Assembly (NCBI GenBank): GCA_023053545.1
Contig: JAKZAN010000006.1
Span: forward strand, 4,469,001-4,533,000
Length of the DNA stretch: 64,000 nucleotides
Direction: 5' to 3'
From: Lepidurus packardi
Taxonomy: Eukaryota; Arthropoda; Branchiopoda; Notostraca; Triopsidae
Below, piece by piece: positions 1 through 64,000 of this stretch. The notes beneath the pieces were generated by a model that was given only the letters and a program-made list of their open reading frames with translations, had not been told where the DNA came from and ran no database searches. A program made the translations under genes and the position numbers. Positions within the stretch are counted from its first letter, which is position 1. Every line of letters begins with the position of its first letter.

Positions 1-41
1 TATCTACGAATAAGTACTGGAAACCTTGTGACAGAAATTAC

Positions 42-415
42 CGAGCATAGCGCTTGAGATATCCATTCCTATCCATACATGTTCGTTATCGGTTAAGGTT
101 TGCCCACTCAAACCAGATCCACAACCCAAATCCAGTACTAGGCAGGGTTGGTCTTCAGGCAAACATAGCAGCTCTAGTGCCCTTTCAGACATTTGCAACT
201 GAATATCCATCATACGTGTGCTGCAAATAAGGAATGATTAGTTATAGTATACATGGCTTTAAAAGAAGTATAAATAAAATACTTTTGAGTGTATTTGTTG
301 GCCTCATCTTCGTTATAAAACTAGAAAAGATTTGTAGTACTATACTACAGTCAATTTTGTTATGTTTACTTACGATTTCTGGAGGAGCTTTGTGTTCCGG
401 ACGCCTGATTGACAT
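42..415 (-). CDS. BUD23: BUD23, 18S rRNA (guanine-N7) methyltransferase, N-terminal part; gene runs off the left edge
   Basis: Three coding exons are visible on the minus strand: 374-415 (start codon 413-415, [14 protein letters not shown]), a 38-nt exon at 283-320 ([12 protein letters not shown]) and 42-220. Introns are GT-AG and the phases join. The protein follows human BUD23 from its first residue and includes the SAM-binding motif [12 protein letters not shown], then MDISSAML. In the known family this enzyme, with TRMT112, methylates G1639 of 18S rRNA and is needed for 40S maturation. The donor after residue 83 (41/40) leads off the window, so the rest of the Rossmann fold and the C-terminus are missing here. 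It is head to head with HYI, about 210 bp apart. Identification is confident. Confidence 0.93.
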
Positions 416-625
416 GGTGTTGATTAGTTTGTAAGTTTACTGCGACCAACTTTTCAGAAAATCCACGTGCTATTTATTTTTCTTTCCTTTAGTATCGTTT
501 AGTAGCAAAAAGTCGCACTAGGTGGCGACAGGCCCTGGGCAAACGTTTGATTTCAAGTCGTATAAAGGTATCCATTTTCTTTTTGCGTCTGGATTCTTGA
601 TTTGTATTTTTGTTAAGGAACAAAG
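416..625. promoter_or_regulatory. Shared BUD23/HYI divergent promoter interval
   Basis: Only about 210 bp separate the start codons of two divergently transcribed genes, so both promoters and 5' UTRs must lie here. No TATA box sits in a convincing position for either gene. Promoter function is inferred from gene layout only. Confidence 0.5.
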
Positions 626-1702
626 ATGACTCTAAAGTTTTGCCCGAGCTTGAATTGGTTGTTTATTGAAACTCCTTCATTGTTGGATCGCTATCAAGTA
701 GCTGCCAACGCCGGGTTCGGTACCGTAGAATGTTCTTTCCCGTACGATTACAGCATCCAAGACCTTGTTAAGGCCAAGGCCGATGCGAAAGTGGACCAAG
801 TCCTTATCAACGCCCACAAAGGTTATACTTCCTTTTCCTATGAAGCCTAGCAAGGTTGTAATGTTGATTTGCCTTTGTATATTCTCTCAGGTCCTCTGGA
901 AAATGACTGGGGACTTGCAGCTCTTCCTGGAAGAGAAGATGATTATTTGAAAAGCTTGGAAACGTCCGTCGAGTATGCGAAGGCGTTACAATGCAAACAG
1001 TAAAACAAAACTTTACCAAGCCTTTGTTCCCAGTATTTGATTACCTTCTTGAAACATCGCTATTCTCTATTCTCTAGGATTCATATTATGTCAGGAAAAT
1101 CGTTGAGCAACATAGTGGATGAAGCAATGGATGAAGTTTACAAAGATAACTTGAAAAAAGCCGTTGCTATGTTCGAAAAGGAGGGCATCGTAGCCTTGAT
1201 CGAGCCCATCAATAACACCTCTACTCCATACTACTATATGAATTCCTTCCAAAAAGGTAAAAATGGTATTCTCTTTATTTCTCCCGTTACAAAATGTAAA
1301 GTTTATTTTTATTTCTTTATAAAGCTGTAAACCTGGTAAGGGAGTTCAACAGCCCTTACCTGAAAATCCAGCTTGACTTGTTTCACCTCCAAATCATCGA
1401 GGGTAACCTGACGGCTAAACTTAAAGAATACCTGCCCTACACCGGTAAGCTTGTTGTTTCGTAATATTTCCCCTAAACCTTTTTTTCTTTTTGTTTTTTT
1501 TTTTCTTCTTCAAGGACATATCCAAATATCCCAAGTCCCAAACCGTGATGAGCCGAACATGCCTGGAGAAATCAACTACCCTTACATTTTCGACGTTCTA
1601 AAACGAGAGAATTACCAAGGATATATTGGTTTGGAATACAAACCTTCCGGCGATACTCTAACTGGGTTAAAATGGATGCAGGAATACGGCCTTCCTCTCT
1701 AA
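626..1702 (+). CDS. HYI: Putative hydroxypyruvate isomerase (HYI family)
   Basis: Five exons: 626-821, 891-999, 1078-1256, 1325-1444 and 1515-1702. All introns are GT-AG with matching phases and give 263 residues, close to vertebrate HYI. The start MTLKFCPSLNWLF matches the usual N-terminus. The xylose-isomerase-like TIM barrel is complete, with NAHKG, the IEPINN segment carrying a probable metal/substrate Glu, the LDLFHLQIIEGN motif and the C-terminal IGLEYKPSGDT. The family interconverts hydroxypyruvate and 2-hydroxy-3-oxopropanoate (tartronate semialdehyde) and is probably cytosolic. The physiological substrate in animals is poorly settled. There is no sign of truncation. Confidence 0.93.
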
Positions 1703-1943
1703 AATGAGGTTAACTAATAGCTTATAATTCCATTGCTTCAGGTGATAACGGACTAATTGGTATACTGTGATAACAATAATTCATAATACAAGGGATGTGT
1801 AAAAGAATACGTGTATCTCCGTATTGCATTGGTCTCGCCACTCAAAACACCCCTGGGAGCGTCAAGTATCACTCAGAAATCGGCGGTCGTTATCGGAAGG
1901 TTTTGGCTTTTGAGATCGGCCAGCCTTTTAATAGACTTGATGC

Positions 1944-2527
1944 TTATAAAAGTTCGGTCACAATATAACGTATTTCTTCTAAATCGTCATTGATTTCCAG
2001 TCGCACCTTGGTCAACTCCTTCTTGAGCGAACAGATTTTCGTTTCCATTTCAGATTCGTTTTCGGGTCTGTCTTGAAGTTCTTGGATTGCAAGCTGGAGC
2101 CGCGCGAGCTACAAGATACAAGAAACCCTTCATTTAGCTACAATATGTAAATATTTATGTTATGTTATTTACCAGCTCCAAATGTCGTTTTTCGTGGTCC
2201 TGAACGGTCGCAATAAAATTGGCCAATTTGGTTTGGTTGAAATCTTTGCGTAACTTGCACTCGATGGCAATGATGTCTTGTGAGATCCTCTTGAAATCAT
2301 TGGTTATATCACTCACAAGTGAACGGAACGTGGTAAAGTCATATCCAGCAGCACCGGACTGGAGATAAATCTTGTGTCCCCTAAATATAGACAAATTAAT
2401 TAAAAGAAAACACCCCAAATTCGCAGAGGAAGTATTATAATTACTCGTCAAAGATGCGATACACGTGAGCTCGCTCTTCTTGCAGTTCTTGGAAGCGGCA
2501 AGCCAGACTGTACGCGTATTCTTCCAT
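1944..2527 (-). CDS. REX1BD-like (C19orf60-type) small coiled-coil protein
   Basis: Three exons on the minus strand: 2445-2527, 2173-2380 and 1944-2108, giving 151 residues. The start at 2525-2527 is fixed by an in-frame TAA 24 bases upstream. The middle of the protein (FDEGHKIYLQSGAAGYDF, then ISQDIIAIECKL and VQDHEKRHLEL) follows the 'required for excision 1-B domain-containing' family. The C-terminal half is charged and probably helical. No catalytic motif is visible. The family name refers to an algal excision-repair gene, and the animal function is not established. Head to head with RTCB. Confidence 0.75.
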
Positions 2528-3190
2528 ATTCTTCAATTAAGCGTCAGACACAGTACCGTTCCGTCAAGTAACTAGGGCCTTCTCTGTGGATAAAGTCAAG
2601 GACTAGACTTAGACGGACAAAATTTCGGATAGAAAGACGAACAGTTGAAAACCGAAGGAGAGGGGCGAAAATGGAAATGGGGAAAGGTCAAAGAGTCTTG
2701 AATCCTTAGGCCTATGTGATGATAAAGCTTTTGGTTTGTTGCTAAGCGAAGACTAGAAAAGGTCGACTTGTGGAAGACAAAGGCAATTGCATATTTAGAA
2801 AAGCCAATTTGAGCTCTGTATAGTAGCCAACAGCCCTTTAAACAACCAACCAATCAGAAAATCTTAACTTACCCTGACAAAACGTTCGTTCTGCTCTCGC
2901 CCTTTTCTACGCTAACTCCGTCACGTCCTTCCACCACAGGTTCCAGACACAAAAGAAAGATCTTTTGGACGAAAATTTCGCAATCGTAGGTTCAAGCACC
3001 CTATGGGGCTATATTACTGTGCCTATATGTTGCCGGTCGTTCATACCACGCCCACTGTACACGAACAAACCACAACTAGCGCACGTGCAGCAAAACCAGT
3101 TTTGCCAGTCTGCGTTTTGTTTATTTCTAGTTCTAACATAAAAACTGATACTAACTTAAGTTATTTCTGGTAATTAACCTTGTTACAGAA
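2528..3190. promoter_or_regulatory. REX1BD-like/RTCB divergent intergenic interval
   Basis: This 663-bp gap lies between two divergent start codons and must hold both 5' UTRs and promoters. Short reading frames inside it show no family resemblance or splice support. No defined motif could be assigned. Confidence 0.4.
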
Positions 3191-5179
<1,989 letters not shown>

Positions 5180-5604
5180 ATCATGCACTTAACGCTCTAA
5201 ATACTCTCAATTTTTGCGTGTTTTCGTTTTATCTATAATATAAGCCTTGACATTTGTTTAATTTCACCCTTTGAGCGTTTGAAAAGTTGGAACCCGGTGA
5301 AAATGACGCAAAACTTGGTAGGTAGACTGAATGTATTTTAGGTCATCCAAGCACACATCGAGACCACAAAAACTAGTTAAAGAAACAAATGTTTTTCCCT
5401 TCTTTTTCCTTCAAACTGGCTGCATGATTGTACAATTTTATAGCCATAATTAAACTGAATAGTTGACAGAAACGGAGGTGGAAAACGCATAGGAGTAAAA
5501 GAAGAACTGGCTGTTTTTTCTTATTTGTTTGGAATAGCATATTAGTTAAACAATGAGGAAGGCGGAGAAGTTTAGTGCCTGTGACTGAAGACTTCGGAGG
5601 GAGG
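5180..5604. other. RTCB/RAP1 convergent 3' intergenic stretch
   Basis: This interval of about 425 bp lies between two stop codons and holds both 3' UTRs. It is AT-rich with several T and A runs. No reading frame or RNA gene could be supported. Confidence 0.5.
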
Positions 5605-7016
<1,412 letters not shown>

Positions 7017-10000
7017 ATGGTGCAACCAACTTGGGAGGAGCAGTCAACCACCAGTAAGTCTTTTTTTAATTTAATTTTTTTTAGCTTCATAGCACTTATT
7101 ATGGAATGAATTGAACCGTATGACGCATGATAGCGTAGCATGTTATAAATCGGACTTAATGACATCACTATAACTGATGTGATGAAGAGCTCTAGCATAC
7201 TTTACTCCCCAAGAATGACAAGACAGGATTTTCCTCGTAAGCCGTGATTTGGGGGGCGTAGCTGTTTAGGGCTTAGCGGAACAAAGAGTTCAGCAAATAA
7301 TCAGGCACGTTATACTGCACGTGCCTTCCCTTGTATACAATAAGCTATACGTCTGCCCTGTATGCTGTAGAGCGCCAGAGTTTCCGTGGTCGGTTTAGTA
7401 TGAATCAACAGGATCCAACGAAATCCTTAACTAAAAAAAAACATTATTATATATGTAATGATAAAACTTTTTATTTATGGCTCAAAAGGAGGGAAAATTC
7501 CGAATTATCTTTCGTTTTCGTATATTAAAGAAATATTTTAAGAATAAATTGTATGTTTATCTGACTTTAATATTTAAATCATTTTGTAAGAAATCGAGCA
7601 ATTTTTCCTCTTTTTTTATTATAGAAATTGCTGGCGAGTTAGTGCTGCAGCAATATGGTCGATTTACTGAAAGCCTCAGTAAGCAAACCCATGCGTTTGT
7701 CACTGATTTGGACCCTAGTCGGCTCTCAAGTCGCCCTACGATTAGCGTTAGTGCGACTGCATACGAACGTCTTGACGTCGTCGCGTTGCTGGAAGGCAAT
7801 GAGCATGTCATCCCCAAGATACTCATCGCTTTGGTTTCCCTTTGCGGTGAAATGCAGCTCCTGGTATCTGAAGCCCGGGAAAAGTACTATTACCCGCTAA
7901 TCTTGTATGAAGAAGAAGGTAACATTGATGCACGGATGTTTTTTTTTTTTTATTTTTTTCTTGTAACACTTGAAACCACCAGACGATCGTTTTTCACCTT
8001 GTAGAAACGAAAAGCGAGGCTGATGATGGTCTCTTGGAAATTAGCCGGTTGTTAGCGATGCTGCAAGGCTTATCTGGTTTCGTTGAACGGTGCCGTTTAG
8101 TCCTTTTTCATGTGCTGCAACAGCTCGCGGCCGCTTACACCGGAGAGAAAAATTCTTTAAAATATTTCCAGACCAAAGAAGTGCACTTTAAAGTAAACTT
8201 GGCTATTATAGAATCTTTCGGGCTCTGGTAGAGAAATGTGTAAATTTGGTTAGGTGTTCTATGAGGAATTAGGCATTTTCTTGGCCGCGCTCCTTGAACT
8301 CGATGAGATACTCAAAAGTTGTCACAAACTGCAGAAAGACTATGTTTACCTCCAGCGAACCCTCAATTCCGCCCAACATAACCCGCAGACATTTGGATCT
8401 TCGATAGAACAGTTACGAAGTTTGGGCAACGTGCTGGATTCTCTCAGCGAGCAAATAGTTTGGGGTGGCATCTTCTCGGTGAGCAGTTCTTCTTTTCTTT
8501 TGTTTCCCGTAGGTTGTACGATCGTAAAAATGACGCTGTTTTATTCGTTTCATATCATTGTGGGTTCTGCGGTTTCCTTTAGAAATGTCTGAAACAACCG
8601 TTTGATTCCGACAGCGTTCAGGTAACGGGCAACGCCAACTTGAGCGACGAATTCCTTCAGAACATTCGTGGCATGTTGCAAGAGATCGAGTTGAAACTCA
8701 ATGCGGAAAATAGCGTAGTATCTGAAATGTATCCCAAATTCCTCTCCGTTTGTTGCCTTTTCACCCTTTACGGCCACGTCACACAACAAATTGATAAGAA
8801 GACCGTCAAAAACGTGCTGGATCTGACCAAAACGGTACTATTTACCACGTTAGCGAACTTCACATGCCTCTTCTCATAATTGCATTTCAGAACAAAGTGT
8901 TTCTTCCTCTCCTTTTTAATTTTTAAAAGGTCCAAGTGGTTCCTTTGCTGGGCCCTTTAGTGTGCTTTCCAGAGAAATTTTTGCAAGAACACCTTCCAGG
9001 TTTTACCAAACTCGCCGATGCTAAACTCGTCCAAAACTTGACAAACGGACGCGGTAGTTTTTTGAAACATTTCAATCAAGAATTGCAACGCGATGCGCCT
9101 GTTTGGAATGCCAAAGTAATTCCAAAACAACTACAATAGCATAGTACTTGAACAGTGTATCACTAATTGGGTAATTCGAACATTTGAAAGGTCATGCTCT
9201 GGTTGGCGAGGTTTGAAAGCGCAATCCCTCGTCGTACACCATTCAAGCCCGTTGATTTAAACAAACATTCCAATCTACTTCTCCAAGTATTCACCCCAAA
9301 AAAACGAGAGAAATAGTTGATTTGAGCGATTAATTAATTCGTGAAAAATGTAAACAATCCAGGGTTTGCAGTATCTCTGCCAACTAACAGGTTTAATCCA
9401 CGCGTGCCTAAATCTGCACCGCGAACTGCAACCTGCGATAAGTCGGTCGTCTGCATTGCATGCCTGCCATTTTTTGGGATTGGGTCAAGTCATTATCGAA
9501 GCCTTTTCTAATCACCAAGAAGCGATGGCTCAATGGATCCAAGCTGCGTTACAGCAATTGCAAGACCTGGCCCTTTCGGTTATTGTGAACGCGAAAGTAA
9601 TTAGGACAATGGATTTATAAAAAAAAAAATAAGGTTTCTGTATACACATTTTCGGGTTTTAAAAATGTGCAATTAGACGGCACTAAATGGGGAGAAAAAG
9701 GTAACGGATTCGCGTCTCGGATCACTGGCGGTATTAAACTTGGCCCAACGCTGCTTGATTGGCCCCGCGACCAAACAACGGTGTACGTTATTGCGGTTGT
9801 GCTTGACGGTCAGCGGCGCACGTACCCAGCCCCGCGTTTTCAAAGACGAAGAATGGACCATGCTCGTATATTACGTTCAGCGCCTAGAAAGTTTGTCGTC
9901 GTTTACGCGCGTTTTGACCAAAGGGGCCAGCACCGAATTTCTCTACTGGCACCGCGGTTTATTACCTACCTATATCAAATATGTCTATGGCCAACATGCG

Positions 10001-12626
10001 GATGTCCATCGCTTACAAGTAACAATTTTGTCTCTCTTTTTTTGAATGACTGCCCACTTAAAAAGCCAAGAATAAAAAAGAATAATTTATGTCCATCGCT
10101 TGTTCGTGCTCGGTGGGTAGTACGTACTGGATGCGTTTTACGACATAGAAGACAAGTTGTCTTCCGTCCAACATTTGAGTGATGCAAATGCACTTAGAAA
10201 TTCTTTCAATGATTCAATTCTGGGTCATTTAAAGAATCAGGTAGGATTCCGTGCTGAATTTTCGTTGTTTTTTTTATGTTAGTTTTAACTAGTTGCTGGA
10301 TCAAGTTTGCAGAGATCTGGAAACGGATCTGAGGATCCAGACGCATTCCCATTTGCTCATCAAAGAAAACCATCCGTTGAAAGAAGGATTGCCTGATTTT
10401 GTCAAGTTCTGGGTTTGCAAGCCGCTTAGGTTAGGAAGTCGTTACATGGATATTAAAGGTATTGGTAAAGAGTGAGCCAAATGGCGGGTATAACTCAACA
10501 TGGTGTATTTGAACGTAGCTTACGTGGCTAATTACCTCGGCGAGACGTTTTACAATCTGGCCACCGTTGCCTTGCATGATTGGAAGACTTATGGGGATAT
10601 GAGAGAGCTAGCAAAGTTCGCGTACAATTTGGAAACTGTGGATGACTGTTTACCGAGTCAGACGTTGGAACAGGTAATAATGAATTTCCTGAAAGGATGG
10701 TTTGGCGTTGGTTTCAACAATGAAAAGGGACTGTGTACCAAAAGGGGTTGGACGTTTTGGAAATCATGCGGAACATTCATGTCTTTGTGGCCCATTATGC
10801 GTATAATCTCAACAATCAATTTTTCGTGGAAATCTCCAGTCCGAACAAGCACTTGAACACGATCAATATTCACCATATAGCCAACTCGATACGAACTCAT
10901 GGACCCGGCATTATGAACACAGCTGTGAGTATCTAACGGGCCAAATTTGAGCTTGTTCACTGAAATACAAACTGTTTTGGGTGGGGTCGCATTCAGGTCA
11001 ACTTTGTTTACGGCTTCTTGAAGAAGAAGTTTTCCATCTTCTCGCAGTTTCTGTTTGATGAACATATCAAGTCGCGTTTATTGAAAGATTTGCGCATTCT
11101 TCGCGAGCTCAAAGAACGTGCCGAGGAGAAGATTCGCACTCAGCGAAGCCAGATTAGCAAAAAGGAGGAAGAACAAATGGCGTGGTATCCTTATGACCGG
11201 GCGGAAAAGTTCCATCGCGGAATACGCAAACTTGGGATCAACAAAGACGGCTTGAGTTACTTGGACCAGTTTCGAATCCTTGTAAGTCATGTTGGTAAGT
11301 TTTCTCCCTTTTATTTCCTTAATATTTTCCAAGAATCCAACGAAAAAAACGTGTAGAAAAAGACACAACTTTCAGTCGTCTTTTCAAGTTGTTTTTTATT
11401 ATTTTCCTTCTGTGTTTTTTGTAATGATGTCAATCCCTAATTAGGAAATGCATTGGGATATGTTCGCATGTTGCGGTCAGGTAGTTTGCATTATTACGCA
11501 GCTGCTGGCAGCATTGTCCCTGACTTGTCAGCGCTTTCCCAGCACGTTGGGAGCTCAGCATCCGAAGGACAACATTGGACACGTTTTTGTCAAGAGGACG
11601 AACTCGATGAAGAAGTTTCGGGTGCTGCCCAAGCATTGGACCAGGTCTTGTCCAAGTTAGCTTCGAGTTTGACTGAAGGTTCCGACTACTTTGCGGTAAG
11701 TTAGAGTACTAAGTACTCTTAAGTATTAAGCTATTTAGTTTGGCTGTGGGATTTGTGGGATTTCCGGTTTTTCCTACACTGTTTGGGTCAGGACACCTTA
11801 ATGAGAGCAATTGAAATCTGAAATGACCTTGCGTGCGGTCGTATATACAGGTGCTGATAGACGTGTTTGTCCGCTTTTTCCGAGATCCCCAACAAAGCCA
11901 CTTGAAGACTTTCTTTGCCATTGTTCCGCCTTTATGCGTCAATTATGTGGAACACATGGTAGCTGCCAAAGACAGACTTCAAAAGAAACACAAGCAAGCT
12001 GCTGCATTCACAGATGACGGGTTCGCTGTAGGTAAAAAGATTGCCTTTTACTAATTTTATGTTTATTATTTATTCTGCTCCTTACTTTTTAATTATTGTA
12101 AGATCGTCTTGCAAGATGTTAATAAGACATTTGGGAAAGCCTGGTAAATCTTAGCTTGAAGTGAAGCTTTTTTGTGTATTCTTTAGGAGTAGCATACATC
12201 TTATCGTTGTTGGATCAACACCGTGAGTTTGATTCCTTGCATTGGTTCGCATCGGTCCGTCACAAATTCCAAGAAGAGCGTGAATTGGCTGAGCGGAATA
12301 AAACTTCCAGTTCTACGGGTCATAATCACAGTCAGACTGCTGGGGATCAGGAAAAGTTTGAGCAGACTTTGAGTCTCACCTTACGAAGGCTTCATACTTA
12401 TCAACAAGTAATACACGGAAGAAAAGAACCCTTTTTCTGTTAACTCAAGTGTAGTTTAAAGCAAATTTAATGGGTTTTATTCTTCTTCTTCTAGGAGTTT
12501 GATTTGCTCTTTTACAACCTGAGTAGCGCACGCATCTTTTTCCAAAACAAGCTTGTGAAGGACGACAAGGCCGTTGTAGTAATAGGAGCTGCGGGCTTGA
12601 AACCTGACTTGAAAGCTACCATGTAA
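7017..12626 (+). CDS. WASHC4: WASH complex subunit 4 (SWIP / strumpellin and WASH-interacting protein)
   Basis: Eighteen exons, 1185 residues (human 1173): 7017-7053, 7625-7918, 8005-8192, 8254-8478, 8583-8834, 8930-9115, 9191-9286, 9363-9596, 9677-10018, 10121-10240, 10293-10458, 10519-10673, 10745-10924, 10997-11294, 11445-11695, 11851-12031, 12187-12407 and 12495-12626. Hallmarks include [72 protein letters not shown] and [17 protein letters not shown], all strongly conserved in SWIP. SWIP scaffolds the WASH complex, which activates Arp2/3 on endosomes for retromer-dependent sorting. It is membrane-associated through partners and has no transmembrane segment. The 37-nt first exon was chosen because its phase joins exon 2; it is the least certain part. 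The exon at 9191-9286 was inferred from splice phase. Confidence 0.93.
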
Positions 12627-13451
12627 ACTAATAAAAAAAGGAATAATGTTGTGGTAAAAGTCCTTGTCTCTCCTCTTATCTTTACTTGTTTCTCCCCTTA
12701 CCTTTTTACCGTGATGGGATAAGGTTTTTATTCACTGTTCATTTACACTTGTACTGTACAAGAAGGGATTTGGGAAGAGAGTATAAGTCAATACAAACAA
12801 ACTTGCGAGTTGAACTGTGAAGGTTGAAAGGTTAAGATAATATTTGGGTCTATCACACAATACACATTACAACACGGTCTTGAAGCAACACGTTAGTAAT
12901 TCTTGTGTACAGTAACGAAAACTACATCGCTACATGGACTTTGCATATCGACCAATCACACTGCTTATCTGTCATTTGAAGTGTATTGCTACGCTTAAGT
13001 AGGCCTACTGCTACGTGAAAGTACAGTGCTGTGTACTGTTACGCTCGTGTTGATATCTCAACACGATATCTCTTCTAAGTTCTCCAGTCAATTAAGTGAG
13101 CAGATCATTTAATTAGATAACGTACTAATTTAATTGACAGGAGTTTAAAAGGAATTCCAGTATCTAAACTAGTAGGCCAGAAATAACAGGATTGCTCTCA
13201 ACAGCGGAAAAGCAATCTCATTGGTCAATTTGCAAAGTCCGGGTAGCGATCAACAGTTTCGTTACTGCACATCGTTACCCTAGCGAGTACTTCTAGAAGC
13301 TTTATCCTGGTTGAGATCCATGCAAAATTTACAAACCTCTGTAAATCATGTATCAAGTTTTTGTTTTCATATGCACAAGTAAACAAGGGGGCATTTTAGC
13401 TTGCATTTTTAGGGAAGCAAAAGGGGAGTTTTAGGCTGAAATTATTGACGG
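12627..13451. other. WASHC4/LURAP1-like convergent intergenic stretch
   Basis: About 825 bp lie between two convergent stop codons. A run resembling AATAAA occurs just after the WASHC4 stop. Nothing else was recognised: no reading frame, tRNA or repeat of note. Confidence 0.45.
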
Positions 13452-16400
13452 TTAGACAAAAACTTCTCCGTCTGAGGGTTCCGAGCCCTGAATTCCTGAA
13501 TCATACGAACTCTGTCGTCGGTGAGTAACGGTAACGCCCCCTACCATTAGCTTATTCGTTTCGTCTTCGCTTGACGTGGGCGAAGCTGTCGACCATGTAG
13601 GTGAGCCGGGTGGTTGAGATGAGCTGTTACCACGCATAGTGGTTGATGGATAGCGAAGAACTCGGTTCCGTGATTTAGGCGGATAGGAAATCTTTTGTCG
13701 CGTCAAGCGAACGTTTTCATCATCTTGAGAACGTTGGGCATTCTGAAACAAAAAACGCCAAATGAACCATTCGTTAACCATTAGTAAACGAGCTCTATGG
13801 ACCTCTATGGATGACTTTCTCATATGGTTTTCATTTTAGTCCTTTTTTGCTTTAGCTCTTTGTCATTCTTACATTCTCAGAGATTTGTTCTCAGAAATTT
13901 GTTCTCAGAAAGGAAATGGAGAATCATTTATAAAGAGTCAAAAAGCCAAGTTGGGATGTCGAGTAGCCCGCATAATAACCTTTCTTTATATTAGGAAATA
14001 AAGAGAGTGTGTCACGTTACTAAGATTAGGAAGAGAGATTGTCCGCTTCCTCAAACTTTTTTCTTTCTGGGTTATATTTTTAAACCATCAATGCTTTGAT
14101 TATGCGGAAAAAAAGGTGTCGCCGTTAAGACTGGAATAGAGCAGTATTGCCACACTTTCTCTTCGCTGGCCTATAACTTGTTGCTGCTGCTGCGCAAAAA
14201 AAAAATCCCTAGCTGCCCTTTGGATGTTGGAAAGGTTTCACTTTCAACTTCAGCATCATCGTCGTCAGGCATCCCGCCCATAAACTCTCACAAAAAACGT
14301 CTTTTTCTCGGAGAAAAGAATGCTATAAGACATTACTTAAGTGTTCGACTTTCACGAGCATCCTGAACAGCCTCCCATGGCTCCCCTGCGTCTTAGGCAT
14401 TTCATATCTTATCTAAAACCCGTATCCCTTATAGCTTGGCGCCAATCTGTCGTTTTCTAGGAAGGAAAGCGTTTTCCTGTTTTCCTATGACATAAGCTCA
14501 AGCTCTCCCCGTTTTTTGGGAATCTTTCAAAATACTATGCTACTCACTTTCCCTGGGAAAGACATGGACAATGTGTTTACATTTGCATTCTTTTATACCT
14601 GGAGAAGTTGTTTTCGTCGTGCAGGGCGTACGGGCACCATGGAAGGTCTTTCATCATCGTCCAGTGAAAGGGATGACACACTCGGCCAGGGTGATGGCGA
14701 TGGCGAATCTTCGTCTTCATCGTCATCGGTAGCTTCGCGTAATGCTGTTATGGACGCATGAAGCGACAGGAGCTGACGGAACAGGGCGTCGTCTTGCTGA
14801 ACCAGTGAAGCCTGCGAAAACACAAAACAGTAGCGATGAAACAGAAGAAAAGTTTTGAACTTTTTTTTTTATCTCGGAAATCAAGTGGGTTGTTTGGAAG
14901 GGTACCAAATTCCGAATCTGCTTTGGCAATCAGTGCCACGCGACAGGTTTTACTTAGCGACCTGTGAAATGTTGACTTAGCTTAACGTTCGCTCAACTTT
15001 TCAAAAATTTCTCGTCCACGTCCGGTCTCGTGTTTTTGCCAAAAGTGCCTTTGATCGACAGCTTTTCTAGCGTGAAAGCGATACCGTTATTTTAGACAAA
15101 CAATTCCTGGAACTGATTTACATTTTATTAGAAAGAAAGTTTCGGTATTTTAAGGATCTATGGACGGCAAAACCAACAGTTTCCACGGTTTCAGAACCCA
15201 GAGATAAAAGTGACACTACATGTGTACTATTGTTGCAAAAGGTTCTCCGGAAAAAGGATAAACTGTGTCATATCGAGTTGAAAATTGGTAGTTGGATTGG
15301 AAATGCATTAGGTTAGGTTAGATTATGTTAGCTTAGGTTAGGTTAACGATTATCATTGATTTTGATGAGAATTGTTAAAACTTGTACTTTCTTTCACCCC
15401 ATTAGCAGAAAAAATAAAAATTCATTGTTCGAATACGACACACTAGTGTCATTTTGAAAGCGCAATACATTACATATATTTGTCACTAAATCCAGCGAAC
15501 GTATTGGGCAAAACAGCTCTTTTATCTTGCTTATGGGAATCTCAGATATTGATTAGAACTATTGATTTACATTTTACTTGAAATGAAGTTTCGGTGTTTT
15601 AAGGATATATGGAAGGTAAAACAGCTCTTTAATCTTGCTTACACGAATCTCAGATATTTAGGCAAATAAGGAATGTGTATCTTTGAGAATGTTGTTGACT
15701 TCCAAGTTACGTGGGAAACGACCTAGACCCCAATTAAATGTACTCAAAAATGTCACAAGAATCTTGAAAGTTCGTTGTCTTTTAGATAGTTATGCTGTTC
15801 CTGGCTCCAAACGGCTGTTTATAGTCCTTTTCGAAAGAGTTGCACGGAATGCAGATGACCAAGTTTGTTTTTCAAGGCTAACTTGAAACATGCTTCATAA
15901 CGAGCAGATGCTTAATATGCAAACGTTAAGCTTGAAAGGTTACCCATGTAAGGTGAACTGGGTTATTGTGAGAAACTGAAAGGGAAAGTGTACCGTTTAT
16001 CCAGTTTGGATCATTATGCATGAACGACAAATCTGTGGGAACAAGGGATCGTTTCTCAGCTCATCTTCTGCTTCTGACAGCAGCCAAAAGAAAAAAAAGA
16101 GAACTCCGTTCTCACGAGCTTTTTTTGGTGCTGTTGTAAAGAGATGAGATAAAAACTCGGGCATCACGTTAGTAGCGCAGCAAAACGTTCGACGGTATAT
16201 AGGCTAACGTCTGGGGTTCAATGTAGGCCGCCGGGTAAGAAGTAGCTTGTCTGGCTGGTATTAATTGGAACCTCACAAACGAGTTGTTACGTTGCGTATA
16301 CTCGTTTGTTGTTGGTTTGTTCCAAGATTTCGTGTACTTCTTGACCTCCCTATTCCCTATGCAGTAGTAATTTGAATACAGTAGACGTGACTTGGCGCTT

Positions 16401-19400
16401 TAGGATTTGCTTTTACGGAACTTCGTTTTTTTTGTAAATTTAAAGTGACAAGGAAGATGCGTGAATGCCCGCCAGGTGCGACACTTCAATAGTAAACAGC
16501 AAGGGGCTTGGAAGAGGATGCACTTTTAAAAGTGGGGCATGTACCCATATTCTATGAGCCAGGGATTTGTGGGGCAGGTATACGATCGATCTTTCCAGCT
16601 GGTTAATGAAAAGATGAACTTGATGAAAAGCAAACTCATTATTATTCCTTCTAGGCGTTACTGAAGTGCTTTTCGGTCCATTTTGCCAAGGAGCGTTAAA
16701 TTTTAAACTTGACCGTACCTTGTCGTGCCTTGCCTGAACCGTACTGTATGTACGTCAAATACGTTCTTCAATACTTTAGTTTTTTTTTCTTTTTTTATGG
16801 GCTTGACTGGCCTTGCAGTTTTTTCAGTTTATGTTTCATTACCAAAGTTGGTAAAGTTAACAATGGCCGACCCAGCAGTTTGACCTTTATTGTTAGGATG
16901 ATCGTGAATGACATCAGTTGGTTTTGTCTGTGGGTTTCCCAGTTTTGGAGCATAATAACTAGATGACGGCAAAAAAGGCACGACATGTACAGGGTAGGGC
17001 CTTCCTTAATTATGCATGATGGGACATCGAGCACAATATTTCGGGATTTATTACAGAGCTTAGTACTTCCGCAGTCATCTTTTTGTTACTCGAGTGGGTA
17101 CTTTTTCTGAGGGTAGGGTATAAATATATAAAAGAGAAAAAAGAGAGAAAAAAATGTTTCTTCAAGGGAAGGTCCTATCGTACCCAAACCAGAGAACATC
17201 AACGCAAAACCGGTTTTCTTTGTAAAGTTATCTTGGTGCCCTCAAGACCGATTTCTGCGGACTAACTACAGCGTAAAGGGGTCACAAGGACTCTCCTTTG
17301 AAAAAAGAATCAACACGCTGCTGTCCTCCGCTTATGGTCAGTTCCTCAGTTGACCCGTGAACTAATTGCAGTAGTAAGACCCCGCCCCCTTCTTTCAAAG
17401 TTGCACCTGCATCGTGTCATTACCAAAGACGTGACAACGAGCATGACATACTTATAGCATAGTTTCTCACCCGATTTGGGGACGCTTCCCAATTGGAAAC
17501 TGATTTGATTCCGAGATTTAGTTACTTTGGTTCCACGTTCCATTTTACTTGTTTTAAAAGCGAAATTTCAAGAGCTGAAATCAATTTCGAGTCACGTCAT
17601 ATCCTGTTTTTTTTTTGTTTTCTTACAAGTTTTGTGATTTCTTGATTTTTAAAAATAAAACTTTTTAATAATTAAACATGATTGAACATGATTTCTAATA
17701 ATTAAACATGATTGGATTAACATTCATTACCAAGTGACAATGAGGATGCAAAGCTGAATTAGTAAAACTCAACAGTGCGATAAATACATGAAGCGTGGGC
17801 AGCAGATTAGATTGCCAGTGCTGTTCGCGATAAAAATTCGTACACTGTACGAATACTGCACCAAAGACCGGTTTCTTTGGGTTAATTTCGCATCCGCACT
17901 CAAATGCGCGTTTCCGCGGCCTCGTGCTGGATAACGGTACCGCGAGGACAAGCGAGACAAGGCAAATCGTTGTGTTGGGGCTTGTTCGCAGGGAAAAGCT
18001 TTTCCCTATGGTAAATACTTGCACCCAGTGTAGTGAAAAACAAAATGCAGAAGTCGTAGTGCAAAAAAAAGAAGACAGCATGAAGGTTTCCCAGAAAGAC
18101 ATGCTTAGCGATGTTCTATGGAAAACGTTGATGTAGTTCATTATGGAGAAAGTTAGATTAAGATTTAGTTGTTTTTTGCAGTCCGGCATTCGAAAACGTC
18201 ACAGTACTGCCTTTTGTTCTCGTTTGATGGTCATCGAGGACACTGAATTTCCTTCATCAGATCTTGCCATAGGTCAAAGTTGAGCTCTCTGCCCCCCCCA
18301 AAAAAAAGATCAAAAGGAAACGGGAGAAAGCACAGATGACGAAACGTCCTTTCCCTTAATGAGTGGGGTATGTACTCTTTTTGACATTCCTGAATAGACT
18401 CGAATTCTACCCAGTTGTTGACTCGTTTTTATTGTTTCGTTTTTTCTACAGGACAAAAATGACATAAAAAAGAATAAGGGAAATCTGTAGTAAAGCGCTC
18501 GATTCAACGGAAAAGAAAGGGGCAACCAGGGAGGGAAAACATGCTATAGAAAGCATTCCACTACGCAACCATAACAATGCAACTGATGCCGTAGTAATGC
18601 CCACTATGTAAAAACCCTGGGAACGTCACGTGATGCGCGGAAATTGCATTTGCCAGGATTTTCCGCATGTCCGCGTATGGATGTTCGGTGAAAGAAAGCG
18701 CCTAAGAATTGCATGGTTGAAACTCGGTAAAAAAATTCATAGTTGCGCACAGCACTACATATTTCATCGTTACCTTGCCCACACAAAGTACAACCATTTT
18801 GATTATGCAAGTTCTTATTATTCATTTCCAATACTTGAGAACAACCTTTCACCAGTAAATAATAACCTAACGACTATCCTGTTGTCCTTGACGATTAAAG
18901 GAAGAACATGCAATGGGCGGGAATACACTTTATAAGCATTCCTTAGTATCCTTTTCCTTCGATTGTCGTTATAAGTAATTACATTAATTACCGCGTGTTC
19001 TGGATGTATTATAGTACAGTACAATTACTTAGGATATTGTACTCACAATTTCTTGGCGCAGTACGCCGAGTTTACGGTTGAGTTGCGACTCTTTGTCGTC
19101 AGGGTGATGGTACACGGGATTGGATTGCCTTGTTGTCCACGAGTCCAACGACTCACGCCGTTTCTCGAAGAATTCCTTACACGCGTAAGGTAGCACATCA
19201 TCAGGGTCCTCGAAAGAATCCCAACAAGCTGAGTCAGTGCTGGTATTACTCCAGGATGAATCACCTGCAGTCGCAATCTTTAGCCTAAGCGTATGATGCT
19301 GACCAGGAGTGGGCACAATGGTTTGCTCCGAGTTAATAATATTCACGATAGTTTTCGCCGATCCTGACTCGTAAATCACATGTTCGCGCTCACTTCCAAT

Positions 19401-19496
19401 ACCGTTACCAGTAACAGCATACATTGTCATTCCGTCGTCACTTCCCTTTGCAATAACCGTCGTTTTGGCGCAACTCGGCTTCATGTTCACATCCAT
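13452..19496 (-). CDS. Leucine-rich adaptor protein, LURAP1/FAM89 family-like
   Basis: Three exons: 19047-19496 (start codon 19494-19496), 14599-14811 and 13452-13742, giving 317 residues. The join of exons 1 and 2 produces the family core, LNRKLGVLRQEIASLVQQDD followed by ALFRQLLSLHASITALRE. This is a leucine-zipper-like helix matching LURAP1, LURAP1L and FAM89. An acidic/Ser stretch (DDDEDEDSPSPSPW) and a Ser-rich tail with QSSYDSGIQGSEPSDGEVFV follow. Vertebrate LURAP1 links MRCK kinase to myosin-18A in lamellar actomyosin. The -EVFV end could be a PDZ ligand, which is inference. An in-frame TAA upstream supports the start. Intron 1 is 4.2 kb, the longest in the window. Confidence 0.72.
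15115..15659. repeat. Two pairs of dispersed direct repeats
   Basis: A segment at 15115-15175 (gatttacattttattag, then tttcggtattttaaggat) recurs with changes at 15564-15624. A second segment at 15511-15550 (aaacagctcttttatcttgc) recurs at 15618-15659. The copies interleave, which suggests a small local duplication followed by divergence, or fragments of a repeat family. Confidence 0.7.
15308..15346. repeat. Short interstitial TTAGG-type tract
   Basis: Two clusters of the pentamer TTAGG lie at 15308-15321 and 15333-15346, separated by degenerate units. TTAGG is the usual arthropod telomere repeat. This tract is too short and too internal to be a telomere. Confidence 0.6.
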
Positions 19497-20807
19497 GACA
19501 TAACGATTTTTCCAAACTTACTCTCACAGGAAACTTTTCATTCAGTTACGTAAGTTAAAACTCCTCTTCACATTATACTTGCGTGTCTAAATGAAACAAC
19601 ACGTGGTGTGAGAGAAGTAGAGAAGTAGAACGAACGTTGGATACGTCTGACTCTTCTGAGAGAGTTGACTTGACTGAGAAAAAGGACTGCAGGGAAGGCA
19701 AATACTCCAACTTGCATACCTGTGGATGCGTATGTGTTACCTGTTGGGTGTCCCGAGGTGCTTTTTTACCTTTTCCCCTTACCTTTTCTTTAGGTTTCTG
19801 TTTGTGTTTCTGCAAGTTAAAAGCACTCACTGCCGAGATGCAAGATACTGGTATCTTGTGGTTTGAAGTAAAAAGCACTTGCTGTGGTGAATATGGCTGT
19901 GATGCTCTACTACCATTGTTGTTGGGATGCACTCCGATAACTAGTCATGGTCAAGGAACAATAGCAGTATACCCACTCTTTTACACCACTTGGCACATTT
20001 CCTTTTGTCAAGTCAACTTACAGTACACTCAACCACTTCGACTCTAAGCTGGGCCTTCTTTTGGGCTGCTCCAAGAGTCCCAAATCGCCACCGAGGACTT
20101 TCGTCACGGTTATTAGACGCCACAAAAGTTTCCTAATTGGCTTACGGGGCTTTTCTCTCTATAGAGAGAGAAAAATATCGTGGAACTAAAAAGGTGTCGC
20201 ACCAAAAGAAACGGTAAAAAATGAAGGAAAGCTGTTAAACTAGAGCGATATAAACCTACGATTGACTCATTCGAGCCAACCAAACCAGCCAGCCAAAATA
20301 TGTTCGATTCTTTGCGCTTTTTCGTTCACCTGTTTAATAACAAGGAAAGAAGAAGGAATATAGCTTCTGAATCCTATAGAAAGGGTAACGCCCCCATGAT
20401 TAGTACATGTACGTCGCCGTTTCGGATCATATAGTTCTTTACACGAGGTATGGCCTTGTCAGTATCAGTTAAACTGCTAACTAATAACTGCCGTCATTGA
20501 GGGAACTCGGCGTGTGGTTCCTGTTTATGGTGGTTGATTTTTTTAGCACCATGCACCTGCTTCTTCAATAACTGAATCCTCGGAAAAGCTTGAAATTAGT
20601 TTTGCAAGACTTCATTTTCTTGGTAATTTTTTTTTTTATTTTTTGGCAGCAGCGAAATTTTTTTTGGTCTATTTTTCTTTTCATCGGTACTAATACATTG
20701 CAACTGGGGAGGATTCAGAAATTTTCATGGAATAGAGCTCAATTAAATGAAATTTTCAATGAAATTCAGTAAATTTCATCAAGTTAATATTTCAAATGAT
20801 ATCTAAA
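19497..20807. other. Intergenic stretch upstream of the LURAP1-like gene
   Basis: About 1.3 kb between the LURAP1-like start codon and the Slob-like stop codon; both genes are on the minus strand. It should hold the promoter of the former and the 3' UTR of the latter. A near-palindrome (ctctctatagagag) lies near 20155-20170. No coding exon could be supported. Confidence 0.45.
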
Positions 20808-23800
20808 CTAGTTGCTATGAATCACTACCGTTTCCGAGTTCTCCGGCGACGTTATAACCAATAAAGGCGGATCGGGTGACGAGAGTGATGATGTATGAGC
20901 CTGCTTTACAAAGCTAGAGGCTGAAGCAAAAGCTACATCCACATTAAATGTTTCGCTAGGTGACTGCAAAGGCGTATGAAAAGCTTCCACAGGTTTGCTG
21001 CTGGGACGCGGGTGATAAGGCAACTCATGATCTACCTAGACCTTAGATCTGTCAATTACGAAAGTCTTGTACAGGTACTTAAGAAACAGAAGTTATTTTT
21101 TAAAGAATATTCTTTGGCCGTACCTGATAAAGAACTTCTCCATTACTGCTTGGCACCATATCCTGAAGCAACAATGAAGTTAGCGAAACTACAGGCGTAC
21201 TATAGGAAGAAGCAATAGACGGGAGATAAGCTGCACCAGGCGGCGCCACTGCTATTGCTATTGCTGCTGCTGCTGTCGTCGTCTTCAATTGTCCATTCTT
21301 CTTCGAAACGTTATTTTGGGCTCCATGTCCGTCGATGCTAAAGTGAAGAAAAGCGTTAGTTTTCCAAGGACTCTGTGTAAGATAAAATGCATTCATTGTA
21401 GGGTGAAAGGAAAGTGGAGTTTTAACAAGGATTTTCCGTGAGCTACCGTAATTTGTAAGATTTCTATAGCTTTCTAATACAGTTTGCCTAAGAGACTATA
21501 GGATATTAGGAAAAGCAGCCAGGCCGGGCAGTTAATGAAATTGCGTGAAAAGCCAGCAAGAATTGGGTGAAAAGTAGGGATTAAGTACCCGTTCCTTTGA
21601 GTTTAATGGTAGCAAATGAACCAGTCATCCTCTGAATAGTATCTGGTACTGTGTGTCGTTGTGAATTTTTTAATACAGAATTTTAGTTTTTATAAGAAAG
21701 ATTATAGTTTGTAAAAAAATAAAGTGTTTATGTTTTTGAGCTCGTTTTTTTTTAAAGTTACCTGGCCTCCGTACAGATGGATTCTAAAGATCCGTCCGAT
21801 TCGCCTGCCAACTCGAGCAAAGTTTCCGAGCGTGATCTTCGGCGTTCACTATTTCAAGATGATTGAATGATAAAACGTGCACAAGGGCATTTATAATAGG
21901 ATGAACCTTGTTGAATAGGAGCGGACTTGCTCTAGTAGAGTGGTGGAAGCTAGCGACAGTTTGGGATAGAAGAAGTTCTGGAACGAAGAAGAAAAACGGA
22001 TTAGAATTGTTTGCTTTTTCTTTCTCTGCCACTTTTCTATTCCTTTATTTTTATTTTACGTTTTGGCTCTTCAAAAGTCGTTAAAAGAATGAAGATTGTT
22101 ACTATTGTCAAGGGTTTTCTGCTCATTTTTTCTGTTTTAATTTTTTTCGTTTTGCAGTTTGGCTTTCAGGACTGGCAGGTTGGAATAGACCAAAAAAGGT
22201 AGAGAAAAGAAGTGTACAAGATACATACCTTGATTGACGGACAACGCATTTCACGAAGATCGATATTTCGGAAAAAGTCGAGCAAAGTGAGGGTTTTTAT
22301 AGACGGAAACCTTCCGCTAGGGTGATTGAAAATGAAGTCCAGTACGTCCAACACCTGTTACGTTTTCCATGTGCATGTTTTAATAAAACTGTCTTCTTTT
22401 GTGTGAATTAATTTTGTTTTCTATTTTTTGTTTATTTTTGAAGGTGCGAAGGAGCATTAAACTCACCTGTGGGTAGTTCTTGAGATCTTCCATGTGGCGT
22501 TGAGAAGGCCTGGGCGTGTACAACTCGTAGCCAGCACACATCTCAAACAGGACGTGTCCTTTGATAAAAGAAATGGGTATATTGTTAGCAACTCCCTTCA
22601 AATCCTCTTATCCTTTCTTTCAATTTTTAGTGCTTTTCAACGCAATTTTTGGTGTTGCCCTTATCTGGATAAAAGTGGATGCATTTACCAAAGCAAACAG
22701 AGTCTAATGCGCCCATATCGCCATCCAACAAGTTCTTGATGATGGGGTAAACGCGGGATGTATAGCCCAACAGCGTATTTTCAAAGCCGGTTAACCTGAG
22801 TTTGACAAAAGTGATAAATTAATTTATTTGTATTTATTCTTTTTTTAGAGAAGGAAAGAAGAAGAAAAGAGAAAAAAGTCTAACCGCGCTACTCCGTTCT
22901 GAATGATGATGTTGCCCGAGTGCAAATGGCCAAACGGCGGAAATCCACGTTCTTGCAAAAAGAGTAAAGCTTCCAGGATCTGTCTGCCTAAACGCTGGAC
23001 TTGCAGGAAGGGCAAACCTTCAGATCGTTGCCGGTACTTCTGGCTCCAGTCGTCTTGCCACCGACTCTGCAAAGCACGCAAGAGAAATGACCACACATAA
23101 ATAAATACGCAAATCTAGATAAATGCTCCTATATACCCGTATTAATTTGATTTAAAAAAATAATTGAAAATAAATAAATAAATAAAAAGTAAATAGAAAT
23201 GAAAAACTAAATAAATAACAAAACTAAATACACAAATCTACATAAAGAAAGACGCCTGTACTTGTTAATTTTGTTTATTAATTAATTAATATTAATTTTA
23301 AAATATAACTGCAAAAAAAAAATTTTAGAAAATTTTAATTTCGCTTTTTTAGCATTATGTTTCGGCTTGTTTAAGGACTTACCCTATAGATAAGGTCTTT
23401 GAGAGAGCCTTTGCCGTTGAAGGGAAAGACCGTGACGAGTACTGGGCGGGCCACTTCACAAGCTGATCCGTATAATGGAATGCCCGGTAGGAAATCCAAG
23501 TCCAGAATGGGATAAATATACGGGTGTTGCAGTGCTGCGAAGAGATCCAAGACTGCGTCCTGAGTATTGGTCGTAAAGGCCAACGGGGTGTACCCTGAAG
23601 CATTTTGTGGCACTAATGTAAGAAGACGCTCTGTTTTCAAAACCGTGTCCCGGACCATGAACCACTGCTTGTCAATACGGGAACCTACAATACAGCAAGA
23701 AAAAACTGATGAAAAAAGGTGTGGTCTTTTGCCAAGATTTGAAAAGACTCTTAAGCAATTCCCATCTCTTTTTTTTCTTTCTTTTTAAACAGAATAAAAG

Positions 23801-26800
23801 GTATATTGAGCTGTTAAAGGAGGCTGGGATAATTCCCAGAAATTAAACTTGCGAAGCGCATCTTTTCTTGTGGGAAATGATTCGACTGTATACATCAGGA
23901 CGGTCAAATAAAAGTGTAATTAGAGTATATATTAAGCACATGGTTGCGTGCTAAAAGAAGTCTCAAAGCGAGTAGGATATGGCATTTTCAGGCAGTTCCT
24001 ACAAGATATTGATCTCTGACATTGTAAGACTGAAAACTCCTCTACCTCTTGTGTATATCCTTGATCTATTCTTCTTTTTTTCTTTCCGTCAAGTTTCCGC
24101 ACTGATAAATACATGAGGAGCAGATTCTGCTCCAGCTGACTCGTTAAAGAGGAAAATGAAGATATCACATCGAACATTATATAGTCTGCGAGTATTAGAG
24201 AGTTTTATATAGACTGCGAGCATTAGAGAGTTACATAGACCCCTCCTTTGCGAGTAGAATAGTTTGCACAGTCAGAGAACCGATCACAAGAGAGAGAGGA
24301 CATGCTTACCAATATCGTGCAGCTGATCGAGCAATGTATATCTGCCCGAGCAACGAATGTATTGCCGGCATAAACGAGCTGCCATTTCGCGTACATCGCC
24401 TGGGGAACGTCGTTCCAACTCCAGATCGAAGTTTTCTTGCCCTTGGACCGTATTATAATCGCAATTGTTTTTCCTGCAAAGAAAAGACGTACACGCAAAT
24501 ATGAGAAAAAGGAGCGAGAAACGAAAATGGAAGATAAAACGAAGAAGGACACCAGAAAGGAGGGGCAACATTATGATCATGAGAAGACTTAAAACCACGC
24601 ATGGATAAAAAAGTACACACTCATGCTATGTATGTACTATACGGTATTCACCTGACCTTTACCCAAGCTTTTGTGTCCCCACTCCCCCCTTGTTAGGTTT
24701 GCAATCCTAAACGGTGGAGCTCCACCTATTGCACAAACTTCACTAGGTAATGATGTTGATTCTGCCATGTGCCGTAAACGAATATACTTGGGTGTTATAT
24801 TGACAAAAAAAGAACAAAAAAGTCCATTGCAAGCTTGGACCAGAAACTGAAGCCTTAGAACATAGAGCTTGGTAAGTTTTGCTTTGTTTCTTTTTCCATT
24901 TCTTATTCTATTTTTTGTTTCTGTTACGCTTTCCATGCTAGCTGATGTGATGGGAAACCAAAGGCTAAGGACGGGTAGCTATGTAACTAACTAATGATAC
25001 CTATAACTTCTTAGAAAGGTGCGTTCGACGTTCTTTTTATTGGCTTCGGCCTTGTTTGCGTGACCTACATTGATTAATAGAATACTGGGGAAGGACCACA
25101 TTAAGATGGCATGTTTGTGCTTTACGTAAGGTGGGTAGAAGAGGGGTACCTACGAGATGCACGCGGGTTAACCGGGTAGCGGGTGTATGAGGATGGATCA
25201 GCTAATAGGGGGCGAGCGAAAAGTGTTCGATTTAGTTAATTACCTGCCCGTTAAGGGTAATTGGAGCGAGCGGCTTTTGTGGCAAGAACTGTTTAAGGAA
25301 GGGGGATGGTAATGATCTTCAACTCCCAGACAAGCAAAAACTCTGTTAAGTGAGCCTTGATCTTCTGACAAAGCAGAATCACACTTGTGTCGGGTACTGT
25401 GCCTAGACTCACTGCCGGTTAAACTGCCTGAATCTGAGCACTTTTTGTTGCTTTGTAACTTCAAAGCGGTGGCTGCGCCTGTTCCTGCTGCTGCTGATGA
25501 GTTACACCTCCCCCAGTGATTACATTTCTGGTTGCGGTAGGAATGAGGCAGAGTTTCAGGCGCTTCTAACTCGGTTCGCAGCAATGTTCGCTTGGGTCGA
25601 ATACGCCGTGGCCACTTGTCGTAATTAACTTTGGGGTTCATGTAATTAAAACGATCGTGGCCTAGCTCCTCGTCACTTTCGTTACTGGCCAGTTTTTGTC
25701 TTGCCATAAAGCGGCGTCTGTACATGTTAAACATGGTTGAATTGTTGAATTACTAAAAAAAACTTGTGTCTCGACCCCAAAAGGTAGTACTTTCAAATCC
25801 CACTCGTTTTTCTTTCAGTACCGTAAGGTGATAGAATCACTGGGAATCGCGAAACGATCTTGTTTCGAGCGCGTTAGTAAGAGTCATAACCCTGCACAGT
25901 TGGCCTTTATCCCATCACTACCTGCCATCTAATAAAGGGTGAGCTGGCTGTTAGCCCAACTCATCGGAGGGACGCCGACGTCGCAACCCCAATGATAAAG
26001 ACATGGGTACCGCATGGAGTTTTCTAGCGTCGGCGCCGCGTGCCTTATTTGGTCGGAATTAAAGAGGGGACATCTAGAGCAAATCACTTGAAAGAAATCT
26101 TACTTCTCCCTCGTTGTTTTCATTTCAATTGTATTATTTTTTTACATTTTCTATGTGTTTGTTCTACATATAACAAGCATGCATAAACCGAATTAGCGAA
26201 GTATTTGTTATCTTTCTTGGGAAGAAAAAGTGAGTAATACTGTCATAGCTTGTTTGCAGTTTTCTTTAGGATAGAACACGCCTGTGGACCACTTCCACGA
26301 GTGCTTCGAGGAGCCCAAAAAACTCTTTTGAAAGCGAAGAACAAGGTGATGTTCAGCTTCGCAGTCAATTATTTTTAATTAAAGAGCCGCGACAAAAAAA
26401 AATGTGTATGTGATGCTGGGAAACTTCGTGAGCACTTGTATTTTGCGCATTTTTTAATTGTATTTTCTTGCACTTTTATTTGGCACCACTTTTGTGTGGA
26501 CTTTATTATTATTATTATTTATTTTTTGTAATTTTATTGCATGATTTTTTTTATTATGGGTTATTGTATACTCGCGATTTTCTTGTTCGTTTGGGGAATT
26601 GGTATTTCGTGATCTGCAAGGGGATGTATCCTTATGCATCCCGCATGATGGGGTAATTTAATTAATGGGATACGCTGTTTACCCCTGCGGGCTTGTAATG
26701 GGGGGAATGGGAGCAATCCTGGGATTTACTAACCAGTTTTGATGGTGTTAATTACTAGTCTTTATAAAGAGTGCCAGGTGCAGCTGACAGAAAACCAAAA

Positions 26801-27434
26801 ACGTGAAATCCTCTTAGCTCGGATGTAAACTTTGTTTTTTCTTCTTGTTTTGTTACCTATTTTTCCGCTGAACGCTCTCGAAGTAATTGTTGGTCACGGT
26901 ATGGAGTGACATGCAGGAGAAAAAGTTTACCATTGCCTCTAATCCTGTAGTGACGACATTAGTCCAGGCTTCGTGGGGGGTTCCAGTACGTTTGTTTTTA
27001 GCTCCGTGGTTGGGAGTATTGGGCGGATCTTCGTGGGCTTGTTTTCCTCGGCGGTGACAAGCGTTGATCCCCGTCCAAATGTCGTCCGCCGCATCGGTAT
27101 CTACCGAGGAGGTACACGTGTCCTGTTGTCCAATCATGGTTGAACAAGCGGTTGCACCTAGATGGCTACCAGTAGCGCCATGCAGCAACACAGAATGTTC
27201 TTTGGATTTGGATTTGCGGATCGAAGCATGCTTTATGGCACTGTTTGCTGATGGTTCGGCGACTACCGCGGATGCAATTAGACTGCTGCGCCGTTGTGTT
27301 GACCGCGAGCGACGTTTAAATTTGGGTTTGCTCGAGAGCAGCGAGTGGCCAAAGCCGTAGCGATCATGACCTGTCACTTCCATTTTGTAATTTGAGACAC
27401 GCTTTTCACCTTTGGGGACGTACATGTTAAACAT
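20808..27434 (-). CDS. Slob (Slowpoke-binding protein)/PXK-type pseudokinase with two alternative first exons
   Basis: Shared exons: 24310-24473, 23383-23684, 22885-23066, 22689-22795, 22467-22558, 22229-22354, 21907-21977, 21762-21848, 21124-21337 and 20808-21035. Alternative first exons are 25244-25734 (687-residue form) and 26857-27434 (716-residue form). Both end in AG before a GT donor, so each joins exon 2 in the same phase. The kinase-like core has SRIDKQWFMVRD, HPYIYPILDLDF, GKGSLKDLIYR, LGRQILEALLFLQERGFP and GHLHSGNIII. The catalytic loop lacks the HRD Asp and the DFG position reads GFE, so catalysis is unlikely. No PX domain is seen, which favours Slob over PXK. Drosophila Slob modulates the BK channel Slowpoke. 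The Ser/Pro/Ala-rich tail looks disordered. Exact naming is inference. Confidence 0.82.
25244..25734 (-). other. Alternative first coding exon 1a of the Slob-like gene
   Basis: Starts MFNMYRRRF, contains GHDRFNYMNP near residue 25, and ends in a phase-2 AG before the donor GTAATT. It encodes 163 complete codons that are basic, Ser-rich and probably disordered. The 21 bp around its start codon (25720-25740) are identical to those of exon 1b. Confidence 0.75.
26857..27434 (-). other. Alternative first coding exon 1b of the Slob-like gene
   Basis: Starts MFNMYVPKGEK, contains GHDRYGFGHS near residue 22, and ends in a phase-2 AG before the donor GTAACA. It encodes 192 codons, basic at the front and Thr/Asp-rich later. 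Sharing the start segment and the GHDR motif with exon 1a suggests an old exon duplication with separate promoters. Confidence 0.75.
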
Positions 27435-29484
27435 GGTTGAGGCAAATTAATTGCGTGTCAACAAACCCACCCCAGTTTGACTTTTGGTGGATTGTGAATC
27501 CAACTGTTTAATTCTAACGGATGGTGCTGCCACTTGCACAGATTCAAAATTACTGCCTAACAGTGCAGCAGAGTTAGCTTCGATGCCGTGGAACGTCGAC
27601 GTCGGAATATGCTCATGCACAAACCAGCAATGGCACGCGACAAACGGACTATAAAGCCTGAGCAAGTCGCTTCACAAGAAGCGCCAAAGCAAAGAAGAAA
27701 GGAAGTCGAGCACTTTTCAAAGGGTTTCGCCTCTGTATCTGTTTTTACCTTTAGGACGTCATTCCTTATTTGCATAATTTATAAAGGTTTTGCCCTGACA
27801 TGCTGCGCTTTTGTGGTGGAACTGTCGCGCTATGGCAACCAAGGCAGGATCTATGAATGCCAAAGCAAACACACCACTTAGCTTTTCCTAGGCGGTGGAC
27901 ACTCGGTTATAGGTTTTTCTGCCAAGCGTTGTGGTACTAGAAGGCTTCCCCTGACGGGGAGAATGGCGTTTTTTTTCTCTTCAATTGTAGTTTTTATTCA
28001 CGGAACATTGCCTGATTGTGCACGTATAGACTGGCTCAAGAAGTCCCTGTGAAGATTTTGGCGCACTACCAAAAATGTAGTTCGCATGGTTCTTCATAGT
28101 TGCGGATAAGGAAACGGTGTTGTCGAACCGGGAAGAGACATGCCAGCCCAAAGTCATTCGGTATGGGTATGGCTTCGATTTTCAATATCCGGGTGCCCTT
28201 CTTTGTTAAACAATTGCTGTCGCTGTTGCTGCAATACTGCGTACAAGATTAAAGGCAGTAAGTCAGCTTGTTTGAGGTTATGTATTCAATTCGTTAGATG
28301 CGATGAGATAAAGCAACATAGTTTCGTTTGCCAAGGTCTCACCGCTCATAAATAAATGTGATATAATAATAAATGTATTTAAGCTATACCTTCAGTATTA
28401 TACGTTGATCATATATAGTGTCATAGTAATATTGTAGAAGCTTTATACCTTCCTTATTTTCTGTGTTGTGGGACGGAATATTTGTATCCGCATTTGAAAA
28501 CATAAAATGGACTGACGCGCTCAGGCGGTAGATTAGCTAACAAACGATTGTGCAATTATTCCGTTGTGTCTAAACTGTGTCTTTAATACTATATGGTGAT
28601 CATAGTGTCATAGTAATATTATAGAAGTTTTTCTTCATTATTTTATGGGGTGTAGGATGGAATCTTCAATATAAACTATAATCTTCATTGTAATATTCTG
28701 GAAGCTTTTATTCATTATTGTCTCTTTTGTGGAACGGAATAGTTTTATTCTCTTTTGAAAGCATAAAATCGAACGAAGTGCTCAAGCGGTAGATTAGCTA
28801 GCAAACGAATGTGCAATTATTCCGTTGTGTCTAAACTGTTTTTTTTTTAATACTATATGCTGATCATAGTGTCATAGTAATATTATAGTAGTTTTTCTTC
28901 ATTATTTTATGGGGTGTAGGATGGAATCTTCAATATAAACTATAATCTTCATTGTAATATTCTGGAAGCTTTTATTCATTATTGTCTCTTTTGTGGAACG
29001 GAATAGTTTTTATTCGCTTTTGAAAGCAGAAAATCGAACGAAGCGCTCAAGCGGTAGATTAGCTAACTTGGACTCGATGTAGTGGGCGGGCCTGCAGGCA
29101 GTGCTTAGTCCATGTCGGTCTGACAAGTGGCAAAACAAAAAGAAGACTTTATCAACTGCTGCTAATTTACCGACAAGTGTGGTTTCCGTACCGCAGAGTC
29201 ATTACGCAAGTATTTCCAATAATAATATGCGTCACCAGCTTGGGTATATATACCTTTAACCTTAACCATTTTACCTAGCTAACTTGTAACTAAATGTAAA
29301 TCTAGCACACTAAATCTAAAAACAAATAAGATGAATCTTGCAAAATAGTGTATAGCTTCTTCGCAATATGCAAAATTTAACCCCGTTATATTTGGTATTT
29401 GTCCACGAAAAATAAATCAATCAAATTCCAATATCTTGTCATCTAGTGTGCTTATGATTTGTACAATTTTACATTTTTAGCAAG
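27435..29484. other. Intergenic region between the Slob-like gene and the GTPase gene
   Basis: About 2 kb between two divergent start codons. The left half should carry the promoter of Slob-like exon 1b. The right half is occupied by a degenerate tandem repeat (28.4-29.07 kb). A 3' splice-site-like sequence ending at 29480 (acatttttag) suggests the GTPase gene has a 5' UTR intron here. No protein-coding exon was recognised. Confidence 0.45.
28400..29072. repeat. Tandem repeat, about 187/264-bp units, three copies
   Basis: The landmark gtgtcatagtaatatt begins at 28418, 28605 and 28869. Each unit ends with a segment like gctcaagcggtagattagct. Copies 2 and 3 are 264 bp apart and nearly identical. 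Copy 1 is 77 bp shorter because it lacks an internal diverged duplication of the segment that ends in ggaacggaat/ggatggaat. Confidence 0.85.
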
Positions 29485-32400
29485 ATGACTGCTCGCAATA
29501 AAACAAAAAATGCAACTAATGCCACGGTGGAACAAGCAACCCTGACTGTAAATGAACGCATATTGAGAGAATGCCACAAACTATATATAGACCCAGACCA
29601 AGGCAAGTACCGTCACCACTCTTCGTAACCTTATTTCCTTCCTTCCGTACAAATATGCACTTGACTAGATGTAAATTTTCCCTCCATTTCCTTCATTTCG
29701 AAGTTCTTGTATAATCATATAAATTTATTTGTATTAATTCTTGCAGGTTTGGTTCGCATTGCCCAGGAATTAGGTTTGACGTTATTGGCCCCGCGGAAAA
29801 AGATCACCGTTTTGCTTATTGGCAATCACTCCGCGGGCAAATCAACCTTCATTAATTGGTACATTGAAGAGCATGTACAGCGGACTGGCGTTGCCATTGA
29901 AACGCAGGGCTTTACCTTCGTCACCAGTGGCCGGAAGCGTGAATCCCTCACGGTATGATAAAAAAGCCATGGCCGGAAATATATATGGTGGGATCTGCTA
30001 TCTCTTTCTATATTATTTTATATTATAGGGCAATGCGACGCTTCATTTGTATCCACACTTCAGGCCACTCCAAGATATCCCTGGTAAGTGCCTCCCCATC
30101 GCTTCCCTTAAACTGCCAGTGACTCATAGTCATAACTATTTGGGTAGAACGTTTGACAAACGGTTACTAAGCCTTTTCTTTGGATTTTTTCAATGAAGCC
30201 CTCTTTACCGATGTTGTGTGCACTCTCAAGAGTTTGTCTATCGTTAGGGTTAGGGGAGCCTGTGTGTGTGCATGGGAGTCTTCTTACTCACGATCGCTTG
30301 GCGGGGCGAGATAATCTGTTTTTATCTAAGCTGAAAACTGAGACGGCTCGAAGGTTCATGAGTTTGACATATTTGAAGGCATGACCACGACTGGTGTGTG
30401 GTGTCCGACGATACGATAAAATGGGGACGGAATAGGACCAAAGCATGTGTCTTGGAAAGATAACGAAAGTTATTTCATACCCAAAAAAATTTACAGTTTT
30501 CACGATATGAAGGGACCCAAGTGATTTTACAAGGATAAACAGAGACGATTTTAGAAGGAAAAATGTCTCGCCGTAAATGTACTGGCGAACATTTGAGTTT
30601 GGAGGATCTTGTACGCCACCACTTCCTTCGGTAGTGGTTAAAAACTGAAGCAATCCACATCCAGGATGTGTCGCTGCCGAGGAAAGTTATGCCGGATGCT
30701 GATAGAGCTGGCTCGAAAGAAAATGTTTGACAGTAGCCACAGTTTCCGTTCTCCTATGGACCTCTTTCAAATTTGTCCGCTAAGCGTGCGCCTTTATAGG
30801 CGGCGTTGGGTAGTTAAAGGCGTTCATTTGCAAATGGATCCATGGCGAGAAAACAACATGTTGGTGTGTTCAAGAGTAAACGAAGAGTACTTTGGCCCGG
30901 TCTGCAGCTCAGTTTTCCCATTTCCATGAAGTTAGTTTCTGATATCATCAATTTTTTTTTTTTTTTTTTAAGTTTGTTTAGTCTTGACAAAAAGTGAAGC
31001 GTAACATCTATGGGGAGTCGTTGGGACAGTCCTTTTCCGGGCACTAGCTTCTGATATCGAAAGAGCTGCCCAGTGAAGGGCTTTCTCGTGGCTTTAACTT
31101 TTCCGCGCACAAAATCTTCCTCAGTGCTCATTTTTCATGGATCCGTGAATTTTGGCACGAGTGTTGTATCTGGGTTTTAATGGTATTTTTTTTTTTTTTT
31201 TTTTAAACTCGTTTTAGGTGTGGTTGATTATTTGGCCACGGAGATTTCTACCTCAAAGCAGAAGAAATTCAGTCTGGTGACGTTCGTGGATACGCCTGGC
31301 TTGGTCGATGGAGACATGAAGTATCCTTTTGATGTCAACGAAGCCATTTTATGGCTGGGAACGTTGGCAGATCTCATCTTCGTCTTCTTTGATCCCATCG
31401 GCCAAGCTTTATGCAAGCGAACGTTGAATTTAGTCGAACAGCTCAACGTTCAACATCCTGAGCGTCTCCGTTTCTATCTGTCCAAAGCGGACGAAGCTGG
31501 GCATGAAGGAGACAGACAGAGGTAAAGTGAAAAACATTTTTTTTTTATTTTTTTTTTTGGCAGAAAGTTTCATTACAAATATTTTCCATTAGGGTGATGA
31601 TGCAAATCGTGCAGGAATTATGCAAACGACCTGGTTTGAACAAAACGGGCTTTGATATGCCCACAATTTACGTCCCGAATCCTAACAAGGTAAAAAAAGC
31701 AAAAATCTGGATGTTATTCTTAGAAAATGGCAAGAATTTTTAATGGATTTGGATGGGGTTTTAATTAGACTGTGCGCTGCGTGAACCAGATCGAAGAAGT
31801 TTGTACTGATGTGGAGAAAACAATCAACCAAACCATTCAGAACACGCTGAATACGTTGGAGAAAGACTGCGAGCGCATATCCGAGTTGGTTGACAAACGT
31901 TTAGAGCAAGATAATCAAGCTAGAGCGCACAATGTCAAAGCATCGGGAAAAGGCGTTTTGTTTTGCTTATTGGGCTTCGTCGTGCCTACAATGCTCCTCC
32001 TGAACTTCCTAGTAGCAATTATGTCTCAGGAATTGCTCAATTCCCTGTTGGGAAGCCGTGGAATGGAAGTACTGGCTCTTTACCTCGTAAGTTGTGGTTT
32101 TTGTTCCAAATTTTTTATCCTGTTCGTAATTTCATAAGTTTTTTTTTTTTTTCTTTATCCTTATTTTATTATTTATTAGTCTCCGATTCGTCGCTTATGG
32201 GACGTTCTTCCAGCCGACTATCATTTCACTGGTTTAATCGCGTTATCCTTAATGTCTCTGGTTTTGATACTTTTGGCGCGCTGGTCGTCTCGTTTACAAA
32301 CCACGCTGAACCGTGGCCAGCGACGCCGCCTAGCGGAGAATAGGGAGTTTGTCCAAAAGACCGTCAAAGCTCAAAAAGTAAACCCAACCCTAAAAATATG

Positions 32401-32489
32401 AAAAAATTACTAATTTTTTTTGTTTATTTATATAGCAATCGTTGTACCAAGAGTATCTGCAGCAGAGTGTCGCTGAGCATGACCTTTAA
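29485..32489 (+). CDS. Uncharacterised EHD/dynamin-superfamily GTPase with C-terminal membrane hairpin
   Basis: Eight exons, 449 residues: 29485-29602, 29747-29952, 30029-30083, 31218-31521, 31593-31689, 31769-32086, 32180-32377 and 32436-32489. The first intron has a GC donor (GCAAGT). The G domain has a P-loop GNHSAGKSTFINWYI (residues about 70-85), then TQGFTFVTSG in the switch I region. DTPGLVDGDMKYPFDVNEA (G3) follows, then LIFVFFDPIG and LSKADEAG (G4-like). Spacing and motifs resemble the EHD/sarcalumenin branch of the dynamin superfamily. No EH domain follows. Instead there is a predicted helical stalk and two hydrophobic segments (GVLFCLLGFVVPTMLLLNFL and LIALSLMSLVLILLA), then a basic tail. 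It probably remodels or tethers an internal membrane. Function is inference; I do not recognise a named orthologue. Confidence 0.85.
30084..31217 (+). other. Large 1.1-kb intron of the GTPase gene
   Basis: Most introns in this gene are under 150 bp, but this one is 1134 bp. It carries a minus-strand ATG-initiated ORF of 105 codons (30814-31131), interrupted by an A17-type tract near 30952-30970. It also has a T-run before the acceptor. No recognised product. Confidence 0.5.
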
Positions 32490-32875
32490 TCCCCGGCATT
32501 AAAACGTAGCCTGTGAGAGTTTCCCCGTGTTACGTACCACCTTATACCATTGATCAACTTTGCAAATGAACTCTTTAGACCATTTTCCCGCCTATTGTGG
32601 AATGACATGCAGTGATATTGAATGTACTCCCCATTATTTTTAGTTCTCCCTGCGTTTTTTTGTTGCATGCGGAAGGAAAGGACGGGGCAGTGCATTTTGT
32701 TTAGTGAAGAAAATACAGCTCACAGTGCCTTGACGAATTTTGTTTATGTTTGTAATTACAATCTTAATAAGTTAGCGATTGTAATCTAACGTTGAGTTTT
32801 CTTTATGAGCGCGAAAGAATTGTAATAGCAAGGGAAAACGGTTATATTATTTAAGGACTAAATGTGTATTCTGTG
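32490..32875. other. GTPase/mRpS23 convergent 3' interval
   Basis: About 385 bp between two stop codons, expected to hold both 3' UTRs. No other feature was recognised. Confidence 0.4.
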
Positions 32876-33289
32876 CTATGAATTTTGTTCAGGAGATTTT
32901 GCTTTCAACGCTCTTTCTTTTACAGCAGCATCGTAATCCTTGTGAGGAAAGGTTTCGTTCAGGGAAAAGATACCGAGATTGGAGGAGTTCTTATGTAAGG
33001 CAGCTCGGTCAAGATCTTCTTCGTATAATAAGGGTCTTATTGGTTTCGCTGCAACTTTCCGGGCAAAAGTAGGCTCGTATTTAGGAGGGAAGCTCTTGTA
33101 CACGTCGTACCATAAGGGTCTGTCTTCAGATTTCATGGCACCTGATTTTAGGAGACCGGTTACTCTGATGTAAAAGAAAAATAACGAATTAATTACTAGT
33201 TGTAATAATTATTAATGTAATAAAGACAGATGGCTTGAAACCTACCTGGAAAATATCGTTCCTATTCTCTGCAGGCGACTGGACGCCAT
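32876..33289 (-). CDS. mRpS23: Mitochondrial ribosomal protein S23 (mRpS23), short form
   Basis: Two exons: 33246-33289 and 32876-33164, joined in phase 2, giving 110 residues. The N-terminus MASSRLQRIGTIFSRVTGLL and RPLWYDVYKSFPPKYEPTF are diagnostic for the mS23 family, followed by the YEEDLDRA segment. The protein belongs to the small subunit of the mitoribosome. It is clearly shorter than the human protein (190 residues); the end is a Lys/Ala-rich tail (VKERALKAKSPEQNS). No additional 3' exon could be found in frame before the TAG. Whether this is a lineage-specific shortening or a missed exon is open. Confidence 0.85.
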
Positions 33290-34131
33290 TTGATTTAATT
33301 ATTCGTATTACGGTTAGTTTTACACGAAATGAAACGGAAAACGAATGTACACACACTTTTGTTACAGCCAAAGGGATGTTTTGCTATTAAAAGTCTTCTC
33401 ACAAAGCAGGAGGTGATAACGATACTAGCGTCCCTAGTATGAAATGCTCCTAACTACTGAACGTCTTTTGGAGGCAGCGTTTCGGAACGGACGTCTTGCC
33501 GGAACGGCGTTCATTGCGTTCCTTAGGCAACTTTTGACCGCTCAGTTTCGTTCCTCTGGCAACGTTCACCGTTCTGTTCCCTTCCGTTCTGGTGCATTTT
33601 AGAAAAGCTTCCGTTCCGTTCCATACAGTTCCGATATACATAGCGATTCTTAAATCAGAATAAAATATCGACTGAAAATAGTGATTCTACGCATCCTAAG
33701 CGGGAAATTTAAAATAAATCATATTCGACAAAAAGCAATCTTATATTGTTCGTATTATTATTATTTACAACAACAATGAACATTCCATGCCAATAGAAGG
33801 CTTGCCTGGAACGTAATGAACGGCCTAATAAAGCCGTCAACGATTTTGGATACGTTCCGAAACACTGTTTGAAAGGTAAAAGTTTTACTTTTTGACACTA
33901 GTGTCGCGTTAAACACAATAAAATTGTACTTCTACCTATGAATTCTTGGTCTTTATTGCTTTGATCTTTGAATGCTTGTTTCGCTACACGTGCTACTCGA
34001 ATACAACACGTGCGTTCTCAACATGAGAAACAAAGCTGGGTTTTGGGTTTTATAGTGCTGAATGAAAGGTTAAATTTGCCATAAATACATCACAATTTTT
34101 ATTTATAGCTGTAATTGGTTTAAGAGGAGTC
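33290..34131. promoter_or_regulatory. mRpS23/DDX11 divergent interval carrying a MITE
   Basis: 842 bp between divergent start codons. About half is the hAT-like MITE at 33475-33867, so the sequence available for each promoter is short. No core promoter motif could be fixed. Confidence 0.35.
33475..33867. mobile_element. hAT-type miniature inverted-repeat element (MITE)
   Basis: The left end cagcgtttcggaacg (33475-33489) matches the reverse complement of the right end cgttccgaaacactg at 14 of 15 positions. A further inner inverted pair is CGTTCATTGCGTTCC against its partner near 33810-33825. CAGNG ends are typical of hAT elements. Flanking octamers tttggagg (left) and tttgaaag (right) agree at 6 of 8 positions and look like a decayed 8-bp target duplication. 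At about 393 bp with no ORF, it is non-autonomous. Confidence 0.75.
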
Positions 34132-37100
34132 ATGGAGTGCCCAGATTTTAGATTTCCTTTTACCCCATACCCTGTTCAGCTGAGCTTCATGAAAAGCCTC
34201 TTCACGGTGTTGGAAGAGAAGAAACTTGGCATATTTGAGAGCCCTACTGGAACCGTAAGTAGCCTTGCTATAGAAAGACCTTGACCCCAATGCATAAAAA
34301 TGTTTCAACATGACTAATCTATATTTCCGCCAGCTTATATAATATACATTAAAAGTTAAGTCCCGCACCCCTCCTTGAACACAAAGACAAATCTGCATTG
34401 CCAAGTTCTTAATTTTTTTTTAATTGAAAAAATGGTAAAATCATTTTGGCATTCTTTTATGACGTTAGGGGAAGTCCCTCAGTATTATATGTGGAGCCCT
34501 TACATGGTTAAAGCATCACAAGGTGGAACATAAGCTTGGATTAGAAAAGGCGATTACGGAAGCAGAGCAGAGTGATGAGACGGACAGCCAAACTGACTGG
34601 TTTACGGCTGCCGCTAAAAAGCACGAATATTCTATGCTTGTTACCACCAAACGCATCGAACTTAAACTGATTTGCGATTTCGAGAACAAGGTTGCGAGTA
34701 CTTTGACGCGCGCCAAGAACCTCAAAGTACAAAACTTCATTTATCAATCATTATTTTTTTTAAAAAGGCCTAACTTAGAAACGAAGTGTGGATACCCTCG
34801 CACGACGTCGAGCTCCAAGTGCGTTTGGCAGTGCCGCTAAAACTCTTGAAGAAGAAGAAGACGAAGCGCTTTTATCCATGAAAATCGTCGAAGAAGGAGA
34901 CGAACATTTGATTGATGATTACCATAGCGACGAGGAGTTTGCTTACGACAAAAAAGAGGTTTTAGAGGACGAGTACAGAGACCTTCAAGTAAATCCAGAT
35001 TTTTCATGAATTTTGCGTTTATTTTATTATGTTTTATGCAGATTATTTACTGCAGTCGAACACATTCCCAGCTATCGCAATTTGTCCGTGAAGTGCAACG
35101 CAGCGCTTTCGCTTCCGAGATTCGTTTGGTGTGCTTAGCGTCAAGGGCAGTAATGTGTGTAAACCCCAGTGTCAGAAAACTGGGTTCCAACTCGCTTATC
35201 AATGACAGGTAAATAAACTTCGCTTAAAATGTTTAAAAAAACAGCAAAAAAAAAAAAAATTAAATATTTTTCTATTCTCAAGGTGTATGGAGCTTCAGAA
35301 AACCAAAAGCAAAGCGACCAAAGTTGAAGGGGCCACAGTGCAAAAACGCCAGAAGCAGAAGCATACGTCAGGTTGCGAATTCCATAGTAACCAACTCGAG
35401 CGAGATTTAAGAGATTTATCGCTCTCGGACGCTCATGATATCGAAGAATTACTCACGATGGCCAAAGAGCGGAAAGCTTGTCCGTATTATGCTGCCCGAT
35501 TTGCTGTTGACGAAGCTGAAGTAACGCATTCCATCGAAAAAATTTTTTTTTTTTAATTTTTGCTTCAAAATACTTTTGCTTTTAAATTCTTAGTTGCTTG
35601 TCGTGCCTTATCAAACTTTGTTACATAAAGCTACTCGTGAAGCGTGTGGGATTAGTTTGAAAGACAATATCGTTATCATTGACGAAGCCCATAACTTACT
35701 CGAAACCATAAGCCAAATCCATAGCGCAGTTCTCACCGGCATTCAAGTAACTTTCTTTCTTTTCTTTTTTTCGTTTGGAATTTACTCTGGGTACCTTTTT
35801 AGGTGTCGTACACTCATAGTCAGCTGCTGCAGTATTCTAACAAGTACAAAATGAAACTCAGTGCCAAAAACCTGTTGTACGTCAAGCAGCTCCTTTTCGT
35901 TTTAAAAATCCTCTCACGACTTATAAGTACAGATAATTCATCACAATGATATTACCAAAAAACTAGGTTCGATTTTTTAAAAAAAAATGTTTTTAAACTT
36001 TTTAGTAAGTCATAAAACTTCCGCGAATCCCAAGGAAAAACAAGATTCGACGGAGATTTGGCTAGTCGGCAATTTCTTGGTTGAAGCGAGAATTGACAAA
36101 GTGAATCTCTTCAAACTCATCGAGTTTTGTCGAAAGACGAATCTGCCCCAAAAAGTGAATCTCTGGACTTATTTTACGTTAAAATTCGTGTTAGAAGCCT
36201 GGAATTATATAACTAATTGAAATGGAATTTCCCTGATTTTATAGTTGTACGGATTTCACGTTTTACCAAATGCGGAGAAGCCAGTTAAAAGCTCAGGAAT
36301 GTCTTCATTTCTGGTCGGATTAAAGCCAACTGCACGTCCTGAACCTCAAGTGGACGAAGTTACGCCAGAATCTACTTCGCCAGAATCAAAGCCTTCACCT
36401 ATGCAATCGCCCTTGTTTGTCGTGTTGGAATTTTTGCAATGTTTGTTAGCAGGACATGAAGATGGGCGCGTAGTCTGTTACCAGCACGCCTTGCCCAACA
36501 AAGCTTATCTTAAATGCTTATTGCTCAATCCGGCCTCTCACTTCAAGGATGTTATCCAAGACGCCAGGTGATAATCAATTCACACGTGCAAACAAAGCAC
36601 TTTAGTCTTCTGATAACTCCTTTCGTCCCAAAAGCACTTTCTCTAAGGAAGTTTTCAGATTTTTTTTTATTTTTTAAATCTGATTATTTAAATCTTATAA
36701 AAATCTTATCTAAATTTATTTTAATTTTTTTAATCTTTTAATTATTATTATTATTAGCAGTATTATTACAATTATTATTATTACTACTAAATTGTTATTT
36801 ATTGTATGTTTTTTATTTAAAAATTAAAGATTTCGGAGCTGATTTTTCTGAAAATTTATACTTCCTGGAATCATACTAGCTTTAGGACTAATTTTAACGT
36901 AGTCCTTAGTCATTACGTTTGTCCAGACAAGCCATCTGTTCACTTTTACTTTGCGAGACGACTGCCGTCTGTTGTAATATTATGTTTGGTTTGTACCATA
37001 CGATAGGTCCGTAGTAGTTGCGGGAGGAACGATGCAACCCGTTTCGCAATTTGAGCATCAGTTATTCGCATTGGCTGGCGCGGCTCCTGAACGAGTAGCA

Positions 37101-38250
37101 CACTTTACGTATGGCCACGTCATTCCGGATAGTCACGTTCTCCCTATTGTCCTAAGTAAGGGGCCTTCAGGGAAAACGTTAGATTTCACTTATACTTCCC
37201 GGAACGACCCGTCTGTGGTATGATAGCTCCTTCTTTAGAGAAACTTATGACTAAGAAATAAAAAAAAAAAATATACATTTTCTAAAAACTAACGAATCTG
37301 TTTCCCTATTTAGATGGATGAAATGGGGCAGACGTTGGTAAACCTGTGCAATATAGTAAAAGGGGGCGTGGTTTGCTTCTTTCCGTCATATGACTATGAA
37401 GAACTTGTCAGTCGCCGCTGGAAAGAGACGAAAGTTTGGGAAAGACTTGAAAAAAGGAAAAAAGTATAAACCAAAAAAGGTGTTGCGGCTTCCTATTGAC
37501 ACTTCTTTTGTCGTGATAGATATTTAGGGAGCCTAAAGAAAGCAGCCAAGTAGAGCAAGTCCTCAAAAAATATGCCGAGTGTATTGAAACCTGCCGGAAG
37601 ATAGCCCAAGAATTGAACGGGTCTTTACTATTGAGCGTTGTCGGTTAGTCCACTGCTTAATATCCTTTCCTAAGGACTCAGACTTTAAAATAAAAATTAA
37701 AATAATTTTTAAAAATCGTTTTCAGGAGGAAAAATGAGCGAAGGGATCAACTTTACGGATGATTTGTGTCGCTGTGTTGTCATGATCGGCATGCCTTACC
37801 CCAACAAACATTCCGTGGAACTGAAAGAGAAGATGGCTTACCTCAACAAGCATTTGGTTAGCAACAACGAATAATTTTGATGAAACATTCCGAAAAATGT
37901 GTATCTAATTTTCATTGTTGTCGTTGAACCAGTCACACGGAGGAACAGGGACTTCGCCTGGGGCCGACCATTACCAGTCGTTATGCATGAAAGCGGTCAA
38001 TCAATCCATCGGTCGAGCTATTAGACATCGCAATGATTACGCCACAATCGTCCTAGCTGATCATAGATATGGCAAACCGGCGTCCATCAACGATTTGCCT
38101 TCGTGGATCAACAAGCGAATCCATGTGGCTGATAAGTTCGGGGATGTCATTGCCTTGATGCGACAGGTGATACGAGGACTTTTTCATTGTTGCAAGATCG
38201 AATAACTGTCATTTTGAACCGGATTTTTCTAGTTCTTTGCGTCCAAGTGA
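34132..38250 (+). CDS. DDX11: DDX11/CHL1 iron-sulfur DNA helicase
   Basis: Fifteen exons, 870 residues: 34132-34254, 34469-34726, 34779-34988, 35042-35208, 35283-35520, 35594-35746, 35803-35926, 36006-36154, 36245-36567, 37007-37217, 37314-37463, 37520-37643, 37726-37856, 37933-38166 and 38233-38250. Motif I (ESPTGTGKSLS) is split by the first intron. Also present are [13 protein letters not shown] (Ia), [13 protein letters not shown] (DEAH), [12 protein letters not shown] and the motif VI region [15 protein letters not shown]. The four Fe-S cysteines fall in MCVNP, RCMELQ, SGCEFH and ACPYYAA. This XPD/FANCJ-class 5'-3' helicase acts in sister-chromatid cohesion with Ctf4/Timeless and resolves G4 structures. 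The last exon encodes only FFASK and is supported by the conserved end of human DDX11. Confidence 0.95.
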
Positions 38251-38621
38251 AGGCATGAAATTTTGACGATTTAGAAGATTTTGAACTCAAAACCGTTTCA
38301 TCCATCACGTTTCGACTTTATGATACATTCCATGTATGCTCTGTGTGTTTCTTAATAAAAACTTTCATGAATCACAAGCCTAACGGAGTATAAAGTTTTA
38401 ACGGTCGACGTGTTGCTCTGCATGTTGGCACGGCTTCGTGCTTTTGGTTGTTTTGTCTGGAGATATTGAAATGAAAGGCTTTAATTGAGACTCGGAGGGT
38501 CGATAGTGACAAGCGGTGAACAAAACTTACAATAAGATATTCCAAGGACCGATTGTCAGCCAAGCGAATCCGTATCAAGCAGTACAAGGTCTGTAGCAAC
38601 CTCCACCCTGCTAATCGGCAA
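38251..38621. other. 3' UTR of DDX11 and upstream region of the first secreted peptide gene
   Basis: About 370 bp with no supported reading frame. An AATAAAAAC signal near 38354 fits the 3' end of DDX11. Confidence 0.4.
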
Positions 38622-38658
38622 TATATAAGCCCGTCATTTAGCCACTAACAGTATCAGT
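38622..38658 (+). promoter_or_regulatory. TATA box and initiator of the Gly/Tyr peptide gene
   Basis: TATATAAG at 38622-38629 is followed by an arthropod-type initiator TCAGT at 38654-38658, about 32 bases downstream. The start codon lies 30 bases further on. Confidence 0.75.
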
Positions 38659-38687
38659 CACTTGACAAGTTCACTTCCAATCCAATC

Positions 38688-39136
38688 ATGTACAAGGTAA
38701 AAAGCGTTTTAATTGCAAATTCAAGGAATTTAGTTTAAAATATTGAGTTTAAATTGGTTTCCCAGATCGTTCTCTTCGTTTTCGCCGTCGTCTGCGCTTT
38801 GGCTTTGGTCCAAGCTGATGACATGGAGGCTGAAGCTAGCGCGTACGTACCGGTACATGCTTATGGAAAGTACCCTGGCTATTATGGTAAGTTAATATGG
38901 CGTTTTATGGCTTTTAACGCTTAGAATTTGATGCCAATCAAATCCTGATCACAGGCAATCCATCCTATGAGTTCGCTTACGGATTCCGTGCCCAAGACTC
39001 CCCTCAATACTACAAAGGATATGCTGGACACGCCGGGTACGGATACGCTGGGTACGGATCCGCTGGGCACGGATACGCTGGGTACGGATACCCCCATTAC
39101 GGTTACGGCCACGCAGCCAAAGGATACCACTACTAA
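38688..39136 (+). CDS. Small secreted Gly/Tyr/Ala-rich peptide
   Basis: Three exons: 38688-38696 (MYK), 38766-38886 and 38955-39136, giving 103 residues. A signal peptide (IVLFVFAVVCALALVQA) is followed by an acidic DDMEAEAS segment. The tail contains repeated GYAGYG and GHAGYG-type units ending KGYHY. There are no cysteines in the mature part. The composition fits cuticle or shell matrix peptides or glycine-rich antimicrobial peptides; sequence alone does not decide. The first intron falls right after codon 3, as in the neighbouring peptide genes. AATAAA at about 39233 is the likely polyA signal. Confidence 0.85.
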
Positions 39137-39894
39137 AAAGCCATAATTCCTATCCTGATAGTATTGGCTCTTTTGGACTTCCGTGCAAGAATTCCTTGCT
39201 TTTCTAAAATTGTGTGATATTTTTGTATTTTCAATAAAAAGGTAACTGGGCGTTGCGCAAAAGTAATACTGTGTTCTTTTTCTTACTCTTAAGAATAATG
39301 CAAGTGTTACGGAAGGATGGTTTTAAATTTTTTGTTTAAATCATCTGATTCCCAGGCTATTTTTGTTCGTTTTGTTCTAACAAAAGATGGAGGGAAATCA
39401 CAGGCAAGGGGGCCTTTGTCCATGGAAAGAACTTTCCTCGTTATTTTTCCATTTCTTTGTATGAAAAGGTTTAGTGAGAGTGTGAAAGAGGAGAAAGTAG
39501 ATCACTGGTTTTCAAAGCCGTCTGTTGTTGCTAACTCGGTCCCTTCCTTGATTCTAATGACGGCGCGCGTTGCGAATCTGCGCGAATAAGATTCATTACA
39601 GAAACGAATTTTTGTAAGGAGAAAGTCGTCTTTGACTACGCGTGTTTTCCTTAGGATAGATTGGACTATCCTATACTACACGAGGAAGGCTATACAAGTG
39701 CCAAGACGCGTTATCGTTGTCATCAAATTCTATTAGTACCAGGAACAAAGCAATGTGAAACGGACTTAAATGTTAAGCCGGGGGAATAGATGCATTGTAC
39801 GCATGAAACCTTGATGGCTTAGGAAAGATAAGCCAAAGTCTGTAGTACCTTAACTTTAAACGGAGATTTTACCTCCTTTCGCTTATGGAATTAG
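39137..39894. other. Intergenic stretch
   Basis: About 760 bp between two Gly/Tyr peptide genes. Apart from the polyA signal of the first gene near 39233, nothing supported was found. Confidence 0.4.
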
Positions 39895-39931
39895 TATATA
39901 AGCTCTACTCGACTCTTGTTGTAGTATCGGT
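39895..39931 (+). promoter_or_regulatory. TATA box and initiator-like site
   Basis: TATATAAG at 39895-39902, with TCGGT (initiator-like) 32 bases downstream at 39927-39931, gives the same spacing as the neighbouring peptide genes. Confidence 0.65.
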
Positions 39932-39981
39932 TTACGATTCAAAGCTTGATCAAGCAAAGCCAAAACAATCAAAGCTTAACC

Positions 39982-40476
39982 ATGAACAAAGTAAATATTA
40001 CTATAAAGTCATGGTTTTACTTAAAGTTAAACTTTCTTTACGTTTTCTAGTTCGCAGTTTTGATTCTGGCTCTGGCCGTTGCAAGCGCTGTATACGCTGA
40101 AGATTCTGCTGCAATGGACGCCGGAGACATGAACACAGCAGAATCTCATCATTACAGATCCTACGCACCTATCGCTCCATTTTATGGTGGGTACCCTGGC
40201 TATGGTGGATATGGACCTTCTTACGGTAATGTCGGCTACACAACGCCAATCTATGGGGGTATAGGAGGCTACGGAGGTTATGGAGGCTTCAGGAGCTACG
40301 GGGGCTTCTATGGGGGACACAGCAACTACTATGGCGGTTCTTATGGAAACTTCTATGGCGGCTATGGTAAGACTTTTCGCAAAGTCTTTTCTAATCTTAA
40401 GCTTTACTATCTTGTAGGTGCTCGTCCTTATTACGGCTACCGTCCCCATGGATACGGCTACAACAATTTCTATTGA
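39982..40476 (+). CDS. Small secreted Gly/Tyr-rich peptide (GGYGGY type)
   Basis: Three exons: 39982-39990 (MNK), 40051-40366 and 40418-40476, giving 127 residues. The signal peptide is FAVLILALAVASAVYA. An acidic linker EDSAAMDAGDMNTAE follows, then a Gly/Tyr/Ser/Phe domain (GGYGGYGGFRSYGGFYGG type) and the end YYGYRPHGYGYNNFY. No cysteine in the mature peptide. Layout and intron phases match the 38.7-kb gene. Likely an extracellular structural or defence peptide; the role is not known. An AATAAA signal is at about 40541. Confidence 0.85.
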
Positions 40477-42765
40477 AAACTTCAGAACTTTCCAATTTGT
40501 CAGACTTATACCGGCATTAATTTGATTCCTTTATGCCGACAATAAATTCGTAAATCCTTTTAGCAAATGTGACCAAGTCTTTAACGTGAAGTTTCATAAG
40601 CTTTGGAAAGTAGCAGGAAGAAGTGGTCAAGACAGAAACTTTTGAACTAGTTGCGGAATTATCCTTCTTGCTATTTGAAAGTTGGCAGCAGTCTTGTTTG
40701 GTTTATAATTAAGAACCAGTAGCAAGATTCAAAGATAGCAAAATAGAATATTGCAAGCCAGATACACTTGAGGAAAAACGGAAACGACACGGTTATGCTT
40801 GTCGATGGAAGCGGTGAACCCTACTGGCGAATAATTACAAAACTGATATTTATCTTTTCCTGTCCCAGTTTTCACGATTCGTATCCCGCCATGTGTGGTT
40901 CTTGGACCTATAGATTCTAGCGGAACTTATTATATAACTTTGAGTACAAACGATTTCACAAACTTAGCCCCGCAGTTCGTGACGGTAAAAAAGTCAATGT
41001 CTTGCCAAACCATGAGGATCTGCTTATTGACTGGTTACCGCTTTGTGAGAAACTACGGTACCGAAAAGCTTTATCGCTCGTTTCTTGCAACTTCACTATG
41101 GTCACTAAGCTTTACGGTACAGATTGTTAACCTCATTCTAAATTTCCTCGAAATTCCTTTTTATTTTTTTGCAAACCCAAGACAGGATAAGGCAGTATTG
41201 CCTTTTATAGATTGTAAACTTCCTGGCCATGATTTCCAAAAGTTGTCCTTAACCACACAGGGTATTGCCTAACACCGAGTAAAGTTGTTTGTCAGTTTAG
41301 TCCCGTTTCCGAGATACCAAGCTTTGGCAAGGGACAAGCTTCTAAATATTGGAATATCTAATGTTCTAAACATATTCCAAACCACTACTACGTCACTTCC
41401 GACTTCGTGTATCAACATAATGTTAAACGTAAAAGACATAACGTGTTGTAACGAATATTATTAAACAATATAAACTGTTATTTACATAATTTACATAATA
41501 GAAAATCATTCGCTGATCATTGGCAGAAATCGCAAGTTTTTTGTTTTCTTGTTTCCAAAGTTTTCCCTTTTAGAGAGGCCCCATATCTGAAAGTATTGCA
41601 CTTTCAGTTTTTTATGCCCGTTTTCTCTTCCTTGACTTGGTTTACTCCCATAAGTGCACCATGCTGTCCTTCCTCGAACAACGAGAGCCTCTACCTGTGA
41701 CAATACGTGAAGAAATCGTTTAATGGTTTTCCCTGTATTTACAACCCAAAGCCAAACATGTGGAACATTAATCCAAGTTTTACTCGTCAAAGACGGCTGA
41801 GTTGTCAGCATGACTGGCAATTGTGATTTCCCTTTCGGTCTTCTGACTTTGAAAGTCATAGAATTTTACTCTATAGAGGTGTTTAATCTATCCTCACGCT
41901 GAACGCATATGGACGCTCTTTTTTGCGACTATGAATTAGCGTACACTTTCTTCTTAGTACATAGAAACTCTCCCTTTCTTTTTGTACTTCCAAGTGTTCG
42001 CAAATACGCATCAGGCGAGACTGGTGGTGCAAACCAAAAGGTAACAACGAAGAGACAGACGGACAAAAGAGACGACGCACATTTGGGAAATGGAGTCACC
42101 TGCATCACGACGAGAACAAATGTTAATAAGCCAGGAGAAATTTTGGTAAAAGTAAAAGGGGTTTTACCCGGGCTTTCCAAAATTTTGCCAAAGACAAGAA
42201 CTTTAACAATGCGATGACCTGCTTCGGAGGTTTGTTATGGTTGGGAAAGAAACAAAAAATGTAAGAAAAAAACATGGGATCCCTGGTGGTGGTTTCGGTA
42301 GTTATAAATCTTCCGTTCCGCAATACAATAGAAGAGCTTGTCCTTCCTGATCGCACCGCTATTGATGTGGAGAAATGCATTAGCCTCCCAGGCTTCCAAT
42401 TTTGTTTAGTTGCTGTTATTTGTGTTAAGAAAAAGAAGTAGAGAATCGTGGATCCAATTTCGATGTCCTTATGGTTTGTCTTTTGGCTTGCCTTTTGGCT
42501 TGCCTTTTGGCTTGCCTTTTGGTGGAGGAGAATCTTGGTCAAGTTTCAATGGAAGTAAAAATAAAAGAAATAAATATAAAATAAAAATAGAGGCTGCACG
42601 ACAGGCGTTCTCGTTCCAGAATGGACCAAAATAGGTAGGAGCCATGACTGAGGGGAAAATAAGGTACAGAAGATAGGCATTGAAGCTGAACTATACAGAC
42701 GTGATAATTGCCTTCCTTCTCCTGTTAACAGGAGGAGGAGGACGATGGTAAAGCGCCATTATGTT
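40477..42765. other. 2.3-kb intergenic region before the GGGGY cluster
   Basis: No gene was recognised. ORFs at 40895-41272 (+) and 41506-41859 (-) have no family resemblance and no splice partners. A 12-bp tandem repeat lies at 42481-42522. The last 100 bp belong to the promoter region of the first GGGGY gene. Confidence 0.45.
42481..42522. repeat. 12-bp tandem repeat, 3.5 copies
   Basis: ttttggcttgcc is repeated perfectly at 42481, 42493 and 42505, with half a unit more. It is noncoding as far as can be seen. Confidence 0.9.
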
Positions 42766-42830
42766 CAATTGAACTTTCTCGTGGATGGTCTCCTATATAA
42801 ACGGAAGTGTTGGTCCAGTTCAACATCAGT
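42766..42830 (+). promoter_or_regulatory. Promoter of GGGGY gene 1: upstream box, TATA, initiator
   Basis: caattgaactttctc (42766-42780), TATATAA (42794-42800) and TCAGT (42826-42830). The same three elements in the same order and spacing occur before all four GGGGY genes. Confidence 0.78.
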
Positions 42831-42893
42831 TGTTCGCTTGGCTTCTTCAAGCATTGTACTACAACTGCTTCCTCCACTTCAATCGTTGACACG

Positions 42894-43591
42894 ATGAAGG
42901 TACATGAGTTACAACTTTAATTACAATTACCATTTCTGATTTATTTATTTTCTACATTTTTATTGCAGCCGTTCGCCATTGCTTTTGCCTTCTGCTTGGT
43001 CCTGGCACTTAGCTGGGCTGATGATTTGGCCGTAGGAGCGTCCAAATCTAAAGGCTACGGTAATTATAAACAATAACTAATAGTTTTCATAAAATTTCTG
43101 AAAATTACGAATATTGTTTGTGAAATTGGCACTTGCAGGTGGTGGAGGCGGTGGTTACGGAGGCGGTGGTTACGGAGGTGGTGGTGGTGGTTATGGAGGC
43201 GGTGGCTACGGAGGTGGCGGCCATGGAGGCGGCGGCTACGGGGGTGGTGGCCATGGAGGCGGCGGCTATGGCGGCGGAGGCCAAGGAGGATATGGCGGTT
43301 ACCAAAGCGGTAAGATAATTTTTAAATAAATTAAAGAGTGTCAATTAATTGCATTTTTATACAATAGGTGGGCACGGAGGCGGCGGATATGGAGGTATTA
43401 GATAATTCGATGGAGGAATTAAAGAAAAGCGATTAAAGAGATTTTCACTATGGGCGAAAAAAGGTGGCAGTATTATAAGCTATTGGATTTTAGGTGGTGG
43501 ATGCGGAGGTGGACATGGCGGCGGTGGATATGGAGGCGGTGGATATGGCGGCGGCGGATATGGCGGCGGCGGCGGAGCTTACGGTCGCTAA
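42894..43591 (+). CDS. GGGGY-repeat secreted peptide 1
   Basis: Five exons: 42894-42899 (MK), 42969-43059, 43139-43309, 43368-43394 and 43494-43591, giving 130 residues. The signal peptide PFAIAFAFCLVLALSWA is followed by DDLAVGASKSKGYG. The rest is (GGGGY/H)n repeats with a single cysteine (GGCGGGHGGGG) and the end AYGR. All introns after the first are in phase 1 and split a glycine codon, so internal exons are interchangeable. Similar glycine-rich peptides in arthropods are antimicrobial (ctenidin/acanthoscurrin type) or cuticular; the role here is unknown. This is the longest of the four. CAATAAAAATA near 43704 is the likely polyA signal. Confidence 0.88.
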
Positions 43592-44686
43592 TTTCTGGTT
43601 AGCGAAGCGAAGTTTCTTCTGAAGCGTCTGCTCCAAGATGCATTTCCAGCAGTGCTGTTGTGCATCCCCCAGTACTTCTTTTCCTGGTCAAAATTTCTGT
43701 AATGCAATAAAAATATATACTTTATCCATTCCCTGAACGAAAATCGTGACTTCTTATTAAATTAACATGTTTCACAACTGAATTTTTTTGTTATTTAGTC
43801 AATCCTTCTGTCCTCTGTTGGGAAGTCTCTGACACTGGAAAGATGTAGTACGAGCGGCCAATATCGCAAGATAAAAGATCTAAATATGCAAGATCTATAG
43901 CATACTTTTTCAGTAATTCTTACAACAAACACAAGTGCAAAACAATCTTCATCTCGCGTAATTTGCAATACTCATAATACAAAGATCATGCAATGCAACA
44001 TTTTCGTCAATACTTCAATGTTTTTAATTTTTTTTTTGCCAAACATTACAAGTCTTGACGATGTTGTTTTAAGTTGTATATAATGTAATGAAGGTTAACA
44101 AGATTAAAGTCGAGATAGATTGTGCTTTATGGGAAATAAATAGACAGAAAACACGAATAAAATATTAAAAAATAAATTAAGAAATAAATTAAGAATAAAT
44201 TAAGAATAAAAATTAAGAAATAAAAAATTAAATAAATACATTTTTTGAATAAATAAAATATCTTTTATTGTAATTTTTTTAATATGTAAATTTAATAGAT
44301 AGATAAAATAAATAAAAAAATAAGTTGCATTCTTTAATCAAAAAATCATCTTAATTACTGGCTCATTGTTTGATGACTAATCAAATTATTTATCTAATTT
44401 AGAAGGCAAACAAAATTATATTTATCCTAGAGGAACTGACCGCAACAATAATAGTGAAAGTCGTATAAATAAAACGATCACGTATCATATTGGCGTTGAT
44501 TGATACTAATAGCGCTAACAAAAATATAACGACATAGAAAGTCACTCAACCGACCAAAATTTCTCGTATCGATGAAACACAAATAATAGTCATAACTAAA
44601 AGAAAAGGCAACGAAAACTAGAAACTAAGCTAAAAGGTAAATGTTCTAAGGTTGTGAAAACACGGGATAGGTGGAGCTGATAATCG
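43592..44686. other. Intergenic stretch between GGGGY genes 1 and 2
   Basis: About 1.1 kb including the gene 1 3' UTR, with the shared segment near 43650 (cagcagtgctgttgtgcatc). The middle (44150-44290) is extremely AT-rich with aaattaagaat-type repeats. No gene was found. Confidence 0.45.
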
Positions 44687-44756
44687 CAGTTCAGCTTTCT
44701 CCTGGATGAAAGCCTCGTGTATAAAAGTTGAAATGTTCCTTCAATTCCATATCAGT
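44687..44756 (+). promoter_or_regulatory. Promoter of GGGGY gene 2: upstream box, TATA, initiator
   Basis: cagttcagctttctc (44687-44701), TATAAAA (44720-44726) and TCAGT (44752-44756). Confidence 0.78.
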
Positions 44757-44822
44757 TGTCTGCTTGGCTCTTCCAGCTCAACACACAACACCAACCGTTT
44801 CATTCTTTGATCAATCCGCAAA

Positions 44823-45416
44823 ATGAAGGTAAAAAGATTTAATTTTCATAATTTTCAGCCCTTTCAATTCATTTGTTTTAGTCGTACGCAGTTGCTTTTG
44901 CCTTCTGCTTGGTCCTGGCCCTCGTCTGGGCGGACGATTTGGCGGCAGGAGCGTCGAAATCGAAAGGCTATGGTAAGAAGGATTATTCAATATATATTAA
45001 TCGTTCATTTTGTTAAAAATTGTTTAGGAGGCGGTGGAGGTGGTTATGGAGGCGGAGGCTATGGTGGTGGCGGATATGGAGGTGGCGGCTATGGAGGTGG
45101 TGGCCATGGAGGCGGTGGTTACGGAGGCGGCGGCTATGGCGGAGGCGATCACGGAGGTAAATTACTTCAAATTGCCGGTATCAACGGAACTTGTTAATGG
45201 TATTTGCTTTACTATTCAAATAGGACATGGAGGATATGGCGGAGGTATGATAGAATTCAACGTAACCTTACAAAGCAGAGAACCGGGACACTAAATTATT
45301 GCCATAAAATAAACTATTTAGTATTAATCAATTTTGATACATTTTTAGGCGGTTGCGGCGGCGGACATGGAGGTGGTGGCTATGGCGGCGGTGGATATGG
45401 AGGTTATGGTCGCTAA
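44823..45416 (+). CDS. GGGGY-repeat secreted peptide 2
   Basis: Five exons: 44823-44828, 44882-44972, 45028-45156, 45224-45244 and 45349-45416, giving 104 residues. The signal peptide SYAVAFAFCLVLALVWA and the DDLAAGASKSKGYG linker are nearly identical to gene 1. GGGGY/GGGGH repeats follow, including a GGGDHGG exon end, a single-Cys exon (GGCGGGHGGGG) and the end GGYGR. Phase-1 introns throughout. The 21-nt fourth exon (GHGGYGG) was placed by splice sites and phase and is the least certain part. Confidence 0.86.
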
Positions 45417-46951
45417 TTTTCTTGTTAGCGAAGCAAAAAACCTTTCCTGAAGAAATCTTCTTAATGTACATTCCCAGCAGTGCTGTTGTGCATCCCAGTA
45501 CTTCCTTTCCAGATCAAAATTTTATCTTGTGCAATACAAATGTTTTAAAACTACCATGAACGTTAGTCAAGACTTCTTATTACATTAATATCCTTAAGGC
45601 TCCCAACCTTAGCTTCTTGATGGGAAAGAATAACAGATGGCATTGATGTCTGTTATTATTTTGCGAAAGCCTTGCGTAAGAAAAGAAATAGATAGATAAT
45701 TGCCGGCTCGTTTTGCTTCTGAGAAGTACGATTTGTCACCACAGTTCCCTGTAGCAGCACAATGTCCCAAATCAAGTCGTCAAACTTTCGGAACAAGATT
45801 TGTCGAAAACGGCTTGCCAGATTTGAAAGCAAACTTAATGAAAGTTTTCTTTTATTAGCAGCTAGTATGCACAAGCAAATGACAGATTGTTAAGAAACGT
45901 ATTTCCCATAGTTACAAACTTAATTTGCATATTGCTAATTTATTACTCATTGGAAACAACTGTGTATTGGTTGTACACTAGGCTATACTTGTCAGCAAGC
46001 TCAAGATTATTGTCAAATAACTTTTTTATTAAATGCACTGCTTTTCTCGCAAAGTTGCTCCGAAATTCCACATGCTAACCGCCTATACGGAGCTAAGTAT
46101 GCGGGAGCCTTAACAGTTTAATTGCTATTCAGTAAATTTGTGTTTTCAAAAAAGACCATTCAGGTTTCTTGTAACTTCAAAGTTCTTCAACAAAGTAACT
46201 TCAACATTGTGTTTCTTGTAACTTCAAAGCAGTATAAACATAATGCATACATAGTGGTAATGATGCTATAGAATCTTCATAAAATCTAATTATTCCCAAT
46301 TATTACGATCTTCGAGTTAGAAATCAAATTACTAATTAGAAATGGGATTATTTACAAAAAAGTTTTTAATGCTATTTGGGGTAAAAATAGGATTATTTTA
46401 TGTAGTTTGACTAAACATTAAGTTAGTTATAATATTCAGAAAACCCGTGAACTTTAACCTACATGAAAAGTATGTTGGATGACTGAATTCTACAAACACT
46501 AGTTAAAGCTTGTGGAATTACGTAATTGCAATATTAATGCGAGTTAAAGGCTGCTTATAAATGAGTTTTTTAGCATTGTGTAACACATAATGTGTTTGAA
46601 AAACAACAACCACAAAAAACTCAAAACAACCAATTCCCTGGATAATACCACGCTATTCTAACTAAAAGCAGAAATGCGGAAAAATGCAGTAATAAAGAAG
46701 TATACTTTTTGGGCTTGTCTTTTTTTAATAAAGGTAATAATAGCGTAACGAAATTTATTTTCTCCGCCAGCTGCCTTCAATACGCCGTTGAAAGTTCCTC
46801 AACAGGAGTTTCTCGTTTTCGAATCAACAAAAATTGTTTCCATAACACAATTGAGGAAAAATCGAGAAAGAAAACGGGAACTCAAGCTGAACCATAAGCC
46901 TTCTGTACTAGGAAACGTGACAATAAAAGGGATGGGACGGCGTCATAATTT
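45417..46951. other. Intergenic stretch between GGGGY genes 2 and 3
   Basis: About 1.5 kb. It begins with the family-type 3' UTR (cagcagtgctgttgtgcatc near 45475). The 46.85-46.95 kb part resembles the region upstream of gene 4 (near 49.14-49.24 kb), so the duplicated block includes more than 100 bp of upstream DNA. No gene was recognised. Confidence 0.45.
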
Positions 46952-47022
46952 CAGTTCAGCTTTCTCATGAATGAATGCTTCTTGCTATAAAAACAGAGGT
47001 GTCCATCCAGTTCGATATCAGT
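46952..47022 (+). promoter_or_regulatory. Promoter of GGGGY gene 3: upstream box, TATA, initiator
   Basis: cagttcagctttctc (46952-46966, identical to gene 2), TATAAAA (46986-46992) and TCAGT (47018-47022). Confidence 0.78.
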
Positions 47023-47093
47023 TCTTCGCTTAGCTCCTCGAGCTCTGCACAACAACCCCGCTTCCTCCACCACCAACTCCAACTATCAGCACG

Positions 47094-47736
47094 ATGAAGG
47101 TACGTAGAAGTTTTAATCTGAATTAATTCGTATCAGTTAGATTTCATTGTATTCTAGTCGTACGCAATTACTTTTGTCTTCTGCCTGGTCCTGGCCCTCG
47201 TCTGGGCCGATGATTTGGCTCAAGGAGCATCCAAATCTAAAGGCTACAGTAATAAGGAAACTTAATTTGTGTTGAAATAAGTTGTTAATACAATTACTTT
47301 AGGCGGAGGTGGCGGATATGGTGGAGGCGGGTATGGCGGAGGTGGCTATGGAGGTGGTGGCTATGGAGGCGGTGATCACGGAGGTAAATTTATCAAATCT
47401 AACGAAGAATCGGAACAGTTTGTTAATTATTTTTTCTTTAATTATTACTATTTAGGCTATGGAGGACATGGCGGATACCAAAGCGGTAAGCTAATTTTGC
47501 AGAGTAAAGAAAAGTATAAACTGAAATGTATTTTCTGTCTTAGGAGGATATGGAGGTATTGCGTAATTGAATTGACGAAAAAACACTTGATGATACGCGA
47601 TTATCGAACTTACAGATTGTTTTAAGATTCTAAAAATTATGAAAAATTTAAAAAATACTTAATTTTAGGTGGTTGCGGAGGTGGACATGGTGGCGGCGGA
47701 TACGGCGGCGGCGGATATGGAGGTTATGGTCGCTAA
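47094..47736 (+). CDS. GGGGY-repeat secreted peptide 3
   Basis: Six exons: 47094-47099, 47158-47248, 47303-47383, 47456-47485, 47544-47555 and 47669-47736, giving 95 residues. The signal peptide is SYAITFVFCLVLALVWA, the linker DDLAQGASKSKGYS. Short GGGGY repeats, a GHGGYQSG exon shared in type with genes 1 and 4, a 12-nt exon (GYGG), then GGCGGGHGGGG and the end GGYGR. Every internal exon is a multiple of three with phase-1 borders. The 12-nt exon rests on splice signals alone. Confidence 0.84.
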
Positions 47737-49235
47737 TTCACTATTAGCGAAGCGAAACCACTTTTGAAGCGTTTGCTCCTATTACGTGCAATTCAGCCGT
47801 GCTGTTGTGCATCCCGTGTTTCTTTCCTGGTCAAAAAATTTTATGCAATACACATCTCGATATCCCTACATTGGAATTTCTAACGAAGTTACAAGGTTTG
47901 AATTGGATGGTTGGATGATTTTGAAAAGTTTGAACGTTCAATCGAAAATTACCTTTACCTTAGCATGGCTATTGGTCCCCCCGACCAAGATTGGTCGTAT
48001 TATCTCCGAAGGCAGGAGTTTCCCTAGGTACTACCTGGGTCTCTGTGGCCCACTTAAGCGGACACGAGGGTACACTAATCTACCAATGAACTGCTCCTAC
48101 GGAAGAGTACCTATCCCGGGTCAATCTGGAACACAATAACGAAGACGAGGACTCTCCCTCATCTGAACCTAACTAACCCAACGAAAGACGAAAAACCTTC
48201 CTAACTGAACCAACAAATTCAGAATACCGGCCAAAAAGCAAATTAACTTCTTAACTTGCGTTTTGGGATTTTTTTTTGCATAAAAGGCGAGCAAATAACG
48301 TATTACTGTCATGGAGAACGCGAGATAAAGAAAGGAGATTTCATGGAAACTAGGTCTGGATGAAGTAACTACAATATACAAGAGATTAGCGGTAATTAAC
48401 TTGGAAACATTCGCAGGGGAACCATTAACAAAGCGAAAAAGAAGCAAACGTTTTTTTATATTCTTTGTTTTTATATTGTTTTCTTTTAACTACCAAATTT
48501 TAGATTAATGCACGGCTTTCATAACAGTTAATTTTTGATAGTTTACGTTTAATTTGTAGCAATACGAGTCAATTAACGTCAAAACAAAGTGAGCAAATTA
48601 CCTGCCGGCCCGAGACCCGCGCTTGAGAGCCTATGGACAAGCTTCGGGCCGGGCAACCCGCGCTACAAGGCGTACAGCGGAGACTGCAAGTCACGGCGCG
48701 AAGGAAAAGTTGAGTTTGTAAACTAACCCAACCACCTCGAGCTACATTTCTGCATTCAAAAGAAATAAATAATGGTAGCGTCTTCCCGGGGATCGAAATA
48801 ATGGTAGCTGATTCCCGGGGATCGATTTTCGATGATCATAAGTAAATTTTGATTTTCATAAGTAAATCCGCTAGCTCTTCGGCCAGCGCTAACCAAATTT
48901 TATAAGGAAAGGGAAGTTTTAAATTTGGCGAGAAGGGACGGAGCCTATTTCGCTTAATAATTAATTACTCAGTTAAATTAAATAACTGATATAAGGTCAT
49001 GTAATTCGGTCTGTTCTGAAACATGTAGTTTTCCATTTTGAAACCTTACTCCCCCTAAATACGAAATTGAAAGTTACATGAAAGTTACAATCGACATGAG
49101 TTTTCCTGCTTCTCTTGAACTAATTTTCTTCCCATAATTGAGGAAAAATCGGTGAAATAAAAATGCTATTGAAGCTGAACAATATAAGCCTTCCAGGGAC
49201 GTAATAGCAGGGGGGATGGACACAAGTCATAACTT
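47737..49235. other. Intergenic stretch between GGGGY genes 3 and 4
   Basis: About 1.5 kb. It contains the gene 3 3' UTR, a GC-rich patch at 48606-48720 and a 29-bp direct duplication at 48767-48825. The ORF at 47786-48139 overlaps the 3' UTR and has no resemblance to a known protein. Confidence 0.45.
48767..48825. repeat. 29-bp direct duplication
   Basis: aaataatggtagc followed by ttcccggggatcg occurs twice in a row, starting at 48767 and 48796, with small changes in the middle. Confidence 0.8.
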
Positions 49236-49303
49236 CAATTCAACTTTCTCGTGGTTGGAAATCTGCTATAAAAACGGACGCCTCCATCCACTAAAACATC
49301 AGT
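49236..49303 (+). promoter_or_regulatory. Promoter of GGGGY gene 4: upstream box, TATA, initiator
   Basis: caattcaactttctc (49236-49250), TATAAAA (49267-49273) and TCAGT (49299-49303). Confidence 0.78.
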
Positions 49304-49363
49304 TGTTCACTTGGCTTTTCCAGCTCTACACAACAATCACTACCTACTTCAATCATCTACACG

Positions 49364-49978
49364 ATGAAGGTATAAAGTTAAGCAATTACGATTTTAATTA
49401 CAACTAACAGGTTGGTTTAACATTTTGTTACGTTTTAGTCGTACGCAATTGCTTTTGTCGTTTGCCTGCTCCTAGCCCTTGCCCGGGCTGATGATTTGGC
49501 TCATGGATCCTCCAAATCTAAAGGCTACAGTAATAAGGAAATGTAACTTGAATTGAAACAGTAACCGTGTTCTTTCAGGTGGAGGTGGTGGTTATGGTGG
49601 CGGCGGCTACGGAGGAGGCAGTTACGGCGGTGGCTATGGAGGTAATTTCTAAGATCTTAACTTTCTAACTGCAATTAACCATGAAATAACGAATATTTGG
49701 CTTTTATAGGCAATGGAGGGTATGGTGGACACCAAAGCGGTAAGCCAGTTCGTACAAAATATGAATAATGAATAATAACCTAAGTTTCTTCTTTCTGGCA
49801 CTAGGTGGATACGGAGGTGGACATGGAGGTATATAACTGAGGTTTTAACGTAATTTTCTTGAAGTACACAAGAAAACTGTATTCGTGCAAATGAAGAAGT
49901 TATGTTATATCAATTCTCATGCTAAAGTGATTAACTTTAGGTGGTTGCGGAGGTGGACATGGCGGTTACGGTCGCTGA
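49364..49978 (+). CDS. GGGGY-repeat secreted peptide 4 (shortest copy)
   Basis: Six exons: 49364-49369, 49439-49529, 49579-49641, 49710-49739, 49805-49828 and 49941-49978, giving 83 residues. The signal peptide is SYAIAFVVCLLLALARA, the linker DDLAHGSSKSKGYS. Reduced repeat domain (GGGGYGGGGYGGGSYGGGYGG), a GGYGGHQSG exon, GYGGGHGG, then GCGGGHGGYGR. The single Cys and the YGR end are kept, while the repeat number is lowest in the family. It is the most diverged copy and ends in TGA rather than TAA. Confidence 0.85.
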
Positions 49979-50597
49979 TCACACAGTTTTGCGAAGCGAA
50001 ACTTTTTCCTGAAGCGTCTGCTCCAATCTGCATCTAAAGCAGTGCTGTTTTGCAACTTTTTAAAAAAATGTTTATCCTGGTCAAAAATCTCACATGAAAG
50101 CAAGAGAAAATACAATTAATCCCAACATAAATTCAACCCTAATTTACTTGGCTTAATTTTTAGTTCAGTGTACATTCCAAAAGAACATACTTAAAATTGC
50201 ACTAAGGTTTCTAAATAAATTTTGTTGGTTGATTTTTTTTAAAGCTTAAATGATAGCATTTCTACTTCTATAATAACTTTAATTAATTTTCGATTTCTTC
50301 AACAAGGCTAATTAAAAATTCATCAGGAGATTAGAATACAACTTCACCTTACGTGTCAGTTATCTTCTGACCCATTACTCGTAAGGCATTTTTCACCATT
50401 TTATTAATGTTAAACTCTAACGAGATTCACTTCAAAGAACCCCATGAAATTTAATTAGGTCTATATTATTGTATCAATAAAAGGTCAAATGCACAGAACG
50501 AGATGTGTAATTACCTGTTACTGAAAGCATTACATTGCAACGGTCCAACACTTGAATACTGTGATAATAAATCCATTTTTTTTTTCATTTTTTACAG
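49979..50597. other. Gene 4 3' UTR and GTF3C1 downstream region
   Basis: About 620 bp of AT-rich sequence between convergent genes. The family-type 3' UTR is recognisable near 49990-50060. No other feature was found. Confidence 0.4.
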
Positions 50598-51152
50598 TTA
50601 AACATCCGCTGGAGTATGACATTCGCAGAAAGGAATATAATCTTGGTCTGCGGTATGTACTCCAATGAACTCACTGAGACGGACGATTGCATCGCCTGTA
50701 GCTTCTACCCGTACAGTCGTCTCATTTTCCCAAACATCCACATCACCTTCATAAAAAAGCCCCATCATCACTCCATCAAATATAGCATTGAAAAAATACC
50801 TATCGAGTATTGCAAAGGCTCTGAAAACAATGTAGCCACGCCCTTTTGGACCTTGAACTGCTTCATGCACCCCAACGCTTCCAATATCTTAAAAAATTAT
50901 CAAGAATTACTACTTTTCTCACCTTAAAAACATCGTCTTACTTCAACCAATTCTCTCGCATGAACAATCTGGATCACGGGTGCAAACCGCTCTCCCAGTT
51001 CGGCAATCGTAATACCGGGTTTCAACATTGCGTGACTGAGTAACGCTCCCAGCATTCGGTTCAAAACTTTCCGGTTGACTGTCCCGTCAATTCGCACCCA
51101 GGGTCGCACCAAAACGAAGATCTTCTCTCTTGAAATAGCAAATAGAAATAGA

Positions 51153-51183
<31 letters not shown>

Positions 51184-54100
51184 TATGCCTTACTCTGGTT
51201 CAAACGGTTTTGAAGATTCAGCGACTTTTCGCTCCACTTTTTTCCGCGAACTTCTGCGCACTGGCTCCTCAACTTGGTCTTCGCTGCTCTTCGGAGCTTC
51301 AATTTCCATACTGCTCTCCAACGCAGGTTCAATATCTGAATCAATCTGATCTTCTTTCGTCGTAGTAGTCTCTACAGCATCCTCCAAAGTTGGTCCAGCC
51401 GTTTCTTCTGAAGGAATTTCAGGAATCGTTTCTTCTTCCGCTGTGGACTGCTTGTTTCCAAGCATGTAAAACTTTTGTATTGGCGCCGCCAACTTTTCCT
51501 TCTGCAGTCGCAACAACCGGAAAGAATGGACCGCCCAAGGCGTGGCGCAACTACTAGCGGCTAGACGCGTGCAAGCCACGCCTACTCGTACCATATGCCC
51601 TGCTTCCATGAGCAAACTAACGTGTTGTGCCAACGAAAACTGACCCATTAGCTCACCAACCCCTTCCTACGATCAAAACCCCAAAAATTAACTAGATATT
51701 TGAACATAGTTAAGATACTTTTACCCTAAGTTGCGAGCCAAACAGCCCCATTTCCTGCGCTTCAATAAGAAGATTCATTATACGCATAGCATCTTGAATT
51801 TCTGCCTCTTCCAGACCTTTTTCTTCATACAGTTCCTTGATATGCTCCATAGATGGCGCAGGATGCGGCAGCAAGCTGCAGAAAATAGATCGAAATCTTT
51901 AAAGAACGAACTAAAGATAATAAAAACTAAATAAAATAAACTAAATAAAAATATATAATAATGCAAATATATAATAATAATAATAATAAAAATACAGTTG
52001 CGGCAACAGGCGAGAGCCTACGCCAGCTCAAAAATGAAAAAAAAAAAATAATAATAATAATAAAAATAAATAATAATAAAATAAGAACTAATTAAAATAG
52101 ATAATAAATTCATATTACGTTTGAATGCGGTTGATAACCTTGTGTTGGAGCTCTTTGGAGATGGGTTCCCATGGTTGGTAGGAAGGGAAACTGGTCTTTT
52201 CTCCTTGCGAATCACCAAAAGCTCGCATTCTGAAGTACACTTTGCATTGGTTGAGTACAAAGAAGTCGTAAATGTGTTGCGAATGAACTCCGTCGCCTGC
52301 ATCAGGTTTGCCGACCATCTCTTCCCGCATCATGTGTAACGCCAAGCGCGACGAGGATTTGACAAAGTTGGATTTCTGAAGACGCTTCTCGCCAGTACTC
52401 TCTCCTTCAAAGCGAACGACGCTAACCGGTCCTAGACCTAAGCTTCCTTTTCCCTCCATAAGCCGTTCCTCTTCTGAAGGTTCAAGACAGCGTTTCTTGA
52501 CTTTTTCTGAGACGAGCTCCTCAGTCGCTTTGCGCTTCTTGGAAGGAGACATGTCTAGTTCTTCCGTCGTACTGGCTTCTTCAACCTCCTCTTCTGCTTC
52601 TATGCTCGGCTTCTCATTAACGTCAATGATGCTCTTAAAGCGCTTTAAATCCCAAAAAAAAATAAAAATTAAACGTTTAATTTCTAAACACTTTAAGTAA
52701 ATGAGAAGCAGCTTACTTCCATGACACGATTCACGTGTTCTAGGCCAGTACTTAGGTTAGGATCCATCACAATAATTTGGTCCGGCACAATTGTCGTAAA
52801 CGTCAACTAAAACGCGTAAAAAACGCGCAAAAAAATCAATTTAAACAGTTATAAATCGATTTTATTAAGTTATGACGATGTTTTTACCCTATGATTGCAC
52901 ATCAAGGAGACAACCATCGCTGCATAGCCTCCTTGCAAGTGTCTATCCGTTAGACACGTTCCCCACGCATTTGATTCGAACACTTGTTCGGACTCAATGG
53001 CTACGCGTTTTGCTGGTACATCAGCCCGCGTTTCTTTCTTCGAAACTTTCTCTGTGGCTGTCGTCGACGATAAAGAAGGGATAGGTTCTTCTTCTGTGGC
53101 GGGTAACTCGACAATTTTGGGTTTATCCAGTTTGGGCTTGAATACACTGGTTAGCAAACTAACGCATTGGCCAAACATCGCATATTGGTACCGAGTAAGG
53201 AACAAATGGACGTATCTATAAATGAAATAAGATTACATAAATTACAAATTACATAAACGCAAAAAAAAAACAAAAAAAAAATAAAAATTAAAAAATGGGC
53301 GTATCTATAAATGAAATACGAACAAATTACATAAACGCAAAAAAAAAAAAATAATTTAATGAAAAAAGTTTTTAATAAGATCAAATGGTTATGGGATTTA
53401 CTTCTTCGTTACAACTTACGAGCTGGACAGTTTATAAGGGTTGGATGATAGCGGTAAATGCTCAGCAGCTTTGTTCTTAGTATATCCCCTGTGTTTCCGC
53501 ACTGCAAGGATCATTTCTGAGCGCATTTTAGCGAATGTGGAGCGCAGCAGACTATCAGGGTATTGTTCGTAAATACGAAATAACTGATGGCCCCATGACG
53601 TCTTTTCCTTGGAGCAACACATTGAGCTCTAAAAGGAAATACGAAAATGCATCAGAATTTAAAGAAAATATTCAAATAATTTATTAAAAATTAAAAATAT
53701 TTTTTTTTAAATTACAAAAATGTAAAAATACTAAAAAATTACAAAGAAAAAAAATTTAAATAAAAATATAAATAAAATATTCAAAAAAAAATCAAAAATA
53801 ACCGGAATTGACCATACACAATTGACAAGACAACTGAACTTATATAACCGGAATTGACAATACAGTTGCGGCAACAGGCGAGAGCCTACACCAGCTATCT
53901 TATTAAAAAAAAACAAAAAAAATACTAAAAATATTTAAAAATTAAAAAAAAAATGGAGTTTGCTTACGTGTATAACGTTATAGATGACCCTGGCACGGAT
54001 ATCAGTTAGGTTATCCACTTCTTGGATAGTCTTCCGTTGCTTGATGGTTCCTTTGGGCACCGAGATCACAAATCGGTTTCTGTGGATAATATACGAGGAT

Positions 54101-56016
54101 AAATGTGAAGAATTTGTATTGGAAAAGTGCGCAATTTTTCGTTTCATTCACCTAAACTCGTTGACGGTCAAGGGAAACTGGAACCCTTGACAGGTAGCGT
54201 TACTAGACCAATTGTCCGCGAGCCACTCCACTAAATTTCTGAAACGTATCGCAGCTTCAGCATTCGCTTTATCTCTTCCCATGATTGTGCGTTCAGCTGC
54301 AGTCATAGGACGCTATAAAACAGACGATTTATATAGTAATTTAGATGTAATTTGTATGTAAATAGTAATCTACCCCAACCAGCTTCTCCACTTCAGGGTT
54401 ACGCTGGATTTCCTCCAAAACCATAGCCAAGTTATAGGCTGTGCTCGCGTTTTTCATCATGTAGAGCATGCGGCGTTGGCAAGCCCTCGAGGTTTTATTC
54501 TTGGAATCCTATAAAAATCGTAAAAAAATCGCAATGAAATCGAGCCGTTATAAAAAGAAATAAAGAATAATTGTAATTCGCTATTGTTAATAAAAAGAGA
54601 AGATTTTTTACCGGATATCGGTTGTGAAGCATATCTCGCACGTGGAAAAAGCTAATCATCTGACTTCGCGAGTAAGGCATGACGTAAGTACCAGCAATCT
54701 TACATAGTAATAGGAATGCGACTTCACTAGCATTCCAGTCCACACGCCTATGCAAAAAAAAAATAATCAAAACAGTATTAAACGATATTAATTAGGTAAA
54801 AAAAGTTTAAAAAAAGAGGAACTCACAGCTTGTCCATAGCTTTGAGAGCTGCTTTATCCACTTCATCATAGTAAGGCTGCTTGCGTTCCGTCCGTTTTCG
54901 TTGGACCATGCGCACTACTTGATCAGGGCGACGTCTTTTCACACTTCGGGACAAATGGACGTCCGTTGAAGAAGCATTCCCAATGGCTGTCGTGTTGACT
55001 GCCATTTTTTGGTTCACGCGAGGAATACCTTTGCTCGTATGGGGGACGTTGGGCTGCTTCGACACCAAGACAGCCTTCCCTCCCTAAATACAGTAGTTAA
55101 TTTTAAAATCTTCGAATAAAATTTCAAATTTTCAAATTTCAAATTTTCAAATTTTCAATTTTCAAATTTTCAAATTTCAAATTTGAAAATTTTCGAATTT
55201 TCAATTTTCAAATTTTCAAATTTCAAATTTTCAAATTTCAAATTTTCAAATTTCAAATCCTGAAATCTTACAGCTGCAGTGAGATTCTTCTTCAAGCTCG
55301 GCAGCCTGCCAGGAGCGATTTGGATTGCATTTGCACTTCCCTCGGTAATACTCGAAAGCCAATCTTTTCTCTAAAAAGAATTTAAAAAAAAAATAATAAT
55401 AATTTAACAGGAAGAAATATTCAAATAATCTTACCAGATTTGTCCCTGCTAAACTATCCTGAAGCCCTTGCATTTTCGTATGAGACCAATTACGCTTCAA
55501 ATGACTAAACATGCAACGAAATAACAAATAAATGATTCAAACAATACATTATTTTCAAGTTTAGAACTATTTCAATGAAAAAGTATTGAAAATATAACGA
55601 AATAGTTACGCAAAGAACGCAGAATCGTATCCAGCGGCGCCTAAATGATCCCCAGGTAACGTTCCCGTGTCACACAAAGGGGCTTCATCTGGTAAACGAG
55701 CCTGGAGGCGTTCCACCATGCTTGGTTTTCTATCCAACACTTCCAGAACAATACTGCTGCCCTGCGCACAGGAATATCCACCTGAGAAACCAAAAATCCT
55801 TCATTTGAAACCTAATTTTCTCAAAGACAGGAACTCTACCTAAGGGTGTGTTCATACAAATGGTCCATACGTCGTACCAATACTGAGAAATGTCCTCTTC
55901 TTTGGTAAAATAGTACTCCCTGGGCAAATAGACCGAGTCTGCAGTAATCTGATGGTAGCCTGGGCCTGACGTCGTAGTATCCAAGATCTTTGCTCGACGG
56001 TTAACGAACATAAACA

Positions 56017-56101
<85 letters not shown>

Positions 56102-59100
56102 AATAAATAAAAAAGTAACAAAAACAAGTTCTTACCTGATCCTTTTCTTTCAGACTGCGAGGTCCAAACTGCAACAAGCCAACGAAGCATAACCTCGTGG
56201 CGACTTCATGGATGGAGAAGAGATATTTGCGTGAAAAGAGGAGTAACTGTCGAATATGCAAAGGCAGCTGGTAAACCAAGTAATGCTGCTTGACAGGATG
56301 CTGGAGCCACTCCTCCAGCCCTTCAATCTTGAATGACAGCAGCACCAGTTTGACGAAAAGCGACAATGGCGTCCGTAGCAAGACATCACAGAAGAAGCAC
56401 CATCCGGTGGGCCACCCTTGATGCTGGGGCAAAGGAGGAAGGAACATGGACCAATGAACTTGGGCTCGGTAAAGCCGAGGTAAATTTTCGGGCAATTCCG
56501 AGGCTGCCAACGTGGGTTCTTGCGTTAACAAGCTCGCGACGGCTTCAGCTTGGTCCAGATTGGGTTCGCCAGCATAATTGTACGTTAAATAGAACAAGAA
56601 CTTGTGCAGTTCCCTCATACGGATGAATTTCGGTTCGATGCCGTATTGTCGTCCATATGCCTATCAAAGATGGTTTCAATTAGACGAAAACTGAAGTTAA
56701 GAGATGTGTTTTACTCTGTTCCACGGTTTGCTGTCCAGTACTGGCAACGGCGCTTGAGGAACAGCCGTTAGTTCTTTGAGTTCCCAAACACTGGACTTCA
56801 GGGAATCCATGGAAGGAACTTGAGCTGCTTCAGGCCAATTGACGGAAACCGCCTTGTCTTTGGCTTCTTTTTCTTTCATTTGCTGCATTAGGTTAAGCAT
56901 TTCGCGGTTAGGCGCCGAAAACTTGAGCTTGGCTTGCTCCACTGCTGAGCGAATAACGGAATTATCTAGAAAAAACAAAAAAAAAAACACACAAACGGTC
57001 TTACTGTATCAATAGAAGTTTTTAGCTTATATAGTTTATAAAGTTTTTATCTTTTATTTTATATAGAAAGTTAGACGTTTTTATCTGTATACCAGCAGTG
57101 ATCGAAGGATGGCAGATAAAATGCAATGCCTTTTCCTTTTCCCCGGATTTGAGCACTACTTTCATATTTTTGAGATGTCGGTCTTTGGCTAAGCGCTGCA
57201 AAATTCGTTGCAAAGATTTACGGTCCATTCGCTCTTTAACACCTTCCTTCGCTTCCTCTTGCGATATTAACTACATAAAAATACAAAATTTGAATGAAAA
57301 AATTTATAGTAAAATTGCAAAAAATCTAAAGTCTAAAAACCTAAAAATCTAAATATAAATCTAAAAAAAAAAAAAAAAAAAAAATTAAATAAAATAAAAT
57401 AAAAATATAAAATAAAAAAATATAAAATAAATATAAAAATAAAATAAAAATAAAATAAATAAAAAAATATATAAACCTTAAAAGAAAAAAATAGAAGAAA
57501 AATAACAAAAATCGATAAATAAGTCGAGCAAATAAATCGAATAATAAAAATGTCTCAAACAAATTCTAAAACGATTTTAAAAAGATAAATAAAAATATCG
57601 AATAAATAAATTATAAAAATATCTAAACAACAGCTAAAACGATTTGAAATGAAAGAAAATATGAAATAAAACGACGATACTAACTACATAAATTGCGATA
57701 TTAACTACATAAAAATACAAAATTCGAATTAAAAAATGTATAGTAAAATTGCAAAAAATCTGAAGTCTAAAAATCTAAATTTAAAAAAAAAAAAAAAATA
57801 AAAAAAAAACAAAAAAAAAAACACAATATAAAATAAAATAAATAAAAAAAAAATCGAAATCGAAAAATCTAAACCTTAAAAGAAAAAAATAGAAGAAAAA
57901 TAACCAAAATCGATAGATAAGTCGAACAAATAAATCGAATAATAAAAATGTCTCAAACAAATTCTAAAACGATTTTAAAACGATAAATAAAAATATAGAA
58001 TAAATAAATTATAAAAATATCTAAAAAAAGAACACCTAAAACGATTTGAAATGTACATTTTAAACAATTGAAACGGTTTTAAATGTACATTTTTAATAAT
58101 AAACTTTGGCAACAGGCTTATGCCTATACGCCAATATTAAATAAATAAATAAAAAAAAAAAAAAAACGATTTGAAATGAAAGAAAATTTGAAATAAAACG
58201 ACAAGAAAATTTACCCTTAAATCAATGTGTAAATAAATAATACAACCAACAATAGTTGGGATTGAAATTATATTAAAAAAAAAATAATTTAAAAATACCC
58301 TTTCTAGGATAACTGGGCTCTCAATGACTAATCCTTCATTAATGGCTTGCATGATGATATTTGCTCGTTTAATGAACCGGAAGGACAATTCGTTGCTAGG
58401 TTTCTTGCCGTTTCCATGCTCGGATCCCACAGCTTGCAGCAAATTGCCATGGTCTGCCCTCCTATCCTCAAGAAACGCAATAAATATGATTCCAAATGGT
58501 CTGAAAATAACTACAAAGTCAAACTTACACAAGTTTGAAGTCATCTTCAACGCTTTCTTCGAATACACCCACGGCTTCGCTAAGAGCAACCTTGACAGGA
58601 CTTCCAAAGTCCGACAAAAAGCTTTGGTTTCCATCTTGGGTTTCTTCTTTGACATCCGCTGTTAATGAAGCTGGCGTTTCACTGCGGGACAACGGTAATC
58701 TGGGTTCCACGTCCCCAATTGTGTTTGTTAGCAAGTTAACAAACTTTTCCTTCTCGGATTTCATCTTCGCATGGCGTCCACCCGTTTCTTCATACTTGCT
58801 GTCGAAAAACCTGTCAAATAAACCCAAAATTTCATGAAAAAATCTGAATTTTATCGGCAACTTAATCGATAATGACTTACATGGCACAGCGTTGTTTGCC
58901 TTGGTCTTTGTAGTACTTCTTGGCCAGTCTCAATCGTATCAAAGATCGACAAAGCGACCTCGAATCTAACCTATTAAGGCCTAGGACTGTTCCTAGCTGC
59001 CTTTGGCTCAACCCTTCACCACCTGCCTTCTTCAGAAGCTCGTAGCTTTGGCGTTTCAGGGAAACGTTGTTCTTCAGCTGGTTTTGGTTCAAGATTCCTG

Positions 59101-60533
59101 CCGAAAAAGTCAAAAATTAGGTTTTAGAAAGCTTGAATAGGATCCAGACTTTACCAAAACCCCCTTCATCTTCTTCATCTCCTTCTTCCGCTTCGTCATC
59201 CAGGAAAATGTCGTCTGGCTTGGTATCCGGATTGCGAAGCATCAAGACACGAATGGTTTTCTCGGACCCGTTTTTGTTTTTCCATTCTTTGGTGGATGCA
59301 TTGGGGAAAATGGTTCTATGAGGAACTCTCTATGAGAATTAAATCAATAAAAATAAAATTTAATAGAATAACTTCCATCATTTTCATTTAAGAAGGGTAA
59401 TTACCTCATCGGTTAAGACGTACTTCCGAAATTGGGGTAAAGAGAAGAGTTTCTTGGTGTGAGTTTTGGAAGCGATGGCTGCGTAGACTTCAGAGTACTC
59501 CAGCATGCCTTTAGGCGCTTTGACGAGCATTTCAATCACTTGGGAGCCAATCGTAAGCATTCTGGGACGCAAATAGGTAGCGAAACGGGGTAAATGCAGT
59601 AGTGATGCTGATATGTATCGCCCAGCGATGCGAAATCCCACGTGCTGCTTAGCAATATAACGTTTTAGTACAAATATTCGAGTGAAAAAAATATTTTGAG
59701 TGAAAAAAAGTGGTTTACTTGTTTGACAATGAGCTTTAGCTGGACTAATTTCTTGCGGAAGTAAAAGACGGTCTTAGGAGGTATACTCAGGACGCCGATT
59801 TCCTTGTCATGAGTGCTTAAGCCCGTTTTCCGAGATCTTCCGATGCGCTCCAGAAGGATATAGTGATTCAGGCCGACTTCTGCTGTGAGAATGGAAGAAT
59901 TGCCCGTGAGCGCTAGATTCCGGGCTCTTTGGGAAGCCACGAATACCAGGCGATCGCCCCATTTCTCCTTAGCTTCGGCATAGTTTGTGGAGTGAAAGTC
60001 CTGGGTGATGTCAACTCGAGTGTAGTATGTTTCACAAGAGCCTCTAATGTGGTTAACAGCATCTTCAAGAGGGCAATTGGGGTAGATTTCCTCCGGTAAA
60101 TTCTAAAAAAAACATTGCAAACAAATGATTATTGTAAAATAAAAAGAAACTTGAAGTGAAAATTTCCAAAATGTGAAAACTTACGACACTTGTATAGCTT
60201 CCTTCCATAGCATTATAATCAGAGCGAATATAGACAACTAAGGGTTTTCTGGGTTCCTCGAGAAGTAATGCTTGCACTTCATCTTCTTGCTTGATTAGTT
60301 CATAAATGTAGGATTTAGTATTACCGTCAAGTTTTAAGGGAAAGCCTTCTCTGTGAGCTAATCTTTCCCACAACGCTAAAGCAAAATTTTAGAATTCGTC
60401 ATTAACAGGCTTTTTAAAGGAAATTTTAATTTTATTTCATGTATTTACCATCTGGTGTAACCCCATCTAAGCCCTCCAGAGCAATTTCATCCAAAACAGC
60501 TCCAGGAATGTCCAGCGGATCCAAATCGTCCAT
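50598..60533 (-). CDS. GTF3C1: GTF3C1, largest subunit of TFIIIC (B-box binding), with an apparent frameshift in the last exon
   Basis: 28 exons, about 2030 residues up to the in-frame TGA at 50768-50770: 60449-60533, 60185-60375, 59719-60102, 59405-59644, 59155-59329, 58881-59097, 58529-58810, 58299-58461, 57093-57270, 56715-56965, 56136-56660, 55840-56017, 55610-55781, 55435-55504, 55272-55370, 54827-55083, 54612-54747, 54374-54508, 54152-54312, 53968-54079, 53420-53628, 52888-53215, 52717-52806, 52119-52642, 51725-51875, 51194-51666, 50942-51128 and 50887 down to the end. Conserved segments include DEIALEGLDGVTPDALWERL, VASQRARNLAL, LERIGRSR, GWPTGWCFFCDVLLRTPLSL, FVGLLQFGP, MNTPLGR, PGDHLGAAGYDSAF, HLKRNWS and LGCMKQFKVQKG. 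TFIIIC binds the B box of tRNA genes to recruit TFIIIB and RNA polymerase III. A second frame stays open to 50598; see findings. Confidence 0.93.
51152..51186. repeat. (TA)n microsatellite in a GTF3C1 intron
   Basis: About 16 TA units, interrupted by one C, between exons 26 and 27. Confidence 0.9.
51992..52028. repeat. Intronic hairpin repeat, copy 1
   Basis: ggcaacaggcgagagcctac followed by gcc can fold as GGC..AGGC-gaga-GCCT..GCC. It is flanked by very AT-rich DNA. Copies 2 and 3 lie in other introns of the same gene. Confidence 0.7.
53861..53896. repeat. Intronic hairpin repeat, copy 2
   Basis: Same as copy 1 over about 34 bases (acagttgcggcaacaggcga, then gagcctacaccagct), with one change that weakens the outer stem. 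Lies between exons 20 and 21 of GTF3C1. Confidence 0.7.
55121..55258. repeat. Simple tandem repeat of ttcaaattt type in a GTF3C1 intron
   Basis: About 140 bp made of alternating caaatttt and caaattt units, with small variants, between exons 15 and 16. Confidence 0.9.
56019..56095. repeat. Pure (TA)38 microsatellite abutting a splice acceptor
   Basis: A 77-bp perfect TA run ends 1-2 bases from the first base of exon 12 of GTF3C1 (56017). On the gene strand it directly precedes the acceptor AG. Confidence 0.95.
57261..58135. repeat. Tandem duplication (about 434 bp) spanning a GTF3C1 exon-intron border
   Basis: The sequence gcgatattaactacataaaa starts at 57261 and again at 57695. The following 300 or more bases run in parallel, for example the segment ending tctcaaacaaattctaaaac. 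The first copy includes the 5' end of exon 9 and its acceptor; the second copy carries a decayed version. Confidence 0.85.
58105..58135. repeat. Intronic hairpin repeat, copy 3
   Basis: ggcaacaggcttatgcctat followed by acgcc keeps both stems (GGC/GCC and AGGC/GCCT) of copy 1, while the loop is ttat instead of gaga. Confidence 0.65.
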
Positions 60534-60911
60534 TATTGTATAATAATCAACTAATATTAATAACCGTAAGCTCAGCCATTCAATTATCCGCTCTAGTCAC
60601 TGTAAAAAAAATAACGGCAGTTTTGTCTACATACACACAGCGACGTGGCTATTTGGCAGGGAAACGAACGTCAACATGCAACCACTTTCCCCACGTGTAA
60701 GTCGTGTATGGCCTGTATGCACCATAAGCACGGTGCTAACGGTAGATTTCACATCAACGAGGAAGAAAACAGTCTGCGCTTGCGGCACCATTAGCGGCAG
60801 CCTTGAAAAGTAATCCCTAAACAAAAGCACGTGCTTTACAAATGGCGAAGGCATAGAGCAAACACCTTTTACGAGATAAACAAGTGCCATTTATTGGAGT
60901 TTAAAAATAAA
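60534..60911. promoter_or_regulatory. GTF3C1/PIGW divergent promoter interval
   Basis: 378 bp between two divergent start codons, so both promoters and 5' UTRs lie here. No TATA box was seen. Confidence 0.45.
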
Positions 60912-62729
60912 ATGGAAGGTTTGGATTCATTTGACTATAAGAACGTACATTCCGACTTTGTGAAAAACTCTGTCGGTATGGGTGCTACGGAAACGTTTTT
61001 AGCTATTGTATCATTTCCTTTGTCGAACGCTATTGTTTCGCTCTCTTTACCATGGCTATTACCAAAACAATATCCCTACGTACCTTACACATCAAGAGCT
61101 TGGTAAAAAAAAAAATGCACACAGTTAGTTCTAGTATTGTTTATCATATTTCTTAATTATTTTACACTCAGGACTCAAACTATGATTGAGTTTGCAGTAT
61201 CAGTTCCTCTACTGATCCTGAACCTGACGGCATTAGCAGAGTATTGTCTTTGGACTGTGGGAATAATGATCCTCGCCATCCTTGGTTTCATGTACTTAAA
61301 CTGCAATTATTCACCAAGTCCTTATAAAACTATGGGGAAGTCCGACTTCCTGGATACCGCCGTTCATACAGTAATCAATCTAGTTTGGAAATTTCTATCT
61401 ATTTTTTTAAATTCATTTTTAGCAAAAACCGTCCTACCTCACGAACTTTAGAGGAAGTATGATGCTAGCCACAGTGCTTTGCATACTCGCAGTCGATTTC
61501 CCTAGTTTTCCGCGTCGTTTTGCCAAGACAGAAGCTTTTGGCTACAGTTTGATGGATACCGGCGTCGGTGGTTTCACATTCCTTCACGGGCTTTCTTCAG
61601 CTCCTTCGCGAGCCAAACAGTCTATTCTCTTTCGGGAGCTGAAGAATTCCAGTTTGTTAATAGTACTTGGCCTGTTACGCTTAATATCCCTCCGAGCTGT
61701 CAACTACCACCAAGTGGTTTCGGAGTACGGTGTACATTGGAACTTTTTCTTCACTCTTGCCTTCACGAAGGTAATACCAATAATAATAATAATGGTCGGC
61801 CAAGAGCTCACACTTTTATATACATTAAAAAAAAAAAATAGTAATAATAAAAAAAATAATTAATATTGAACTCAATATTTTCCAGATTTTCGGCGCTTGG
61901 TTAACGGAGTCATTCCCCCAGCGACGACCCCTCACGTTAGCAATACTCATTATGTGCTCTTATGAGTTGCTATTGAAGCTGGGATTGCAAGATTGGATCC
62001 TTGGAGACAGTCCACGATCCGATTTGTTCTCTTCTAATCGCGAAGGCGTGTTCTCCTTAGCGGGCTATGTCGCTCTCCATTTACTAGCCGTCCAAGTTAA
62101 GCAAATAATGAACACACCGTAAGCTAATGATTCAATTTTTGAATAAAATGTGAATAAAAAACTTTGTAATTTCAATTTAGATTGAATGTGCGCCAATTAC
62201 TGGAAACATTGGCCCGCTTGGCGAGTGTAGCAGTAATTACGTGGGTAGCCTTACATTTGGCCAGTTTTTTCTCGGACAAGCCTTCACGTCGCCTGGCAAA
62301 CTCCGCCTACGTTGCTTGGATGGTAAACAGTTAGAGGTCCACACCATGTTTGATGAATTAAACCTTTTTTTTTTTTTTTAGTTATTTTTCAATGTGGCAA
62401 TCCTAGGAGTTACGATTGGTCTGGAAGTCCTTCTTAAACTAACGCAGTATTACCGGGAGAAGAATTGTAGGAAGAAAAGCGTGGAAGGCATCGTGAAAAC
62501 CAAGGAATTGCCTTTATTCACAGAACCGTATCTGATGCGAGTGATCAACTTTAACGGGTTGCTCTTTTTCGTGGCTGCTAATGTCTTAACCGGTTTAGTA
62601 AACCTCACTTTGGATACGGTCCATGCCGGGAGCTTCTTATCCATCACAATTTTGCTCGTTTATGCTCTAACGTTGGTTTCCTTAGTCACAGTTTTGTATA
62701 TCCGAAGATCCCAATTCCGTTTAAAGTGA
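60912..62729 (+). CDS. PIGW: PIGW, GPI-anchor inositol acyltransferase (GWT1 family)
   Basis: Six exons: 60912-61102, 61172-61370, 61423-61770, 61886-62118, 62181-62322 and 62382-62729, giving 486 residues. Diagnostic family segments are CILAVDFPSFPRRFAKTEAF, GYSLMDTGVGGF, VSEYGVHWNFFFTLAFTK and SSNREGVFSLAGYVALHLL. About a dozen hydrophobic segments suit an ER multipass enzyme. PIGW adds a fatty acid (palmitate) to inositol of GlcN-PI during GPI-anchor synthesis. The donor of exon 2 (after CATACA) was chosen for its phase; a nearby alternative (after ACCGCC) would remove three residues. The gene looks intact. Confidence 0.95.
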
Positions 62730-63426
62730 GAAATTCCAGAAATCCAAGTTTTTACCCAATTCGACGACACATCTTCGTTCCTACGTTTTTAAACTATTTG
62801 AAATTTACAATTGAAATTCGTAACCAAAATGGATTTTTCTACATGTTAACATGATCGGTTGTGTTGTACAATCCAAATGCGATAAATTTAATAAACCTTT
62901 ATAAAGTTGAAATGGGTCTTTCAATCTATTGTCGTCCAGGGAGTAACATAAAAAGACTACAAAAGCTTGCCATAGAATAAAAAAATCGAGAGGTCTACAC
63001 AATTTATGCTATCGATGACAGCAAAGTTGAACACACGCGGTCTGAGAAGAAATTGTGTCAAAATCTCAAAACGGAGATTCTTTCACAGAAGTAAAGGTTA
63101 ACATGATTGGCCAAGACGTGGAAAAAGGGGGAAAACTTTTGTACAAGCTGCTATACAAAGGTCAGACTGCCCATCTTTTCTGTTTCCGATAAAATGGAGA
63201 TGAAAATTGATTGTTCACTTCACAAGGCACTAAGGTAAACGGATTATCAGTTGAAACTAAGAAAAAAGTTCGACTTTTTGGCACGTTAAAAAGGCACCTT
63301 CATTCAAATCCTTCTGCGAATGTAGCAAGTGTTAATTTAGTGAGAAAAGAACGTTTCTCCTACTTGGTGGGGGCCGAACTTGGTTTTTACAGCGAGTAAC
63401 AAATTCAGGTTGATAAAAAGAAATGT
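62730..63426. other. PIGW/laminin convergent intergenic stretch
   Basis: About 700 bp between two stop codons. An AATAAA near 62891 suits the PIGW 3' end. No other feature was recognised. Confidence 0.45.
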
Positions 63427-64000
63427 CTACTTCTGACAAGTGCGGTAAAATTCTGAGCGATCGCCAATAAACGCCAAGTAATCAGACATTCGTACGGTTA
63501 ACGCCATAATCTCTTCGGATAAATCCACCATTTTCTTTTCGTGCAAAGAATACTCCTCTTCCATTTCTGAAAAATCAAAACAATTTAACATTAAGCTAAC
63601 TCGAACGTTAAGGATAATATTAAGTTAATATTTAAGACACTCAGAACGTAAAACGAATCACTCTTTAAGATACGCACGCACAATTTGAAAATTAATAACA
63701 CTTTTCAGTTTCACACCAAAATAACGGCTATTTTACCTCGGATTTCGAGAACCTTCGAACTAACGTTCGCTGCGAGCCTATTCGCACGTTCTTGCAAGCG
63801 AGCCGCCCTGTCTCGAGCCAAACCGCCAGCTTGGGACTTCTCGTCTAAGGCCTGTGAAGCCCGCTGGTACGCGGTTTCGAGTTCAGCGGCGTCTTGCGAA
63901 GCCTTGCCGGCTAAGGTAGAAGCCGTTGCGGACTCGCGACCCGCTTCTTTCACGTCCCTTTCGTTCTTCAGCACGCGACGCTGCAACTCCTTCAAACGAT
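63427..64000 (-). CDS. Laminin short-chain C-terminus, beta-like; gene runs off the right edge
   Basis: Two exons are visible: 63737 to beyond 64000, and 63427-63566, joined in phase 1. The protein is a long charged coiled coil with Ala/Leu/Arg heptads (LQRRVLKNERDVKEAGRES, RDRAARLQERANRLAANV). It ends FYRTCQK, with a near-terminal cysteine like the one that links laminin beta and gamma chains. The gene continues upstream off the right edge, so the globular and EGF-like domains cannot be seen. Laminin beta is preferred on the C-terminal Cys pattern; laminin gamma or another coiled-coil protein is possible. Confidence 0.6.

Follow-up and report, generated by a model that had tools for sequence, protein, structure and literature searches.

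EHD proteins are described, in an excerpt of PMC13282721, as ATPases that bind ATP, oligomerise on membranes, and detach upon hydrolysis. An excerpt of PMC7016017 further states that EHD and sarcalumenin share ancestry, that EHD proteins are thought to have descended from a bacterial membrane-anchored NTPase, and that the bacterial homologs closest to EHD and sarcalumenin carry a transmembrane helix pair after the GTPase domain. Among the matches listed from the open-licence PMC literature, no title or abstract opening described an EHD-like animal protein carrying two membrane helices. Related eukaryotic proteins of this type may already go by the name sarcalumenin, since the kinetoplastid gene Tb927.10.14910 is annotated as such (excerpt of PMC4210626).

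In the window analysed here (i.e., the whole 64-kb stretch of arthropod DNA), eight predicted exons on the forward strand, at 29485-32489, join into a 449-residue frame closed by a stop codon, in agreement with the gene and protein length proposed in the initial annotation. The predicted features are:

29485-29602 (+): exon 1, residues 1-39; start codon, without a hydrophobic segment
29747-29952 (+): exon 2, residues 40-108; GNHSAGKS (P-loop) at 29821-29844 and the larger part of the switch-I block TQGFTFVTSGRKRESLTG
30029-30083 (+): exon 3, residues 109-126
31218-31521 (+): exon 4, residues 127-227; G3 DTPG at 31289-31300, FDP segment, and G4 SKAD
31593-31689 (+): exon 5, residues 228-260; the G domain ends here
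31769-32086 (+): exon 6, residues 261-366; probable helical stretch and first membrane helix at 31955-32011
32180-32377 (+): exon 7, residues 367-432; second membrane helix at 32222-32278 and basic segment
32436-32489 (+): exon 8, residues 433-449, followed by the stop codon

Six of the seven introns are GT-AG, with intron 1 (29603-29746; GC-AG) being the only one with a non-GT donor. We infer that intron 3 (1,134 bases) holds no further G-domain exon because the G1-G3 spacing of the joined frame, 86 residues, is within the range of 85-98 residues found in the bacterial relatives described below. In the protein, GNHSAGKS occupies residues 65-72, the block TQGFTFVTSGRKRESLTG residues 92-109, DTPG residues 151-154, and SKAD residues 215-218. 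There is no N-terminal hydrophobic segment, and two strongly hydrophobic 19-residue segments (residues ~323-341 and ~381-399; Kyte-Doolittle 2.41 and 2.22) are followed by a basic tail. That is, the two hydrophobic helices and the basic tail noted initially are both present, with a gap of 39 rather than about 45 residues between the helices. As for the surroundings of the gene, a tandem array (264-base unit, 2.5 copies, 90% matches) at 28421-29067 stops some 400 bases short of the start codon, and a frame on the opposite strand just downstream (32876-33208, -) matches the mitochondrial ribosomal protein S23 family, PF10484, with 82.6 bits. The frames from 34066 onward (+) presumably resemble the start of a DDX11-type helicase; a Pfam search of two short pieces of these frames gave no match.

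The similarity of the predicted protein to dynamin-type families exceeds chance because the Pfam scores are over their cut-offs (Dynamin_N, 33.8 bits vs. a cut-off of 27; MMR_HSR1, 32.5 bits vs. a cut-off of 21.9), the best sequence matches among solved structures are EHD4 and EHD2 (E 2e-7 to 3.4e-7, within residues 58-221), and a profile made from the rows of bacterial relatives only scores the full-length protein at 116 bits. The EHD-type G domain previously read from the sequence is thus upheld. Seven PDB sequences matched at E <= 1, six of them EHDs and the seventh Toc34 (E 0.012). As the initial annotation had it, no named family can be attached: apart from Dynamin_N and MMR_HSR1, both of them broad, nothing in Pfam or NCBIfam was above its cut-off, and the seven NCBIfam families reported were not near theirs. 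At E <= 1, no match to Pfam EH (PF12763) or EHD_N (PF16880) was reported for the protein, and the 11 EH-domain matches at E <= 0.1 across the host genome all lie outside the window, which agrees with the absence of a downstream EH domain claimed earlier. The gene product is predicted to combine a dynamin-superfamily, EHD-like nucleotide-binding domain with a helical stretch, a pair of hydrophobic helices, and a basic tail, and to lack an EH domain.

A search of the host genome (a 108.6 Mb arthropod assembly) with the EHD-like protein found, besides its own exons, only an EHD and one weak exon (E 0.125). Hence, the EHD-like gene is, by these searches, a single-copy gene in a genome that also carries an ordinary EHD. 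The latter (G000:C2:10479402-10481247) has EHD_N, G domain, and EH domain, represents the sole match to EHD_N in the host genome at E <= 0.1, and shares about 27% identity with the EHD-like protein over residues 60-222. Another exon of the assembly (G000:C6:7637397-7637591, -) is weakly similar to the bacterial protein P0001 (34%, E 9.2e-5) and possibly belongs to a further dynamin-like gene. The arthropod cuticle family PF00379 has at least 150 matches in the assembly (150 of 266 candidates scored), which identifies the host as an arthropod.

A scan of bacterial and archaeal genomes gave 165 pattern matches, of which six loci were confirmed. Samples of four phyla, that is, the phyla of four of the six genomes with confirmed loci, showed matches at E <= 1e-20 in 19 of 294, 1 of 195, 16 of 58, and 7 of 240 genomes (seed genomes included). 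The 37 bacterial proteins extracted, drawn with patterns and profiles that themselves included the EHD-like protein, all carry GN[HY]S[AS]GKS. When the helix pair was taken as the most hydrophobic segment pair after G4 (i.e., by hydropathy only), both segments of the best pair had Kyte-Doolittle values >= 1.2 in 36/37 proteins and >= 1.5 in 31/37, the only one below 1.2 being L043, a short frame. The distance from G4 to the start of the first helix (TM1) is 108 residues in the arthropod protein vs. a bacterial median of 110 (36 of the 37 within 101-118). Other distances depart further from those in bacteria, such as the G3-G4 spacing (64 vs. 67-71 residues), the interhelix loop (39 vs. 5-31 residues), and the tail (50 residues vs. 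a bacterial median of 86). The G4 motif is SKAD instead of NKAD, with S also found in two of the 37 bacterial proteins (SRID in P0006 and SKCD in L059). The block TQGFTFVTSGRKRESLTG, which had been singled out as highly specific, falls in the switch-I region and has a recognisable counterpart in the bacterial relatives.

Judged from predicted features, the layout of the arthropod protein matches the little-studied bacterial EHD relatives better than the host's own EHD. Our preferred reading, to which we assign a probability of roughly 0.6, is that the gene product is a dynamin-superfamily NTPase, related to EHD and integral to the membrane, on the plan of the bacterial two-transmembrane-helix (2-TM) EHD/sarcalumenin-like proteins. 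In this plan, an N-terminal segment and a dynamin-type G domain precede a helical stretch; two membrane helices then start about 110 residues past G4, and a basic tail follows. In our reading, the architecture would be common to the arthropod protein and the bacterial group while the sequence has diverged far. The helix pair looks like the older layout, since the bacterial relatives have the pair at an equal distance and PMC7016017, in the excerpt cited above, describes it; the hairpin therefore probably did not replace an EH domain, contrary to what was first proposed.

The neighbourhoods of 18 bacterial loci were also compared, with a crude ORF caller that is poor in high-GC contigs and with the family gene masked in L021 and L070. 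Eight neighbour groups recurred among these loci, seven of them in two loci each and one in three loci, from which no functional clue was inferred. The group found in three loci is a gene resembling the exonuclease VII large subunit, which lies on the opposite strand beside three copies of the GN-Y-S subgroup (L023, L073, and L075; Pfam checked for two of the three).

Alternatively, the gene might be a fast-evolving EHD/sarcalumenin derivative that lost its EH domain and gained a hairpin of its own, in which case the likeness to the bacterial layout would be convergence. The scores differ with the side from which they are viewed. From the side of the arthropod protein, the G domain alone is scored higher by 31 of the 37 bacterial proteins than by any of the three EHDs (best 87.4 vs. 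57.4 bits), which argues against convergence. So do the position of TM1, within two residues of the bacterial median, and the lack of a reported EHD_N segment. The protein scores 94.7 bits to L040 vs. 50 bits to the EHD G domain of its own genome, its alignment to the planctomycete P0001 extends over residues 61-423 (85 bits), and exon 2 shares 51% identity with P0001 over 49 residues. From the bacterial side, all six proteins P0001-P0006 are closer to the host EHD (88-126 bits) than to the EHD-like protein (59-85 bits, with the reverse search giving up to 77 for P0003), which favors convergence, and an exon-by-exon genome search with P0001 placed the EHD on top (104.9 bits) vs. 37.3 bits for the best single exon of the EHD-like gene.

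The trees and the C-terminal half bear on the same alternative. Both free trees put the EHD-like protein outside the EHD group, with the bacterial 2-TM proteins, on an extreme branch (8.26 and 3.49 changes per column), but the AU test does not reject grouping it with EHD (p 0.36 and 0.46). Against the bacterial C-terminal profile, the C-terminal region by itself scores 5.3 bits, which 27 block shuffles and three full shuffles, out of 500 each, also attain; that is, by sequence the C-terminal half shows no significant similarity to the bacterial relatives in this shuffle test, a result counted in favor of convergence. The stretch YPF...DLIFVFFDP, which we take to resemble vertebrate sarcalumenin, was counted on the same side. 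Of the 59 columns that do not vary across six bacterial proteins, the arthropod protein keeps about 31 (hand count), and the YGAL[CM]W[NS]L and RGYDF-type motifs that EHD and bacteria have in common are lost, as is GTTGE. The arthropod-side and bacterial-side scores both fit a picture, not proven, in which EHD and the EHD-like protein would be separate branches off the bacterial group, the latter far longer. Taken together, we consider convergence unlikely, though worth serious attention.

That this arthropod lineage acquired the gene from a bacterium by comparatively recent horizontal transfer, with introns added later, is distinctly less plausible. The nearest relatives found are bacterial, as such a transfer would have it, with the host being the only eukaryote searched, but the identity to the bacterial proteins is only about 25-35% and the branch is very long. 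Further, the gene has seven introns and sits in a 12.5 Mb contig beside the mitochondrial ribosomal protein S23 gene. A viral origin was rejected, as scans of viral contigs with the arthropod protein and with the bacterial alignment gave 1 and 33 pattern matches, respectively, none of which was confirmed. In phages, the G domain had no match at E <= 0.01. In plasmids, one Lysinibacillus record was found with each query (E 0.6 with the arthropod G domain and E 8e-9 over 35% of P0001).

Finally, an atlastin- or mitofusin-like fusion GTPase, a likeness raised initially, is highly improbable: in gross order, from the G domain through helices and two membrane helices to the tail, the protein does resemble atlastin and mitofusin, but neither is among the PDB sequence matches at E <= 1, nearly all of which are EHDs.

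Vertebrate sarcalumenin is luminal; the arthropod protein, which was set against sarcalumenin by description only, differs from it in having no N-terminal hydrophobic segment. With EHD proteins (EHD1-4, RME-1), the arthropod protein has in common the dynamin-type G domain, at the identity to the host copy given above, but it lacks the EHD_N segment and the EH domain and has the membrane-helix pair instead in its layout. As far as can be inferred, it would work like an EHD relative, yet it is without these two EHD-defining features. The bacterial 2-TM EHD/sarcalumenin-like GTPases (excerpt of PMC7016017; loci L019-L024 and others here) resemble it in having a QxTG-type motif behind a GN[HY]S[AS]GKS P-loop, in the G1-G3 spacing, and in a membrane-helix pair that begins about 110 residues past G4. 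It differs from them by its very long branch, longer interhelix loop, and shorter tail, and lacks two motifs, GTTGE and YGALCWNL, of the bacterial subgroup closest to it. That is, the arthropod protein appears to share the bacterial 2-TM layout but not all of the bacterial motifs.

If the gene indeed encodes an integral-membrane NTPase on the bacterial 2-TM plan, both protein ends would face the cytosol because the flanks of the helix pair are basic (5 K/R to 2 D/E and 6 K/R to 1 D/E) and the loop is near-neutral (3 to 4). Nucleotide binding would drive dimerisation or oligomerisation of the G domain, and the hairpin would anchor the oligomers so that an internal membrane is bent, scaffolded, or divided without an EH-domain adaptor. 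The protein would thus stay attached to the membrane permanently, with neither nucleotide nor an EH domain acting as a switch. The likely role would be that of a hairpin-anchored, EHD-like membrane-remodelling NTPase, and the gene could stem from an old retained lineage or from a separate acquisition from bacteria. More tentatively, and at somewhat less than even odds, the arthropod nuclear genome may retain, beside a normal EHD, a second EHD-related protein in the bacterial two-membrane-helix form, which is presumably ancestral to EHD and sarcalumenin.

The interest would be modest if the gene proves to be a diverged sarcalumenin-like gene that other animals or protists are already known to have. 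If the ancestral form is indeed retained, it would show whether the EH domain took over from a membrane hairpin or evolved along a separate line, and an older, anchored form of EHD could be studied in animal cells next to EHD itself.
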